Origin: Microcystis wesenbergii FACHB-1317
GTDB taxonomy: Bacteria > Cyanobacteriota > Cyanobacteriia > Cyanobacteriales > Microcystaceae
Reading direction: 5' to 3'
NCBI RefSeq assembly: GCF_014696875.1
Contig: NZ_JACJQV010000184.1
Location: forward strand, 1-61,350
DNA: 61,350 nt
Part shown: positions 1-61,350 of the stretch, in pieces
How positions within the stretch are numbered: the stretch's first letter is position 1
Layout: every line of letters begins with the position of its first letter
The notes under the pieces: generated by a model
Databases searched by the model: none
The model's input: only the letters and a program-made list of their open reading frames with translations
What the model was told of the DNA's origin: nothing
Position numbers and translations under genes: made by a program

Positions 1-112
1 TAACTGATAACTGATAACTGATAACTGATAACTGATAACTGATAACTGATAACTGATAACTGATAACTGATAACTGATAACTGATAACTGATAACTGATA
101 ACTGATAACTGA
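1..112. repeat. TAACTGA heptanucleotide tandem array
   Basis: About 16 perfect head-to-tail copies of TAACTGA run from the window edge to the sequence CTGATTCAG, so the true left end is not visible. The same heptamer, often as its complement TCAGTTA, recurs near 9669-9705, 9870-9910, 11805-11857, 11980-12000, 17925-17993 and 43360-43405. Such short tandemly repeated heptamers are a known feature of Microcystis and some other cyanobacterial genomes. This array lies just beyond the 3' end of the neighbouring hydrolase gene. Confidence 0.95.
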
Positions 113-127
113 TTCAGTAAACCCTAC

Positions 128-1126
128 TTAAAAGACATTTTTGATTGCCTCGGCGAGTTTTTGACTAATTAAATCGTTACCGTCTCCACTGAGATGAATA
201 TTATCGCGATAGAGGGAATCAGGATGGGGATGTGCCTGAAAAATGGGCAGAAAATCTAGATAAAAAATCTGCTGGTTGCTGGTGAAATCTGCTAGTCTTT
301 GACGGGCTTTTAATTCATAATCTCGCCCCTGTTTTTGAGCTTCGCGAATGAGGGGGGTAATAGCGATAATTAAACGGGATTGATTAGCCTGAGCAAGGGC
401 TTGAATTTGGGCAAGAGCGGTTAAATTATTGCCTACTCGATCGCCCCCTTCTTGCACCGGTGGTAGGGGAGGATAACGCTTAAAATATCGATCGTATAAT
501 TCGATTAAAGCTAAAGCTGGCCGGCGATCGGGATAATTAATTTCTCGTCCCACCACCGCCGAACTAGGAGCTAAAGCGAACAGATCATCGGTGTTCATTA
601 ATAACACAATCACCTGAGATTCAAAGGAGCCGAAACGTCGCAGATAGGCCAATTGATTGCGCGGTCCCCACGAATTAGCCGAAGCATTGAGAACTTGCAC
701 CGAACCTCTCAGATTTTGGCCTAAATTTTTGGTGATTAAAGCAGCAATGGTCTCTTTTTGATCTGTCCACCAGGAGCCATTAGCGATCGAATCACCGATT
801 AACATGATTCTCGTCGTCTCTGGAGGCCGTTGGGGTGTAATCGGATCGCTGCGCATCGAATACTGATTAACGGCGATAAAATTGGAAAACCGGCGCGTTT
901 GTTGATTAGGAGCCAAAAGATAGCCAATTTCGGCATCAGCTTTGTAAATAAGCGGATTACCGAACCCGAAGACAATTCTTAAAATAGCCTCAAGGAGAAG
1001 GCCAAGGGCGAAAAGAACGCCTAGAATGATTAAAGACAGCCGAATGATACCAATTTCTAATAACACGGATAGATGAGAGTTCGCTAACTTATGATCCGAA
1101 AGTGTCTCATACTTTATCCATCTCAT
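128..1126 (-). CDS. SGNH/GDSL-type hydrolase, membrane anchored
   Basis: 332 aa. One hydrophobic segment lies at about residues 21-55, so the enzyme is probably anchored with its catalytic domain outside the cytoplasm. The SGNH blocks are visible: IGDSIANG with nucleophile Ser113, an Asn-containing strand near LLMNTD (about 175-181), and a C-terminal DNIH with Asp308 and His311 completing the triad. Family members are esterases, lipases or carbohydrate O-acetyl esterases; the substrate cannot be told from sequence. The ATG at 1126 leaves only 18 bp to the divergent small gene. An in-frame GTG at 1066, just before the membrane segment, is an alternative start. Confidence 0.85.
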   Translation of the reverse strand: MRWIKYETLSDHKLANSHLSVLLEIGIIRLSLIILGVLFALGLLLEAILRIVFGFGNPLIYKADAEIGYLLAPNQQTRRFSNFIAVNQYSMRSDPITPQRPPETTRIMLIGDSIANGSWWTDQKETIAALITKNLGQNLRGSVQVLNASANSWGPRNQLAYLRRFGSFESQVIVLLMNTDDLFALAPSSAVVGREINYPDRRPALALIELYDRYFKRYPPLPPVQEGGDRVGNNLTALAQIQALAQANQSRLIIAITPLIREAQKQGRDYELKARQRLADFTSNQQIFYLDFLPIFQAHPHPDSLYRDNIHLSGDGNDLISQKLAEAIKNVF

Positions 1127-1144
1127 GAAAAGGAGTTAAAAGCA

Positions 1145-1279
1145 ATGTCAGACTTAAATCGTGGCATCATGAAATTCGAGGGAGCCGATAAACCGGCAGT
1201 AGTGGCGATATCGTCGATTATCGTTATCGGTAGTATTATTGCTCTGATTCTTTGGGCAATGAAAGTCGCCTACATCTAG
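1145..1279 (+). CDS. 44-aa single-span membrane protein
   Basis: A very short gene with a strong ribosome-binding site (AAGGAG, about 9 nt before ATG 1145). A longer in-frame ATG at 1091 would run into the divergent hydrolase gene and is not preferred. The product has a charged N-terminus (MSDLNRGIMKFEGADKPAV) and one membrane helix of about 20 residues ending in WAMKVAYI. This resembles the build of small photosynthetic or thylakoid subunits, but I do not recognise the family and assign no function. It stands alone, followed by a miniature element at 1285. Confidence 0.75.
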   Translation: MSDLNRGIMKFEGADKPAVVAISSIIVIGSIIALILWAMKVAYI

Positions 1280-1284
1280 TTAAC

Positions 1285-1406
1285 TAAGTGGGTGGGTGGA
1301 ATTAAATATAAGATGAACGTAGGTTGGGTTGAAGCATGAAACCCAACGCCCGCTCATGTTACGCTACCGCTAACCCATCCTACAAATAATTGTGCCTCCC
1401 TACTTA
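1285..1406 (+). mobile_element. Family A miniature element, copy 1
   Basis: About 122 bp bounded by imperfect inverted ends (TAAGTGGGTGGGTGGAATTA on the left, TAATTGTGCCTCCCTACTTA on the right), with an inner palindrome built on GGTTGGGTTGAAGCATGAAACCCAACG. Nearly identical full copies lie at 11858-11979 (same orientation) and 23706-23827 (opposite). A core-only piece is at 9731-9765. It encodes nothing and looks like a non-autonomous MITE or REP-like element. It fills much of the 1280-1565 gap; the rest of that gap shows nothing recognisable. Confidence 0.85.
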
Positions 1407-1565
1407 GAATAATTTCCCTCACTTTTTGGCATCACTCGGTTTAAATTTCTGGCCATCACGATCTCACCTCTTGTCCCCTTGAGCCTGTAGGATAGGGTCA
1501 AGGGAGAAATTGCTAGTTCCCTCTATTGCGCTTGCTAGTCACACTCGACTCGAAACAGATCATCG

Positions 1566-3557
1566 ATGAGCAGATCAACTTCTGTTTTAACAGAACTGTT
1601 GCAGTTACTCCCCCAATGGCGATCGCAGATGTACTTCAAAGCATCCCTGACCGCGCTATCCCACGCCATGGAGGATCAGGTTTTAGCGGAAGACGATCAA
1701 CCGTTAGTGATTGCCAGTTTTCAGCGTGAGCGCTTTTATCGTCAAGAGGCCCATCGCTATCGACGCATTGCCCACAAAAGCGGGCAAGTTTATGTTTTGT
1801 CGGCCCCAGAAACCGATTTTAAGCATAGTTCCGACATTTACGAGACGATCGCTTTTCAACCAGAGGACAGTTTAGCCCAAGAATGGCATCTAGTGGTTAT
1901 CGGTGGCCATTATGCTAGTTGTTTAATCTGTCGGGAACGAACCCATCTGACAGCAGAGGGGGAAAATGGGGCAGCTATGGATAATAATCGCCGTTTTGAG
2001 GGGATTTGGACGAGCGATCGCCATGTAAGTCAACAGGCCGCCCAAATTCTTTTAAATCATATTCTCGATTATCGTCCTGAACTGGCGGACAAAATTAGAC
2101 GCGCTCAAGAAGAATACCTGATCTGTGAACTGACGGACAGGGATCATCAAGAGGAACCGGATCCCTTTGTCCAGCGATTGGTCACTTATTTGCAAGCGGG
2201 ACAGTATAAACTGCTGAAAGCCAATCGTTCCCTGGCATCGAAAGAACACAAAGAAAGACTGATCAACTCGGTGACAGCGGCGATCCGTCGTTCCCTCGAT
2301 CCAGAAGATATCCTCCAGGTGGCAGTGCGGAAATTGGGCGAGGGATTAGGGGTCTGTCGCTGCGTGGTCTATCGTTGTAAGGAAGCCGACATTAACGCCA
2401 CCATCGAACACGAATTTTTAAACCCTGGCATTACTTCCATCAAAGGACAAAAATGGCCCCTGAAAAATAACCCTCTTTTTCAGGAAGTGCTGGAATTGAG
2501 AGAATCCCTAAAAATCGAAGACGCTATTCACGATCCCCGTCTCCCCGGGGATTCCATTCAAAATCTGGTGCGGGAATGTTCCATCTATTCCTGGTTATTA
2601 GTACCGATTTTTTACCAAAGTCGTCTCTTGGGAATGTTGGAACTGCATCACTGTGGACCCTATACCACCACTTGGAAAAGCGAGGATGTCGCCCTTGTGG
2701 ACGCGGTGGCCACTCAAATCGGAGTCGCTCTCATTCAAGCAGAAGCCTACGCTAATTTACAGGATTTAAATGAACAATTAGCCGCCCTCGATCGCACTCG
2801 TTCTAATTTAGTCGCCATTACCGGCCACGAATTACGCACCCCCCTGTCCACCATTCAAGTCTGTCTAGAAAGTTTGGCCTCGGAACCGGATATGCCGGCG
2901 GAAATGCGCCAAATTATGCTTGATACTGCTCTGAAAGATGCGGAACGAATGCGTAAATTAATCCAAGATTTTTTAACTCTTTCTCGGTTAGAAAGTGGCC
3001 GGGTTAATTGGAATCCCGAAGCTTTATCTTTATCGGAATGTGTGGAATTAGCCATCAGTCACGTTCACTCCCGCAATCTCGACAACGAAAATCCAAAAAT
3101 TAGCAATCTTGTCCCCCCTAATCTGCCCTTTGTTTTAGCCGATGGCGAGTGGTTAGTGGAATTACTCTCCAAACTTCTCGATAATGCCTGTAAGTTTACC
3201 GGTCGCGAGGGAAATGTCTCGATCGAAGTCGCTTCGGGAAAACCAAAAACTCTAGAAGTAACCATTTCTGACACCGGACGCGGGATCGAACCCAATCGTT
3301 TAGAACAGGTTTTCGATCGCTTTTACCAAGAGGAAGGGGCCCTGCGACGCAGTGCTGGGGGAACCGGTTTAGGACTGGCTATCTGTCGTCAGATCGTTAA
3401 TGGTTGGGGCGGCGAAATTTGGGCAGAATCTAGGGGCAAAAATCACGGCAGTCAGTTTCATTTTACTATTCCAATATTTAAAGATAAAACTAATGATAAT
3501 CCCCCAAATACCGCTCCGAAAAAATCTTCCCGTCGTCCTGCCAGTAAACGTAAATAG
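1566..3557 (+). CDS. DICT-GAF sensor histidine kinase
   Basis: 663 aa, soluble. The N-terminal ~170 residues resemble the DICT sensory domain found in cyanobacterial two-component proteins. A GAF domain spans about 235-395. A HisKA dimerisation domain contains the H-box TGHELRTP with phospho-acceptor His421. A HATPase_c domain follows at about 520-640, with N box LLDNACKF, G1 DTGRGIEP and G2 GGTGLGLAI. The C-terminus is a short basic tail. It should autophosphorylate in response to an unknown cytoplasmic signal. No response regulator is adjacent, so its partner is encoded elsewhere. The frame-shifted ORF over its first 200 bp is a shadow. Confidence 0.9.
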   Translation: MSRSTSVLTELLQLLPQWRSQMYFKASLTALSHAMEDQVLAEDDQPLVIASFQRERFYRQEAHRYRRIAHKSGQVYVLSAPETDFKHSSDIYETIAFQPEDSLAQEWHLVVIGGHYASCLICRERTHLTAEGENGAAMDNNRRFEGIWTSDRHVSQQAAQILLNHILDYRPELADKIRRAQEEYLICELTDRDHQEEPDPFVQRLVTYLQAGQYKLLKANRSLASKEHKERLINSVTAAIRRSLDPEDILQVAVRKLGEGLGVCRCVVYRCKEADINATIEHEFLNPGITSIKGQKWPLKNNPLFQEVLELRESLKIEDAIHDPRLPGDSIQNLVRECSIYSWLLVPIFYQSRLLGMLELHHCGPYTTTWKSEDVALVDAVATQIGVALIQAEAYANLQDLNEQLAALDRTRSNLVAITGHELRTPLSTIQVCLESLASEPDMPAEMRQIMLDTALKDAERMRKLIQDFLTLSRLESGRVNWNPEALSLSECVELAISHVHSRNLDNENPKISNLVPPNLPFVLADGEWLVELLSKLLDNACKFTGREGNVSIEVASGKPKTLEVTISDTGRGIEPNRLEQVFDRFYQEEGALRRSAGGTGLGLAICRQIVNGWGGEIWAESRGKNHGSQFHFTIPIFKDKTNDNPPNTAPKKSSRRPASKRK

Positions 3558-3719
3558 CGGCCAGTTGCCCGTTTAGTTTTGGCTCTTTACTCGTGACTTC
3601 CTATTCCGTTTCTTCATCAAAAACTAAACAAAAAAGCATTAAAAAAGAAGCATCCAATCCCCAGGATATATAATAAACTTAAAAGAGTAATCAATTAGTC
3701 GTTTTTAGGTGAAAAAATT

Positions 3720-4925
3720 ATGGGACGTGCCAAGAGAGTGGTTTTAGCTTATTCCGGAGGAGTCGATACTTCCGTCTGTATTCCCTATCTCAAACAGGAA
3801 TGGGGAGTAGAAGAAGTGATTACCCTAGCCGCCGATTTAGGACAGGGAGACGAATTAGGACCAATTCAAGAAAAGGCTCTGCGCTGCGGAGCGATCGAAT
3901 CCTTAGTAGTCAATGCTCAGGAAGAATTCGTCAAAGAATACGCTTTTCCCTCAATTCAAGCTAATGCTCTCTACGAAAATCGTTATCCCCTTTCTACCGC
4001 CCTGGCTCGTCCTTTAATCGCTAAATTATTAGTAGAGGCCGCCGAGAAATACGGGGCCGATGCCGTCGCTCACGGTTGCACCGGCAAAGGTAACGATCAA
4101 GTGCGTTTTGATGTGGGCATTATGGCCCTCAATCCTAGTTTAAAAGTTCTCGCTCCCGCCAGGGAATGGGGCATGAGTCGGGAAGAAACCATCGCCTACG
4201 GGGAAAAATTCGGGATCGAGTCTCCTGTGAAAAAATCCTCGCCTTTTAGTATCGATCGTAACCTGTTGGGGCGCAGTATTGAAGCCGGTCCTTTGGAAGA
4301 TCCGATGACGGAACCCCCGGAAGAAATCTATTTAATGACCAAAGCGATCGCCGATACTCCCAACGAGCCGGAATACGTCGATATTGGTTTTAATCAGGGA
4401 ATTCCCGTCAGTTTAAACGGAGAAAATCTCGCTCCCGTCACGCTCATTAGTCAATTAAATGACCTAGTGGGTAAACACGGTGTTGGTCGGTTAGATATGA
4501 TCGAAAACCGGGTAGTGGGAATTAAATCGCGAGAAATTTATGAGGCCCCAGCTTTATTAGTTTTAATTGATGCTCACCGGGACTTAGAAAGTTTAACTTT
4601 AACTGGAGATGTTACCCAATATAAACGGGGAATTGAAGATACCTACGGACAGTTAATTTATAAAGGATTGTGGTACAGTCCCTTAAAGGAAGCGATCGAT
4701 GCTTTTATCCTCAAAACCCAAGAACAGGTAACGGGATCGGTGCGAGTCAAACTGTTTAAAGGTAACGCTAAAGTGGTCGGTCGTCAGTCAGTCAATTCTA
4801 TCTATTCTCCCGATTTAGCTACCTACGGGGCCGAGGATCAATTTGATCATAAAGCTGCCGAAGGTTTCATCTATGTTTGGGGATTACCCAGCAAGGTTTG
4901 GGCCGAAAAAACTAGAGGGAAGTAA
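3720..4925 (+). CDS. argG: Argininosuccinate synthase
   Basis: 401 aa, normal family length. It catalyses ATP-dependent condensation of citrulline and aspartate to argininosuccinate in arginine biosynthesis. The N-terminal PP-loop is AYSGGVDTS (residues 9-17). The family block ending in [13 protein letters not shown] is present, as is the [15 protein letters not shown] segment typical of class I ArgG. The gene stands alone and is preceded by about 160 bp of A+T-rich DNA that could hold the promoter. The downstream DNA is a G/C-run palindromic repeat cluster. Confidence 0.97.
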
Positions 4926-4959
4926 TCAACAATTCTCCCCTAAGTAAGTGGGTGTTAAT

Positions 4960-5150
4960 TCAGATCCCCCCAGCGATCAACACCCCCCTTATCAAGGGGG
5001 GCAGGGGGGATCAACACCCCCCTTATCAAGGGGGGCAGGGGGGATCAACACCCCCCTTATTAAGGTAGGGTTGATTCATGAATCAATCCCCAAGGTAGGG
5101 TTAATTCATGAATTAACCCTACTATGGGGGCAGGGGGGATCAGCACCCTT
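4960..5150. repeat. Direct-repeat cluster with G-run hairpins
   Basis: Near-identical units of about 33 bp (GATCAACACCCCCCTTATC followed by AAGGGGGGCAGGG) are tandem from about 4976 to 5050. Each can fold on its own because CCCCCCTTAT pairs with the A/T-centred GGGGGG. Next come two palindromes based on GTTGATTCATGAATCAA and GTTAATTCATGAATTAAC. The same building blocks recur at 27742-27836 and 32296-32418. The cluster follows argG and could act as a transcription stop. The ORF running across it is low complexity and not a gene. Confidence 0.8.
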
Positions 5151-5167
5151 ATAAAATTAAATATAAA

Positions 5168-5438
5168 GATGTTGAATTTTTGCTGATTTAGCAGCAGAAA
5201 GACCTCTGGCTGCTGAAAGAAATGGACGTAAAATTGTTGTGGAAATCAAAAGCTTTTTAATACTAAATCTGAGTAACGCACAGAAAACGGGTTTCTCCGA
5301 GAAACCCGTTTTCTACTCATGCACTCATGCAAAAAGGGGAATAAATAATCAGTCTTTAATAACCAGATTTAGTATAAGTCCCTAGCTTTAGGACAGTATA
5401 TTTTATATCGAAATTTAATCAGTCTTCCTGTGAGTTAA
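5168..5438 (+). pseudogene. xisH-like gene remnant split by a MITE
   Basis: Reading 5179-5260 gives FADLAAERPLAAERNGRKIV then VEIKSF, which closely resembles XisH, the fdxN-element excision-controlling factor family. The preceding DVEF (5168 onward) sits one frame away, so there is a frameshift near 5180. After the inserted element (5261-5374) the sequence resumes as ALGQYILYRNLI, the next conserved XisH block, then stops at 5438. The start and the C-terminal third are missing. No xisI partner is seen. In Microcystis xisH/xisI pairs are scattered accessory genes, so this is a decayed copy, not part of nitrogen fixation. Confidence 0.75.
5261..5374 (+). mobile_element. Family B MITE inserted in xisH remnant
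   Basis: 114 bp with perfect 9-bp terminal inverted repeats, TACTAAATC and GATTTAGTA, flanked on each side by TAA as a likely target duplication. Inside is a near-perfect hairpin, AGAAAACGGGTTTCTC paired with GAGAAACCCGTTTTCT, and then an ACTCATGCACTCATGC direct repeat. Other copies or pieces lie at 6027-6119, 39126-39231, about 43300-43338, 49556-49621 and 56655-56725. It has no coding capacity. A 3-bp T-N-A duplication would fit mobilisation by an IS5-type transposase elsewhere in the genome; this is inference. Confidence 0.85.
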
Positions 5439-5587
5439 GTTATCGGTAAATCTTGCCTCGAAATCTGAGGTTGATAAAAGAAGCTTAAAGGAGCTATTCT
5501 GTTACTTTTGAACCAGTTTATCCCTATGGGTAACAAGAATTTGAGCTATAATCATAATATCTCTATAACCCCACATAAAAAAGGCTT

Positions 5588-5974
5588 ATGGCCATTTCAA
5601 TTACTTTAACCCTACCTGATGAGATTTTTAATCTAGCTCAATCCTTAGCCCATTCAATTAACCGTGATCTTAATGATATATTAGTAGAAGCGATCGCTTT
5701 TTCTATTAGTCCCAATTATCAAGGCGAAAAAATCTCATCCCTAAATTCATTATCAGATGAAGAAATTATCAAATTAACTCAATTACAAATGGCATCAGAA
5801 CAGGATCAAAGATTAAGCGAGTTGCTCAATCAACAACAAGAGGGGGATTTATCAACCTTTGAAAATAGGGAACTTTGGTCATTGATGCAAATTTATCAAA
5901 TAAACTTGTTAAAGAAGGCACAAGGATTAAATGAAGCGGTTAAAAGAGGATTAATTTCACCATTAGAAGCATGA
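5588..5974 (+). CDS. Antitoxin-like protein paired with HNH remnant
   Basis: 128 aa, no membrane segment, rich in Gln, Leu and Ser. The N-terminus (MAISITLTLPDEIFNLAQSL) resembles a DNA-binding antitoxin start, in which a short beta strand precedes helices. I do not recognise a named domain. Its stop overlaps by 4 bp (ATGA) the start of a short ORF that begins like cyanobacterial HNH endonucleases, so the two were translationally coupled. In related genomes such small proteins commonly precede an HNH endonuclease gene. Here the partner has been destroyed by a MITE, leaving this gene without its mate. Confidence 0.65.
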   Translation: MAISITLTLPDEIFNLAQSLAHSINRDLNDILVEAIAFSISPNYQGEKISSLNSLSDEEIIKLTQLQMASEQDQRLSELLNQQQEGDLSTFENRELWSLMQIYQINLLKKAQGLNEAVKRGLISPLEA

Positions 5975-6045
5975 ATCCTAGCCCTATTCCCGACTATATT
6001 AAAGATAAAATTCGCCAACAAGCTAATACTAAATCTGGTTATTAA
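5971..6045 (+). pseudogene. 5' remnant of HNH endonuclease gene
   Basis: The first residues (MNPSPIPDYIKDKIRQQAN) match the start of a common cyanobacterial HNH endonuclease that normally continues into a Cys-rich CGYC segment. After RQQA the family B element at 6027 takes over and the frame ends at 6045. Joining the flanks across the element with one TAA copy gives AAT TGC then GATTGTCGGTATTCCTG, which still resembles the N-C-R-C-G-Y-C-L stretch but carries indels. The rest of the enzyme (the HNH motif itself) is not recognisable downstream. The start overlaps the upstream stop as ATGA. Confidence 0.65.
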
Positions 6046-6119
6046 AAACTGATTATTTATTCCCCCTTTTGCATGAGGTTCTCTCCTTTATAAGTAGCCT
6101 ATACTCAACGGATTTAGTA
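6027..6119 (+). mobile_element. Family B MITE inserted in HNH gene
   Basis: 93 bp with the same terminal inverted repeats (TACTAAATC and GATTTAGTA) and TAA on both flanks as the copy at 5261. The inner part is shortened and lacks the AGAAAACGGG hairpin, keeping only the ACTGATTATTTATTCCCCCTTTT stretch and a unique middle. It interrupts the HNH-like reading frame. From 6120 to the PEP-CTERM gene at 6432 there is only A+T-rich DNA with decayed HNH sequence near its left end and a run of nine C residues near 6352-6361. Confidence 0.8.
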
Positions 6120-6431
6120 TAATTGCTGATTGTCGGTATTCCTGCAAATGTAAGATGCACCAGGTCAATTTATTGCGGGGGAACCTAGGAGCGAAGGTGA
6201 TCATTTCGGTCAAAGAAACTAAGTAGAGGTAGAACCTCGCTTATCTGCATTCCAAGCTATAACCTTACAACGAGTCAAAAATATTTATATAACCCAAAAC
6301 TATTTTAAATATAAAAATCAATAAAAAATTATGATTAAATAACCCTTGACTTCCCCCCCCCTTGTGATAGCTTGTGTTGCATGATATTGGCGCAAAACTA
6401 GCGTTAAATATGACCATATTTCTGTCCTATT

Positions 6432-7145
6432 ATGGCCATCAAATCCATGAAAAAATTACTGACAATTTTAACCCCCTTGACTCTGATGGGGTTAGCTGGG
6501 GTTACTCCTGCTCAAGCGGCAATAGTAGCTGGTTGGAACTCATTTCCTGCTTCTACGGCAATCTATCCCAAAGCGGCGGATACTGTAGGTGCGAATATAA
6601 CCAGCACTGGGTTAAACACCGCCGGGATAACTCGGGTTTTCAATACTGTTTCCTTCCGTTTGGGTGGTCTTCCTAACCCATGGAATACAACTAGCACTGT
6701 TAATACCAACCAATACGTGGAATTTGCCGTGCAACCAGCTGCAGGTTTTCAAGTCGATTTTACTAACTTGCAACTCAATGCGTCGCGGAATAATCCGGGC
6801 GTTCTAGATTTAGTCTTGCGCTCTAGTGTTGATGGGTTCACCAATAATTTAGGGACACAAGTTAGCCTAACAAATAGCTTTAATACCTACAGCTTTGATC
6901 TAAGCAGTTTAGCACCCCAAACCGGCCCGGTACAGTTCCGTCTCTATGGACTGAATGCTTCTGGACCTGGTGTCTTGTTCATTGCTAATAACTCCACTAA
7001 TGTTGCCGGGGGTGGGTTTGTGGCTCTTAATGGGGATATTACTCCTACTGGTGGCGGTGCTGTATCAACCCCCGAACCTAGTGGTATAGTGAGTTTAATC
7101 GCTGTTGGTGCGTTGGGTGCCGCTTCCCTTCGTCGTCGGGGATAA
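6432..7145 (+). CDS. PEP-CTERM sorted exported protein
   Basis: 237 aa. The N-terminus has a Sec signal peptide: basic KSMKK, a hydrophobic core, and cleavage predicted after AQA (about residue 29). The body is rich in Asn, Thr, Ser and Gly, with beta-strand character. The C-terminus carries the PEP-CTERM tripartite signal: STPEPSG, a hydrophobic stretch, and a basic end (LRRRG). Such proteins are thought to be processed by an exosortase during export and to join the extracellular matrix. No exosortase is nearby. The ATG at 6447, directly before the two-lysine run, is an equally plausible start. Confidence 0.85.
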   Translation: MAIKSMKKLLTILTPLTLMGLAGVTPAQAAIVAGWNSFPASTAIYPKAADTVGANITSTGLNTAGITRVFNTVSFRLGGLPNPWNTTSTVNTNQYVEFAVQPAAGFQVDFTNLQLNASRNNPGVLDLVLRSSVDGFTNNLGTQVSLTNSFNTYSFDLSSLAPQTGPVQFRLYGLNASGPGVLFIANNSTNVAGGGFVALNGDITPTGGGAVSTPEPSGIVSLIAVGALGAASLRRRG

Positions 7146-7230
7146 ATTATCCTTGGCAGGGGCAACTACAGAGGGGTTGCCCCGAAATGCTATCATCAAT
7201 TTTAGATTTGATCACCAGTTAATCAACATT

Positions 7231-7452
7231 ATGTCATACAAAGATATTATTACCATAGAACCGGGAAAAAGGAGCGGAAAACCTTGCATTAGAGGAATGA
7301 GAATTACTGTTTATGATGTTCTCTCCTATCTGGCTTCGGGAATGACTTATGAGGAAATTTTAGAAGATTTTCCTTACTTAACCAAGGCGGATATTTTAGC
7401 CTGTTTGAGTTATGCCGCCGAGCGTGAACGTCAAACCATTTTAGTTAACTAA
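7231..7452 (+). CDS. DUF433 antitoxin
   Basis: 73 aa from ATG 7231. The longer frame from 7105 overlaps the PEP-CTERM gene and is not family-like. The typical DUF433 signature is present: I.IEPGKRSGKPCIRGMRIT, then the helix-turn-helix-like SYLASGMTYEEILEDFPYL and a D(I)LACLSYAAE tail. DUF433 proteins are the antitoxin partners of DUF5615 PIN-like proteins. The stop overlaps the next start by one base (TAATG), so the two are translationally coupled. The antitoxin probably binds its own promoter, as is usual for type II modules. Confidence 0.88.
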   Translation: MSYKDIITIEPGKRSGKPCIRGMRITVYDVLSYLASGMTYEEILEDFPYLTKADILACLSYAAERERQTILVN

Positions 7453-7784
7453 TGAAGTTACTTTTTGATCACAATTTATCACCTCGTTTAGTTAGTCTAT
7501 TAGTTGATATTTATCCCGATTCTAATCATCTTTACTTGCTGGGATTAGACCAAGAATCTGATTATTATGTCTGGGAAATCGCTAAAATACAAGACTATAT
7601 TATTGTCACTAAAGATTCTGATTTTAATGAATTACTAATTTTTAAAGGTTTTCCGCATAAAGTAATTTGGATTCGTTTGGGAAATTGCTCTACTAAAACT
7701 ATAGAATCATTATTAAGAGATAACTACGAAGCTATTTTATCTTTTGAGCAAGATCAAAATCTTGGTATCATCGCTTTATCCTAA
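7452..7784 (+). CDS. DUF5615 PIN-like toxin
   Basis: 110 aa. It begins MKLLFDHNLSPRL, the usual DUF5615 start with the first acidic PIN-type residue. It continues with a TKDSDFNEL acidic motif and PHKVIWIRLGN, all in the order seen in this PIN-like ribonuclease family. It is predicted to be a nuclease neutralised by the DUF433 protein immediately upstream. All recognisable acidic residues are in place, so there is no sign of inactivation. A second module of the same type lies convergently at 7962-8623. Confidence 0.88.
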   Translation: MKLLFDHNLSPRLVSLLVDIYPDSNHLYLLGLDQESDYYVWEIAKIQDYIIVTKDSDFNELLIFKGFPHKVIWIRLGNCSTKTIESLLRDNYEAILSFEQDQNLGIIALS

Positions 7785-7961
7785 TCCTTTGAGAGCAGAG
7801 CAAGTGTTCGCTTGTTTACATTCCTGTGGGGAGGGTTATTGCGCGGCACTATAGGAGCGAAGGAAATAATTAGGGTTTGCGGCAAAAAGTTTCAACGCCT
7901 ATCCTTAGAATTGGGAAGGGGGGATCATTTGAATTAAACTAAATTTTATCATCAACAAAAA

Positions 7962-8309
7962 TTAAAGGGGTAAATATTGTATTATATTGATAAATTCTTC
8001 ACTTTTTCCCAGTTTGGCAATTAATTCTAAATCTCTAATACAGTCCCCAATAGATACCATTAATTGATGACCGTAAACAACCCCTATAAATTCAATTCCT
8101 TCTGTTTGACGACGACTGGCTTCTATTAAAAAATCGCTATCTTGGGTAAAAATCACTCTTTCTATTGTGGTTGCTCGATCTAAAATAATGGGATCAGCAA
8201 TACCAGAATAGCCATCTTCTTGAACTGTCAAGACATCAACACCTCGCAGACGCAACCCTGTAGTAATTGCGCCGTGTACATTTTCATCCATATAAAGTTT
8301 GAGATTCAC
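7962..8309 (-). CDS. DUF5615 PIN-like toxin, second module
   Basis: 115 aa. It begins MNLKLYMDENVHGAITTGLRLRG and carries the FTQDSDFLIEA motif, so the metal-binding acidic residues of the PIN-like fold are present. Its start shares one base with the stop of the upstream DUF433 gene (8309), giving a coupled pair on the minus strand. Its sequence differs greatly from the plus-strand DUF5615 protein (for example GIEFIGVVYGHQL where the other has PHKVIWIRLGN). The two modules are therefore separate lineages, not a recent duplication. It converges on the first module across a gap of about 177 bp. Confidence 0.87.
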   Translation of the reverse strand: MNLKLYMDENVHGAITTGLRLRGVDVLTVQEDGYSGIADPIILDRATTIERVIFTQDSDFLIEASRRQTEGIEFIGVVYGHQLMVSIGDCIRDLELIAKLGKSEEFINIIQYLPL

Positions 8310-8623
8310 TACTTTATTGCCTGTGCTTTAAGTCGGGTAACAAAGGGAGAATCTCCGGCTTTTTCTCGCATTTTTTGGGCAAATTCTAAATCAGCTTGGA
8401 TAGCTTGATCTAATTCATCTCTATGTTCCCAATAGTAAGCTAATGCTGAGTGAATTTGACTCATACTTAAATCACGATGGTTAATGTGAATTTCTGCTGG
8501 AGTCCAACCGTAGGCTATTTGTGCCATAACTAGATCAATCACTTTCAGGGTAGAACCCGCAATTATTGGTACTCCCCGATGATCAATTGAAATATGTTTA
8601 TAGTCTGTGAGATTTGTTGTCAT
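8309..8623 (-). CDS. DUF433 antitoxin, second module
   Basis: 104 aa. The DUF433 core is readable: YKHISIDHRGVPIIAGSTLK, VIDLVMAQIAYGWTPAEIHI, and LSMSQIHSALAYYWEHRDEL. A C-terminal extension of about 20 residues (EKAGDSPFVTRLKAQAIK) may be the toxin-binding segment. The gene is first in a two-gene minus-strand unit with the DUF5615 gene. The 235 bp between its start and larE (8624-8858) contain no recognisable gene and must hold the promoters for both directions. Confidence 0.87.
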   Translation of the reverse strand: MTTNLTDYKHISIDHRGVPIIAGSTLKVIDLVMAQIAYGWTPAEIHINHRDLSMSQIHSALAYYWEHRDELDQAIQADLEFAQKMREKAGDSPFVTRLKAQAIK

Positions 8624-8858
8624 GTAGAGAGGGTTAAGCTAAAACACATTTATAATTATACTAAGTACCTAGGCAAAATCAATTACACATATCTAACCAC
8701 CTCTTACCTCTTGCATGAGTGCCTATCTTGACTAGGAAATTTATTTTACACGACTACTTACCTCATTGCCGCAAATTCTTGGGACAAGTGACTGAAGCTA
8801 TTTGTCTATACCCAATATAAAAAACGGTCTCCCTAAACCAGTTGCCAAAATCGCCGCC

Positions 8859-9668
8859 ATGGACAGTCAATTACTCGATAAACTCGGACAATTACAAAAC
8901 CTCTTAAAAACCAGCGAAAAAGCTCTGATTGCCTATTCTGGGGGCGTGGATAGTACCCTAGTGGCAAAAGTGGCCTATGATCTGCTAGGGAGTCAAGCAT
9001 TGGCAATTACGGCGGTTTCCCCTTCCCTACTGCCGGAAGAATTGCAAGAAGCGATCGCTCAAGCCGATTATATCGGTATTCGGCATGAATTGGTGGAAAC
9101 CGAGGAAATGAATAACCCCAATTACACCAGTAATCCCGTTAATCGCTGTTATTTCTGCAAAAGTGAGCTACACGACACCCTTAAACCTCTAGCTCTCGCT
9201 CGTGGTTATTCCTACGTCATTGATGGCGTTAATGCTGATGATTTAAGGGATTATCGTCCCGGGATTCAAGCAGCTAGGGAGCGCGGCGCTCGTTCACCTT
9301 TGGCCGAAATTGCTATCACAAAAAGCGAAGTTCGTCAACTATCTCGTTACTTAAATTTACCTTGGTGGGATAAACCGGCGCAACCCTGTTTAAGTTCCCG
9401 TTTTCCCTACGGGGAGGAAATTAGCCTGGAGAAATTGCAAAGAGTCGGACGGGCGGAGATTTATCTGCGAAAATTAGGTTATCGTCAATTACGGGTGCGA
9501 TCGAGCGGCGATACGGCACGGATTGAATTACCGGCAGCGGAAATTCCCGACTTTATTAATCGGACAAATTTAAGCGAATTAGTCGCTGATCTGCAAAAAT
9601 TAGGCTTTATCTATGTCACCCTCGATCTAGAAGGTTATCAAAGCGGCAAGCTTAATCGAGTCCTCTAG
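8859..9668 (+). CDS. larE: LarE, ATP-dependent sacrificial sulfur transferase
   Basis: 269 aa from ATG 8859; a TTG at 8802 would add 19 unconserved residues and is rejected. LarE adenylates and sulfurates the pincer precursor in nickel-pincer nucleotide (NPN) cofactor synthesis. The PP-loop is AYSGGVDST (25-33). Exactly three cysteines are present: Cys97 and Cys100 in NRCYFCK, and Cys177 in QPCLSSRFPYG. The last aligns with the sacrificial Cys of the lactobacillus enzyme. Three such cysteines are the arrangement described for [4Fe-4S]-type LarE of Thermotoga, which can turn over catalytically. larA, larB and larC are not in this window. Confidence 0.9.
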   Translation: MDSQLLDKLGQLQNLLKTSEKALIAYSGGVDSTLVAKVAYDLLGSQALAITAVSPSLLPEELQEAIAQADYIGIRHELVETEEMNNPNYTSNPVNRCYFCKSELHDTLKPLALARGYSYVIDGVNADDLRDYRPGIQAARERGARSPLAEIAITKSEVRQLSRYLNLPWWDKPAQPCLSSRFPYGEEISLEKLQRVGRAEIYLRKLGYRQLRVRSSGDTARIELPAAEIPDFINRTNLSELVADLQKLGFIYVTLDLEGYQSGKLNRVL

Positions 9669-9977
9669 TTCAGTGATCAGTGATCAGTAAACAGTAATCA
9701 GTGGACTGAAAACTCAAATCTGCTCTAACAGCGTTGGGTTTCATGCTTCAACCCAACCTACGTTCTGCTCTAACAGTTATCTTAATGATGAGGTACGAAG
9801 CTTTCGTTTTGGGGAGTTGGTCGTCAATACCAAATTCGGTTATACTTCATCTTGACGAGAAAGGCTGTAACGGATAACTGGTCACTGATAACTGGTCACT
9901 GATAACTGATAGATGAACCTTTTTCTGGGGTTCCTAAGTCTTTACCCCTAAACCCCCAATTCCCAAGGCGAGGATAG
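9669..9977. repeat. Composite repeat region upstream of permease operon
   Basis: This 309-bp gap holds no gene. In order: heptamer variants (CAGTGATCAGTGATCAGTAAAC, 9671-9710); a core-only piece of miniature element A (9731-9765) flanked by direct TGCTCTAACAG repeats; a copy of dispersed repeat C (about 9775-9865, containing ATTCGGTTATACTTCATCTT); then GATAACTGGTCACT heptamer-like runs (9872-9911). The permease promoter must lie within or just after this region. Confidence 0.8.
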
Positions 9978-10988
9978 ATGAGTCAACTACAAAATGCCTT
10001 TACCCTATTCCTGAGCCTGTTGGTGGAAGCGATGCCTTTCTTACTGCTAGGGGTGATTCTCTCTAGTATTCTTTTAATATTTGTCGATGAACGTCGCCTA
10101 GTTGCCTTGATGCCTCGCAATGCTGTTTTAGGAGCATTTGTGGGGGGATGTATTGGGTTTTTGTTCCCCGTCTGCGAGTGTGGCAATGTGCCAGTGGCGC
10201 GACGTTTACTTGTGCAAGGAATGCCGAATGCAGTAGCGGTTAGTTTTCTCTTAGCAGCGCCGACAATTAACCCGATTGTTATCTGGTCCACTTGGGTAGC
10301 TTTTCGCGATCAACCGGAAATTGTTTTCTATCGAGTTATCTTTTCTTTGTTCATCGCTACGGTTATCGGTATTATCTTTAGTATCCAAAAAGATCCGCGA
10401 CCACTCCTCCAAACCTCTTTGGCAAAAAGTCTCAATTGGCAACCGCAAACACCAGAAAAAGAATCTATCCCACTACTACTACAATCCGGTTCTTTTCTGA
10501 TCGGTAATTCTGGGCAAACTTTGCGCTTAGATGAAAGTTTTGCCGCTACTGCTGTCCTACCAGCAGTGCAAGCTATCCCGATGAAAAGGCGCTGGTTAAC
10601 TTTTGTGGAAAACGTGGTGATGGAATTACGCGAATTAGGAGGAGTGTTAATCTTAGGAAGTGCTATAGCGGCCGGTTTACAGGTGTTTGTTCCCCGGGAA
10701 TTTGTTCTTAATTTGGGTCAGGATCCGATTACTTCGATCTTGGCCATGATGCTGTTAGCGGTCATTGTTTCGATTTGTTCCACGGTTGATTCTTTTTTTG
10801 CTCTCTCCTTTGCCTCTAGTTTTACCAGTAGTTCCCTGCTGGCTTTTCTAGTGTTCGGTCCAATGATTGACCTGAAAGGGATTGGTTTAATGTTGTCTAT
10901 TTTTAAACCGAGAATGTTAATTTATCTCTTTGCTTTAGCAGCGCAAATGACTTTTTTACTCACCTTGGCTCACAGTTATTTATTTTAG
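9978..10988 (+). CDS. Permease of the DUF318/YraQ family
   Basis: 336 aa, an integral membrane protein with about eight hydrophobic segments and a polar loop near residues 135-190. The family hallmark PVCECGNVPVARRL (Cys66 and Cys68) lies in the second membrane region, followed by a PTINPIVI segment. A second half repeats the fold, with a Cys-containing SICSTVDSF. Members are suggested to transport metals or metalloids, but the substrate of this one is unknown. It is followed after 24 bp by a TIGR03943-type subunit, the usual partner, so the two form an operon. Confidence 0.87.
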   Translation: MSQLQNAFTLFLSLLVEAMPFLLLGVILSSILLIFVDERRLVALMPRNAVLGAFVGGCIGFLFPVCECGNVPVARRLLVQGMPNAVAVSFLLAAPTINPIVIWSTWVAFRDQPEIVFYRVIFSLFIATVIGIIFSIQKDPRPLLQTSLAKSLNWQPQTPEKESIPLLLQSGSFLIGNSGQTLRLDESFAATAVLPAVQAIPMKRRWLTFVENVVMELRELGGVLILGSAIAAGLQVFVPREFVLNLGQDPITSILAMMLLAVIVSICSTVDSFFALSFASSFTSSSLLAFLVFGPMIDLKGIGLMLSIFKPRMLIYLFALAAQMTFLLTLAHSYLF

Positions 10989-11012
10989 GTCAGTCCCTAG
11001 ATAGTTTTTCCC

Positions 11013-11804
11013 ATGAATTCATCACGTCTAAAAATAATCGCTCCCCAATTTATCGATATTATTGCCCTCATCGGTTGGGGGTCGTTACTATTTAAATACT
11101 GGATAACTGGACAATTAAATTTACTGATCCATCCTAATTATTTTATTCTGGTTCTCATCACCAGTATGGCTTTATTTGTTCTGGGAATAGTCAAGCTTTG
11201 GACATTATTAAAACAGTGGCAAAAAAAGATTAATTTAGATAGTAACGATAATCGATCGCATATTACCATTCTTCCTCAACATTTTGGCTCAGGTTTATTA
11301 GTAATCACTGCCCTTTTAGGCCTATTTATCGCCCCGCAGCCCCTCAGCAGTCAAATCGCATTACAGAGGGGAATTAGTGAATCTTTACCCCTAACTCGCG
11401 TGCAAACTCAATCCTTTGGCACTACCGTTAAACCAGAGGAAAAAAGTTTAATTGAATGGGTAAGAACTTTGAATGCTTACCCCGAACCTGATGCTTACAC
11501 GGGACAACCGGTAAAAGTCACAGGTTTTGTGGTGCAATTGCCCCAATTACCCGATAATTATTTATTAATTAGTCGCTTTATCCTTACCTGTTGTGCCGTG
11601 GATGCTTATCCCGTGGGTTTGCCGGTGAAACTATCAGGAAGTCGCGGTCAATATCCCAATGACACTTGGTTAGAAATCACCGGAGAAATGGCCACGGAAT
11701 CTTTACCCGTAGAGGTGGGAAAATCAACCACCAGAAGACAATTAGTAATTAAGGCTAAATCCGTGAAATCTATACCCACTCCTGTGGATCCCTACGGATA
11801 TTAA
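11013..11804 (+). CDS. TIGR03943 family putative permease subunit
   Basis: 263 aa. Three membrane helices occur in the first ~110 residues (FIDIIALIGWGSLLF, FILVLITSMALFVLGIV, and SGLLVITALLGLFIA), followed by a soluble C-terminal domain. That domain contains the family's double-cysteine motif ILTCCAVDAYPVGLPV and a terminal OB-like beta region. The family co-occurs with DUF318 permeases and is considered their accessory subunit. The gene lies 24 bp after the permease, so both are probably made together. No substrate can be inferred. Confidence 0.85.
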   Translation: MNSSRLKIIAPQFIDIIALIGWGSLLFKYWITGQLNLLIHPNYFILVLITSMALFVLGIVKLWTLLKQWQKKINLDSNDNRSHITILPQHFGSGLLVITALLGLFIAPQPLSSQIALQRGISESLPLTRVQTQSFGTTVKPEEKSLIEWVRTLNAYPEPDAYTGQPVKVTGFVVQLPQLPDNYLLISRFILTCCAVDAYPVGLPVKLSGSRGQYPNDTWLEITGEMATESLPVEVGKSTTRRQLVIKAKSVKSIPTPVDPYGY

Positions 11805-12000
11805 CAGTTATCAGTTATCAGTTATCAGTTATCAGTTATCAGTGAGCAGTTATCAGTTAAGTAGGTGGGTGGAATTAAATATAAGATGAACGTAGGTTGG
11901 GTTGAAGCATGAAACCCAACGCCCGATCATGTTACGCTACCGTTAACCCATCCTACAAATAATTGTGCCTCCCTACTTATCAGTTATCAGTTATCAGTTG
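11805..12000. repeat. TCAGTTA heptamer array split by a MITE
   Basis: TCAGTTA heptamers run from 11806 to 11857 with one variant (TGAGCAG), are interrupted by family A element 11858-11979, and continue at 11980-12000. The array direction is the same on both sides, showing that the element inserted into a pre-existing array rather than the array growing beside it. Confidence 0.9.
11858..11979 (+). mobile_element. Family A miniature element, copy 2
   Basis: 122 bp, nearly identical to the copy at 1285-1406, with ends TAAGTAGGTGGGTGGAATTA and TAATTGTGCCTCCCTACTTA. It sits inside a TCAGTTA array. The left junction reads CAGT-TAAGTAGG and the right CCTACTTA-TCAG, which fits insertion at a TA or TTA with a short target duplication. 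Confidence 0.88.
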
Positions 12001-12022
12001 TTGTTACTAACCATCTACTATA

Positions 12023-13501
12023 ATGATCAAGACCTTACAACTACAACCGATTGATAAATTAGCGATAACATTAATTCTATCGCTAACCTTAGTAATTGGC
12101 GGTTTAATTTGGTTAGGTAATAGCTGTGGTAATCAATGTCTTTTACAAACTGGTCCAAGGGTCAAGGAATTTAGCTGGGAAAATCGAGAAATTGGCTCGG
12201 AAGATCAAGCATTTATTATCACTTTTGATCGCCCTATGGATCATGCTAGTGTAGAAAAAAATCTAGTTATCGATCCTCCGCTGCCGGGGAAGTTTAGTTG
12301 GGCCGGAAGACGATTAGCTTATACCCTCACTTCTCCCATTCCCTACGGAGAAAAATATCATCTGCAAATTGAAGGTGCGCGGGAACAATTTCGCAGCGGT
12401 AATCGATTAGGACAAACCCTGGCAATCTTTGAAAGAGAATTTAAAAGTCGGGATCGTGCTTTTGCCTATATTGGCACTAATGGGGAAGAACAGGGAAGAT
12501 TAATTTTTTATAACCTGACCGAGGAGAAGAAAACCCTCTTAACCCCCGCAAATTTGACCGTTATGGCTTTTGAATTCTATCCTGATGGTAAAAAAATCCT
12601 CTTTTCGGCCGTGGCGAAAAATCAGGGGATACAGGGAATTCGTGAGCTACAGCTTTACCAAGTTGATTTTGACCAATCTTCCCCAAAAATTGAGTTAGTG
12701 CTAGACAATAAAGATTATCAAAATAATCATTTTGATTTAGCTAAAGATGGGGAAACCATTGTCGTGCAGAGAATTGAGCGCCGCAATCCGATTAACTTCG
12801 ATTTATGGGCAGTTAAATCGGGGGAAAAACCCAAACAATTAAACATTCAAGGTGGAGAATTTTTGATTGCACCTGATAGTAAAACTTTGGCTGTCACCCA
12901 GGGGGAAGGAATCGCCCTTTTGCCTTTAAAAACCGAAACAAAACCCCTAGATTTTTTACCAAAATTTGGGCGAATTTTGAATTTTTCTGCTGATGGTACG
13001 GCTGCGGCAATGGTGAATTTTAATACTGATAATGCTAAAATGCGTTATATTCGATCGCTTTTTTATGTCAATAATCAAGGATTACAAAAACGCTTACTCA
13101 ATCTACAAGGTTCGATTATAGATTGTCAATTTAATGCCACTGGTAGTGATTTGTATTGTTTGTTAACCGAGTTAGTTACTAACAGTCAAGAGTACAAAGA
13201 AAAACCCTATTTTGCTAAAATAGATGTGAAGACCGGTCAAGTGACTCCCCTACTGGAATTAGCCGATTATCGTGATATTCACATTAGTTTATCTCCCGAT
13301 GGTTTGGCAATTATTTTTGATCAACTTCGCACCAGTTATGATACTAATCCGACTAATCCCCTAACTACCGATTCAGGAGAAACAATTATCGGTGGTCGTT
13401 TGTGGATGTTAATTCCTCCCCTACAAGATGGAGTAAAAGCAAGTAAATCTGATTTAATTGAATTACCTCTAGCGGGAATTCGTCCCCAGTGGATGCCATA
13501 G
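12023..13501 (+). CDS. Ig-like (Big_5) and beta-propeller protein
   Basis: 492 aa. One N-terminal membrane helix (about residues 13-31, LAITLILSLTLVIGGLIWLG) is followed by a short Cys-containing stretch, so the bulk faces the periplasm. Residues about 44-130 form an SbsA-type bacterial Ig-like domain (AFIITFDRPMDHASVEKNL and IPYGEKYHLQIEGA). The rest looks like WD40-type PD40 beta-propeller blades (EFYPDGKKILFSA, LIAPDSKTLAVT, LNFSADGTAAAMV, ISLSPDGLAIIFD). It is probably a cell-envelope protein, function unknown. It lies 30 bp before an aldehyde dehydrogenase gene and may share its transcript. Confidence 0.8.
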   Translation: MIKTLQLQPIDKLAITLILSLTLVIGGLIWLGNSCGNQCLLQTGPRVKEFSWENREIGSEDQAFIITFDRPMDHASVEKNLVIDPPLPGKFSWAGRRLAYTLTSPIPYGEKYHLQIEGAREQFRSGNRLGQTLAIFEREFKSRDRAFAYIGTNGEEQGRLIFYNLTEEKKTLLTPANLTVMAFEFYPDGKKILFSAVAKNQGIQGIRELQLYQVDFDQSSPKIELVLDNKDYQNNHFDLAKDGETIVVQRIERRNPINFDLWAVKSGEKPKQLNIQGGEFLIAPDSKTLAVTQGEGIALLPLKTETKPLDFLPKFGRILNFSADGTAAAMVNFNTDNAKMRYIRSLFYVNNQGLQKRLLNLQGSIIDCQFNATGSDLYCLLTELVTNSQEYKEKPYFAKIDVKTGQVTPLLELADYRDIHISLSPDGLAIIFDQLRTSYDTNPTNPLTTDSGETIIGGRLWMLIPPLQDGVKASKSDLIELPLAGIRPQWMP

Positions 13502-13531
13502 AATTTAATTATTAACTAGGGAATTATTTCG

Positions 13532-14908
13532 ATGCTGTCAAACTCAGAAAAATTAGCCAAATTGCGTCAGTATTTTGCTAGTGGTGCCACTCATTCCTAT
13601 CAATTCCGTCGTCAGCAGTTAGAGAAGTTAAAACAGGCAATCATTAAATATGAAGCAGAGATATATCAAGCTTTATATAGGGATTTAAAGAAAAGTCCCG
13701 AAGATTGTTGGATTACTGAAAATGGTTTCCTTTTGGTGGAAATTAATAACGCTTTAAAAAATTTGCGCTCATGGATGCAACCCAAACCTGTTAAAACTAA
13801 TCTCTTAAATTTCCCTTCCTCTAGTCAAATTATTCGGGAACCTTTAGGAGTGGTTTTAATTATTGGTGCTTGGAATTATCCCCTCCAATTGTTATTAGTG
13901 CCTTTAGTTGGTGCCATTGCTGCTGGTAACTGTGCGGTATTAAAACCGAGTGAATTTGCCTCAGCGACGGAAAAATTAGTAATTAAAATAATTCAAGAAA
14001 TATTCCCCGAAGAATATGTGTTAATTGTACCCGGAGATGGTGCGGAAGTAATTCCGAATATGTTAGACAGTTTCACCTTTGATCATATATTTTTTACTGG
14101 CAGTACCAGGGTAGGAAAAATTATTTATCAACTAGCGGCAGAAAAGTTAATTCCTGTTACTCTAGAATTAGGGGGAAAAAGTCCCTGTGTTATCGAAGCT
14201 GATGCTAATATTTCCGTGGCAACCCGTCGCATTGCCGTGACAAAATTCTCTAATTGTGGTCAAATGTGTATCGCTGCTGATTATGTTTTGGTACACCAAT
14301 CCCAGCAGGAGAATTTGATCAGAGAATTAGCCAACAGTATTATTAATTTTTTCGGTGAAGATGCCAGATTAAGTGCTGATTATGGTAAGATAATTAATGA
14401 GAAACAATTTGATCGCCTGATTGACTTTCTCCAAGATGGTGAGATTGTTTTTGGAGGCAAAACCGATCGAGAAAATTTATATATTCAACCAACTTTATTA
14501 ACTAATGTTTCCCTCGATGCTCCTATTATGCAAGGGGAAATATTCGGTCCAATTTTACCGATCATTGCCTTTAGCACTTTTGAGGAAGCTTTAGCAATTA
14601 TTGCTAAAAACCCTAACCCTCTAGCTTTTTATCTGTTTACTACCAAGGCAAAGACCGAAAAGAAATGGTTAGAATCAGTCCAGTTTGGGGGAGGTTGTAT
14701 TAACAACAATAGTTTTCATTTTACTAATCCTAGTTTACCCTTTGGTGGTCGAGGAAATAGCGGTATTGGTAGCTACCATGGTCGTTTTTCTTTTGAGAAT
14801 TTTAGTCACCAAAAAGCGATTATGAAAACACCTCTTTGGTTCAATCCCGCTTTAAAATATCCGCCTTTTAAGGGTAAATTAAACTTATTTAAGTTATTGG
14901 TTCGCTAA
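13532..14908 (+). CDS. Aldehyde dehydrogenase (ALDH3/fatty aldehyde type)
   Basis: 458 aa. It shows the ALDH3-like signatures: an NAD(P)-binding segment around VVLIIGAWNYPL, the general base Glu212 in TLELGGKSP, and catalytic Cys246 in NCGQMCIAADYVLV. A C-terminal NNNSFHFTNPSLPFGGRGNSG block follows. The C-terminal tail (PPFKGKLNLFKLLVR) is hydrophobic-basic, as in membrane-associated members. Cyanobacterial homologues oxidise long-chain fatty aldehydes or apocarotenals to acids; which of these applies here is not determined. The gene converges with menF, leaving only 11 bp between stops. Confidence 0.9.
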   Translation: MLSNSEKLAKLRQYFASGATHSYQFRRQQLEKLKQAIIKYEAEIYQALYRDLKKSPEDCWITENGFLLVEINNALKNLRSWMQPKPVKTNLLNFPSSSQIIREPLGVVLIIGAWNYPLQLLLVPLVGAIAAGNCAVLKPSEFASATEKLVIKIIQEIFPEEYVLIVPGDGAEVIPNMLDSFTFDHIFFTGSTRVGKIIYQLAAEKLIPVTLELGGKSPCVIEADANISVATRRIAVTKFSNCGQMCIAADYVLVHQSQQENLIRELANSIINFFGEDARLSADYGKIINEKQFDRLIDFLQDGEIVFGGKTDRENLYIQPTLLTNVSLDAPIMQGEIFGPILPIIAFSTFEEALAIIAKNPNPLAFYLFTTKAKTEKKWLESVQFGGGCINNNSFHFTNPSLPFGGRGNSGIGSYHGRFSFENFSHQKAIMKTPLWFNPALKYPPFKGKLNLFKLLVR

Positions 14909-14919
14909 AAAGCTATAGT

Positions 14920-16329
14920 TTAGGTTAAAGCTTTTAAGAGAGCTTGAAATTTAAGCTGAATTTCTGCTAGTTCTTTTTCTGGATCGGAGCCAGCAACAAT
15001 ACCCGCACCGGCGTATAATCGCGCTTGATCGCCTTTAATTAAGGCCGAACGAATACCAACAATAAACTCACTATTATTTTGACAATCGATCCAACCCAAA
15101 GGAGCGGCATAAAGAGAGCGATCGAAGGTTTCATAATGACGAATTTGTGCTAAAGCGATCTCGGTGGGAACCCCAGCAACAGCAGGAGTGGGGTGTAGTT
15201 GGGCAACAATTTCGAGGGGATGGATGGAGGGTTTGAGTTTGGCATGGATAGGAGTCCAGAGATGTTGAATATTGGAGAGTTTTAACAATCTAGAGGGAGA
15301 ATTTTGCGGATTTAAGCCAATTTGTCGCAGTTTTTGGTTAATAAAGTCACTAACAGCCCGATGTTCCCGTTGTTCTTTTTCACTAGCGAGGAGTTTATTG
15401 GCAAAGAGAGCATCTTCGATCGCATTTTCTCCCCGGGGGGCAGATCCCGCTAAAGCATCGGTGATTAATTGCCCCTGATGGACAGTTAACAAGCGTTCGG
15501 GACTAGCGCCGATAAAATGATCTCCCCGTCCATTGCCGAGGGAAAAAGTGTAGCAATCGGGATGACGCTGACGCAAATTATCGAGACAGTTTACCAGATG
15601 AAAAGGACGGGGAGAAATCACGTCAAGAGCGTGAGCGAGGACAATTTTGCTAAATTTTTGAGCATGGATAGATTGGAGTGCATCGGCAACAGCCGCTTGA
15701 AAATTATAGGTAGGATGAATATAATAACTACAGGGAGCCTGATGGGGATTTTGTCGGCAATTGCTCGAGTTATTTTGGATAATTTTGAGGTTGTTGATAG
15801 TTTCTTCGAGGGAGTTTTCTATTTCTTTTTCGCTGGTGATTAGGAGATTGGTAAGGAAAAAATATTCCGACTGTTTTTTGATAATTTGAAACTTAGGCAG
15901 GGTTAGGGTAGCTGAGGGAAAGGGGGTAGAACTTTCCGAGTCGAAAAAAGTGAAACTACAAAAGATGCGGGGAGTAATCTCGCTATAGTTATCAATTTTA
16001 ATAATTCTTTGTTGACAGTTTTCAATAAATTTTTGAGCTTTTAAAAAACGTTGTTTGCCGTGGAAAGTGGCAGCAAAGGCGATGCCGTAGCCGAGAAAAG
16101 CGGTTTCTCGTTCGGGATTTTCCCAATAACAATGGGTGGCATAGCTAGAGGCAATCCGAGAGAGAATTTCTAGGGGATCAACGGGGGAAATTTTTTGACA
16201 AAAACTAACGATCGACGGATTTCCCTTTTCTGCGGCTAACAGTTGCGGGTTGAGGATAAAGTTATAGAGGCCGCGAAGATCAGCAATCGGACTATCAGGA
16301 TAGGAAAGGCGAGGAACGGCAGAAGTCAT
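14920..16329 (-). CDS. menF: Isochorismate synthase
   Basis: 469 aa. The C-terminal chorismate-binding domain is clear: SKIVLAHALDV, TFSLGNGRGDHFIGASPERL, DALAGSAPRGE, LWTPIHAKL, PTPAVAGVP, and the final RLYAGAGIVAGSDPEKEL metal- and substrate-binding block. The N-terminal ~200 residues are divergent, as is normal for the family. In cyanobacteria the enzyme converts chorismate to isochorismate as the first step toward phylloquinone (vitamin K1), the photosystem I acceptor. Other men genes are not in the window. The 236 bp before its start (16330-16565) contain no gene. Confidence 0.92.
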   Translation of the reverse strand: MTSAVPRLSYPDSPIADLRGLYNFILNPQLLAAEKGNPSIVSFCQKISPVDPLEILSRIASSYATHCYWENPERETAFLGYGIAFAATFHGKQRFLKAQKFIENCQQRIIKIDNYSEITPRIFCSFTFFDSESSTPFPSATLTLPKFQIIKKQSEYFFLTNLLITSEKEIENSLEETINNLKIIQNNSSNCRQNPHQAPCSYYIHPTYNFQAAVADALQSIHAQKFSKIVLAHALDVISPRPFHLVNCLDNLRQRHPDCYTFSLGNGRGDHFIGASPERLLTVHQGQLITDALAGSAPRGENAIEDALFANKLLASEKEQREHRAVSDFINQKLRQIGLNPQNSPSRLLKLSNIQHLWTPIHAKLKPSIHPLEIVAQLHPTPAVAGVPTEIALAQIRHYETFDRSLYAAPLGWIDCQNNSEFIVGIRSALIKGDQARLYAGAGIVAGSDPEKELAEIQLKFQALLKALT

Positions 16330-16565
16330 GTCAAGTTTTTTGTATTTTTTGCAAAAAAAACCATGATTAATGGTATGTAATCCCCACAGATGTGGCCAGA
16401 GTCAAGGCTCTCTTTTTAACTATGATATCGGAGAAAGGGTCTTTAGGCAGAAAGGGAAGGGGATATTTGTGACGATTAACCGGGTTGGAGACAAATGAAA
16501 GCTTAAAATCTCCAGAGATGGCTATTATTTAAATGGGCAAAAAAATTAATTTAATAACTGCTACT

Positions 16566-16970
16566 TTACAAGTTTGTGGAAATTGCCACCACGGGACAAG
16601 TGGGGATACATTGTTCACAAACCACACAACGGGAACGCAAAAACTTAAGACGAAAACTTTCGGGATCAAGGGTTAAAGCTTCCGTGGGACAAACTCCCGT
16701 ACATAACCCACAATCGACGCATTTTTCTTCATCAATGACGATTTCGCGACTAACTTGCGAAACGCCAATATTTTGTAATTGTAACCATTCGATCGCCGCT
16801 TCTAACTCATCGATATCTCCCGATAATTCTAATACTAATGTTCCCACTTGATTGGGGGCAACTTGGGCGCGGATAATATTAGCGGCGACGTTAAAATCCT
16901 TTGCCAGTCGATAGGTAACGGGCATATGGACGGCTTTTTTGGGAAAAGTGAGAGTAACGCGTTTTTTCAT
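16566..16970 (-). CDS. NIL-domain 4Fe-4S ferredoxin protein
   Basis: 134 aa. A NIL domain (about 1-75, ligand-binding ACT-like fold also found in methionine importers) is fused to a two-cluster ferredoxin. The clusters are C84-x2-C87-x2-C90-x3-C94P and C115-x2-C118-x2-C121-x3-C125P, each able to bind [4Fe-4S]. NIL-ferredoxins are conserved across cyanobacteria and have been linked to sulfur amino-acid metabolism; the exact reaction is unknown. The gene follows a small coiled-coil gene on the same strand after 32 bp. Confidence 0.9.
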   Translation of the reverse strand: MKKRVTLTFPKKAVHMPVTYRLAKDFNVAANIIRAQVAPNQVGTLVLELSGDIDELEAAIEWLQLQNIGVSQVSREIVIDEEKCVDCGLCTGVCPTEALTLDPESFRLKFLRSRCVVCEQCIPTCPVVAISTNL

Positions 16971-17002
16971 GCAGCCTTTCCAATCAAAGAATCTTTTTTT
17001 GC

Positions 17003-17269
17003 TTATTTGCCGAAAACGGCTGGAATTACAATAGTAGCAGTGGCGGCAACGATCAGACCAAAAGCCAAATTAACTACCTGTTGATCAGCTTTTTGGTAGG
17101 TATCGATGCTAAGACTAAGTTCACGGATTTGGTTGATCACGTCTCCTAGCTTTTTTTCAATGTTTTGAACGTTACTTTCTAAAGTTTCTAATCGCCCCTC
17201 AATTGTATGAACGTCCCCTTCTAGCCTTTTTAGCTGTCCCTCTATTCGATCGAGTCTTTCTTCGGTCAT
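17003..17269 (-). CDS. Small coiled-coil membrane protein
   Basis: 88 aa. Residues 1-58 are an almost perfect heptad coiled coil (RLDRIEGQLKRLEGDVHTIE and so on), followed by a C-terminal membrane helix (LAFGLIVAATATIVIPAVFG). This tail-anchored layout resembles short hemolysin-XhlA-like or t-SNARE-like proteins, but no function is established. It lies upstream of the NIL-ferredoxin gene and may be cotranscribed with it; the link is positional only. The gene diverges from the thioredoxin-like gene at 17373. Confidence 0.75.
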   Translation of the reverse strand: MTEERLDRIEGQLKRLEGDVHTIEGRLETLESNVQNIEKKLGDVINQIRELSLSIDTYQKADQQVVNLAFGLIVAATATIVIPAVFGK

Positions 17270-17372
17270 AATTATTACCCATCTCTAACTTGATTGTAAC
17301 TCAATCGACACCAATACTAAAAGAGCGCAGCAGTCGTTACAATAGGACAAAGTAAACTTTGATTAAATATCC

Positions 17373-17924
17373 ATGACAGCCACCACACCCACCAACAAAA
17401 CCAGAAATCTTCTGCTGGCAGTAACGGCAGTTATCCTTAGTGTAGCGATTTTCTTCGGCTTTCAAACCACCGCTAGTTCCGTATCTTTGGAAGCGCAAGC
17501 GGAAAAAGCGACACCTTTCGATCTTGCCGTCAGCAATGGTAAACCCACCCTGACAGAATTTTATGCTAATTGGTGTACCAGTTGTCAGGCGATGGCCCCT
17601 GAAATTGCCGAAATTAAAAAACAATACGGTAATGCCATTAATTTTGTCATGCTCAACGTTGATAATAATAAATGGTTGCCAGAAATTCTCCGTTATCGTG
17701 TGGATGGTATTCCCCATTTTGTCTTTTTAAATAACCAAGGACAACCGGTTGCCCAAGCGATCGGAGAACAACCAAAATCAATTTTAACTGCTAATTTAGA
17801 AGCACTTTTAACTAATTCTACCCTACCCTATGCCACCACTACGGGAGAGACTTCTGATTTTAATATCCTTGTGGGTGCTAGTCAAACTGATCCCCGCAGT
17901 CACGGCAGTCAAGTTAAGCAGTAA
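17373..17924 (+). CDS. txlA: Thylakoid thioredoxin-like protein (TxlA/HCF164-like)
   Basis: 183 aa. An N-terminal membrane anchor (about residues 12-30) places a thioredoxin fold on the lumen or periplasm side. The active site is WCTSC (Cys68 and Cys71). The cis-Pro loop is VDGIPHFVF. Homologues of HCF164/TxlA pass reducing power across the thylakoid membrane for cytochrome b6f heme attachment. The window also holds ccsA (22593), which acts in the same c-type cytochrome assembly route, though not in the same operon. The C-terminal ~30 residues are polar and unconserved-looking. Confidence 0.82.
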   Translation: MTATTPTNKTRNLLLAVTAVILSVAIFFGFQTTASSVSLEAQAEKATPFDLAVSNGKPTLTEFYANWCTSCQAMAPEIAEIKKQYGNAINFVMLNVDNNKWLPEILRYRVDGIPHFVFLNNQGQPVAQAIGEQPKSILTANLEALLTNSTLPYATTTGETSDFNILVGASQTDPRSHGSQVKQ

Positions 17925-17993
17925 TCAGTTATCAGTAATCAGTAATCAGTTATCAGTAATCAGTTATCAGTAATCAGTTATCAGTTATCAGTG
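17925..17993. repeat. TCAGTTA/TCAGTAA heptamer array
   Basis: About nine tandem heptamers alternating between TCAGTTA and TCAGTAA begin directly at the stop codon of the thioredoxin-like gene. They belong to the same family as the array at position 1 but mix two variants, which suggests slippage among diverged units. Confidence 0.9.
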
Positions 17994-18070
17994 GAAAGCT
18001 TAGGGCTGAAAGCTATCATTCAAGAGTCAACTATCAATCAGTACATTTCATTGACTAAAATCTTTTAACT

Positions 18071-18433
18071 ATGGCGATTATTGTTCAACATTTGACCACA
18101 GGTAACGAATATATATTCCTAGGAGTTAGTGGGGGTGAAAGTAAGAATATTTTACCCACCAAAATGTTAGGAGATTTCTTCGCAACGGAGGCTCCAGATA
18201 AATCTCGATCGCTGACGGTTTGTGATGATCAAGGCCGGATTCTTTGGTTTCCTGTCACAGAAATGATTGTGGTGGAGGTAGATGGTCAAAAACCCGAAGA
18301 ATTATTACCAGAAATTATCGCTCCCGAACCGGTTCCTTTACAATTAGATAAAGAGAATCAACCTCAGTCCCCAGAAAATCAAGAAAACCAAGGAAACATC
18401 GATGAATTTGCCGAAGATGACGATTGGATCTAG
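18071..18433 (+). CDS. Conserved-looking 120-aa protein, unknown
   Basis: 120 aa. The first ~75 residues look like a compact beta-rich domain (MAIIVQHLTTGNEYIFLGV through RILWFPVTEMIVVEVDGQ). The C-terminal third is an acidic, Pro/Gln/Asn-rich tail ending EFAEDDDWI. I do not recognise a named family. The following gene begins inside the acidic tail (overlap of 32 bp in another frame, 18402-18433), which indicates translational coupling and perhaps a joint role. Confidence 0.7.
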   Translation: MAIIVQHLTTGNEYIFLGVSGGESKNILPTKMLGDFFATEAPDKSRSLTVCDDQGRILWFPVTEMIVVEVDGQKPEELLPEIIAPEPVPLQLDKENQPQSPENQENQGNIDEFAEDDDWI

Positions 18434-20318
18434 AATTAAATACCTAATTTTAGCGGGAATAATTGCCCTATTTACTATTGGCTTTAATTCCCTCTATTCT
18501 GTTTCTCAAAACTCGATCGCTTCCTTCCCTGTTGCCGAAGTTCAAACCCAATATCTTAACGATTGGACACCGGAATTAGAGGCAGAATTTCAACAAAGGG
18601 CCAAGCAGGTTATTAACCATTTTGCTAATCGGGAAAGTTATGGCAATTTGTGGGGAGAAAACGAGAAAAAATCCTATGCTATGGCCATGTTTGATTTCTT
18701 GGCAGGAAACCGGCAAAAAGCCCTAGATTTCCTGCAGCAGGATGACCCACAAACACGAGAACAGGCCCACACTGATTATATAGATTATTATTTTTCTTTT
18801 ACCCTGAAAGGACAAATCAGAAAATATTTTCTTCTCGGAAAGTATCTCGATCCTGTTTATCGTCAGAGAATGTATAATGCGGCGAAAATTTGGACAGAAA
18901 CCGACCCTTTACAACGGCCTCATCCTATCCACGGTACCGGCCAAGGAACGGGTAATGATTGGAGTATAACAAGACGGGGTTTATGGGTAGATAGTCGTAA
19001 TACTGATAACCTGCGGGCAATGCGCGAAACATCAGTTTATCTGATGGCCGAAGAAACCGGAAATGAGGCAACTCGTCAACTTTATAAAAGTAAAATTAAG
19101 CGTTACGTTTCAGCTTTATATAACATCGGTATGGGAGAATGGGATTCAGAAGTTTATCACGGTCATACCTTTGCTCCCTATCTCAATCTCTACGATTTTG
19201 CTCAAGATACGGAAGTTAAACAATGGGCAAAAATGGCCTTAGATTGGTTATCCATGGCCGCTAGTGTTAAATATTATCGCGGTGGTTGGGGTAGCCCTGT
19301 AAAACGCGATTATGGTGGTAGTAATGGGGTAATGCGATCGGATTCTGCCCGCACTTTTTGGTTATATTTTGGTGATACTCCTGTCCCCAATAATCGCCCG
19401 GAATTGGACTCTCTTTATCTAATTACCAGTCGTTATCGTCCTCCTTTAGCAGTGATGGAATTAGCCCGAAAAAACTTTAATAAACCGGTAGAAATTCTCG
19501 CTAGTAAACCCCTGTATGAAAACTGGAAACCGGGCAATAATCAAAGTCCGGGTTATTGGGAAACTCAATTTATCGGCCCTAGTTATCAAATGGGTAGTCT
19601 GGCGGGGACTTTCCCCGATGGCGATGTGGCCTCATTTAAATTAATGGCCTTTAATCAACAAAAAGGGGTGGATTTTTTTGTGGCTAACACTGGCAAAAAT
19701 GGCGTAAAACCGGGCAAAAATCCTGGGGATGAAATCGGACAATATCGTAATCTTTTAATCTGGTTACGACCGGCAGACCAAGCTTTTTTCTGGCAATTAC
19801 CGAAAACTGCTAAGGTAGAAAAAGATGATAATATCTGGTTTATTCAATTAGAAAAAACTTGGTTAGCTCTGAGATTAATCAATCTTTCTTCTCCTGAAAT
19901 TATCGAGATTCCTAATTCCCCTTATCCCGATGATCATACCTACCAAGCTTTACCCACAGGTAACAATTATGCGGGTTTTGCTCTGGAAGTGGGGGAAGCG
20001 GCAACCCAGGGCAGTTATGAGAATTTCAAGAGCATATTTAAGCAAAAAAGTCAAGTAAATTTAACTCAAATTAACCAAGGCAGCCTCTTATTTAAAGGCA
20101 GTCAGGGACAGAGTTTACAATTTACCTATAATCAAATCAATCTACTGCCGATTTTAATTCGTAACGGTCAAAAGCACGATTGGTCAAAAAATTTCGCCCT
20201 TTATAACAGTTTAAGTCGAGATAACTCTCCCGTTTCTTTGGGTTGGAAAAAGGGCAAATTAACCGTCAAAGCAGGGAAATATCAATTTTCTAATGCTTTG
20301 ATCCTGTCTTCTCCTTAA
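18402..20318 (+). CDS. Large exported protein, unknown function
   Basis: 638 aa. An N-terminal signal or anchor helix (YLILAGIIALFTIGFNSLYS, about 14-33) suggests export. The body begins with an alpha-helical region containing W, Y and H residues (WGENEKKSYAMAMFDFLAG, GMGEWDSEVYHGHTF). It ends in a beta-rich half, an alpha/alpha-toroid plus beta-sandwich order that recalls polysaccharide lyases of the heparinase/alginate-lyase type. I cannot assign a family firmly. ATG 18402 has AAGGAAA 8 nt upstream; ATG 18417 is an alternative. It overlaps the preceding 120-aa gene. Confidence 0.75.
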   Translation: MNLPKMTIGSRIKYLILAGIIALFTIGFNSLYSVSQNSIASFPVAEVQTQYLNDWTPELEAEFQQRAKQVINHFANRESYGNLWGENEKKSYAMAMFDFLAGNRQKALDFLQQDDPQTREQAHTDYIDYYFSFTLKGQIRKYFLLGKYLDPVYRQRMYNAAKIWTETDPLQRPHPIHGTGQGTGNDWSITRRGLWVDSRNTDNLRAMRETSVYLMAEETGNEATRQLYKSKIKRYVSALYNIGMGEWDSEVYHGHTFAPYLNLYDFAQDTEVKQWAKMALDWLSMAASVKYYRGGWGSPVKRDYGGSNGVMRSDSARTFWLYFGDTPVPNNRPELDSLYLITSRYRPPLAVMELARKNFNKPVEILASKPLYENWKPGNNQSPGYWETQFIGPSYQMGSLAGTFPDGDVASFKLMAFNQQKGVDFFVANTGKNGVKPGKNPGDEIGQYRNLLIWLRPADQAFFWQLPKTAKVEKDDNIWFIQLEKTWLALRLINLSSPEIIEIPNSPYPDDHTYQALPTGNNYAGFALEVGEAATQGSYENFKSIFKQKSQVNLTQINQGSLLFKGSQGQSLQFTYNQINLLPILIRNGQKHDWSKNFALYNSLSRDNSPVSLGWKKGKLTVKAGKYQFSNALILSSP

Positions 20319-20338
20319 GTTAGATATTCTCGACTATT

Positions 20339-20495
20339 TATTCAGCAGACCCTAGTTATGAGAAGAGGCAAAAGGCAAAAGGCAAAAGGCAAAAGGCAGC
20401 TTTGTTCTCCCCACTTCCCCACTTCCCCACACCCCACACCCCACACCCTGTCCCCACGAAAAACTTTTTCAGCAGACCCTATTTATGAGGATTGC
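20339..20495. repeat. Low-complexity repeats between convergent genes
   Basis: The gap holds a direct repeat (TTCAGCAGACCCTA then GTTATGAG or TTTATGAG at about 20341-20361 and 20467-20488). Between its copies lie GGCAAAA heptamers (about 20366-20396) and CCCCACTT/CCCCACA heptamers (20409-20447). A similar G-rich heptamer (GGGGTGT) appears at 23594-23617 and 26160-26196. No gene is present. Confidence 0.8.
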
Positions 20496-22460
20496 TCAGA
20501 CGATTTGTGCTTGATTTAAGAATTCTTGCAATTCTTCTCCTTCGATTACTTCCGTGGTCAAAAGATTAGCGGTAATCGACTCTAATAAATTGCGGTTGTG
20601 ACTGAGAATTGCTAGGGCTTTTTGGTAACTAGCGTCGATAATTTGTTTCACTTCTTCATCGATCGCTTTGGCCGTATTTTCCCCGATCGAACGCCGGGGA
20701 CTACCCTGATTATTACCTAAAAAATTAGCCTGTCCTGTTTTATCGTAGGCTAGGGGACCCAAGGATTTACTCATACCATAAATTGTCACCATTCTTTCCG
20801 CAATATCCGTCGCCCTTTGTAAATCGTCGGAAGCGCCATTAGTCACACTGCCAAAGATTAATTCTTCGGCTGCCCGACCGCCCAATAACATAGTAATTTG
20901 TTCTTTAAATTCGGTTTCTGTCATCAAAAAACGGTCTTCCGTGGGAATTTTCAGGGTATAACCCAAAGCGGATAAACCGCGGGGAACGATGGAAATTTTC
21001 TCCACCCGACCACCTCCCGGCATGACAGCGCCGACTAAAGCATGGCCAACCTCGTGATAAGCGACGATTTTCTTTTCTTTTTCGGATAAAACCCGACTTT
21101 TCTTTTCTAAGCCGGCGATAACTCTTTCTATCGCCTCTTTAAAATCAATTTGACTGACTTTTTCCCGATTATTGCGGGCAGCCAAGAGAGCAGCCTCATT
21201 GACGAGGTTGGCTAAATCGGCACCGGCAAAACCGGGGGTTTGGGTAGCGATCGCTTTGAGGTTAACATCTTCACCCATCTGGACTCGTTGGGCGTATATT
21301 TGCAAAATTGCCAATCTTCCCGCTAAATCGGGACGATCCACCAAAACTTGACGATCAAAGCGCCCCGGACGCAATAAAGCGGCATCAAGAGTCTCTGGGC
21401 GATTGGTGGCGGCTAAAACGATGACGACGGCTTCTTTGGGGCTAAAACCGTCCATTTCTGTCAAAAGTTGGTTTAAAGTCTGCTCGCGCTCATCATTACT
21501 GCCGCTAGTTCCCGATCCCGAACTTCTCGATTTACCGATCGCGTCCAATTCATCAATAAAAATGATGCTAGGGGCATTTTTCTTCGCTTGGGCAAATAGA
21601 TCCCGCACCCGGGCCGCCCCAGTGCCGACAAATAATTCCACAAATTCCGAGGCCGAAATGCTAAAAAAAGTCACTCCCGCTTCTCCCGCGACCGCTTTTG
21701 CTAAGAGAGTTTTTCCCGTCCCCGGCGGTCCGACTAAGAGAACACCTTTAGGAATACGCGCCCCGATTTTATTAAAGCGCTCGGCATCCTTGAGAAATTC
21801 GACAATTTCCTTTAACTCGGTTTTTGCTTCCTCGGCCCCGGCCACATCACTGAAGGTAATCGGATATTTTTCGCCGTCTCCGTAAACTTTAGCGAGATTT
21901 TTATTAAAAAGCAGCGATTTACGCGTGTCATCGTTGCGATAGAACAGAAACTGCATAGCGGCGACTAAAATTAAGGGGGGAACCACCCAAGCGAGGAGAG
22001 TGCTGATCCAACTGTTTTCGGCCACGGGAATCGCCTCGAAGATTACGCCTTTTTTCTGTAATAGTTGGGGTAATTGGGGGTTATAGACTGGAATCGTGGC
22101 CAAGACTCTTTCTGGGACTAGATTACTGCTTGGTTTGCTGTCCAGAGAACTAGAATCACCGTAAAGGGGATTATTTGATTCTGGGGGATTAACGGGGGGA
22201 TTACCCGGAATAGGCAGGGATTCGAAAGGATTTTTTAATTGATAAAAGATGACTTGATTGCCAATTTTGACCTTACTGATGTCGCCCCGTTCCACTTTAC
22301 TGATAAATTCGCTGTAGGGTTCCAGGGGAATATTGGACAATTCTGAGGAACGAGGGATAAGAAAATAGCCTAAAGCGGCAACACCAGAACAAATGAGCAG
22401 GATTTTGCCTAACCGCGGCAAACGCGACCAGGAAAATTTATTATCTTCTTGATTAGCCAT
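20496..22460 (-). CDS. ftsH: ATP-dependent zinc metalloprotease FtsH
   Basis: 654 aa from ATG 22460; an ATG at 22499 would add 13 residues. Order of parts: a membrane helix near [15 protein letters not shown], a luminal loop with a long Pro/Asn/Ser insertion, a second helix ([20 protein letters not shown]), then AAA+ with Walker A GPPGTGKT, Walker [12 protein letters not shown] and [21 protein letters not shown], and the zinc protease motif HEVGH. Cyanobacteria have four FtsH types used for photosystem repair or stress; the Pro-rich insertion may help place this one. It is divergent from ccsA with 132 bp between starts. Confidence 0.95.
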
Positions 22461-22592
22461 AATTTTTAGGGCAGGTGAGAGTGAAAATACAAAGTTCATA
22501 CTAACAATTCCCTATCTCGATCGCCTTACCGATGGGATAGGATAGAGGATGGAATACTTGGTAGCGAGCGAGCGACAAACGAGAGAAATCCC

Positions 22593-23579
22593 ATGAATTT
22601 AGTTAGCTTAGAGAACTTTCTCGATAACACTTCTTTTTTAGTCCTGTTTTTAACCATGCTGGTTTATTGGGCCGGGGCAGCCTTTCCTAGCATACCTTTG
22701 TTGCCGGGCCTGGGCAGCACGGGAGTGGCCATCGCTAACCTCTGTATCGCCGCTTTATTGGGGGCGCGCTGGTTAGAAGCGGGTTATTTCCCCATCAGCA
22801 ATCTTTACGAATCTTTATTCTTTCTCGCTTGGGGTGTAACTGCGGTTCATTTAATTGCTGAGTACACTAGCCGCAGTCGCCTGGTGGGGGTGGTGACGAC
22901 TCCTGTAGCCATGGGGATTACTGCTTTTGCCACTTTGTCCTTACCCGGGGAAATGCAAACTTCGGCGCCCTTGGTTCCGGCTTTAAAATCGAATTGGTTG
23001 ATGATGCACGTTAGCGTCATGATGTTAAGTTATGCTGCTTTGATGGTGGGTTCCCTGATGGCGATCGCTTTTCTGATCGTCACGAGAGGTCAAAATATTG
23101 AGTTAAAAGGCAGTTCCGTGGGTACGGGAGCCTATCGTCTCCAAAATAAGTTATCTACCACTCTTTCCGCCCCAATTTTCCTGGAAACGGCTAACGGTGG
23201 CACAACCGCCCTTTTAACTCCCACCCTAACAGCGATGGCGACTCTTTCGCCCCAACGTCTTAGCTTGGCGGAAACCCTCGATAATATCAGTTATCGGGTC
23301 ATTGGCCTCGGTTTTCCCCTTCTCACTATCGGTATCATCGCCGGAGCAGTTTGGGCCAATGAAGCTTGGGGTTCCTATTGGAGTTGGGATCCGAAAGAAA
23401 CTTGGGCGCTAATCACTTGGTTAGTGTTTGCCGCTTATCTCCATGCCCGCATTACCCGGGGATGGCAGGGAAGAAAACCAGCTATTCTAGCAGCGAGTGG
23501 TTTTGTTGTGGTTTGGGTATGTTATTTAGGGGTGAATCTTTTAGGTAAAGGTCTTCATTCCTACGGCTGGTTTTTCTAA
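22593..23579 (+). CDS. ccsA: Cytochrome c biogenesis protein CcsA (CcsB/ResC type)
   Basis: 328 aa, a polytopic membrane protein of normal length. The heme-handling tryptophan-rich motif is present as [19 protein letters not shown] with following His-containing YLHAR. Further conserved histidines are visible in LMMHVSVM and KGLHSYGW. With Ccs1 it forms the system II complex that delivers heme across the thylakoid membrane to apocytochromes c6 and f. NCBI sometimes names the cyanobacterial protein CcsB. Ccs1 is not in this window. The 23580-23848 downstream gap holds GGGGTGT heptamers and a family A element. Confidence 0.93.
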
Positions 23580-23705
23580 ATCAGTTATAGGGGTGGGTTG
23601 TGGGGTGTGGGGTGTGGGAAGAATAAATAAAAATAATCTTCTGACGACCGACGACCGACTCCTAACCCCACCAACAAACTTTTTGCCGCAAACCATAAAT
23701 AATTA

Positions 23706-23827
23706 TAAGTAGGGAGGCACAATTATTTGTAGGATGGGTTAGCGGTAGCGTAACATAATCGGGCGTTGGGTTTCATGCTTCAACCCAACCTACGTTCATC
23801 TTATATTTAATTCCACCCACCCACTTA
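23706..23827 (-). mobile_element. Family A miniature element, copy 3 (inverted)
   Basis: 122 bp, the reverse complement of the copies at 1285 and 11858, with ends TAAGTAGGGAGGCACAATTA and TAATTCCACCCACCCACTTA. It lies 21 bp before the aspartoacylase start, so the element may carry or displace that gene's promoter and leader. Upstream at 23590-23617 is a run of GGGGTGT-type heptamers. Confidence 0.88.
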
Positions 23828-23848
23828 ACTTCTCAAAAATTATAAAAA

Positions 23849-24742
23849 ATGATCGAGCGGAAAACTACTATTAAAAATCTGGCTTTAATTGCCGGTGTGC
23901 ATGGCAATGAACTAACTCCCGCTTATTTGGTTAAATACCTGCAAAAGTCACCTAATCTTATTGCTCGCAGCAGTTTTCAATCCCACAGTCTCATCGCTAA
24001 TCCCTTAGCCCTAAAGCAACGGGTTAGATATATCGATACGGATTTAAATCGTTGTTTTAACCAGAAAGATTTAGTTAATCCCGATTGTCAGCAATACGAA
24101 CAAAAACGAGCCAAAAAAATAGTTAAAGAAATCCGAGAAAAATCCATTGATTTATTAATCGATATTCACAGCACCACATCTAATATGATGCTGGCGATTA
24201 TTTATTCTAATCCCCATCCTTGGCTATTAAAACTATTTACCTATCTGACTAAAATTAATCCTGAGGTGCGCTTAATTTATCATCCCGTCAGCGAGGAAGA
24301 AAATCATTTTCTGAAAGGAATTTGTCCCCTAGCTTTTACCCTAGAAATCGGTCCGGTTAACCATGGGGTCATCTGTCCCTATCTTTTTCGTCAAACCGAA
24401 ACACTTATCTATCAAATCCTAGACTATATCGAACAGGAAAATTATCTCGCTGCCCATCTCGATACTTTCAGCGAATCCCTCACAGTTTACCAACGTTTAG
24501 GATCGATCGATTATCCTAGGGATGAACAGGGTGAAATTAAAGCCATGTTACATCCTCAGATTCTTCAACGAGATTATCAGGCAATTCAACCCAATCAACC
24601 GATTTTTCTAGGATTTGATGGTCAGGAAATTATCTATCGTGGTGAATCTGAACTATATCCTATCTTTGTCGGAGAATCTTCCTATAAAGAAAAAGGAATC
24701 GCCCTTTGTTGGACAGCCAAAAAACAAATTGATATTAATTAG
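23849..24742 (+). CDS. Probable aspartoacylase (AstE/AspA family)
   Basis: 297 aa. The zinc peptidase M14-like motifs are in place: GVHGNELTP (His and Glu zinc ligands), DLNRCF, and DIHSTTSNM with the third zinc ligand. The later block FTLEIGPVNHGV carries the catalytic Glu. The family removes acyl groups from N-acyl amino acids such as N-acetyl-aspartate; the natural cyanobacterial substrate is unknown. The gene is alone on its strand, with a Ser/Thr kinase gene beginning 56 bp after its stop. It may be cotranscribed with that gene. Confidence 0.88.
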   Translation: MIERKTTIKNLALIAGVHGNELTPAYLVKYLQKSPNLIARSSFQSHSLIANPLALKQRVRYIDTDLNRCFNQKDLVNPDCQQYEQKRAKKIVKEIREKSIDLLIDIHSTTSNMMLAIIYSNPHPWLLKLFTYLTKINPEVRLIYHPVSEEENHFLKGICPLAFTLEIGPVNHGVICPYLFRQTETLIYQILDYIEQENYLAAHLDTFSESLTVYQRLGSIDYPRDEQGEIKAMLHPQILQRDYQAIQPNQPIFLGFDGQEIIYRGESELYPIFVGESSYKEKGIALCWTAKKQIDIN

Positions 24743-24798
24743 TACTAGACAGTAGTTTTCTTGACAAAAAAACAGGTCTAAATAAGGGAAAAGCCACT

Positions 24799-26121
24799 AT
24801 GACCTTTACTTCTGATTCTCTTTTAGCTGAACGTTACCAACTACAACAACGCCTAGGAAATACCGCTATCGGTCGTCAAACTTGGTTAGCTACCGATATA
24901 TTATCCCAGGAATCGGTAATTATTAAACTCCTCGCTTTTAGTCCCCAGATGGAGTGGGAAGAATTAAAATTATTTGAACGGGAGTCCGCCGTTTTAGCTT
25001 CTCTCTATCATCCCCGTATTCCCCGCTATCGCGATTATTTTTCCCTCGATAAAAATCAAGGTGACGGGATTCCTTGGTTTGTACTTGTACAAGATTATAT
25101 ACCGGGAGAATCCTTAAGCGATCGCTTAGAAAGGGGGCAACGTTTCACCCCTACGGTAATTCGGAATATTGCCCAAGAAGTTCTCGAAATTCTCATTTAT
25201 TTGCATGAATTATCGCCCCCAGTATTACATCGAGATATTAAACCTAGTAATTTAATTATTAACTCGGAAAATAACGTTTATTTAGTAGATTTTGGCGCAG
25301 TACAGTCCAGGGGTGCAGTGACAGGAGTTACTTTTACCGTGGTGGGGACGAGTGGTTATGCACCCCTAGAACAATTTTGGGGCCGGGCAGTTCCGGGTTC
25401 TGATTTATATGCCTTGGGCATGACTTTAATTCATTTATTGACGGGAATTGTGCCGATAGAACTGCCCCACCGCGAGTCTAAAATTCAATTTCGCCAACTG
25501 GTGACAATCGATGATGATTTAATCGATTGGTTAGAAACTATGACTGATATGGCGGTAGAAAAGCGGTTTAAAAGTGCCAGAGAAGCCCTAAAATTTCTTC
25601 AACATCCCTACCATCGTCAAGTATCAAGTTTAATCGATCCTAAGAAATTACCAAAACCTCCCCACAGTTCCATCCGTATCGCTAAACACCGGGATAATTT
25701 AGAGATTAATTTACCCCCCAAAATTAAGCTACCTTCCGATAAGCCTACCCTCTGGTCTTTGGCGATTGTCCTTACTGTCACTGTTTTTATCTCCCCGATT
25801 CTTACCTTTATTATAGCTCTAATTGGTTTTATTTGTTTGCGGGAGATGCAATTAATTCTTACCCCTCAAGAAGTTTTAATTAAATATAAACTCTTCAATT
25901 TTATCTACAAAAAATTTGCTTTTAAAACTCAAGATTTATGGGGTATTTTTCTTCATAGTAATGGCACAGAAGGTAACTATCAGATTCGTCTGCGGACGGC
26001 TAAAAATTATTATCTTATCGGTCAGAATCTCCGCGAGGATGAATGTCTCTGGTTAGGACAGGAAATCCAAGACTGGTTAAATTTTATCAAATATAGCGTT
26101 TCTCCTCAAGATGAAGTGTAA
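24799..26121 (+). CDS. Serine/threonine protein kinase, membrane associated
   Basis: 440 aa. The Hanks-type kinase domain spans about 13-285: an atypical glycine loop (LGNTAIGRQ), catalytic Lys43 in VIIKLL, HRDIKPSN with Asp146, and DFGAVQS with Asp164. The activation segment is GTSGYAPLEQFWG. Two membrane helices follow at about 318-350, then a cytoplasmic PH-like domain of about 80 residues. The loose glycine loop is common in the cyanobacterial SpkB/PknB-like group. The last codons and stop lie inside a copy of dispersed repeat C (see 26104-26300). Confidence 0.88.
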   Translation: MTFTSDSLLAERYQLQQRLGNTAIGRQTWLATDILSQESVIIKLLAFSPQMEWEELKLFERESAVLASLYHPRIPRYRDYFSLDKNQGDGIPWFVLVQDYIPGESLSDRLERGQRFTPTVIRNIAQEVLEILIYLHELSPPVLHRDIKPSNLIINSENNVYLVDFGAVQSRGAVTGVTFTVVGTSGYAPLEQFWGRAVPGSDLYALGMTLIHLLTGIVPIELPHRESKIQFRQLVTIDDDLIDWLETMTDMAVEKRFKSAREALKFLQHPYHRQVSSLIDPKKLPKPPHSSIRIAKHRDNLEINLPPKIKLPSDKPTLWSLAIVLTVTVFISPILTFIIALIGFICLREMQLILTPQEVLIKYKLFNFIYKKFAFKTQDLWGIFLHSNGTEGNYQIRLRTAKNYYLIGQNLREDECLWLGQEIQDWLNFIKYSVSPQDEV

Positions 26122-26300
26122 CCTGACAGGGTATCTTCTCCTGACTTGAAAGAGGGTGTAGGGTGTGGGGTGTGGGGTGTGGGGTGTGGGGTGTAGGAAA
26201 GGAAACCTCTTTCATCTGTGGGGGTGAAAATTTTTTCATCGGGACTGACTACCCAAAAGGAGAACTTTGTACCTCACCATTAAGATAAATGAGAATCAAT
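26104..26300. repeat. Dispersed repeat C split by GGGGTGT heptamers
   Basis: GCGTTTCTC followed by AAGATGAAGTGTAA (26097-26122, including the kinase stop) matches 41215-41245. GTACCTCACCATTAAGATAA (26270-26289) matches, inverted, the other end of the copy at 9775-9865. Between these two halves lie GGGGTGT heptamers (about 26160-26196), as if they had expanded within or replaced the middle. From 26301 to the DUF815 start at 26490 nothing else is recognised. Confidence 0.65.
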
Positions 26301-26489
26301 TCAAGAAATCCTAGGAATTAGTCGGTAGGCATTTTCCCTTTTTTAACCTTAATCTTGCAAAGATCACCCTATCTTGGTAGTATAATAACTGATTTACATT
26401 TCCTCGGCTACAGGACGGCAATTATTAAATCGGATTAGGAATTGCCAAAAGGCGGCCATGAAATGTTAGTTATTAGTGGAGAAGAAAAA

Positions 26490-27743
26490 ATGAGCTCTGA
26501 AATTTACAAAAAAGTCAGCTTGTTGGTTTTGTATCAAGGGGTTTTTGATAATGCTATTGGCCAGGCATTTATTACCCTATTAGCTACGGATAATGTTGCC
26601 GATTTTCTCAAAGCTTATGGTCAATGGTTTCAAGCTTTAGCATCTAAAAATATCAGTTGGAATGATTTTCTAATCGAACAAATTCTCTTAGATGATAATC
26701 CCTTTAGTCAACAGGTACAGAAAAAAAGTGTTTGGGAGTTACCCGAATCTTTAATTAATGGCGTTAAACAGGATTTATCTATCCTCCAATCTCTTTATAA
26801 CTCTAGCATTTATAGCTTAAGCAGTTCGACAATTTTTGAACAAATTAAATTTCTAATTTTCCCCGCTTGGGAAGTGGAAAATAAATTAGAAAGTTTGCTG
26901 CATTCCAGTTCAGATTGGACGGAATTAGTCGAAGATTTAGCCGATTATTATCGCAAATGTGGTACAGGAATTTTTGCCCGTTATCCAGCTTTAAGGTGGC
27001 AAGAAGGCAGATTACAAGGAATTACTCATCCCGATACCGTGCAGATTCAAGACATAGTCGGTTATGAAACGCCCAAGGAAACCTTGATTAAAAACACTGA
27101 GTTTTTATTGGCAGGTTATCCTGCTTTAAATGTCCTACTCTATGGCAGCCGTGGTTCTGGAAAATCCTCTCTAGTCAAGGGACTATTGCCAAAATATCAT
27201 AGTCAGGGATTGCGCTTAATTGAAGTGGCAAAATCGCAATTAAAAGACCTACCATTAATTATTGAAATCTTGCGAGATTTGCCTCAAAAATTTATTATCT
27301 TTGTCGATGATTTATCCTTTGAAGAAGACGATGAAGCTTTTAAAGCTTTAAAGGTTATTTTAGAGGGAAGTCTCACCGCTAGACCGAAAAATGTCGTAGT
27401 TTATGCCACTTCTAATCGCCGACATTTAGTCAGAGAATTTTTTGCGGATCGACCGCAACCAAAAGATAGTGATGAAGTGCATAATTGGGACACAGTACAA
27501 GAAAAATTATCCTTTAGCGATCGCTTTGGTTTAACCCTCACTTTTGAACCAGCTAATCAAGAAAAATATCTGGAAATAGTGCGCCATTTAGCCAGTTTAG
27601 CTAAATTAAAAATTAGCTTAGAAGACTTAGAATTTCGTGCCAAACAATGGGCAACCCGACATAATGGGCGATCGGGAAGAACTGCTAGACAATTTATTGA
27701 TTTTCTGCAAGGAGAATTAGGATTAAAAGGTAGCATTAAGTAA
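26490..27743 (+). CDS. DUF815-family AAA-type ATPase
   Basis: 417 aa from ATG 26490, chosen because GGAGAAG lies 9 nt upstream; ATGs at 26442 and 26463 are weaker. The N-terminal half is helical and unconserved-looking. The C-terminal half is a P-loop ATPase of the DUF815 type, with Walker A YGSRGSGKSS, Walker B IIFVDDLSFEEDDE and the YATSNRRHL sensor segment. The domain ends with a lid containing RSGRTARQFIDFL. Family members are widespread in bacteria with no agreed function. The gene is not in an obvious operon. Confidence 0.85.
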   Translation: MSSEIYKKVSLLVLYQGVFDNAIGQAFITLLATDNVADFLKAYGQWFQALASKNISWNDFLIEQILLDDNPFSQQVQKKSVWELPESLINGVKQDLSILQSLYNSSIYSLSSSTIFEQIKFLIFPAWEVENKLESLLHSSSDWTELVEDLADYYRKCGTGIFARYPALRWQEGRLQGITHPDTVQIQDIVGYETPKETLIKNTEFLLAGYPALNVLLYGSRGSGKSSLVKGLLPKYHSQGLRLIEVAKSQLKDLPLIIEILRDLPQKFIIFVDDLSFEEDDEAFKALKVILEGSLTARPKNVVVYATSNRRHLVREFFADRPQPKDSDEVHNWDTVQEKLSFSDRFGLTLTFEPANQEKYLEIVRHLASLAKLKISLEDLEFRAKQWATRHNGRSGRTARQFIDFLQGELGLKGSIK

Positions 27744-27836
27744 GTGGTTCTAATTAAATAGAAGATAGATTTTGCCTTTAATCCCCCCTTAATAAGGGGG
27801 GATATGACAATTTTTAACACCTACCTACTTAATTAT
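27742..27836. repeat. Palindromic G/C-run repeat
   Basis: The segment is bounded by TAAGTGGTTCTAATTAAAT and AACACCTACCTACTTA and contains the hairpin ATCCCCCCTT/AATAAGGGGGGAT. It shares its ends and hairpin with the clusters at 4960-5150 and 32296-32418 and directly follows the DUF815 stop, so it may also act as a terminator. Confidence 0.7.
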
Positions 27837-27872
27837 GTTATGATCAAATAAAAGAAGCTCTAATCTGGAAAA

Positions 27873-28448
27873 ATGTTGACTTCATCTCCCCCTAAAACCC
27901 TCAGCTTAGAAGAATATCGTAATTTAGAAACTAGAGCGGAAACTAAACACGAATATCACAACGGGGAAATTATCGAGATGACAGGGGGAAGCATCAATCA
28001 TAATAGTATTCTCATTAATCTTATTGTCCTGCTAAAATTGGCTTTAAGAGGACCTAATTATCGTCTTCAATCTAGCGATCTACGTCTATGGATACCCCAA
28101 TATAATCGCGGTTTATACCCAGATTTAATGATCATTGCTGGGGAACCATTATTTAGTGATAATCGCAACGATGAAATCTTAAATCCCTGTGTAATTATCG
28201 AAGTTTTATCCCCTTCCACCTCTAGTTATGATCGGGGTGATAAATTTCGTTATTATCGTTCTATACCCCAATTAAACCAATATCTTCTCGTCAGTCAAGG
28301 GGAGATATTAATAGAATCCTATAGCAAAACATCAGAGAATAATTGGTTACTGCAAGAATACACCCCAGCCAGGGGAATTATATCCCTAGATTCTTTAGGA
28401 ATTAGCTTAAATATTGCCGATATTTACGAAGGAATTAATTTTAATTGA
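27873..28448 (+). CDS. Uma2 family endonuclease-like protein, copy 1
   Basis: 191 aa, a PD-(D/E)XK nuclease-like fold (DUF820/Uma2). Family features are visible: the LSLEEYRNLE start, KHEYHNGEIIEMTGGS, the acidic YPDLMIIAGEP segment, and VIIEVLSPSTSSYDRGDKF with its Glu and Lys. Uma2 genes are extremely abundant in cyanobacteria and their role is unproven, although links to mobile DNA have been proposed. A near-copy starts 81 bp downstream. The two are over 90% identical except for about residues 49-76, where they are unrelated. Confidence 0.88.
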   Translation: MLTSSPPKTLSLEEYRNLETRAETKHEYHNGEIIEMTGGSINHNSILINLIVLLKLALRGPNYRLQSSDLRLWIPQYNRGLYPDLMIIAGEPLFSDNRNDEILNPCVIIEVLSPSTSSYDRGDKFRYYRSIPQLNQYLLVSQGEILIESYSKTSENNWLLQEYTPARGIISLDSLGISLNIADIYEGINFN

Positions 28449-28529
28449 AGAATAATTGACGAATGATAACCTTTTTTTTCTGTGATCTAGGTTATAATCG
28501 GGAGGATTAAAAATTCTGTGACAGAGAAA

Positions 28530-29114
28530 ATGCTAACTCGATCTCCTACCAAAACCCTCAGCTTAGAAGAATATCGTAGTTTAGAAACTAGAGCGGAAAC
28601 TAAACACGAATATCACGACGGGGAAATTATCGAGATGACAGGGGGAAGCATCAATCATAATCGACTGGTACGCAATTTAATTCGCTTGTTAGACAATGCT
28701 TTAAGGAAAACTATTTATGAAGTCTTTCCCAGTGATTTGCGACTATGGATACCCCAATATAATCGCGGTTTATACCCAGATTTAATGCTCATTGCTGGGG
28801 AACCATTATTTAGCGATAATCGCAACGATGAAATTTTAAATCCCTGTGTAATTATCGAAGTTTTATCTCCTTCCACCTCTGGTTATGATCGGGGTGATAA
28901 ATTTCGTTATTATCGTTCTCTACCCCAATTAAACCAATATCTTCTCGTCAGTCAAGGGGAGATACTAATAGAATCCTATAGCAAAACCTCAGACAATAAT
29001 TGGTTACTGCAAGAATACACCCCAGCAAGGGGAATTATATCCCTAGATTCTTTAGGAATTAGCTTAAATCTTGCCGATATTTACGAAGGAATTGATTTTA
29101 ATCTCAACTCCTAA
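28530..29114 (+). CDS. Uma2 family endonuclease-like protein, copy 2
   Basis: 194 aa from ATG 28530; a GTG at 28518 would add four residues. The same PD-(D/E)XK pattern is present: KHEYHDGEIIEMTGGS, YPDLMLIAGEP, and VIIEVLSPSTSGYDRGDKF. Compared with copy 1, the segment after SINHN reads RLVRNLIRLLDNALRK instead of SILINLIVLLKLALRG, then both return to SDLRLWIPQYNRG. A tandem duplication followed by exchange with a third Uma2 gene would explain the mosaic. It converges with the DUF3084 gene 13 bp away. Confidence 0.88.
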   Translation: MLTRSPTKTLSLEEYRSLETRAETKHEYHDGEIIEMTGGSINHNRLVRNLIRLLDNALRKTIYEVFPSDLRLWIPQYNRGLYPDLMLIAGEPLFSDNRNDEILNPCVIIEVLSPSTSGYDRGDKFRYYRSLPQLNQYLLVSQGEILIESYSKTSDNNWLLQEYTPARGIISLDSLGISLNLADIYEGIDFNLNS

Positions 29115-29127
29115 CTTTAGCTATCTT

Positions 29128-30615
29128 TTAAGAGGACGTACTAAAAACAATTTTACCATCTTTTACCGCCACTAAACGCAAAGTTAAGGGGCCAGCCGTA
29201 TTAGTTTTACTAGCGGCAATCGCCTCAAGTGTCTCGATAGAATTACCCGACTTTTTGACTTGACCAATAAAGTTAACTACCGTAGTTAATAAACCATCTT
29301 CCACCTGAATTGACCCTAAAACTCCCGCACTTCTAGCGCGAAATTGAGCCGAAGCTAAGAGTAAATCTAAACGCTTTTGTAGGTCTTCTTCTGTCATATT
29401 TTGGGGATCAATGGAAACGGCAGCGATTACCTGTTTCTCCTCAAAAACTCTTTGATTGGGAACCACATCAGCAAAGACACGAATCTCGGTTTCTCCTAAG
29501 ACATAATTACCTGCTGAAAGGATTCTCACCACATATTCTTTACCGTCCTGTAATTGTTGACTTAACTGTTCTACCTGTGCTTTTGTGATCTTAACTAAAC
29601 GCTGGTCAAAATTAGGCTGATTCGGTTGGGTGGCACGGATAGCATTTATATTCGCTTCCCGCAATAACTTATCGATAACTGTGACAATAGCTTGGGGATC
29701 AACAATACGAAAAGCTCCAAAAGATAACACCTGTCCCCGGAAAATAGCGATTTGTTTTTCTCGCAATTCTTGATAGGTTTGATAGTATTGTTCTAAAACT
29801 TCCACTTCTCGCTTAAGAAAAGCCATTTGGGTTTCTAAATCTTTTAATTTTCCTTCGCGCTGTTCCAAAGCCAAATTTTTATCGACGATCGAGCTATCGA
29901 GTTCTCCAATGCGTTGATCGCGGCGATCAATTTCTAGCTGTAGGGTTTTTTGCTGGGTTTCCAACTGTTGAAGTCGCGCTTGTCTGGCCGTTAATAACTT
30001 TTGTTGATTAGCCAACTCTTTATCTCTAACTTGAACGGTGGTTTGTAGTTGATTGATCTGACTAGAAAGAATTGATTTTTGTTGGGACAATTGATCCCGT
30101 TGACTGCTTAACTGTGCCTTTTGATTAGTTAAAATAACTCGTTCATTATTTAAATTAGCCACTTCCTTGCGGAACTTTTCCAACTGTCCCGAAACTAATC
30201 GCAAACGTTGACGAGAAGCTTGATAATTTTTGTTAAGAACCTCTAGACGTTTCTGCACGGCTATCTGTTCACTTTTAGCCGTTTTTAACGCCTTTTCCAC
30301 CTGATTTTTTTGTTCGGTGGTTTTTCTTACCTGACTTTCCAACTCCTTAATAGCTGCACGACGTTCATTTAACAGACGATCCAGTTCAAAAACCCCTTGA
30401 CGCAGGGATTTACTAGAAGCAAACAAGACAATTAAAGTCGAACCGGCGATCAAAATTCCCGTTACAATCGTCATCAAAGTTGCGGTTTGTTTCGGACGCA
30501 GATTAAATAAACGCATCCTTTTCTTACCGATACGGCTCCCTATGCGATCGCCAACCGCCGCTATCAGACCACCTAAAACCACGATGGCCAAAACCAAAAT
30601 ATAAGCGCTAGTCAT
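29128..30615 (-). CDS. DUF3084 coiled-coil membrane protein
   Basis: 495 aa. Two membrane helices near the N-terminus (about 4-21 and 45-66) flank a basic cytoplasmic loop (GKKRMRLFNLRPKQT). Residues about 75-290 form a long Gln/Lys/Glu-rich coiled coil. The C-terminal 200 residues are a globular DUF3084 domain. The family is cyanobacterial and of unknown function. The start lies 7 bp after the ntcA stop, so it should be cotranscribed with ntcA and follow nitrogen status; that is inference from spacing. Confidence 0.88.
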   Translation of the reverse strand: MTSAYILVLAIVVLGGLIAAVGDRIGSRIGKKRMRLFNLRPKQTATLMTIVTGILIAGSTLIVLFASSKSLRQGVFELDRLLNERRAAIKELESQVRKTTEQKNQVEKALKTAKSEQIAVQKRLEVLNKNYQASRQRLRLVSGQLEKFRKEVANLNNERVILTNQKAQLSSQRDQLSQQKSILSSQINQLQTTVQVRDKELANQQKLLTARQARLQQLETQQKTLQLEIDRRDQRIGELDSSIVDKNLALEQREGKLKDLETQMAFLKREVEVLEQYYQTYQELREKQIAIFRGQVLSFGAFRIVDPQAIVTVIDKLLREANINAIRATQPNQPNFDQRLVKITKAQVEQLSQQLQDGKEYVVRILSAGNYVLGETEIRVFADVVPNQRVFEEKQVIAAVSIDPQNMTEEDLQKRLDLLLASAQFRARSAGVLGSIQVEDGLLTTVVNFIGQVKKSGNSIETLEAIAASKTNTAGPLTLRLVAVKDGKIVFSTSS

Positions 30616-30622
30616 CCAGAAT

Positions 30623-31300
30623 TTAAGTAAATTGTTGACTGAGAGCGACGGGATTATGGACGGTAATTTTCTTCTTGTAAATTGAGACCATTTCTTGATC
30701 CCGCAGCTCTCCCAATAAACGGGTGACAGTGACGCGGGTAGAACCGATCGCTTCTGCGATCGCTTGGTGAGACAATTTTAGATCCACCCGGATGCCATCG
30801 GTGGTGGGAACCCCAAAATCACGACAGAGAATTAATAAAAAACTTACCAAACGGGAACCCATATCCCGGTGAGCCAAGGTTTCGATCATCATTTCCGTTT
30901 GCAGAATCCGCGAGGACAAACCCTGCAGCATCAACATTGATAAATCGGGATTATTGCGGAGAGACCTTTCTACCTGATCGATCGGGGCCGAGAGTAATTC
31001 TACCGGAGTAAAAGCCACGGCATGATAAAAACGATCCGATCGCTGACCAGTGAGTAAAGATAGCACACCAAAGACGCTATTTTCCCGCAGCAGAGCCACG
31101 GTAATTTCTTCTCCCGCTTCATAGACTCGCGACAACTTAACGGCTCCTTTCAGCAAAAAATAGACTCTTTCGGCGGGATCTCCAGGGAAAAAGATCGTTT
31201 TGCCACGCTCGAACAATTCCACCACCGGGGGGAAATTGCCGCTGCCGATTCGACGGAACACATCTGCTAGGGGTTTATCTTGTATTAGGGATAAGTCCAT
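30623..31300 (-). CDS. ntcA: Global nitrogen regulator NtcA
   Basis: 225 aa from ATG 31300; the ORF could begin at 31363 but those 21 residues are not NtcA-like. The N-terminal cNMP-binding fold binds 2-oxoglutarate ([20 protein letters not shown]). A long dimerisation helix follows, then the CRP-type helix-turn-helix [20 protein letters not shown], the NtcA signature. As the master activator of nitrogen assimilation it recognises GTA-N8-TAC sites. In the 214 bp between its start and fabI the nearest match is GTA-N9-TAC (31446-31460), so an autoregulatory box is not proven. DUF3084 follows in an operon. Confidence 0.96.
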
Positions 31301-31514
31301 CTCACATCCAAAAAAGGGGAAAATTGTTTTTATTATGCAACGAGTGTCACCTCTATTAAACATAACCGCTCCCTAAACTGGGAAAAGTTTTGGGCGCTTT
31401 TTGCCAGACAATGGGGGAGGGGTGATCATTGCTGCCCCTTTATCTGTATCCCTATTATACCGAATCTCGCTGGGGTCGGCTATTGGGGAGATTTTTGTAA
31501 GAGAAACGAGAACT

Positions 31515-32291
31515 ATGTTAGATTTAACGGGAAAAAACGCCCTAGTGACGGGGATTGCCAATAATCGCTCGATCGCTTGGGGAATTGCCCAACAACTCCA
31601 TCAAGCTGGTGCGAATATCGGTGTCACCTATCTCCCCGACGAAAAAGGCCGTTTTGAGAAAAAAGTGCGAGAATTGGCCGATGAACTTAATCCCGCTTTT
31701 TATGTCCCCTGCGATGTCCAAAATGACCAACAGGTAGAAGATACTTTCGCTACAGTGGCGGAAAAATGGGGCAAACTGGATATTTTGATTCACTGTCTCG
31801 CTTTTGCCGATAAAGAGGGTTTAACGGGCGATTTTACCGCCATCCCTCGGGAAGCTTTCACTAAATCCCTAGATATTAGCACTTTTTCCCTAACCCGTCT
31901 AGCTCGATCGGCTAAACCCTTGATGACGGAAGGGGGAAGTATTATCACTCTTACCTATCTCGGGGGTGTCAAGGTAATTCCTAACTATAATTTAATGGGG
32001 GTGGCAAAAGCTGGTTTAGAAATGAGTGTTCGCTATTTAGCCGCCGAATTAGGTGGTCAAAAGATCCGAGTTAATGGTATTTCCGCCGGTCCAATTCGCA
32101 CCTTGGCATCTTCGGCCGTGGGGGGAATTCTTGATATGATCCATCATGTGGAAGAAATCGCTCCTTTACATCGCACGGTGACACAAATTGAGGTGGGAAA
32201 TACGGCCGCTTTTTTAGCCAGTGATCTTGCTAGTGGTATTACCGGTCAGATTATTTATGTAGATTCCGGTTACGAAATTATGGGAATGTAG
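31515..32291 (+). CDS. fabI: Enoyl-[acyl-carrier-protein] reductase (NADH)
   Basis: 258 aa from ATG 31515; upstream in-frame codons from 31401 are not conserved. It performs the last reduction of each fatty-acid elongation cycle. It is an SDR fold with the FabI-type nucleotide loop GIANNRSIAWGIA, a FYVPCDVQND segment, and the catalytic YNLMGVAKAGLEM (Tyr and Lys at FabI spacing). The C-terminal GQIIYVDSGYEIMGM is also typical. The gene is divergent from ntcA and followed by the repeat cluster 32296-32418. Confidence 0.95.
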   Translation: MLDLTGKNALVTGIANNRSIAWGIAQQLHQAGANIGVTYLPDEKGRFEKKVRELADELNPAFYVPCDVQNDQQVEDTFATVAEKWGKLDILIHCLAFADKEGLTGDFTAIPREAFTKSLDISTFSLTRLARSAKPLMTEGGSIITLTYLGGVKVIPNYNLMGVAKAGLEMSVRYLAAELGGQKIRVNGISAGPIRTLASSAVGGILDMIHHVEEIAPLHRTVTQIEVGNTAAFLASDLASGITGQIIYVDSGYEIMGM

Positions 32292-32295
32292 TTTT

Positions 32296-32418
32296 AAGTA
32301 GGTAGGTGTTAAAAACCATCAGCGCCCCCCTTATTAAGGGTAGTAGGGTTGATTCATGAATCAACCCTACAATGAATCAACCCTACTATGAATCAACCCT
32401 AGGGGCAAGGGGGGGTAA
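32296..32418. repeat. Palindromic repeat cluster after fabI
   Basis: It starts TAAGTAGGTAGGTGTTAAAA, includes CCCCCCTTATTAAGGG, and then has three copies of an ATGAATCAACCCTA unit, the first forming a palindrome with GGGTTGATTCATGAATC. It ends GGGGCAAGGGGGGG. The same blocks occur at 4960-5150. The cluster separates fabI from the decayed end of the TPR gene. Confidence 0.8.
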
Positions 32419-32448
32419 GATACCTGCCAAGAATAAAGAAAAATGGTA

Positions 32449-32619
32449 TTAGTCCTGTCCAGTCAGGGTATAGGCTGCCCAATAGTAAGGATCGCTATAT
32501 TCTGTTAGCTGATCTAGCCCTATTTTACCCAGAGAACAAATCGCCCACCCTCGGTCAGACTAAGCTTGATGGTCATCGGATTTAATGGCTACCGCTCGAT
32601 CAAAGGATGCGATCGCTTC
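32449..32619 (-). pseudogene. Lost C-terminal part of the TPR gene
   Basis: Directly after the TPR stop (TAA at 32620-32622) the same frame continues EAIASFDRAVAIKSDDHQA, meets a second stop (TAG, about 32560), then reads SDRGWAICSLGKIGLDQLTE and YSDPYYWAAYTLTGQD before a final TAA at 32449-32451. In intact repeats the first stop position reads Ala (GCA). The tail YSDPYYWAAY.L.G resembles the last residues of CHAT-type caspase-like domains (HPYYWA.F.L.G), suggesting that an ancestor ended with or near a CHAT domain. The CHAT similarity is inference from a short motif. Confidence 0.7.
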
Positions 32620-34833
32620 TTATAATCTGCCTAAATTCCTTAACGCATTCCCTCGCTCGTACCAAGCTTCATGGAAATCGGGTTTAATGGCTAAAGCTCG
32701 ATCGTAGGATGCGATCGCTTCTGCCCATCTGCCTAAATTAGCTAACGCAATCCCTCGGTTGTACCAAGCTAGATGGTTATCGGGTTTAATGGCTAAAGCT
32801 TGATCCAAGGATGCGATCGCTTCTGCTAATCTGCCTAGATTAGCTAACGCAAACCCTCGGTTATACCAAGCTGGATGTAAATCGGGTTGAATTTCTAAAG
32901 CTCGATCAAAGGATGCGATCGCTTCTGCCCATCTGCCTAGATTAGCTAACGCATTCCCTCGGTTGTACCAAGCTAGATGGAAATCGGGTTTAATTTCTAA
33001 AGCTTTGTCGTAAGATGCGATCTCTTCTGCCCATCTGCCTAAATTAGCTAACGCATTCCCTCGGTTGTTCCAAGCTTCATGGAAATCGGGTTTAATGGCT
33101 AAAGCTTGATCGTAGGATGCGATCGCTTCTGCCCATCTGCCTAAATTACCTAACGCATTCCCTCGATTGCCCCAAGCTTCATGGTAATCGGGTTGAATTT
33201 CTAAAGCTTGATCGTAAGATGCGAGCGCTTCTGCCCATCTGCCTAAATTACCTAACGCAACCCCTCGGTTATACCAAGCTAGATGGAAATCGGGTTTAAT
33301 GGCTAAAGCTTGATCGTAAGATGCGATCGCTTCTGCCAATCTGCCTAAATTACCTAACGCATTCCCTCGTTTGCTCCAAGCTAGATGGTCATCGGGTTGA
33401 ATTTCTAAAGCTCGATCGTAAGATGCGATCGCGCCGATAAAATCCCCATTCATGTATTTCTGGGTTCCTTGCTCAAACCAGAATTCGGCATCCTGAACAA
33501 TCGGGGTATTATTAGCGGTGGATAGTCTTTGAGTTGTTGAAGTTTTCCCTTGATTCAAAAGTTGATAGAATTTTTGGACTTCCGTTAAATCCGTCTCCTT
33601 TGAGCCTAGATTTTCCCCATCCACTCTGCCTAAATTCCTTAACGCATTCTCTCGGTTAGTCCAAGCTTGATGTAAATCGGGTTTAATGGCTAAAGCTCGA
33701 TCGTAGGATGCGATCGCTTCTGCCCATCTGCCTAAATTACCTAACGCAACCCCCCGGTTAGTCCAAGCTAGATGGAAATCGGGTTGAATTTCTAAAGCTT
33801 GATCGAAGGATGAGATAGCTTCTTCAAACCTGCCTAAATTATCTAACACAATCCCTCGGTCGCTCCAAGCTGGATGAAAATCGGGTTTAATTTCTAAAAC
33901 TCGATCATAGGATGCGATCGCTTGTTCAAATCTGCCTAAATTAGCTAACGCAATCCCTCGGTTGTACCAAGCTAGATGGTCATCGGGTTGAATTTCTAAA
34001 GCTTTGTCGTAAGATGCGATCTCTTCTGCCCATCTGCCTAAATTACCTAACGCATTCCCTCGGTTGTACCAAGCTTCATGCTTATCGGGTTTAATTTCTA
34101 AAGCTTTGTCGTAGGATGCGATCGCTTCTGCCAATCTGCCTAAATTATCTAACGCAATCCCTCGGTTGTTCCAAGCTTCATGGTAATCGGGTTTAAATTC
34201 TAAAGCTTGATCGTAAGATGCGATCGCTTCTGCCAATCTGCCTAAATTACCTAACGCAATCCCTCGGTTGTACCAAGCTTCATGCTGATCGGGTTTAAAT
34301 TCTAAAGCTTTGTCGCAGGATGCGATCGCGCCGATAAAATCCCCATTCGTGTATTTCTGGTATCCTTGCTCAAACCAGAATGCGGCATCCTGAACCACTT
34401 CCGTTAAATCCGTCTCCTTTGAGTCTAGATTTTCCTCCTCCACACCGGAAACATCCCTCACCGCGTCGCGTAACTGGAGGCTAATCCGTTGGGACACTTC
34501 CCCCAGATTTCCCGTCATCACCTTCCCTAAAGCCGCCAGATCCCGCCCCAAAGTTTGATAATCTTCTGGATACTGTAGCCATTCCTCGCTTTTGACCCCT
34601 AGCCACTGCGCCAGCTTTTTATCGTCACAATGGCGACTGTGTAGCCATTCCCGTAACCCGTCGGTAGTGGTTCCCGCTGCCACCTGCTCGAATAACCCCA
34701 TCAATATCCCTTCATATTCCCCATCGCTGGGTTCTGGAGGAGTATTTTCGACTTTTTTGAGGTTAATTGCCTTTGGACTGCCAATAAAGAGCGATTTTAG
34801 CCAATTCCAGAGCTTTTTTAGTAAGGATAGCAT
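32620..34833 (-). CDS. TPR repeat protein, C-terminally truncated
   Basis: 737 aa. A unique N-terminus of about 140 residues is followed by about 15 full 34-residue TPRs of the form HEAWYNRGNALGNLGRWAEA, in two blocks. Each block opens with the same special unit (FWFEQG.QKY.NGDFIGAIAS) preceded by the linker ENL.SKETDLTEV, so the second block (from about residue 405) is an internal duplication. Most repeats share nearly the same DNA, with a HIP1 octamer at the same place, which favours unequal recombination. It probably serves as a protein-interaction scaffold. It ends prematurely (see 32449-32619). Confidence 0.85.
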   Translation of the reverse strand: MLSLLKKLWNWLKSLFIGSPKAINLKKVENTPPEPSDGEYEGILMGLFEQVAAGTTTDGLREWLHSRHCDDKKLAQWLGVKSEEWLQYPEDYQTLGRDLAALGKVMTGNLGEVSQRISLQLRDAVRDVSGVEEENLDSKETDLTEVVQDAAFWFEQGYQKYTNGDFIGAIASCDKALEFKPDQHEAWYNRGIALGNLGRLAEAIASYDQALEFKPDYHEAWNNRGIALDNLGRLAEAIASYDKALEIKPDKHEAWYNRGNALGNLGRWAEEIASYDKALEIQPDDHLAWYNRGIALANLGRFEQAIASYDRVLEIKPDFHPAWSDRGIVLDNLGRFEEAISSFDQALEIQPDFHLAWTNRGVALGNLGRWAEAIASYDRALAIKPDLHQAWTNRENALRNLGRVDGENLGSKETDLTEVQKFYQLLNQGKTSTTQRLSTANNTPIVQDAEFWFEQGTQKYMNGDFIGAIASYDRALEIQPDDHLAWSKRGNALGNLGRLAEAIASYDQALAIKPDFHLAWYNRGVALGNLGRWAEALASYDQALEIQPDYHEAWGNRGNALGNLGRWAEAIASYDQALAIKPDFHEAWNNRGNALANLGRWAEEIASYDKALEIKPDFHLAWYNRGNALANLGRWAEAIASFDRALEIQPDLHPAWYNRGFALANLGRLAEAIASLDQALAIKPDNHLAWYNRGIALANLGRWAEAIASYDRALAIKPDFHEAWYERGNALRNLGRL

Positions 34834-34862
34834 CGGAGAAAGGGGGAAAGAAGATAAGAAAA

Positions 34863-35129
34863 TTATATCTCTACTGGCGAAAGTCGTCCCTTTCGGGGTT
34901 CATACTCGTCCTCTAATAGCCAATTTTCCGCTTCCTCGTAACTCGCACCGGTGAATACCACCTGATAACCCTCAGAGGGATCGTACACGTGATAGTTTCC
35001 TGAAGATTCAGCGAGTAAAAGCAAGATATAGGGAGGAGATATCAGCGTATCGATCCAAACCTCGGCAAAATTCCAATTATTATCGGCTAGGTTGGCTGCA
35101 GGGGATAACGTGATAGCGGTTTTCTGCAT
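34863..35129 (-). CDS. Conserved-looking 88-aa protein, unknown
   Basis: 88 aa from ATG 35129; an ATG at 35171 would leave 6 bp to the divergent ATPase gene. The protein is acidic and mixed alpha/beta (AEVWIDTLISPPYILLLLAE, YHVYDPSEGYQVVFTGASYE) and ends RKGRLSPVEI. I do not recognise the family. It lies just upstream of the TPR gene on the same strand (29 bp gap), so it may be its operon partner. It is divergent from the metal ATPase. Confidence 0.65.
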   Translation of the reverse strand: MQKTAITLSPAANLADNNWNFAEVWIDTLISPPYILLLLAESSGNYHVYDPSEGYQVVFTGASYEEAENWLLEDEYEPRKGRLSPVEI

Positions 35130-35177
35130 CGATCTAATTTTTTCTAGAATGGGGAGAAAAGTAATTGCCATCGATTC

Positions 35178-37088
35178 ATGATTCAGAGTATCTCGTCCTC
35201 TTGGTTGTCTGAGTATTCCTCGGTAGTTGCCGCAGGAATTTGCGCTATTTTAGTCTTTTTTGGTTGGTTATGCCTACACTTTAATCTGATCGGCCCGGCT
35301 TTTATCCTACTAGCGATCGCATATCTGGTGGGAGGATACGAGAGTACCCAAGCAGGATTAACGACTTTATTCGAGGAAAAAGAACTGGATGTGGACCTGT
35401 TAATGATTGTAGCGGCGTTAGGGGCGGCGATTTTGGGACTCTGGGATAGTAATTACTATCTAATCATCGATGGAGCCGTTTTAATCCTGATTTTCGCTAT
35501 TAGTGGTGCTTTAGAACAGATTGCCATGGCGAAAACCGATCGCAATATTCGTTCTCTCATGGCGATGACTCCCGATACTGCTAGATTAATCACGGGAGAC
35601 AGGGAAAAAGAGGTTCCTATCAAGCAATTACGGATCGGTGACACAGTTTTAGTCAAACCGGGTGAATTAATCCCCATTGACGGCATTATTATGGAGGGAA
35701 ACAGTCCCATTAATCAAGCGCCAATTACGGGAGAATCCCTTCCCGTGGATAAAACCATCGGTGAAGAAGTCTTTGCGGGAACTCTCAACGGTGCGGGAGT
35801 GCTACGTTTAAAGGTGGAAACTCCCCCCGAAAGTCGCTTAATTGAGAGGGTGATTCGTTTGGTAGAAAAAGCGCAAAATGAATCCCCTCCCTCCCAAGAG
35901 TTTATCGAAGGTTTCGAGCGGGGTTATGCGAAAATTATCGTGATTTTGGGCTTAATTTTCGGGATTTTACCGCCTTTTTTCTGGGGTTGGACCTGGGAAA
36001 CCACTATCTATCGGGCCTTAATTTTTCTCGTGGTGGCTTCTCCCTGTGCTTTAATGGCCTCGATTATGCCAGCTTTGTTATCGGGTATCGCTAACGGGGC
36101 AAAACAGGGGATTTTATTCAAAAATGGCGCAAGATTGGAGATGATCGGCCGCATACGAGCGATCGCTTTTGATAAAACCGGCACTCTCACCCTTGGTAAG
36201 TTGCAAGTGGTGGAAATTATCCCTATCCATGCAGTCAGTGAAAATGAGGTGTTAGCGGTGGCTGCATCCCTAGAATCCTGTTCCGAACATCCCATCGGAT
36301 CCGCTATTACCGCCACAGCCAGGGAACGTGGTATAAATTTCTTCAGTGCTAATCAGGTGCAAGCGGTATCGGGACGGGGTATCACGGGAAAAATTGCCGA
36401 TAAGTCGGTATCTGTGGGCAATTTTGCCTATATTCGTGACCATATTGCTGATCTTGACCAGAATATCCTAGCTATCCGCGAACGTTTACAAAAAGAAGGC
36501 AGAACCCTGGTCTGGGTAGTACAAGAGAATCAGATAATCGGGGCGATCGCTGTGGCCGATACCCTTCGGGAATCGGCAGTTAATCTGGTGAAGCAGCTAA
36601 AAAAGATCGGTATCGAACATATCGTTTTAATTACGGGTGATAATCAACAAAGTGCCGATAAAGTCGCTGAAAAACTCGGTATTGAGGAAGTTTACGCTGA
36701 TTTACTGCCCGAAGATAAGTTAAGCGTTATCCAAAATCTGCAAAAAAAATATCACACTGTCGCTATGGTGGGGGATGGCATTAATGACGCGCCCGCTTTA
36801 GCTATGGCTAATGTGGGGATTGCCATGGGAAAAGCTGGTAGTGATGTCGCTTTGGAAACGGCCGATATTATCCTTATGTCCGATAATTTAGCCAAAATTC
36901 CCAGCGCGATTAACCTTGGTCGTCGTGCCAATCGCATCGTTAAACAGAATATCACCTTCGCCCTCGCGTTTATCGGCATATTGCTAATAGCCAATTTTGC
37001 CGGTGATATAACTTTACCTCTGGGTGTTATCGGTCATGAAGGATCGACGGTATTAGTGACTCTAAGCGGTTTAAGATTGTTCAAATAG
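35178..37088 (+). CDS. P1B-4-type metal-transporting ATPase (CoaT-like)
   Basis: 636 aa. P-type ATPase motifs: TGES in the actuator domain, DKTGTLT with phosphorylated Asp332, SEHPIGS, and the GDGINDAPAL hinge. The metal-site motif of helix 4 is Ser-Pro-Cys (288-290), and the last helix carries HEGST (620-624). This pair defines the P1B-4 subgroup, whose studied members export cobalt, zinc or iron; Synechocystis CoaT is a cobalt pump. There is no N-terminal heavy-metal-binding domain, also normal for P1B-4. No CoaR-like regulator is adjacent. hisS follows after 20 bp. Confidence 0.9.
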   Translation: MIQSISSSWLSEYSSVVAAGICAILVFFGWLCLHFNLIGPAFILLAIAYLVGGYESTQAGLTTLFEEKELDVDLLMIVAALGAAILGLWDSNYYLIIDGAVLILIFAISGALEQIAMAKTDRNIRSLMAMTPDTARLITGDREKEVPIKQLRIGDTVLVKPGELIPIDGIIMEGNSPINQAPITGESLPVDKTIGEEVFAGTLNGAGVLRLKVETPPESRLIERVIRLVEKAQNESPPSQEFIEGFERGYAKIIVILGLIFGILPPFFWGWTWETTIYRALIFLVVASPCALMASIMPALLSGIANGAKQGILFKNGARLEMIGRIRAIAFDKTGTLTLGKLQVVEIIPIHAVSENEVLAVAASLESCSEHPIGSAITATARERGINFFSANQVQAVSGRGITGKIADKSVSVGNFAYIRDHIADLDQNILAIRERLQKEGRTLVWVVQENQIIGAIAVADTLRESAVNLVKQLKKIGIEHIVLITGDNQQSADKVAEKLGIEEVYADLLPEDKLSVIQNLQKKYHTVAMVGDGINDAPALAMANVGIAMGKAGSDVALETADIILMSDNLAKIPSAINLGRRANRIVKQNITFALAFIGILLIANFAGDITLPLGVIGHEGSTVLVTLSGLRLFK

Positions 37089-37108
37089 GGATAAAAATAC
37101 AGAGAACT

Positions 37109-38389
37109 ATGGGCGAAATCCAGGCAATCCGAGGCACAAAAGATATTTTACCGGCGGAGGTCGGTTACTGGCAGTGGTTAGAGGAAACTGCCAGCAGAAT
37201 TTTAGGGACTGCGCTGTATCAAGAGATACGAACTCCCATTTTTGAACAGACACAACTTTTTGAACGGGGTATCGGGGAAGCGACGGACGTGGTAGGTAAA
37301 GAAATGTACACTTTCCTTGATCGCGGTCAACGTTCCCTGACTTTGCGACCAGAGGGAACGGCTGGGGTCGTTCGCGCCTATATTGAACACAAATTACAGG
37401 CCGCCGGAGGAGTACAAAGACTCTGGTATAAGGGGCCGATGTTTCGTTATGAACGTCCGCAAGCGGGTAGGCAGCGACAGTTTCATCAAATTGGGGTCGA
37501 ATTGTTGGGAAGTGATGACCCTAGGGCGGATGTGGAAGTAATTACCCTTGCCAGCGAGATATTAAAAGCTGTGGGGCTAGAAAACCTAAAATTAGATATT
37601 AATTCCCTGGGAAATGCCCAAGATAGGCAAAATTATCGTCAGGCCCTGCTAGATTATTTGACTCCCTACAAAGCTGATTTAGACGCGGATTCTCAACAGA
37701 GATTAGAAAAAAATCCCCTGCGAATTTTGGATAGTAAGGACGAGAAAACCAAAATTATCTGTGAGAATGCACCCAGTATTCTTGAACATATCGGCAGTGA
37801 TTCTCAAAAGCATTTTGAACGGGTGCAATCTTTACTAACCGATTTGGGAGTTATCTATAATCTTAATCCCTGTTTAGTGCGAGGATTGGACTATTACACC
37901 CATACGGCCTTTGAAATTCAGTCCGATGATTTAGGCGCTCAAGCTACGGTTTGCGGTGGGGGTCGTTATGATGGTTTAATAGCTCAATTAGGTGGTCCAG
38001 ACACACCAGCAGTGGGTTGGGCGATCGGTTTAGAACGTCTGATTATATTATTACAACAAAAGCAATCTTTATCTTTTTTGGTTCCCGATTTTTATCTCGT
38101 CTCCAAAGGAGAAAAAGCTGAGGCACGCAGTGCGGTGTTAGCGCAGCAATTACGCGGATTGGGGTTTAGCGTCGAGTTAGACTTAAGCGGCAGCGCTTTC
38201 GGAAAACAATTTAAACGGGCCGATCGAGCTAAGGCCGTGGGCTGTATAATTTTGGGGGATGCTGAGGCTGAAAATGGCACGGTACAACTGAAATGGATGG
38301 CCACCCAAGAACAAATTAGTCTAACCCAAGCGGATTTATTGACACAAGCAAGGGAATTAAAAGCGCAAATCTCTCGGCACAAATCCTAA
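37109..38389 (+). CDS. hisS: Histidyl-tRNA synthetase
   Basis: 426 aa, class II aaRS of normal length. Motif 1 region IRTPIFEQTQLFERG, motif 2 LRPEGTAGVVRA and YKGPMFRYERPQAGRQRQFHQ, and the histidine-specific LVRGLDYYTHTAFEI and CGGGRYDGL are all visible. Motif 3 is GWAIGLERL. A C-terminal anticodon-binding domain occupies about 325-420. It charges tRNA-His. The 20-bp gap from the metal ATPase suggests readthrough from that gene's promoter. Confidence 0.96.
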   Translation: MGEIQAIRGTKDILPAEVGYWQWLEETASRILGTALYQEIRTPIFEQTQLFERGIGEATDVVGKEMYTFLDRGQRSLTLRPEGTAGVVRAYIEHKLQAAGGVQRLWYKGPMFRYERPQAGRQRQFHQIGVELLGSDDPRADVEVITLASEILKAVGLENLKLDINSLGNAQDRQNYRQALLDYLTPYKADLDADSQQRLEKNPLRILDSKDEKTKIICENAPSILEHIGSDSQKHFERVQSLLTDLGVIYNLNPCLVRGLDYYTHTAFEIQSDDLGAQATVCGGGRYDGLIAQLGGPDTPAVGWAIGLERLIILLQQKQSLSFLVPDFYLVSKGEKAEARSAVLAQQLRGLGFSVELDLSGSAFGKQFKRADRAKAVGCIILGDAEAENGTVQLKWMATQEQISLTQADLLTQARELKAQISRHKS

Positions 38390-38430
38390 GTTTTAGCGTC
38401 ATGGCCAAACATTAGGCCTAGGCTAAGATT

Positions 38431-39081
38431 ATGGAATTTATACTGCAAAAACAAGGGGAGAATCACGGAAGCACAATTTCTAATAATTCTCTAGAAATTG
38501 TCTCGGGAAACTATCGTCTCTTGGCCCGTCTGGATTCTCCTTTTGCTCATATTGAAGTGCGTATCGATTACGAATCTCCCGAAAGTAGCGAACGATATAC
38601 CCATTATTATCGATCGGATGCCGGAGGTTGGCTGGAAATTTTTTCCTATCGAGATTTAGGAATAGGTAGCTGGAAAATTCGCTGTTATGGGGATATTCTG
38701 GCAGAATTGGGGGGGCAAGGTTGGCAAGAAATGTTAACTTTAATTGTTACTCCTGTTAAGAGCAATTATCTGGCTCAATTAGAACAGTTAATTAAAACCG
38801 AAATTGAACCTTTATTAGCACTAGAATACTCTCCAGAGATGGTAAAATTAGAATTGGCTGATTTAACCAATAATTCTGCCTTTGTTTTTGATTTATGCCT
38901 ACCAGAGGAAACAATGACTGCTGGGGAAGGGGTAACTCTAGAACTGCCGGAACCTGCTAATATGAAAAAGAGCCTTCAAAGTTTATCTAATCGCAATTCT
39001 ACACCCCTACCCCCGAAAATATCCGGTTCTAATTCTCGCCGAAAATCACCGCAACTGCCCCCAATTCCTAAAAATAAATAG
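38431..39081 (+). CDS. Hypothetical 216-aa protein, unknown
   Basis: 216 aa, acidic with a basic Pro/Ser-rich tail (STPLPPKISGSNSRRKSP, then QLPPIPKNK). The first ~110 residues look beta-rich, as in an Ig- or C2-like sandwich (NYRLLARLDSPFAHIEVRID, GGWLEIFSYRDLGIGSWKIR). A helical middle is followed by another beta segment (AFVFDLCLPEETMTAGEGVT). I do not recognise the family. It starts 41 bp after hisS and may be cotranscribed. Confidence 0.7.
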   Translation: MEFILQKQGENHGSTISNNSLEIVSGNYRLLARLDSPFAHIEVRIDYESPESSERYTHYYRSDAGGWLEIFSYRDLGIGSWKIRCYGDILAELGGQGWQEMLTLIVTPVKSNYLAQLEQLIKTEIEPLLALEYSPEMVKLELADLTNNSAFVFDLCLPEETMTAGEGVTLELPEPANMKKSLQSLSNRNSTPLPPKISGSNSRRKSPQLPPIPKNK

Positions 39082-39125
39082 GGTTTGCTGAATAAATGTG
39101 AAATATAGACGAGGTAAGGGTTTTA

Positions 39126-39231
39126 TACCGCACAGAAAACGGGTTTCTCCGAGAAACCCGTTTTCTACCTACTCATGCACTCATGCAAAAAGGGGGAATA
39201 CATAATCAGTTTTTAATAACTGGATTTAGTA
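39126..39231 (+). mobile_element. Family B MITE, copy with degraded left end
   Basis: It contains the AGAAAACGGGTTTCTC hairpin, the ACTCATGCACTCATGC repeat, AATCAGTTTTTAATAACTGG and the right terminal repeat GATTTAGTA followed by TAA. The left terminal repeat is lost (TATACCGCACAG only). From 39232 to 39478 there is no clear gene. One frame at about 39262-39404 is open and reads SELKPDFWLNLQIRLDLFDI, then KQKESEQIEKILPS, which could be a fragment of a lost gene. Confidence 0.75.
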
Positions 39232-39478
39232 TAAGAGTGCAATCGCTGCAAAAAAGAAATAGTTTAGCGAGTTAAAACCTGATTTTTGGTTAAATCTTCA
39301 AATCCGATTGGATTTGTTTGACATTAAACAAAAAGAGAGCGAGCAAATTGAAAAAATTCTTCCGTCCCCTACAACAGTAATTACGAGCAAGGGAGGGAGT
39401 TAATCAGACTCTTAAAAACTGATTTGGTATTAGCTAGGGTTTAACCCTTCTTTAATCTAGTGAGGCAGCAACTTAAAC

Positions 39479-41200
39479 CTAAGATTTTTTCAAGAACTTC
39501 TGACGAACTCGCGAGATTAACAGGTCTAATTCTGGTAACTTCAATAACATCGCACCGAGGAGGAATAAACCCACCGCTACGGTCGAGGCTAAACCTAACT
39601 GTAATAATTGTAGGAAAATATTACCAGCACCGAAAACCTTTTCCCATCCCCAACTAGCACCCCAACTAGCAACACCAGAAAGTATTGTAATTACCGTTAA
39701 TCCCAATAAGGATAAACCCCATTCTCCTAGAGGTAAACCCCCTAAACGACGATTTAAAATCACCGTAAAAATGCCCATAGAAAGGATATTAACCCCCACG
39801 GTTGCTAAAACAATCCCCGGAGTACCAAAAGGTTTATACAAGAGGAAATCAAGGACACCATTGAGAAAAATATTCACCATACTCACCTTAAAGGGAGTGT
39901 CACCATCACCCAAAGCATAGAACACTCGTACCAAAACATCGCGGCCGAGATAGAAAAACATCCCGAAACCGTAGGCCATTAATACGGGAACCACCTGTTC
40001 CGAGGCAGCCAGATTAAAGGCACCCCGTTGATAGATAACTCGCACTACCGGGAAAGCGAGGGCGATAAAGATAGCGGTGAAAGGTAACATGGTTAAAGCC
40101 GTCAATAATAAACCCTGACGGATTCTTTGCTTCAATTCTCCCCAATTTTCTGGTTCCGTCAGTCGAGAAAATATCGGCATAAACGGTACGAGAATCATGT
40201 TAGACATGATGCCCAAGGGCGTGAGAACGATAAAACTGGCGTAACGCATGGATGCGGCGGCATTTTCGATAAAAGAAGCGAAAAAGAGGTCAGTATAAAC
40301 GTTAATATGCAACATTCCCGAAGATAAGGTCGCCGGAATCATCACCCGCAACACCTCCGACACCCCCGGAATCCGCCAATCCCAACGAAATGTTAATTTT
40401 CCTAAACCTGCCTTGACTTGCGCGCCCACTTGTGCTAACCATTGCCAGAGCGCCCCGACGAGAGTACCGCCGGCGAGGACAAAACCTCCCAGTTGAATGT
40501 ATTGCGGATTATCAATGCGATCGCCAAGAAACCAGGCCAGCAAACCGACCCCGATAATCACCGCCAAACTGGAAAAAAGCGGACTGAGACTCGGTAGCCA
40601 GTATTGATCCGCCGCGTTGAGAGTACCGAAACCGATGCCAATTAAACCGGCTAAAACCGCCATGGGGGCCATAATTTGCAGTTGTTGAATGGCCATGCTG
40701 CGGGTGGCGGCATCTAAACCGGGAGCGAGAACATCGATAAAAATATTGGCAAAAACGATTAAAAAGACGGTGACAGCTAATAAAATCGCGCTGACTAGGG
40801 TGGTAATAGTCTCGACAATCGGCGCGGACTCGGATTTATCTCTTTTGGCCAAAACACTGACCAAAGCGCTATGAAAGGGGCCGTTAATGCCACCGAGGAG
40901 AATTAACAGAAAACCGGGGATAACGTAGGCAAAAGCGTAGGCGTTCACCACCGGCCCGACACCGTAGGCAGCGGCGATTACCTGTTCGCGGACTAAACCA
41001 AAAACCTTACTGATTAAGGTGGCAACGGCGACAATTCCGGCAATACCGGCTAAGGAACGGGTAGCTTTCTTAGTAATGATGACACCTCGAAAGAAAACAA
41101 CTGCATTGATCGATTCTACCCGTTTCTGTGTTCCCGTAGAAAAGCGCTCTCTAGTTGTCAAATTTAATTTGACTTGAATGTATAACACCCATTTCCCCAC
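39479..41200 (-). CDS. murJ: Lipid II flippase MurJ
   Basis: An integral membrane protein with about 14 hydrophobic segments, MOP/MATE-like, that flips lipid II for peptidoglycan synthesis. The conserved start of the domain is TRSLAGIAGIVAVATLISKV followed by FGLVREQVIAAAYG. Later landmarks include GLIGIGFGTLNAADQYWLPS and the Arg/Asp-containing FFYLGRDVLVRVFYALGDGDTPF. The frame opens with GTG at 41200, but the first ~42 residues look unlike MurJ. Relatives usually start just at TKKATRSL, where this gene has ATC ATT ACT AAG. A rare ATT start near 41077, preceded by GAGGTG, is possible. Confidence 0.92.
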   Translation of the reverse strand: MGKWVLYIQVKLNLTTRERFSTGTQKRVESINAVVFFRGVIITKKATRSLAGIAGIVAVATLISKVFGLVREQVIAAAYGVGPVVNAYAFAYVIPGFLLILLGGINGPFHSALVSVLAKRDKSESAPIVETITTLVSAILLAVTVFLIVFANIFIDVLAPGLDAATRSMAIQQLQIMAPMAVLAGLIGIGFGTLNAADQYWLPSLSPLFSSLAVIIGVGLLAWFLGDRIDNPQYIQLGGFVLAGGTLVGALWQWLAQVGAQVKAGLGKLTFRWDWRIPGVSEVLRVMIPATLSSGMLHINVYTDLFFASFIENAAASMRYASFIVLTPLGIMSNMILVPFMPIFSRLTEPENWGELKQRIRQGLLLTALTMLPFTAIFIALAFPVVRVIYQRGAFNLAASEQVVPVLMAYGFGMFFYLGRDVLVRVFYALGDGDTPFKVSMVNIFLNGVLDFLLYKPFGTPGIVLATVGVNILSMGIFTVILNRRLGGLPLGEWGLSLLGLTVITILSGVASWGASWGWEKVFGAGNIFLQLLQLGLASTVAVGLFLLGAMLLKLPELDLLISRVRQKFLKKS

Positions 41201-41214
41201 ACAGATTTATAGAG

Positions 41215-41297
41215 AGCGTTTCTCATAAAGATGAAGTATAAGCTAATTCGGTATCGACGATCGACTCCCACCTGAGCATTAAGATAACTGTTATCAG
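41215..41297. repeat. Dispersed repeat C, copy upstream of flv3
   Basis: AGCGTTTCTCATAAAGATGA, AGTATAAGCTAATTCGGTAT and GAGCATTAAGATAACTG are, in inverse order and orientation, the parts of the repeat at 9775-9865, and the first part also matches the end of the kinase gene at 26097-26122. It lies about 90 bp before the flv3 start, between murJ and flv3. Confidence 0.65.
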
Positions 41298-41387
41298 TAA
41301 TTATTGAGAAAATAAATCTCCATACTTAATTTCCTCGTGGCACAATAGAGACAAAGTATAAAAAACTTAACAATAAGGAGGGGTTCG

Positions 41388-43112
41388 ATGGTTGCTACAC
41401 CAGTCAAAACAAAACGTCTTACCGTGCAGGTGGCCAATCTCACCGCAGACACCACCGCTATTCGTTCCCTCGATTGGGATCGCGATCGCTTCGATATTGA
41501 ATTCGGATTACAAAACGGGACGACTTATAACTCCTATCTGATTCGTGGGGAAAAAATCGCCCTTGTGGATACCTCTCACGAAAAATTCCGTCAACTATAT
41601 TTTGATAGCCTCAACGGATTAATTAACCCCCAAGAAATTGATTATTTAATTATCAGTCATACCGAACCCGATCACAGTGGGTTAGTCAGAGATATATTGC
41701 AACTTGCCCCCAATATTACCGTGGTTGGGGCGAAAGTAGCAATTCAGTTTTTAGAGAATTTAGTTCATCATCCCTTTCAACGTCAACTGGTCAAAAATGG
41801 CGATCAGTTAGACCTAGGCAACGGTCACATTCTCGAATTTGTTAATGCTCCTAATTTACACTGGCCCGATACTATTTTTACCTACGATCACGGTTCGGGA
41901 ATTTTATTTACCTGTGATGCCTTCGGAATGCACTACTGTTCCGACGATCTTTACGATGAGCAATTAAGTGTTATTGAACCGGATTATCGTTTCTATTATG
42001 AATGTTTAATGGCTCCTAATGCTCGTTCGGTACTAGCGGCGATGAAAAGGATGGAACCCCTGGGTAATATTAATCTCGTGGCTAATGGTCATGGACCGGT
42101 ATTAAAACATAATATTACCGAATTATTGACCCATTATCGTGATTGGAGTCAGGCACAAACTAAGGGAGAAAAAACCGTCGCTGTTTTCTATATTTCCGAC
42201 TATGGTTATAGCGATCGCCTCTGTCAATCGATCGCCAAAGGTATTACTAAAACCGGTGTGGCCGTAGAAACTCTAGACCTGAAATCCGCCGATCCCCAAG
42301 AGGTAAAAGAATTAGCTTCTTCTGCGGTGGGAATCGTCATCGGTACTCCCCCCGTTTCTGGTATTAATGCCCAAGAAATTACAGGTAATCTAGGCACAAT
42401 TCTCGCCTCGGTTAACCCCAAACAATACCTCGGAATGTTTGAATCACAAGGGGGTGATGATGAACCGATTTTACCTCTATTTAATAAGTTTCGTGAAGTT
42501 GGTTTAACCAAAGCTTTCGATCCCATTCGTAGCACAGAAACTCCTAACGAGAGTCTCTATCAACGCTGTGAAGAAGCGGGTACAGACATGGGACAACTAT
42601 TAACCCAAGAGGTAAAAGTTAAACAAAGAAAATCCCTCGATACTGACCTGGATAAAGCCATCGGACGGATTAGCGGTGGTCTATATATTATCACCACCAA
42701 GAAAGGAGACAGAAGCGGAGCAATGGTCGCTTCTTGGGTGACGCAAGCAAGTTTTGATCCGCCCGGTTTTACCGTTGCTGTGGCCAAAGATCGGGCGATC
42801 GAGTCTTTAATGCAAGTGGGGGATCAATTCATTTTAAATATTCTGGAAGAAGGCAATTATCAAACCCTGATGAAACACTTTTTAAAACGTTTCGGACCGG
42901 GGGAAGATCGTTTTGCAGGAGTCAATACTCGCACCGCTAATAATGGTTCGCCGATTTTAGCCGATGCCCTCGCTTATTTAGAATGTGAGGTAGTTAGTCG
43001 TATGGAATGTGCTGACCACTGGATTGTTTACAATAAAGTCACCGATGGTCGCGTTTCTAAACCTGATAGTTTAACGGCTGTTCACCATCGCAAAGTCGGT
43101 AATTATTATTAG
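41388..43112 (+). CDS. flv3: Flavodiiron protein, Flv3 type
   Basis: 574 aa in the three-part cyanobacterial layout. A metallo-beta-lactamase domain (about 30-260) carries diiron ligands His91, Glu93, Asp95 and His96 in SHTEPDHSG. A flavodoxin domain (about 265-405) contains AVFYISDYGYSDRL. A C-terminal flavin reductase domain (about 430-574) contains GRISGGLYIITTKKGDRSGA. It reduces O2 to water with electrons from the photosynthetic chain, without making superoxide. The complete diiron set fits Flv3 (or Flv4) rather than Flv1/Flv2, and the overall sequence reads like Synechocystis Flv3. AAGGAGG precedes the ATG. Confidence 0.88.
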   Translation: MVATPVKTKRLTVQVANLTADTTAIRSLDWDRDRFDIEFGLQNGTTYNSYLIRGEKIALVDTSHEKFRQLYFDSLNGLINPQEIDYLIISHTEPDHSGLVRDILQLAPNITVVGAKVAIQFLENLVHHPFQRQLVKNGDQLDLGNGHILEFVNAPNLHWPDTIFTYDHGSGILFTCDAFGMHYCSDDLYDEQLSVIEPDYRFYYECLMAPNARSVLAAMKRMEPLGNINLVANGHGPVLKHNITELLTHYRDWSQAQTKGEKTVAVFYISDYGYSDRLCQSIAKGITKTGVAVETLDLKSADPQEVKELASSAVGIVIGTPPVSGINAQEITGNLGTILASVNPKQYLGMFESQGGDDEPILPLFNKFREVGLTKAFDPIRSTETPNESLYQRCEEAGTDMGQLLTQEVKVKQRKSLDTDLDKAIGRISGGLYIITTKKGDRSGAMVASWVTQASFDPPGFTVAVAKDRAIESLMQVGDQFILNILEEGNYQTLMKHFLKRFGPGEDRFAGVNTRTANNGSPILADALAYLECEVVSRMECADHWIVYNKVTDGRVSKPDSLTAVHHRKVGNYY

Positions 43113-43199
43113 GATTCTTGCTTGATTTGACTGGTTGAGAAAATACAGATCAAGATGCTTGCTCTCAGCTTTTGAGATGGTTTAACCTCTCAACCAGTT

Positions 43200-43407
43200 A
43201 GGAGCTGCTGAAAAGGTTTGCTGGTGGGGGCAGGGTGTGGCCCCCCCAACCCCCACCCCCCCCCGACCCCTCCGATGTCGGGGGGGCAAGGGGGGGTAGG
43301 AGCAATAGATAATCAGTTTTTAATAACCGGATTTAGTATCACATCTGATCACTGACAACTTACCCACTGATAACTGATCACTGATCACTGATAACTGATC
43401 ACTGTTC
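43200..43407. repeat. G/C-run and heptamer repeats between flv3 and ppk1
   Basis: It contains a long C-run/G-run palindrome (CCCCCCCCGACCCC paired with GGGGGGGCAAGGGG, about 43253-43300), the right end of a family B element (AATCAGTTTTTAATAACCGG then ATTTAGTA, ending about 43338) and GATCACTGATAACT heptamer-like repeats (43346-43405). It lies between the stops of two convergent genes, so the hairpin may act as a terminator. No gene is present. Confidence 0.75.
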
Positions 43408-45576
43408 CTATTGACTAATACCCGCAGATTTAAGGGCTTTTTCCATTAAAATTACATGGGTACTGCTTTCCTGTCCCTGGTTGGCAGCACGACGCTGAAT
43501 ATAACTGCCATCGGATTGTAATTCCCATGCTTGTCGGTTATCTGACAACATGATGCCGAGAATTTCTTCCAGTTCCTTGGCGATCGCTGGTTCATCGATG
43601 GGTGTCACTGCCTCCACGCGACGAGTCAGGTTCCGCGTCATCCAATCGGCGCTACCAATATAAACCTCCTCCTGACCACCATTGTAGAAGTAAAAAATGC
43701 GGGAATGTTCCAAAAAGCGGCCGATAATGCTAATTACTCGGATATTTTCGCTCACTTCCGGCAATCCGGGACGTAAACAACAGATACCACGAATAATTAA
43801 GTCAATCTGCACGCCAGCACGAGAAGCGGCGTATAAAGCTTCTATAATCGGTTTATCGACAATAGAGTTCATTTTTGCGACAATGCGCCCCGTACCGCCA
43901 TTTTTACAGTTTTTGGCCTCGCGATCGATCATTGCTAACATCCGTTTTCGCAAACTCACCGGGGCAATTAAAAGTTTGCGATAGGATTGCTGACGGGAGT
44001 ATCCGGTCAGAAAGTTAAATAAATCGGTGATATCTGCCCCCAAATCCTCGCGACAGCTAAGTAAACCCAAATCAGTGTATAATTTAGCTGTTTTTGGGTT
44101 ATAATTACCCGTGCCAATATGGAAATAACGACGGATTTTATCCCCTTCTTTTCTGACCACGAGAACCACTTTCGTATGGGTTTTTAGACCAACTAAGCCA
44201 TAAACAACGTGAACTCCGGCTTGTTCGAGCTTTTTCGCCCAAGTAATGTTATTTTCCTCATCAAAGCGAGCTTTTAGTTCCACTAACGCCGCTACCTGTT
44301 TACCATTTTCCGCCGCCGCAATCAGGGAATTGACAATCGGGGAATCTCCGGAAGTACGATACAAGGTCATTTTAATCGCTAAAACATGGGCATCATGGGC
44401 AGCCTGGGCGATAAACTGTTGTACCGAGGCACTAAAGGAATGGTAAGGGTGATGAACGAGAATATCGTTATTGCGAATTAAAGTAAAAATATCTTCGCCA
44501 TCCTGTTCTAGGATCCCGTCTTCGTTACCGTCAACTATTTCTCGCAATCCCTGTAAAACCGGTGGGGTGACAGGATTCCACGGCGGATCTTTCAGTTCGG
44601 GACAGGGTAAAGACAGAAAATAAAATAAATCCTTGTGTCCTAGCAGTCCATCCACATCGTAAACATCGATCTCCTCAAGTCCCAGATCGCGCATGATCCG
44701 GTTTTTAATATTGCTAGGGGTAGAACTGTGAATTTCCAGACGTACTGCCGATTTACCGATGCGGCGCTTGCGTACTTCTTCCTCGATCGCTAATAATAAA
44801 TCATCGGCCTCATCTTCTTCGACGGAGATATCGGCGTTGCGCGTCACCCGAAAAGGATAACATTCTTGAATGATCATGCCGGGGAAAAGTGCCTCTAAAT
44901 TGTGCATTACCACCTGTTCAAGCGGTACTCCCGTCCAAATCGAAGCTTTTCCGTCTTGGTGGCGTAATTCTTTGGATAATGCCAGAAAACGGGGGAAAAC
45001 CTGCGGTACTTTCACCCTGGCAAATAGTTCTTTATCGGTGTCGGGATCGCGAACGACTACGGCTAAATTGAGACTAAGATTAGAAATGTAGGGAAAAGGA
45101 TGACTAGGATCCACCGCTAGAGGAGTTAAAACGGGGAAAATATTTTGTTCAAAGTAATCGTGGAGATAATTTCGCTGTTCTTGATGTAAATCCACATAGT
45201 TAATCAGATGAATTCCCTGTTCTACTAAGAGATTTTTTAGGGTGTGTTCAAAAAGACGATCCTGCTGTTGCACAAGGGGACGCAGACGCTTACTTATCTC
45301 GGTTAGCTGTTCCGAGGCAGTCCGGCCATCGGCACTTAAAACGGCTACATTTGCCTCTACCTGTTGTTTAAGAACTGCCACCCGTACCATAAAAAATTCG
45401 TCGAGATTGGCACAAAAAATGGCGGTAAATTTTAATCTTTCTAGTAGGGGAGTCCGAGGATCAAGTGCTTCATAAAGCACGCGACGATTAAATTCTAACC
45501 AGCTTAATTCTCGGTTAAAGTAATATTGCGAATCTTTAAGATCGATTTCGGAAGTTACGGTAGAAGCTTTAGCCAT
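43408..45576 (-). CDS. ppk1: Polyphosphate kinase 1
   Basis: 722 aa, full length. PPK1 reversibly makes polyphosphate from ATP, the main phosphate store of bloom cyanobacteria. The N-terminal domain starts YFNRELSWLEFNRRVLYEA and contains FCANLDEFFMVRV. The catalytic domains contain ALVELKARFDEENNITWA and RYFHIGTGNYNPKTA, with the histidine that is phosphorylated. GSADWMTRNLTRRVE is near the C-terminus. All key blocks are intact. It is a single-gene unit convergent with flv3. The 211 bp upstream (45577-45787) contain no recognised feature. Confidence 0.96.
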   Translation of the reverse strand: MAKASTVTSEIDLKDSQYYFNRELSWLEFNRRVLYEALDPRTPLLERLKFTAIFCANLDEFFMVRVAVLKQQVEANVAVLSADGRTASEQLTEISKRLRPLVQQQDRLFEHTLKNLLVEQGIHLINYVDLHQEQRNYLHDYFEQNIFPVLTPLAVDPSHPFPYISNLSLNLAVVVRDPDTDKELFARVKVPQVFPRFLALSKELRHQDGKASIWTGVPLEQVVMHNLEALFPGMIIQECYPFRVTRNADISVEEDEADDLLLAIEEEVRKRRIGKSAVRLEIHSSTPSNIKNRIMRDLGLEEIDVYDVDGLLGHKDLFYFLSLPCPELKDPPWNPVTPPVLQGLREIVDGNEDGILEQDGEDIFTLIRNNDILVHHPYHSFSASVQQFIAQAAHDAHVLAIKMTLYRTSGDSPIVNSLIAAAENGKQVAALVELKARFDEENNITWAKKLEQAGVHVVYGLVGLKTHTKVVLVVRKEGDKIRRYFHIGTGNYNPKTAKLYTDLGLLSCREDLGADITDLFNFLTGYSRQQSYRKLLIAPVSLRKRMLAMIDREAKNCKNGGTGRIVAKMNSIVDKPIIEALYAASRAGVQIDLIIRGICCLRPGLPEVSENIRVISIIGRFLEHSRIFYFYNGGQEEVYIGSADWMTRNLTRRVEAVTPIDEPAIAKELEEILGIMLSDNRQAWELQSDGSYIQRRAANQGQESSTHVILMEKALKSAGISQ

Positions 45577-45787
45577 AGAGTCTAATACCTAAATAATAGA
45601 TTAAACAGTTAGTAAGAAGCCACTCAAGTCTAAATTTGACTATTTTTGGCGTTTTTTTAGGCTACACTGCCCCAGATTAACCAAAGTTACCCCGATTATC
45701 TTGGATGCTAATCCTACTGATTCTAGCCTGACTGGGGAAAAAATCAATTTATTAACAGGTTAAGAAATCAATCCCGACAGATCAAGG

Positions 45788-46425
45788 TTAAATTAATCTT
45801 TCAGTGAAATTAGAGTGCCAGGAAGAACAATAGGCATAATTTGCTGAGAATATCGTCTTTAAAGCCCCGCCTTGATTATAACACAAAGTCGAGCCGAGCC
45901 GATTTGTTAAATATATCATCTCCAACTTCAGGCAATAAGCTGAATCAGAATATTTTATCAGGATGATGATTAGATTGCCCTGGGTCAACATTGATTGACA
46001 GATTCTTTTTTGCTGCCCTAATTTCAGCAAAGTTTCTCTAATATCTTTGGGGAAAGCTTGAATTTTTTCTTCCCTTCCTCGTTCTTTTAATAATTGATCG
46101 AAAGCAACAGATTTAATTAACATCGTTTCCCCATCATGTTCATCGGTCAAAAAGAGATTATTACTGTCGGGAATTTTCTGTTCTATTCTCAAAAAATCTG
46201 CATCTAAGCAACAACTCGCCGAAACTTTTCTTCTCTAAGATGGATAATGCTTTGATAGCATTATTTTTATTAGAGGCAATTGTCAGCCTAACCTCTTGCT
46301 CATTTAAATCGCTCATAAATAAGTCTATCACTATAGCCTTCAACAATTAAAAACACTCCCTCATGATCCTGCCATAGTAAACGAATGCTATTAGCAATTC
46401 TGTCAGGTGTTATCTGATCTTTTAT
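45788..46425 (-). pseudogene. DUF4435 (TOPRIM-like) gene, decayed
   Basis: Three frames together give a DUF4435-like protein: DRIANSIRLLWQDHEGVFLI, VEGYSDRLIYERFK (46312-46410); after a frameshift, EQEVRLTIASNKNNAIKALS; after another, LDADFLRIEQKIPDSNNLFL and TDEHDGETMLIKS with KIQAFPKDIRETLLKLG. Those acidic motifs (VEG.SD, LDADF, DEHD) fit the TOPRIM-like active site of the family. The start codon appears mutated to ATA (46423-46425). DUF4435 proteins usually pair with an AAA ATPase in defence-like modules. The short ORFs annotated here are fragments of this one gene. Confidence 0.72.
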
Positions 46426-46490
46426 CTTTGTTTTCGTTTCTCTAATTCAACTGTCAAATCCCAACGTTCATTAAGTAGCCATGACAATAT
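46422..46490 (-). pseudogene. C-terminal remnant of a partner gene
   Basis: Upstream of the DUF4435 remnant one frame reads LLNERWDLTVELEKRKQR and ends at TAA (46422-46424). That stop overlaps the DUF4435 start position as ATAA, where a functional overlap would be ATGA. The fragment is probably the end of the ATPase that normally precedes DUF4435; it is too short to identify by itself. Between 46491 and 46626 nothing else is recognisable. Confidence 0.4.
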
Positions 46491-46626
46491 CTAACCCAGA
46501 AAGTTTCCTGATTTCCTGTAAGTCTTTGAAAAATTACTGCTGCCAGAAAATATGAAGTGATATTTCTAGGTTTAATTCAATTGGTCAATATTTTTAGCCT
46601 GAAACCTGATTATTCACTCCTAATTT

Positions 46627-47625
46627 TTATTTTCCTAATCCGAGTTTTCTGGTTACTTTTTGCCAAAAGGTTGGGGTAGGTGGTTGATAGGGTTTGAGAG
46701 TATCGGTAAAAACAGGACGTTGACTAGGTTCGTAGAGATAACGATAGTGTAAGAAAATATCCCGATAGGGAAAATCGAGATTTTCACCACTACAAAGTCG
46801 CGTGAACAGAGAGGAAGATAAACCAATGTAGTGAATATATGTCAAGCGTTTGCCTCGATCATAAAGAATATTATCTAAAGCCTGAAAATGGGGAGAGGTG
46901 ACACAGCAGCCGGTGCGTTCTTCTTTAGGCAATTGAAGGGCTAGATTATATATAGAAAAATTTGATCGCATCATCATATAATTTAACAGAGGTTGATCTA
47001 CTGCCATAGGATAAACTATTTCTGCTTCTCCTGCTCGCAATTGTTCTATGAGCCAATCTCGCTGATTTTCAGCAAATAAACCTTTTTTCGAGGCATAAAA
47101 ACCCGAACAGAAAATTTCTTGGTTAAGACGTTCTTGGGGAAAGATTTCTAATAATTTTGGGGAAGTAACTTCATAAACGTGGGTGATATCTTTGTGCTGA
47201 AAATCGTAAACCACACAATCATAATTATCTAACTGTGCAAAAACCCGATCTAAGGGACTCATCAATAGGGTATCACCATCCATGTAGATAAAGCGATCGA
47301 ACGGCCCGTCAAAGGCACAATAACGACGATGGGTACCAAAACGATGATAACCTTTACTACCAGCCTTTAACCAGCGTTCTTTAGCCGTAGGATGGGGTTC
47401 CCAAGCCGATTTAGCGAAATTATCCCAGAGATCGATCACTTCTCGCTCATCAAACAACTGTACGTTAGGACGTTGAGCAATTTCCGCCTTGATACGTTCG
47501 GTGTTGTCATCGTAGGGATAGACACAAACAGGAAGATCTTTTCCCCCATTTACCTCAATGCTGTTGAGTAGGGCGACTAATTGATCGTAAATGCGATCGT
47601 TGGCTAGGGTGCAGATACCGTCCAT
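46627..47625 (-). CDS. Glycosyltransferase, Npun_R2821/R2823 family
   Basis: 332 aa from ATG 47625 (MDGICTLANDRIYDQLVAL); an ATG at 47649 would add eight residues. The GT-A fold is suggested by the N-terminal alternation of strands and helices and by the DxD-type motif FIYMDGDTLLM for metal and sugar-nucleotide binding. Later it has SGFYASKKGLF and VDQPLLNYMM, typical of retaining GT8-like enzymes. The family is found near cyanobacterial polysaccharide genes, but the acceptor is unknown. It is alone here, at the edge of the accessory region. The C-terminus is basic (KVTRKLGLGK). Confidence 0.8.
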   Translation of the reverse strand: MDGICTLANDRIYDQLVALLNSIEVNGGKDLPVCVYPYDDNTERIKAEIAQRPNVQLFDEREVIDLWDNFAKSAWEPHPTAKERWLKAGSKGYHRFGTHRRYCAFDGPFDRFIYMDGDTLLMSPLDRVFAQLDNYDCVVYDFQHKDITHVYEVTSPKLLEIFPQERLNQEIFCSGFYASKKGLFAENQRDWLIEQLRAGEAEIVYPMAVDQPLLNYMMMRSNFSIYNLALQLPKEERTGCCVTSPHFQALDNILYDRGKRLTYIHYIGLSSSLFTRLCSGENLDFPYRDIFLHYRYLYEPSQRPVFTDTLKPYQPPTPTFWQKVTRKLGLGK

Positions 47626-47649
47626 AAGTGATCCCAAGGAAAAAATCAA

Positions 47650-47911
47650 AACATATTATCTTTGCCGTTAGTTTAGCTTATTTTGGTCGATAAATTTGGC
47701 TAATTTGAGATGTGGTGATCCAGAAGCAGTGATACTAAATCCCGTTTAAATGGATGTTCTGCTTCTCAAAAGCTGTTTGGATAAGATAAGATAAATCCTT
47801 TTTTCTCTTATACTTAAGATATTTATGGGCATTGACAATTCTAATCGCTAATTTCTAGGCTTTCTCCTAGACTATGCCACTGATAATCTCTCGCCGATAA
47901 CCGATAACTGT
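47650..47911. other. Intergenic region, no gene
   Basis: 262 bp between the glycosyltransferase start and the FGE stop. It contains a lone family B terminal repeat (TACTAAATC near 47731) and a degenerate heptamer stretch (ATAACCGATAACTGTTCACTG, about 47896-47917). No reverse transcriptase, template repeat or RNA gene was recognised in it. Confidence 0.6.
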
Positions 47912-48811
47912 TCACTGAATCACAGTCCCCCCAGCACCGCACACCACCCGAAAACCGAGAATGTTGTCGTTGATGAAGCGGCGGTTGCAGTAGTAGCGGC
48001 AAGCGGAACGGCAGAAAGGCGGATTGAAGTACCAAGAACCGCCCCGCAGTACTTTAGTAGTATATTTGTTCTTGCTAATCCAAGCACTCCCATCAGTGGG
48101 TGCGCCTTGATAATTAGGGTGATAATCGTCCTCGCACCATTCCCAAACGTTTCCGTGCATATCGTACAGACCAAAGGCATTAGCTACCTTAAAATAGCCT
48201 ACTGGTGTCGTCTGTTTTCGATCGATGCCTTTTGGTCCCCTTCCATAATTCCCTGGATAAACTTTTTGGTCTTTTTCCCAATCAGTTCCTCTGTAATTAG
48301 CCAAATCTGTGGTAATCGTCTCCCCAAAATGAAAAGCGGTTGTTGTCCCCGCTCTACAGGCATATTCCCATTCTGCCTCACTCGGTAGCCGATACTCCCG
48401 TTTTGTTTCCCTTGATAATCGTTTACAGAATTCTGTTGCTTGCTCCCAGTTGACTCGTTCTACGGGTCTTGTCCATCTATCCTGCTCTTGATATGGCTTT
48501 TTGAAGTGGGAAGGCTCTAGTTCTAGATCGATGTCTATTTTAGCAGTTGCGGCGATCGCTCGCCACTGTACTTGGGTGATGGGATAGCGTCCCATGAAAA
48601 AAGCTGAAATATTAACGGTGTGTTGAGGACTTTCTCTTTGGAAATAGTCTCGATCGTATTCTTTACAGAGTCTTTCTATTTCTTGATCTGGGGTTCCCAT
48701 CTGAAAGGAACCGCTAGGGATAAGCATCATGTCGAGATTAATCCCTTCCCCTAAATTCTCGCTGTAATATTGTGCTTCTCGTTGCTGTCGTCGAAGGATT
48801 AATTTAGTCAT
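47912..48811 (-). CDS. FGE-sulfatase (C-type-lectin-fold) protein
   Basis: 299 aa covering one formylglycine-generating-enzyme-like domain. Visible landmarks: MLIPSGSFQMGT, FFMGRYPITQVQW, RPVERVNWEQATEFCKRLS, YRLPSEAEWEYACRAGT, GLYDMHGNVWEW, LRGGSW and GFRVVCGAGG. In true FGE two catalytic cysteines lie after GGS. Here the first is replaced (Y-F-N follows GGSW) and only the later Cys of FCRSACR remains, so enzymatic activity is doubtful and a binding role is likelier. The domain is nearly identical to that of the 875-aa protein (49716) except for a variable patch at 47957-48031. Confidence 0.88.
   Translation of the reverse strand: MTKLILRRQQREAQYYSENLGEGINLDMMLIPSGSFQMGTPDQEIERLCKEYDRDYFQRESPQHTVNISAFFMGRYPITQVQWRAIAATAKIDIDLELEPSHFKKPYQEQDRWTRPVERVNWEQATEFCKRLSRETKREYRLPSEAEWEYACRAGTTTAFHFGETITTDLANYRGTDWEKDQKVYPGNYGRGPKGIDRKQTTPVGYFKVANAFGLYDMHGNVWEWCEDDYHPNYQGAPTDGSAWISKNKYTTKVLRGGSWYFNPPFCRSACRYYCNRRFINDNILGFRVVCGAGGTVIQ
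47957..48031 (-). other. Variable patch (VR-like), copy 1
   Basis: 75 nt between the constant blocks RGGSW and GFRVV. Against copy 2 (49755-49835) the constant parts match almost base for base, including CGTTCCGCTTGCCGC in the middle, while about 14 codons differ, most of them NNC or NNT (TAC/AGC, TGC/AAC, AAC/CTC, GAC/TTC). That is the appearance of a diversity-generating retroelement variable region. A few differences (TTC/ATA, ATT/GAA, and a 6-nt length difference) do not fit a single adenine-mutated template. Confidence 0.5.
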
Positions 48812-49114
48812 TTTTTAACAAGGATTGGTGCAGGTAATGCTCACCTATACAAATGTTTGGCTCTCTTAGGTTTGGTGGGTAAAATGTATTCTAAGATATA
48901 GTCTTGCTGGCGAGGGAGTGGAAGGAACCACAAAGACACAGAGGACACAAAGATCGATCATAATGTAAGTTAAACTTATCACACAGAACCTAGAAGAGCC
49001 AAAAATAGGCAACTTCAAGCAGGATAAGGACTAAAGTTTCCTCGGAACTCTTTCTTAAGACTATCATCCCTTCTAGAAAAGCAACTAAAAAATATCTCGG
49101 AGATAAAAATAATC
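48812..49114. other. Intergenic region, no gene
   Basis: 303 bp between divergent genes. It includes CACAAAGACACAGAGGACAC, a short repeat-like motif, and A+T-rich DNA. Promoters for the FGE gene and for the antitoxin must lie here. No toxin gene or RNA gene was recognised. Confidence 0.5.
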
Positions 49115-49387
49115 ATGACTAAGTTAACTCCTGAAGAAAAAGATATCCTCGAATCCTATAACAATGATGAGTGGGTTTCTGTGGCAACGCCGGCTAGAAT
49201 GGCTGAGTTGAAGTCCTATGCTAAGGAGACGCTGACTCAAGATAAAAAAATTACTTTACTTCTGTCTTCCCTAGATTTGGAAGCGCTTCAAGCTAAGGCA
49301 ATAGAGGAAGGTATTCCCTATCAAACACTTATCTCTAGCATCCTACACAAATATGTTACCGGTCGCCTCGTGGAAAGTTCGAGTTAG
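49115..49387 (+). CDS. CopG-type antitoxin, apparently orphan
   Basis: 90 aa. The N-terminal half is acidic (MTKLTPEEKDILESYNNDEW). The C-terminal half is a ribbon-helix-helix-like segment (KITLLLSSLDLEALQAKAIE then EGIPYQTLISSILHKYVTGR), as in the CopG-antitoxin family of type II modules. The toxin gene usually lies just upstream or overlapping. Here neither the 303 bp before it nor the 328 bp after it contains one, so it may be orphaned. It is the only plus-strand gene within the FGE/VMAP region. Confidence 0.78.
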   Translation: MTKLTPEEKDILESYNNDEWVSVATPARMAELKSYAKETLTQDKKITLLLSSLDLEALQAKAIEEGIPYQTLISSILHKYVTGRLVESSS

Positions 49388-49715
49388 TTTTTGTTGTTGG
49401 TAAAATGAATCTTCCCAACTTGTGATCGTCAACTGTAGATGTCTCAAAAAATGTCTTAATTATCATCATAATGTAGGGGCGCATCGTGGTCAGTGAGTTT
49501 ATCGAACTGCGTGCGCCCAAATCCCCAAAAAAAACCAAAAAAACCCAAATCCCCTTGCATGAGTAGAAAACGGGTTTCTCCGAGAAACCCGTTTTCTGTG
49601 CGTTACTCAAAGGATTTAGTATTATTGCCGGTGGGCCGATTATTGCCGGTGGGCGAACGCAGTTCGCCCCTACAAAATCGACTGGCCTTTGGGCGGGAAA
49701 AAAAGAGAAAAACGG
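49388..49715. other. Intergenic region with repeats
   Basis: 328 bp with no gene. It contains a partial family B element (49556-49621), a duplicated ATTATTGCCGGTGGGC unit (49620-49651) and the motif GGGCGAACGCAGTTCGCCCC (49650-49669), a palindrome that may be a terminator or REP sequence. It separates the antitoxin stop from the stop of the 875-aa gene. Confidence 0.65.
49556..49621 (-). mobile_element. Family B MITE, half copy
   Basis: In reverse orientation it reads TACTAAATCCTTTGAGTAAC, CGCACAG and the AGAAAACGGGTTTCTC hairpin, then ends just after ACTCATGCAAG. One terminal repeat and the hairpin are intact and the other half is missing. It is a relic and cannot be mobilised. Confidence 0.75.
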
Positions 49716-52343
49716 TTACACAGTCCCCCCAGCACCGCACACCACCCGAAAACCGTTGCTTTCGTCGAAGTTGATACTGCCGCGGCGGAGGTTGTAGCTG
49801 CGGCAAGCGGAACGGCAGTAATACGGATGTATGCACCAAGAACCTCCCCGCAATGAAGAACGATTATCATTCCCATTTTCTATCCAAGCACTGCCATCCG
49901 TCGGCGCACCATCATAATTATCGTGCCAGGTATCGGCGCACCATTCCCAAACGTTTCCGTGCATATCGTACAACCCAAAGGCGTTAGCTGCCTGAAAATA
50001 GCCCACTGGGGTTGTTTTACGTCGATATTTTCCTTTGGGTTCATCGGCATAAGTTTTAGTACCAGTACCTCGATAGTTAGCTAAATCTGCCGTTATCGTT
50101 TCCCCAAAGTGAAAGGCAGTTGTTGTCCCCGCTCTACAGGCATATTCCCATTCTGCCTCACTCGGTAGCCGATATTCCCGTTTTGTTTCCCTTGATAGTC
50201 GTTTACAGAATTCCGTTGCTTGATACCAGTTGACTCTTTCTACGGGTAGCTCATCCCCTTTAAAGTGAGAAGGGTTTGTCTCTAGGTCGATGTCTATTTT
50301 AGCGGTTGCGGCGATAGCTTGCCACTGAGCTTGGGTGATAGGATAACGCCCCATGTAGAAAGAGGAAACGGTTACTCGGTGTGGGGGTTTTTCTCGTCTA
50401 AATCCATCCCAACCAAATTTTTTCACCAGTCTTTCGATTTCCTCGTCTTCAGTTCCCATCATAAATGTGCCGCCGGGGATTTCCATCAATTCCAATTCGA
50501 CTCCCTCGGCTAGTTTTTCGACAATGCCTTCTGCTTGCCTTTTTTCCTTTTTAATTACCCAATTTACTGGTTCAAAATAACTTTGAGACTGACGTTCTAT
50601 GGTTGCTAGGGTAAATTCAAAGGTACGGGTTTTTAAGGGAGGTTGCGAGGGTTGAGGGATTGGAAGGGGATTGGAGATATTAACGGCGATTTCTTCGGCA
50701 AATTCTGCGTATTCTCCCCCCAGATTGCGTAAGACTTCGATGCTGACTTGAGCAAAGGGAAGAATTTTTTCTCTTTGTTCTGGGGGATAGGTGGGTAATA
50801 GGGTTAATAAAGCGGCAAAACTGCGGATAGGACTTTTAATTTCCCCGGCAATATATTGGGAAATAGCATCGAGTACCTTGATAGTTTGTCGCCTACCGAT
50901 AGCATCATTTAAGACCTGACGTACCCCGGGCAAAAAGTCATAGACTCGATACTGTCCTTCTTCATTTTCTACAATCGGTTTTAATAGACCTCCCATATAA
51001 AATTCTGCCACATGAACGGGACGCACTTCGTTTAAAAGAGTTTTACGAATAAGATTGACCACCTGCATACTTACCGGGGCAGCTGCCATCATTTTTGCTA
51101 GTTTTTTGGCCGGTTCTGACGCGGTGGCAAAAAATCGCTCGACCATTGCCTCGGCCTTATTTTTAATGCTGTTTTTATCCTCACTGTCTTGCTTATTTTC
51201 CTCTCTGGATATAGGGGAAATTTCGATAATTTGTTGTTGAATAAATTCTAAATCAAATAAAAAGGCGGAAATCTGAGCATTACCTGACCCGGCGACAACT
51301 TTTGCCCATTGTTTGAGGACTTCTGTTTCTAACGTGATTACGGGAATAAGAAGGGTATTTTGCCAGTTAATCGGTAGCCATTGGGGATAATTTTTTAAGA
51401 TTAATTTCGGATTGGGAACACCAGCAGTTAAAGCAGTGGTAAAGAGTTTACGTCCCCGTCCTAGTTGGGTACTATTCCATAATCTTTCGGGGAAAAGTTG
51501 CAGAATAGCGGTGGGTTGTTTTTCTGACCAATCTTTTAACCAAGGATGAATTAAGGCTTTTTGCCAGAGAGGAGAAACACAATCACTGACTAACAAAACT
51601 AATCCCCGTCCCCTGGGATGAATAAGTTCTTTATGGGAGTGATAACGTTGTCCAGGTTTACCTTTTTTTCTGCGTCTTACTAACTGTAATTCTTGATTAT
51701 TTGAGGTTGATAGATGCCAAACTCTGACGGTTTTAAATGCTCCTTGATTTTCTAAGAGATTTTGTAACTCATTAATTAATTCTCGCCAAATAAAAGAGGA
51801 TCTAGATTCTTCTACTACTAATTCGAGGGTTAACCAGCGTTCCGGTTGGGGTTTAGTCACGGGTAGCCAAATATCCCTTTCTGCAATAAAAGAAGCGGTT
51901 GCTTCTTCATCTAAAATCGTTTTAGTCGCTGAGGAAACTTTTAGCATGAAAGGACGCAAAGCGCGACTAATAAAGAGTGCTGTCTGTAGTGCCGCAGCAG
52001 CAGGAACTTGAAAAGGAAAGCCTTGGATTAGGGTGGGTTTTTCTATTTCTTTGGGGAGAGATTCTTCGGTAATAATATCGACATTTGGCTGGGATTTTGA
52101 TAGGTTATCTTCTGGAATATTCTCTAAATTTTCCTCTATTTTCTTAGAAGTTGATGAATCTATTGGCTGTTTATTTTCTGGAAATATTGGCGTTGATTGC
52201 AAGTCTTCAACACCCATTTGTAAGGCCAACCAGATACTATCAGCTACATCTTCATCACTGAGTTGTAACCGTTCGAGTAGTCCTGTTTGCTCTAGATAAT
52301 CTAATAGTTTTTTAATTGATGAATTGGATGGGGATTCACTCAT
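49716..52343 (-). CDS. SAV_2336/vWA-like protein with C-terminal FGE domain
   Basis: 875 aa, last gene of a four-gene operon; it overlaps the MoxR gene by 8 bp. The N-terminus is a small helical domain (1-45) and an acidic linker. Residues about 170-310 look like a vWA fold (WLTLELVVEESRSSFIWREL, RGRGLVLLVSDCVSPLW). The metal site reads EESRSS rather than DxSxS, so it may be degenerate. A helical region (about 390-590) resembles SAV_2336-type proteins. The FGE-fold domain (about 610-875) has IPGGTFMMGT, YRLPSEAEWEYACRAGT, MHGNVWEW and GFRVVCGAGG. Catalytic FGE Cys 1 is absent, suggesting recognition rather than catalysis. Confidence 0.82.
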   Translation of the reverse strand: MSESPSNSSIKKLLDYLEQTGLLERLQLSDEDVADSIWLALQMGVEDLQSTPIFPENKQPIDSSTSKKIEENLENIPEDNLSKSQPNVDIITEESLPKEIEKPTLIQGFPFQVPAAAALQTALFISRALRPFMLKVSSATKTILDEEATASFIAERDIWLPVTKPQPERWLTLELVVEESRSSFIWRELINELQNLLENQGAFKTVRVWHLSTSNNQELQLVRRRKKGKPGQRYHSHKELIHPRGRGLVLLVSDCVSPLWQKALIHPWLKDWSEKQPTAILQLFPERLWNSTQLGRGRKLFTTALTAGVPNPKLILKNYPQWLPINWQNTLLIPVITLETEVLKQWAKVVAGSGNAQISAFLFDLEFIQQQIIEISPISREENKQDSEDKNSIKNKAEAMVERFFATASEPAKKLAKMMAAAPVSMQVVNLIRKTLLNEVRPVHVAEFYMGGLLKPIVENEEGQYRVYDFLPGVRQVLNDAIGRRQTIKVLDAISQYIAGEIKSPIRSFAALLTLLPTYPPEQREKILPFAQVSIEVLRNLGGEYAEFAEEIAVNISNPLPIPQPSQPPLKTRTFEFTLATIERQSQSYFEPVNWVIKKEKRQAEGIVEKLAEGVELELMEIPGGTFMMGTEDEEIERLVKKFGWDGFRREKPPHRVTVSSFYMGRYPITQAQWQAIAATAKIDIDLETNPSHFKGDELPVERVNWYQATEFCKRLSRETKREYRLPSEAEWEYACRAGTTTAFHFGETITADLANYRGTGTKTYADEPKGKYRRKTTPVGYFQAANAFGLYDMHGNVWEWCADTWHDNYDGAPTDGSAWIENGNDNRSSLRGGSWCIHPYYCRSACRSYNLRRGSINFDESNGFRVVCGAGGTV
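49755..49835 (-). other. Variable patch (VR-like), copy 2
   Basis: 81 nt between RGGSW and GFRVV of the 875-aa protein. It encodes CIHPYYCRSACRSYNLRRG and then SINFDESN, where copy 1 encodes YFNPPFCRSACRYYCNRRF and then INDNIL. The 36 nt after the patch, up to ACTGTG, are identical in both genes. DNA further upstream in the domain (50100-50225 against 48315-48440) is about 94% identical. Confidence 0.5.
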
Positions 52344-53355
52344 CTTCTACCCTCCCCAAATCTTTCAAAAGTTGATTAATCAGGTCATCTTCAGTTGATA
52401 TAGCTCCTTTTTTGACCATAAAAATAGCATTAAGTAATTGATCCGTGGCTAGGGTTTGTGAATTGCGCTTTTGAATGAAGTTATCAATCAGTTTATCGAT
52501 GTCTGGATTGTTAGTAATTGTTTCTTCTAAATGGGCCTCAATTATTTTAATTAAGTCGGGTTTTTCCGGTTCTTTCATAGTTAAACGGAGACAACGACGC
52601 AAAAAAGGTGGGGGAAAGTCTCGTTCTCCATTGCTAGTTAAAATCACAAAAGGAAAAGCCTTACAGATAACTAAACCATCATTTATAGGTGTTTTTATAT
52701 CTTTCTGGGTAATGTCGGTTGTATCGGTATAAGCAGTGCGGACTTCAACCCTTGGGACTTCTTCTTTTAGCCTAACTAATTCGGGGATTTCAAAGCGTCC
52801 TTCTTCAAATAAGGTGAGTAAATCATTGGGTAAATCGATATCACTCTTATCAATTTCATCAATTAACAGTACTCTTGGCTTTTCCGACTCTAATAGTGCG
52901 GTTCCCAAGGCTCCAAGGGTAATATATTTTTCAATCTGTTTTAATTGGTCTTTTCGTTCTTCTGGGGTTAATTCTTTTTGCTGCCGTTCCAGTAATTTAA
53001 CTTCCTGTAACCGACCGATCGCATCATAGTTATAAAGTCCATCTTTTAGGGTAGTATGGGTAGTAATCGGCCAGTATAATACTTCTCCTAATTTTAATTC
53101 CTGGGCGACTTTATAGGCAAGAGATGACTTTCCCGTTCCGGGTTTGCCGGTTACTAATAAAGGTCGCCGTAAATACAAGGCTGCATTGACCATTTTAATT
53201 TCTTCTTCGCGCACTAGAAAGGTTTCTCCCCGATGCTTACGACGACTTTCTCCCGGTTGCTTTTCTTTGCCAAAAGGTCGCCAGCTGGGAGGGTCTGGTA
53301 ATGTCCAAGCGTCTGTGGGATCCTGATTTCCTGTAAAAATTTTCCAGTCTTTCAT
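52336..53355 (-). CDS. MoxR-type AAA+ ATPase
   Basis: 339 aa. Walker A is GKPGTGKSS (70-78), Walker B VLLIDEIDKSD (162-172), sensor 1 ILTSNGERDFPPPFLRRCLR with the arginine finger. A C-terminal lid follows (about 260-339). The MoxR group couples ATP hydrolysis to partners with vWA domains. Here it is third in an operon, after a protease gene (8-bp gap) and overlapping the vWA-like/FGE gene by 8 bp, which matches the vWA-MoxR-VMAP arrangement. It probably acts as the energy-dependent switch of that system. Confidence 0.88.
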   Translation of the reverse strand: MKDWKIFTGNQDPTDAWTLPDPPSWRPFGKEKQPGESRRKHRGETFLVREEEIKMVNAALYLRRPLLVTGKPGTGKSSLAYKVAQELKLGEVLYWPITTHTTLKDGLYNYDAIGRLQEVKLLERQQKELTPEERKDQLKQIEKYITLGALGTALLESEKPRVLLIDEIDKSDIDLPNDLLTLFEEGRFEIPELVRLKEEVPRVEVRTAYTDTTDITQKDIKTPINDGLVICKAFPFVILTSNGERDFPPPFLRRCLRLTMKEPEKPDLIKIIEAHLEETITNNPDIDKLIDNFIQKRNSQTLATDQLLNAIFMVKKGAISTEDDLINQLLKDLGRVEDE

Positions 53356-53363
53356 GATTCAAT

Positions 53364-55265
53364 TTATGGCATCAAAAGTGGATAGTTGGGGGGAACAAGC
53401 TGATAGTCATCCCAAAGTAATGATAGATGATTCCCAATATGATTAGGGTTTCCCCAATCTGTGCGCCTTTTTTCTTTGAGATGTGCTGATAGGTTTTCTA
53501 GGTTACATTGATGACAGATATTCTCCAAGGTTTCCTGACATTCAAAATTTTCAGCTTCGCGTACCCAAACAGCGAGGGGAATTCCCGCGTAGTAAAAGGC
53601 TTCCATGACATTTTCTCGATGGGATTCTCGAAGAATTTCTAATCTTGCTCCTATAATATTCTCTGGCATAATTTTCTTATATAATTCAAAGGGTTCACTA
53701 TCACAAAAACCACAAATTTCTGTAATTGTAGCCACAATTTTGCCTTTTTTTTCTTTTAATTTCTTACACTTCTTTTGCCAAAGCAAGCTTTCCTGATCCA
53801 GTGTAGTCTTTAGCCTTTCTGAAAATCTAACTATTACTTCATATTTTTTCCCCATAGGCGGAGGAGCAAAGGAAGGATTTTTATCGATTGTTAGTAAATC
53901 AATTGGCTCAATTTCTTTTTCAATTAATTTATAGGGAAAAAATATCTGAATCTTATTAATAGAACATTGACAAAGATTGAATGCCTCTTGATAAACATCT
54001 TTCAAATACTGAACAAAAAACTGCTGCTCTAAATTCTTAATTATAATTCCTTCATTCGACTGTAAAGATTTACAATAATTTCGTTTTTGTGGAGATTCTT
54101 GGGTAGGATCATAGTGTTTTACATCTTCAATAATCCAACTCCTGAGTCTCAAACCGTTATTTTCTTTAGTGACACTAACTAGCAAACAAGGTTCTTTTTC
54201 TTGTTCCGTCCTCCCAGTTAAATTTGTTCTCTTTTGTTCACGTTTAAATTCTAATAGACGAACTAAACTTTCCCAATCGTTTTTTAGATATTTTTGTAGC
54301 CATTGTTCAAGTTCATTTCTGTAGCTTTTTCCCTGTTTAATTTCCAGAATAAGATAACCAATTAATATCTGTAACCAGGTAACTTTTAGTTGCAATTCAG
54401 TCGATATTTGTAAAACTTGTTGATCTAATATATCAATAAGCTCAGTTAAATTAAATAATAACATTTCTGTGGGTGACCTAAAATCAACTAACTGAAATCC
54501 TACGTCGGACAAAAGGTTTTGATAAGCCAATTTAAGCTGTTTTTCCAATTCAGTATAATTGTTTTTTAGCAAGATTATAATTTCAGGAATATATCCATCA
54601 ATTTTGATTGTAGGAGTATCTAATAACTCTGGAAAAGCTCTGAGCAACATATATACTGGAATAAAAAATGCAATTTTTGCTTCAGGATTATCATGCTCAA
54701 TTGCAGCTATTCCCACCACTCCTTCTAATTCTTTATCCCAGATAGCGGTTCCACTAAATCCAGCTTGTAAACGTTCACCCGTGACTGTTTTTCCCTCTAT
54801 TTGTATTTGATTATAGGCAATCCCTTTTTTGATTTCTCCATCAGCCCAAATTCCTAGATTATTTGGAAAACCAAAGGCTTCAAATTGATGCCCATCTATT
54901 CTAATATTTTGATGACTAATCAATCTTGATGGTTGAGCTTTTGGCGGTTTTAAATCCTTATTCTTGAGTTTTAAGACAGCAATATCTTGGGGATCGTCAC
55001 TTTCAAATTCAACGGGTTTCCACATTTCTACCGTTGTTTCTAAAGATGTAACCGGTGAAATTAGAGGAAAATCACACTCAATAATTTCAGTGGGTTTCTT
55101 AGTAGATGTTACATTTTCTCCTATTGATTGATTAACAACATGAGCGCAGGTAATAATATACTCTTCTGAAACGAGAAACCCCGCTCCAACAATTATTATT
55201 TCATCATTTTTATTTTCCCTTAGTTTATAGATTCTTACAATCGAAAGTTCTATATCTTCAATCAT
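53364..55265 (-). CDS. Trypsin-like protease with VMAP-C-like tail
   Basis: 633 aa. The N-terminal ~215 residues are a trypsin/HtrA-like protease with an intact triad: His42 in ITCAHVV, Asp94 in DIAVLKL, Ser171 in AGFSGTAIW. No signal peptide is present, so it acts in the cytoplasm. A helical middle (about 230-360) follows. The last ~270 residues (VTKENNGLRLRSWIIEDVKH onward; EVIVRFSERLKTTLD, FYYAGIPLAVWVREAENFEC) resemble the VMAP-C domain of vWA-MoxR-associated proteins. In those predicted conflict systems the protease is the effector. It shares a base (TAATG) with the Trypco1 gene and lies 8 bp before moxR. Confidence 0.8.
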   Translation of the reverse strand: MIEDIELSIVRIYKLRENKNDEIIIVGAGFLVSEEYIITCAHVVNQSIGENVTSTKKPTEIIECDFPLISPVTSLETTVEMWKPVEFESDDPQDIAVLKLKNKDLKPPKAQPSRLISHQNIRIDGHQFEAFGFPNNLGIWADGEIKKGIAYNQIQIEGKTVTGERLQAGFSGTAIWDKELEGVVGIAAIEHDNPEAKIAFFIPVYMLLRAFPELLDTPTIKIDGYIPEIIILLKNNYTELEKQLKLAYQNLLSDVGFQLVDFRSPTEMLLFNLTELIDILDQQVLQISTELQLKVTWLQILIGYLILEIKQGKSYRNELEQWLQKYLKNDWESLVRLLEFKREQKRTNLTGRTEQEKEPCLLVSVTKENNGLRLRSWIIEDVKHYDPTQESPQKRNYCKSLQSNEGIIIKNLEQQFFVQYLKDVYQEAFNLCQCSINKIQIFFPYKLIEKEIEPIDLLTIDKNPSFAPPPMGKKYEVIVRFSERLKTTLDQESLLWQKKCKKLKEKKGKIVATITEICGFCDSEPFELYKKIMPENIIGARLEILRESHRENVMEAFYYAGIPLAVWVREAENFECQETLENICHQCNLENLSAHLKEKRRTDWGNPNHIGNHLSLLWDDYQLVPPNYPLLMP

Positions 55266-55630
55266 TATTCCTCTGAAACTATTTTTTGATTATTTTTTTC
55301 CTTGTTATCCCATTTTAGGGTAATTTCATAGTTAACATCGGCACTTCCAGATGCAATAATAGCCCCTAGCCCAACAGTCATTTTTATCCCAAATTTTACC
55401 TCTACCTGATCGGCTGGTTCATTCAAACTTTTGACCTTATTAATTATGGCATTTGCCACCGGTTTTATGCCATTTAATGCGTCTTCAAAAGATTGAGCGG
55501 CTTTAACAGCTATTTGATCTGTTCGGCTAATAAGTTTTTCTTCTGGTTTCGGTTTGGGTAAGGGTAACTTTTCATCCACCTCGATGTAAATAGTCCCCTC
55601 CTCTGAGGTAAATTCCACTAAACGAGTCAT
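55265..55630 (-). CDS. Trypco1/CU044_2847 family protein
   Basis: 121 aa, first gene of the operon. A beta-rich first part (LVEFTSEEGTIYIEVDEKLP) and a helical middle (TDQIAVKAAQSFEDALNGIK) are followed by the family's glycine-rich VEVKFGIKMTVGLGAIIASG and a final strand (VNYEITLKWD). These small 'trypsin-co-occurring' proteins are found next to trypsin-like effectors of conflict systems. They may control the protease; the role is not established experimentally as far as I know. An AGGAGAAT sequence lies just before the ATG. The stop overlaps the protease start by one base. Confidence 0.82.
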   Translation of the reverse strand: MTRLVEFTSEEGTIYIEVDEKLPLPKPKPEEKLISRTDQIAVKAAQSFEDALNGIKPVANAIINKVKSLNEPADQVEVKFGIKMTVGLGAIIASGSADVNYEITLKWDNKEKNNQKIVSEE

Positions 55631-55718
55631 AAAAATTCTCCTGTTTATTTTATTGCGGTTGCCCAGACTTAATCAATCACAACTCCATCTTTTTAGCCTC
55701 ATACCTAATTATATCTCT

Positions 55719-56546
55719 TTACCAAGTGTTCGGTTGAAAGTCAGCATCATTAATAATTGCCACCGTATCCCCAGAGGGTTTAATCACAAATAAACCTTTT
55801 TTATAAGCATAGCGATCGATTCCTTCGTTAATTTCAATTCCTGCCACTGCACCGTAAGCTCGATAGTTTTTGTAATGGGGAAAAGCGATTTTAAAACGAG
55901 TCAATTTTTCGATAAATTCATCCACATCATCTTGAGATAATCTCGATTTACATTCCACCACCACGAGATCGGTATCATCCACTCCTAGGATATCAATTTC
56001 CATGGCGATACCTTGACGCTTGACTCGAGCGCGGGGATAAACTTCCTTAATATCAATGCCTTTCTCCTGAAAAAGCCGTAAAACCGCCGGTTCTACCAAT
56101 TCCTCCACAAATCGACCCCAGCGAGTGGTGAGACTATCTACCGCTTTGCTGGTTCTTTCTACGGTGCGTTTCAGTTCTGCCATCGAGCGATCGGCTTCGG
56201 CAGACCGGCGCTCGCTTTCTAATTTCGCTTCGGCAGCTTGGCGCTCAAGTTCGGCAGCCCGGCGCTCGTTTTCTAATTTCGCTTCGGCAGCTTGGCGCTC
56301 AAGTTCGGCGGCCCGGCGCTCGCTTTCTAATTTCGCTTCGGCGGCCCGGCGCTCGCTTTCTAATTTCGCTTCGGCAGCTTGGCGCTCAAGTTCGGCAGCC
56401 CGGCGCTCGTTTTCTAATTTCGCTTCGGCAAAGATACGCTCCATTTCCGCTCGACGAAGATCGCTTTCCCGTAAACGGCGATCAAACTCCTCGGCGGAAG
56501 CGCGGAATAGCTGGTAAATATCCTCAAGGGTTACAGGTTCACTCAT
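55719..56546 (-). CDS. Coiled-coil PD-(D/E)XK-like protein (DUF3782 type)
   Basis: 275 aa from ATG 56546 (MSEPVTLEDIYQLFRASAEE); an ATG at 56570 adds eight residues. Residues about 20-125 are an Ala/Glu/Arg coiled coil made of 18-residue repeats (ERRAAELERQAAEAKLE). The C-terminal ~150 residues look like a nuclease-type fold: MEIDILGVDDTDLVVVECKS, with the D...ExK pattern, then DVDEFIEKLTRFKIAFPHYK. Such proteins are common in cyanobacteria and of unknown role. It lies 89 bp upstream of the Trypco1 gene on the same strand, so it could be part of the operon, but the spacing leaves that open. Confidence 0.8.
   Translation of the reverse strand: MSEPVTLEDIYQLFRASAEEFDRRLRESDLRRAEMERIFAEAKLENERRAAELERQAAEAKLESERRAAEAKLESERRAAELERQAAEAKLENERRAAELERQAAEAKLESERRSAEADRSMAELKRTVERTSKAVDSLTTRWGRFVEELVEPAVLRLFQEKGIDIKEVYPRARVKRQGIAMEIDILGVDDTDLVVVECKSRLSQDDVDEFIEKLTRFKIAFPHYKNYRAYGAVAGIEINEGIDRYAYKKGLFVIKPSGDTVAIINDADFQPNTW
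56227..56421 (-). repeat. 54-bp in-frame coding repeats
   Basis: Three nearly identical 54-bp units (56227-56280, 56281-56334, 56368-56421) and one 33-bp partial unit (56335-56367) encode the coiled coil of the DUF3782-type protein. Lengths are multiples of three, and the partial unit lacks exactly seven residues (ELERQAA). Copy number is likely to vary between strains. Confidence 0.85.
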
Positions 56547-56570
56547 GGACTGACATCGGAAACACAACAC

Positions 56571-57199
56571 CCCTAATTATTTTAGCGATTCGGTCGAGAA
56601 AACCGAGGAGCGCGAGAGAGCAAAAACGGGATAAATATTAAGAATTATGTAGTCTCAACAGAGAAAACGGGTTTCTTCAAGAAACCATGAGAAAACGGGT
56701 TTCTCAAAGGAACCCGTTTTCTGTATATAATGTTAATTTATGTTATGGAAGTCTTGAAAAATTGGCGATTGTTTGCACAAAATAGTCGCATTAATCTTTT
56801 GCAGTTAACGTCATCACTTCTTCTCTTTTGCCGAGCCTTTCTGCTGTTTACGATAGTTTGTTCAATTTTGCTGAATCTGATGGCTTGAGTCAAGTTAATC
56901 AGGTGAATAGTGCGAGAAATCAGGGTTTAACCGCACCGAATTTAATTTGATTTTCTCTGATTCATGAATAAACCTGATGAAAAAAAAAAAAAAAAAATAA
57001 GCATATTTTATATTCTATTGACGGTAGAAAAAAACGCTCTCAAAATGGTAGAAACGATTAATTGATGGTTTGACAGTCTTCAAGCCTAACCTAGACTGGC
57101 TGCGGTTGCGGAAAACAGGCTGACTCGGCTGAATAAATAATATTAAAGCAGCTTGTGGGCAATGCCCACCCTACACCACTCACCAGGAACCCTTGTATT
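56571..57199. other. 629-bp gap with decayed sequence
   Basis: No intact gene. It holds two family B hairpin pieces (56655-56725) and an A18 run (about 56981-56998). An open frame without a start, about 56833-56952, reads LPSLSAVYDSLFNFAESDGL then SQVNQVNSARNQGLTAPNLI before a stop, and may be the tail of a lost gene. A GTGGGCAATGCCCAC palindrome is at about 57155-57170, shortly before the giant gene. The promoter of that gene should lie in the last 100 bp. Confidence 0.6.
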
Positions 57200-60100
57200 A
57201 TGTCTCGCCAAACCAATCTCAACCAGTCCGTAGTTTTCCTCGATGCTGGTGTCACCGATTATCAAAGTCTCCAAGCTGGAGTAATCCCCGGAATCGCCAC
57301 CGTTATTCTCTCTGCCAAGGAAGACGGAATCGAGCAAATCACCGCTTTTTTACAACAAAATCCCCAGATTACCACCATTCACCTCGTTTCCCATGGTGCG
57401 CCTGGATGCTTATATTTAGGGAATTGTCAACTTAATTTAACAAATATTTACGATTACCGCCAACAGTTACAGAATTGGGCAAAGATTAATCGTATTCTAC
57501 TGTACGGTTGTCAGGTAGCAGCGGGAGATGCAGGAGAAGAATTTATTGAGAAGTTACATCAGTTGACGGGTGCGACGGTGATGGCTTCAGCGACACCTAC
57601 GGGAAGTAGTCGAGGGGGAGGAGATTGGGAGTTAGAGGTAATAGTTTCTCCCGCTGAAAGTGAGCAAGATTTGAATATTTCCTTGGCGTTTAATGGAGAG
57701 ACTTTAGCTACTTATCAGGGAGTATTTACTCTTTCTTTAGTGGGTAATTATGATACTCCTGGCAATGCTTATGGGGTTTATGTAGTGGGAAACTATGCTT
57801 ATGTAGCTGATTTTAGTTTAGGGCTGCAAATCATCGACATCAGCACCCCTACTAACCCCACTCTCATTGGCAATTATGATACTTCTGGCTTCGCTATGGA
57901 TGTGCAAATAGTCGGCAATTACGCATATCTAGCTGATGGTTTTGCCGGACTGACAATCATCGACATCAGCAATCCAAGCAACCCCACTTTCAAAGGCAAT
58001 TATTCTGGTTTTGGTTGGGGTTATGGGCTGGAGGTAGTGGGAAACTACGCTTATGTAGCTAGTGATTATCAAGGACTGACAATCATCGACATCAGCAATC
58101 CAAGCAACCCCACTTTCAAAGGCAATTATGATACTTCTAGTCGGGCTTTGGAAGTCCAAGTAATCGGTAATTACGCATATGTAGCTGATTATGAGTCAGG
58201 ACTGCAAATTATCGATGTCAGTAACCCAGAAAACCCCACTCTGAAAGGTAATTATGATACTCCTGGCATTGCTAGTGATGTGGAAATAGTCGGCAATTAC
58301 GCATATCTAGCTGATGGTTGGGATGGAGGACTGCAAATCATCGACATCAGCAACCCCACTAACCCAACTCTCAAAGGCAATTATGATACTAACGGCGTTG
58401 CTGGTGATGTGGAAGTAGTGGGGAACTACGCTTATTTAACTGATGATATGGCAGGACTGAAAATCATTGACATTAGCAACCCGACTAACCCCACTCTCAT
58501 CGACTATTACAATGATTTTTCTACCGTTGCTTATGGTGTGGAAGTAGTGGGGAATTACGCATATCTAGCTGATTATTTTGACGGTTTAAAGATTATTGAT
58601 GTCAGTAACTTCAATAACCCATCGCCTTTACCAAGTGTCACCTTAGCAGTTTCCACCACCAGTGTTACTGAAGATGGAACAACTAATTTAGTTTACACTT
58701 TCACCCGCACAGGAGACACAACCAATCCTTTGACGGTCAATTTTACAACAGTCGATGATACAGACTGGTGGAAAAGAGCCATCTTTAATACAGATTACAG
58801 TCAAACCGGTGCAGCCAGTTTCCCAAATTACTCAAATGAAACAGGAACAGTGACTTTTGCTGCTAATTCTGCGACTGCAACTGTAACAATTGACCCCACA
58901 GCAGATACCACAGTTGAAGATGACGAAACCGTCAGCTTAACCCTCACTTCTGGGACTGACTATACAGTTGGGACAACTACTCCAGTGACGGGGACGATTC
59001 TCAATGATGATACCCGTGTTACCCTTCAGGTTTCTCCTAGTCTTGTCACCGAAGATGGGACAACCAACTTAGCTTACTACTTCTACCGCGAGGGTGTAAC
59101 AACCAATGCTTTGACAGTTAACTATGCAGTTGGGGGTACAGCTACCCTTAATACAGACTACACCCAAACCGGTGCAGCGAGTTTTAATGGGACAACAGGG
59201 ACAGTGACTTTCGCCGCTAATGCTACTACTGCTACCGTAACAATTGACCCGACAGTAGATAATATAGCTGACCCGGATGAAACTGTAACTTTAACCCTCG
59301 CTTCGGGGACTGGTTATACAGTGGGGACAACCACCACAGTGACGGGAACAATTAATGACGATATCAACCCCCCTATCCCCACTTTCATCAGCAAATATGA
59401 TACTCCTGGATGGGCTTTTGGTGTGGAAGTAGTGGGAAATTACGCATATTTGGCTGATTATGATTCAGGACTGCAAATCATCGACATCAGCAACCCCAGT
59501 AACCCCATTTTCAAAGGCAATTATGATACTGACGGCGCTTGGGATGTGGAAGTAGTGGGGAATTACGCATATCTAGCTGATGGGAGTTCAGGACTACAAA
59601 TTATCAACATCAGTAACCCCACCAACCCCACTTTCATCGGTAATTATGACAATTTTAGTGCAGTCGTTGATGTGCAAGTAGTGGGGAATTACGCATATTT
59701 GGCTAATGGGAATTCATTACTGCAAATCATCGACATCAGCAATCCCACCAACCCCATATTAAAAGGCAGTTATGATGATAGTTCTGGTTTTGCTGATGGT
59801 GTACAGGTAGTGGGGAATTATGCTTATATAGCTGATTATTTTTCAGGACTGCAAATCATCGACATCAGCAATCCCACCAACCCCATATTAAAAGGCAATT
59901 ATTATAGTTCCGGTAATGCTAGGGATGTGGAAGTAGTGGGAAATTACGCATATTTGGCTGATTATGATTCAGGATTGCAAATCATCGACATCAGCAATCC
60001 CACCAACCCCATATTAAAAGGCAATTATTATAGTTCCGGCGAGGCTACTGATGTGCAAGTAGTAGGGAATTACGCATATCTAGCTGCTGGAGGAGGTGGA

Positions 60101-61350
60101 CTGCAAATCATCGACATCAGCAACCCTACTAATCCCACTATCAAAGGTAATTATCAAAACAACTATGACTATGCTTTTGATGTGAAAGTAGTCGGTAGTT
60201 ATGCTTATGTAGCTGCGCGTGAAGGCGGATTGCAGATTATTGATGTGAGTGAGTTTACCAATCCACAAACTGTTACTCTTGCTGTCTCTCCCAGTAGTGT
60301 TACTGAAGATGGGACAACTAACTTAGTCTATACCTTCACCCGTAACGGAGTAACAACTAATCCCTTAACCGTCAACTATACAGTTGACGGAACAGCTACT
60401 TTTAGCACAGATTACACTCAAACTGGTGCAGCAACTTTCACCAGTACAACCGGGACAGTGAATTTTCTTGCTGGTTCAGCGACTGCTACTGTAACAGTTG
60501 ACCCCACTGCTGATACAACAGTAGAAAGTGATGAAACTGTTGCTTTAACTCTTACTTCTGGGACTGGTTATACAGTTGGGACAACTACCGCAGTGACGGG
60601 GACGATTACCAATGATGATTTCCCCAGTATTACCCTGGCGGTTTCTCCCAGTAGTGTTACTGAAGATGGGACAACAAATCTAGTCTATACCTTCACTCGT
60701 ACTGGTTCTACTACCAGCGCCTTAACCGCTAACTATACAGTTGGGGGGACAGCAACCAATGGAACCGATTACACTTCTATCCCCACCAGTGTCACCTTTG
60801 CTGCTGGTTCAGCGACTGCTACTGTAACAGTTGACCCCACTGCTGATACAACAGTAGAAAGTGATGAAACTGTTGCTTTAACTCTTACTTCTGGGACTGG
60901 TTATACAGTAGGTACGACTACCGCAGTTACTGGAACAATTAATAATGACGATACCAGTGTCACCCTAGCAGTTTCTCCTGAAAGTGTGAGCGAAGATGGG
61001 ACAACAAATCTGGTTTATACCTTCACCCGTAGTGGAGTAACAACAAATGCTTTAACTGTCAACTATACAGTTGAAGGGACAGCAACCAATGGAACCGATT
61101 ACACTTCTATCCCCACCAGTGTCACCTTTGCTGCTGGTTCATCCACTGCGACTGTAACAGTTGACCCCACTGCTGACACAACAGTAGAAAGTGACGAAAC
61201 TGTTATTTTAACTCTTGCTTCTGGGACAGGTTATACCGTAGGTACGACTACCGCAGTTACGGGAACAATTACCAATGATGATACCAGTGTCACTCTTGCG
61301 GTTGCTCCCAGTAGTGTTACTGAAGATGGGACAACAAATCTGGTTTATAC
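57200..61350 (+). CDS. Giant DUF4347/LVIVD/Calx-beta protein, partial
   Basis: Open from ATG 57200 to the window edge (1,383 complete codons); the 3' end is missing. Residues about 10-165 are a DUF4347 domain ([43 protein letters not shown]), found at the start of large secreted cyanobacterial proteins. Residues about 180-470 hold seven LVIVD repeats ([10 protein letters not shown]...LQIIDISNP). Two Calx-beta domains follow (about 479-600 and 606-722), then seven more LVIVD repeats (about 735-1018), then at least three Calx-beta domains and the start of another. There is no Sec signal, so type I secretion with a C-terminal signal is likely (inference). Confidence 0.9.
57735..60255 (+). repeat. 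Two blocks of seven LVIVD coding repeats
   Basis: Block 1 (about 57735-58610) and block 2 (about 59385-60255) each contain exactly seven units of roughly 125 bp with the core GTAGTGGGGAATTACGCATA and CTGCAAATCATCGACATCAG. Seven repeats per block would close a seven-bladed beta-propeller each. Within block 2, units starting near 59860 and 59985 are almost identical (CAATCCCACCAACCCCATAT), showing recent duplication. Confidence 0.85.

Follow-up and report, generated by a model that had tools for sequence, protein, structure and literature searches.

A VMAP-type conflict operon with a DGR variable region in Microcystis wesenbergii, and orphan DGR targets in its genus

Introduction

VMAP systems tuned by diversity-generating retroelements (DGRs) are already published. 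VMAP systems as such, the Trypco1 domain, fusions to FGE and the linkage to DGRs in cyanobacteria are treated by Kaur et al. (2020, PMC7159879); DGR-diversified sensors and their activity in trans within a genome are described by Dore et al. (2024, PMC10907252), where plasmids are cited as possible DGR vectors. Remote DGR targets in cyanobacteria are the subject of PMC7517822, the available text of which names Microcystis for its orthocaspases and in a reference, and adenine mutation is described in targets of Nostoc punctiforme (PMC12691664); PMC8144416 reports that its own survey was unable to detect remote targets. In a literature search with preprint servers and most subscription journals outside its scope, none of the papers listed was seen to report DGR targets of Microcystis as orphans.

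The operon considered here comes from M. wesenbergii FACHB-1317 (genome of 5.04 Mb in 248 contigs, completeness 99.86%) and lies in a stretch of 61,350 nt, one contig, referred to as the window. With the cyanobacterial VMAP systems carrying DGR-linked FGS/FGE (PMC7159879) it has in common MoxR, a variable vWA-like-FGE fusion, VMAP-C, trypsin and Trypco1. For the systems which that source calls DGR-associated, it places the template either nearby or at another site of the genome, whereas neither reverse transcriptase (RT) nor template was found in FACHB-1317. The loci of Thiohalocapsa PB-PSB1 and of clades 5A/5E (PMC10907252) resemble the window in that a DGR-diversified C-lectin domain adjoins MoxR, some of them also having Trypco1 and trypsin. 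Clade 5A moreover combines a target that has a long N-terminus with a short one made of CLec only, much as a stand-alone FGE gene accompanies the fusion in the window. For some targets of these loci PMC10907252 proposes within-genome activity in trans, whereas for the window only relatives yielded an RT and a template.

Two further groups of proteins are related to the fusion by its parts. Its residues 30-503 match the SAV_2336 N-terminal domain (SAV_2336_NTERM, NF041121, 2e-145), and in 50 of 76 loci with such a domain, many of them actinobacterial, the SAV protein shows no FGE match. The FGE/CLec fold is in common with TvpA of Treponema denticola (2y3c), a DGR variable protein; TvpA is not known to be part of a MoxR/VMAP operon.

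Composition and linkage of the operon

The four genes, all on the minus strand and at the coordinates of the initial annotation (table 1), are closely packed: the Trypco1 and VMAP genes overlap by 1 nt, the VMAP and MoxR genes are 8 nt apart, and the MoxR and fusion genes overlap by 8 nt.

Table 1. Features of the operon and of the neighbouring FGE gene (positions in the window)
Feature	Position	Strand	Basis or remark
Trypco1 protein (trypsin-co-occurring domain 1), 121 aa	55265..55630	-	PF19493 5e-24; CU044_2847 family 2.5e-22
VMAP protein, 633 aa	53364..55265	-	trypsin-like protease res. 27-186, VMAP-M1 233-365, VMAP-C 417-620 (Pfam)
MoxR-type AAA+ ATPase, 339 aa	52336..53355	-	AAA_5 9.3e-10; bpMoxR 2.2e-4 (under its cut-off)
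SAV_2336 (vWA-like)/FGE fusion, 875 aa, DGR target	49716..52343	-	NF041121 2e-145, PF03781 4.9e-52
vWA-like core of fusion (predicted), about res. 163-374	51222..51857	-	predicted fold, Foldseek, motif columns
FGE (C-type-lectin-fold) domain of fusion, res. 619-868	49740..50489	-	PF03781 4.9e-52
DGR variable region of fusion with flanks	49738..49844	-	hypervariable core about 49755-49835 (res. 837-863)
Constant 3' block after variable region of fusion	49728..49754	-	8 genome copies with 0 or 1 mismatch
Second DGR target, stand-alone FGE protein, 299 aa	47912..48811	-	PF03781 5.1e-53
Variable region of 299-aa FGE protein with flanks	47940..48040	-	comparison with NIES-2481 plasmid template

The VMAP protein matches Trypsin_2 (3.5e-9), VMAP-M1 (1.1e-5) and, above the cut-off, VMAP-C (PF20028, 1.7e-20), so that the VMAP-C tail suggested in the initial annotation is borne out by profile search. 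Its catalytic triad (His42, Asp94, Ser171) is invariant in all 23 aligned trypsin-VMAP proteins, the window protein included, and among the 50 PDB matches listed for its structural model (pLDDT 77.5) nearly all are trypsin/HtrA-fold proteases or proteins containing one. VMAP systems are recognized by an effector at the N-terminus, accompanied by a Trypco protein when that effector is a trypsin, and both Trypsin_2 and Trypco1 are present here. The Walker motifs of the MoxR protein, GKPGTGKS and VLLIDEID, are read directly from its translation and, along with the AAA_5 match, agree with the MoxR AAA+ assignment made earlier.

Linkage was examined in a scan with the SAV alignment, each species being represented by a single genome; it gave the 76 loci mentioned above, of which those with at least 3 kb of upstream DNA (69/76) were used. 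MoxR lies upstream in 63 and VMAP-C in 66 of the 69, trypsin-VMAP proteins are found in 23, and Trypco1 occurs in 19 of these 23 versus none of the other 46; the linkage to moxR and Trypco1 thus holds. A scan of genome contigs with the VMAP protein as query returned no relative. The five closest loci of the SAV scan are all from Microcystis, with 85-93% identity over the SAV part. Within the genus, the orthologous four-gene set is found in eight of 12 genomes and is disrupted in three of the eight (G001, G008, G009); no VMAP-C match was obtained in G011, a two-contig assembly of the same species as the window. By its composition and linkage, the operon is a VMAP-type ternary conflict system.

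The SAV_2336 region of the fusion

The initial annotation had described the 875-aa protein as a vWA-like/SAV_2336-type protein ending in an FGE domain. The SAV_2336 and FGE assignments are borne out by profile matches, whereas for the vWA part no Pfam vWA model matches the fusion in a profile search, and VWA_CoxE matches just one of 54 aligned SAV relatives (3e-5). The AlphaFold2 model of the fusion, built from the 54-sequence alignment, is mostly confident over residues 121-370, where strands and helices alternate, with pLDDT mostly above 85 in the vWA-like core, and is poor at the C-terminal end, with pLDDT under 50 from residue 738. When the PDB was searched with Foldseek, two matches fell under 0.001, namely TvpA (1.7e-4, the top match) and chain G of the NorQD complex (7e-4), presumably NorD, which has a vWA domain and works with a MoxR-type ATPase; among the weaker matches are several vWA domains and many phosphoribosyltransferases, the latter scoring level with most of the vWA domains. 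At the position of the first Asp of the vWA metal motif, 37 of the 54 aligned sequences have D and 17 have E, the window protein having the non-canonical E; 41 of them keep the second Ser, and all 54 keep the Asp of the S/T-D motif. On predicted fold and motif, and without a profile match, we read the SAV_2336 region as a divergent vWA domain.

Variable regions of the FGE genes

The FGE domain of the fusion is related by sequence to PvdO (1.5e-32) and to the DGR variable protein TvpA (1.6e-20). The initial annotation took it as a plain recognition fold; its lectin-type character holds, whereas its DGR variable region had been overlooked. That of the neighbouring 299-aa FGE gene had likewise escaped notice.

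About 27 codons near the FGE end of the fusion, and the end of the 299-aa FGE gene, are DGR variable regions. The same constant block closes both genes and is found in eight copies genome-wide, each with 0 or 1 mismatch (3 allowed), as compared with no copy of the reversed pattern used as a control; the stretch upstream of it differs between copies in the manner of DGR variable regions, and the constant 3' block is likely the homing block. When the best of five templates was picked for each variable region, that of plasmid p1 of M. aeruginosa NIES-2481 was the best for both regions of the window. With respect to this template, the variable region of the fusion differs at 17 of 32 A sites and two of 69 other sites and is 6 nt longer (a gap), and that of the 299-aa protein differs at 18 of 32 A sites and two of 69 others with no gap. 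Thus, as expected of a DGR target, the variable region lies near the 3' end of a gene for a C-lectin-fold protein and its mismatches concentrate at the adenines of the template.

The same bias is found throughout the genus. When 80 distinct variable regions, drawn from 12 genomes of Microcystis, were each set against the best of the five templates, mismatches were seen at 1299 of 2441 A (53%), 65 of 2357 C, 20 of 1617 G and 26 of 1530 T, the non-A bases being mismatched at 1.2-2.8%. In the control, i.e. up to 500 nt upstream in the rewritten pairs described below, there is no excess at A (A 154/4839, C 163/3116, G 167/3634, T 117/3303). Seven of the eight orthologous fusions could be compared, that of G009, with its FGE end in two frames, being left out: they differ by 3.3% of nucleotides in the SAV part and 7.4% in the constant FGE part, and by 29.6% of nucleotides and 55% of amino acids in the variable region, where the difference amounts to 39.7% at codon positions 1 and 2 and 9.3% at position 3.

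Reverse transcriptases and templates

In the genome of FACHB-1317, the sole RVT_1 match is an AbiA-type protein rather than a DGR RT, and a Microcystis DGR RT used as query gave no match at E up to 0.01. The AbiA RT itself (L001) is ruled out as the diversifier by its family (TIGR04499, 1.9e-150). A template was not found in this assembly either: all eight copies of the constant block sit at gene ends, and none of the 16 matches to the NIES-2481 template and its downstream DNA exceeds 128 of 211 bases, 15 of them lying at FGE genes and one arising by chance within a repetitive gene. A guessed template pattern gave no match in 12 genomes of the genus, where templates were later found beside DGR RTs; matches to the template region are present in all 12, 6 to 16 in each, and are mostly variable regions.

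Intact DGR RT frames are found in four of the 12 genomes (G002, G003, G004 and G010), in each of these sister genomes together with an Avd (that of G004 matches NF033474 at 1.7e-38) and an AAC-rich template. Four DGR cassettes found in Microcystis are intact, and two of these, G003:C9 and that of plasmid p1FD4, are beside a VMAP system. The AAC triplets of the templates are codons. An RT whose template resembles the class of the window is intact only in G004, with 92-96% identical pieces in G003, G007 and G010. Since flanking DNA is common to G004 (RT intact), G010 (RT cut short) and G003 and G007 (small remnants), we infer an inherited chromosomal RT locus in decay, and a purely plasmid-borne RT is unsupported on the same ground. 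A 1.3 kb part of the G004-locus flank is present in G002, and among the matches listed for FACHB-1317 (25 of 132 candidates scored) short repeat-like pieces only of that flank are found.

As for plasmids, the RT of p1FD4 (43.6 kb) belongs to another class; it lies in a VMAP-DGR locus with a TIR protein next to it, and the p1FD4 template is of a class other than that of the window's variable regions. On NIES-2481 p1 a partial RT adjoins the best-fitting template; both plasmids are typed as non-mobilizable. G011 (2 contigs) has no DGR RT and G001 (1 contig) at most a 30-residue piece of one, but nine and eight adenine-marked variable regions, respectively, are present in the stretches read.

Rewritten and frozen variable regions

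For comparisons between genomes a set of 87 variable regions was used, mostly the stronger template-region matches with an anchor pattern (one in L257 without the pattern was left out), yielding 51 between-genome pairs in which the identity of the upstream DNA is 94% or more. The identity of the variable cores in these pairs is either at least 98.7% (21 pairs, called frozen) or at most 77.8% (30 pairs, called rewritten), with none between. There is dependence among the pairs: one gene group, the FACHB-1317 member of which is a TIR-FGE gene, supplies 16 of the 21 frozen ones. When both genes are in VMAP neighbourhoods, 21 of 22 pairs are rewritten and one is frozen; when neither is, six are rewritten and 20 frozen (16 of these from that one gene group); the three mixed pairs, with one gene in a VMAP neighbourhood, are rewritten. 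Four genes are found in both frozen and rewritten pairs, so that 'frozen' is a property of pairs and not of genes.

The two variable regions of the window are rewritten in six of six pairs, three each; its sensor has therefore been rewritten after separating from the compared genomes. Pairs of FACHB-1317 with G011 at the same limit of upstream identity have identical cores in four of four cases. A comparison with a less strict limit gave one frozen gene, another with one change in its core, and a third that is rewritten (86.5% upstream identity). Pairs without an intact DGR RT in either genome are frozen in 14 cases and rewritten in 14, those with one RT genome in seven and 13, and those with two in none and three, respectively, so that the present-day occurrence of an RT does not predict frozen pairs. 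What is new here is the finding of orphan DGR targets for which related copies fall into two states, rewritten or frozen, without intermediates.

Proposed mechanism and alternatives

The reading we favour, with a probability of about 0.6, is that of a DGR-diversified VMAP ternary conflict system, in which an FGE sensor would act through a vWA/MoxR relay on the VMAP trypsin, leading to self-killing or arrest. The hypervariable FGE pocket, written by adenine-targeted mutagenic retrohoming, would bind a ligand that marks invasion; the fused vWA-like domain would relay this binding, in the presumed direction of signalling, to the MoxR protein with which it is paired, with ATP setting the threshold of the vWA-MoxR relay, and ATP-driven remodelling may then free or activate the VMAP trypsin, of which Trypco1 might be the dedicated cofactor or leash. 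With the trypsin active, the cell would kill or arrest itself, phage being the putative trigger. The sensor-first order is that of Dore et al. (PMC10907252), and a role in phage defence or self-killing is the published prediction for the VMAP family (PMC7159879, PMC10907252). Given that neither RT nor template was found in this strain, its sensor is probably fixed at present, and diversification in this genome may have stopped.

In the model proposed by Kaur et al. (PMC7159879, as summarised in PMC10907252), the order is different: VMAP would sense the invader, MoxR would relay, and trypsin would cleave the vWA/FGE protein, the freed variable FGE coating or blocking the invader. The middle region of VMAP, which by eye aligns poorly between loci, is consistent with such a sensor, but adenine-targeted diversification at a lectin-fold pocket fits a receptor at least equally well, and we hold this order to be possible though rather unlikely. 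Still less probable is a role other than defence, in which a DGR would tune a relay for self-recognition, colony life or stress signalling; such roles have been suggested for the DGR targets of cyanobacteria in general. Microcystis is colonial, and its colonial life speaks for a relay of this kind. The regulatory tuning argued for in PMC7517822 does so too; however, the linkage to trypsin/Trypco1 and VMAP-C, the TIR protein beside the sister system and the target beside the G004 RT, which by eye looks CHAT/STAND-like, argue against it.

Regarding the origin of the variable ends, recombination between paralogues or ordinary positive selection in place of a DGR might be considered, given the many paralogous FGE genes in the genome; it is made highly improbable by the location of the changes at template adenines and by the 76 distinct cores among the 87 variable regions, and, with one pair among the equal-length pairs compared having near-identical cores (98.6%) with clearly diverged upstream DNA (74%), paralogue shuffling is unsupported as their source. 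A retroelement that is present but lost in an assembly of so many contigs, perhaps on a plasmid, and acting in trans today would agree with the plasmid location of the best-fitting template and with the tendency of repeats to break assemblies. It is nevertheless an unlikely explanation in view of the high completeness, the lack of an RT match in the search above, the nine variable regions without a DGR RT in the two contigs of G011, and the identical cores in all four pairs with that genome at the 94% limit. A doubtful extension of the favoured reading is that Microcystis has its diversifier for a limited time: a DGR RT and the accompanying template would rewrite many dispersed chromosomal sensors in trans and then decay, the frozen sensors being long inherited. 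The RT carriers would be the chromosome (G004, G002) or plasmids such as p1FD4 and, with a partial RT, NIES-2481 p1. This idea is in line with the two-state pattern of the pairs, with the remnants of RTs and with the orphan targets, but delivery by plasmids is at odds with the typing of both plasmids, with the class of the p1FD4 template and with the fact that part of the RT loss is decay of a common chromosomal locus.

Significance

The operon of FACHB-1317 places a DGR-tuned, protease-armed conflict system in a bloom-forming colonial cyanobacterium. Since some Microcystis genomes naturally have the diversifying enzyme and others lack it, fixed memory versus continuous rewriting becomes testable by resequencing. 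If true, the transience of the diversifier would mean that a bacterial immune repertoire undergoes hit-and-run hypermutation and is then kept as a germline-like memory.

Sequences flanking the operon

The gene immediately upstream of the operon encodes a coiled-coil protein whose C-terminus is weakly PD-(D/E)XK-like, with profile matches to DUF3782 and CARF_PDDEXK that are both weak. At the other end, the gene for the SAV_2336/FGE fusion is separated from that for the 299-aa FGE protein by an inverted repeat with arms of 36 nt each, 82 nt apart and 72% complementary. Only the start of a giant repetitive protein is included in the window, and its repeats appear, by eye, LVIVD-like and Calx-beta-like.

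Features in the window and at other loci (L, individual DNA stretch; C, contig of the FACHB-1317 assembly, G000)
Feature	Location	Strand
Inverted repeat	window, 48853-49006	
283-aa coiled-coil protein	window, 55719-56570	-
Giant repetitive protein, start	window, 57155-61348	+
AbiA-family abortive-infection reverse transcriptase	L001:1036-2985, C75	+
Two small, similar, consecutive proteins	L276:496-1358, C201	+
Second AAA_5/MoxR-like locus	L208:1178-6281, C117	-
Open frame, 1438 aa or longer	L203:10892-15208, C165	-
TIR-FGE protein	L207:6131-7558, C83	+
VMAP-DGR locus	L182, plasmid p1FD4, M. aeruginosa FD4	

Other loci

The plasmid-borne locus comprises a TIR protein, a hypothetical protein matching VMAP-C, MoxR, SAV_2336/FGE, Avd, RT, template and FGE, with an IS5-like transposase separating Avd and RT. 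In the FACHB-1317 genome itself, the second AAA_5/MoxR-like gene is followed by that of a protein with weak matches to VWA_CoxE (2e-4) and SAV_2336, and an FGE with a variable region; the third gene of this locus has no Pfam match. The same genome encodes the AbiA-family enzyme (TIGR04499, 1.9e-150) and the pair of small proteins, in which a G-G-G stretch is followed, by eye, by a variable, repeat-rich tail at the end, and which look like peptide precursors. Furthermore, the long open frame holds FGE domains and variable regions, five of each, arranged in tandem, and the TIR-FGE protein is a frozen DGR target, the variable core of which differs by 0 or 1 base among related genes in 8 of the 12 Microcystis genomes compared.
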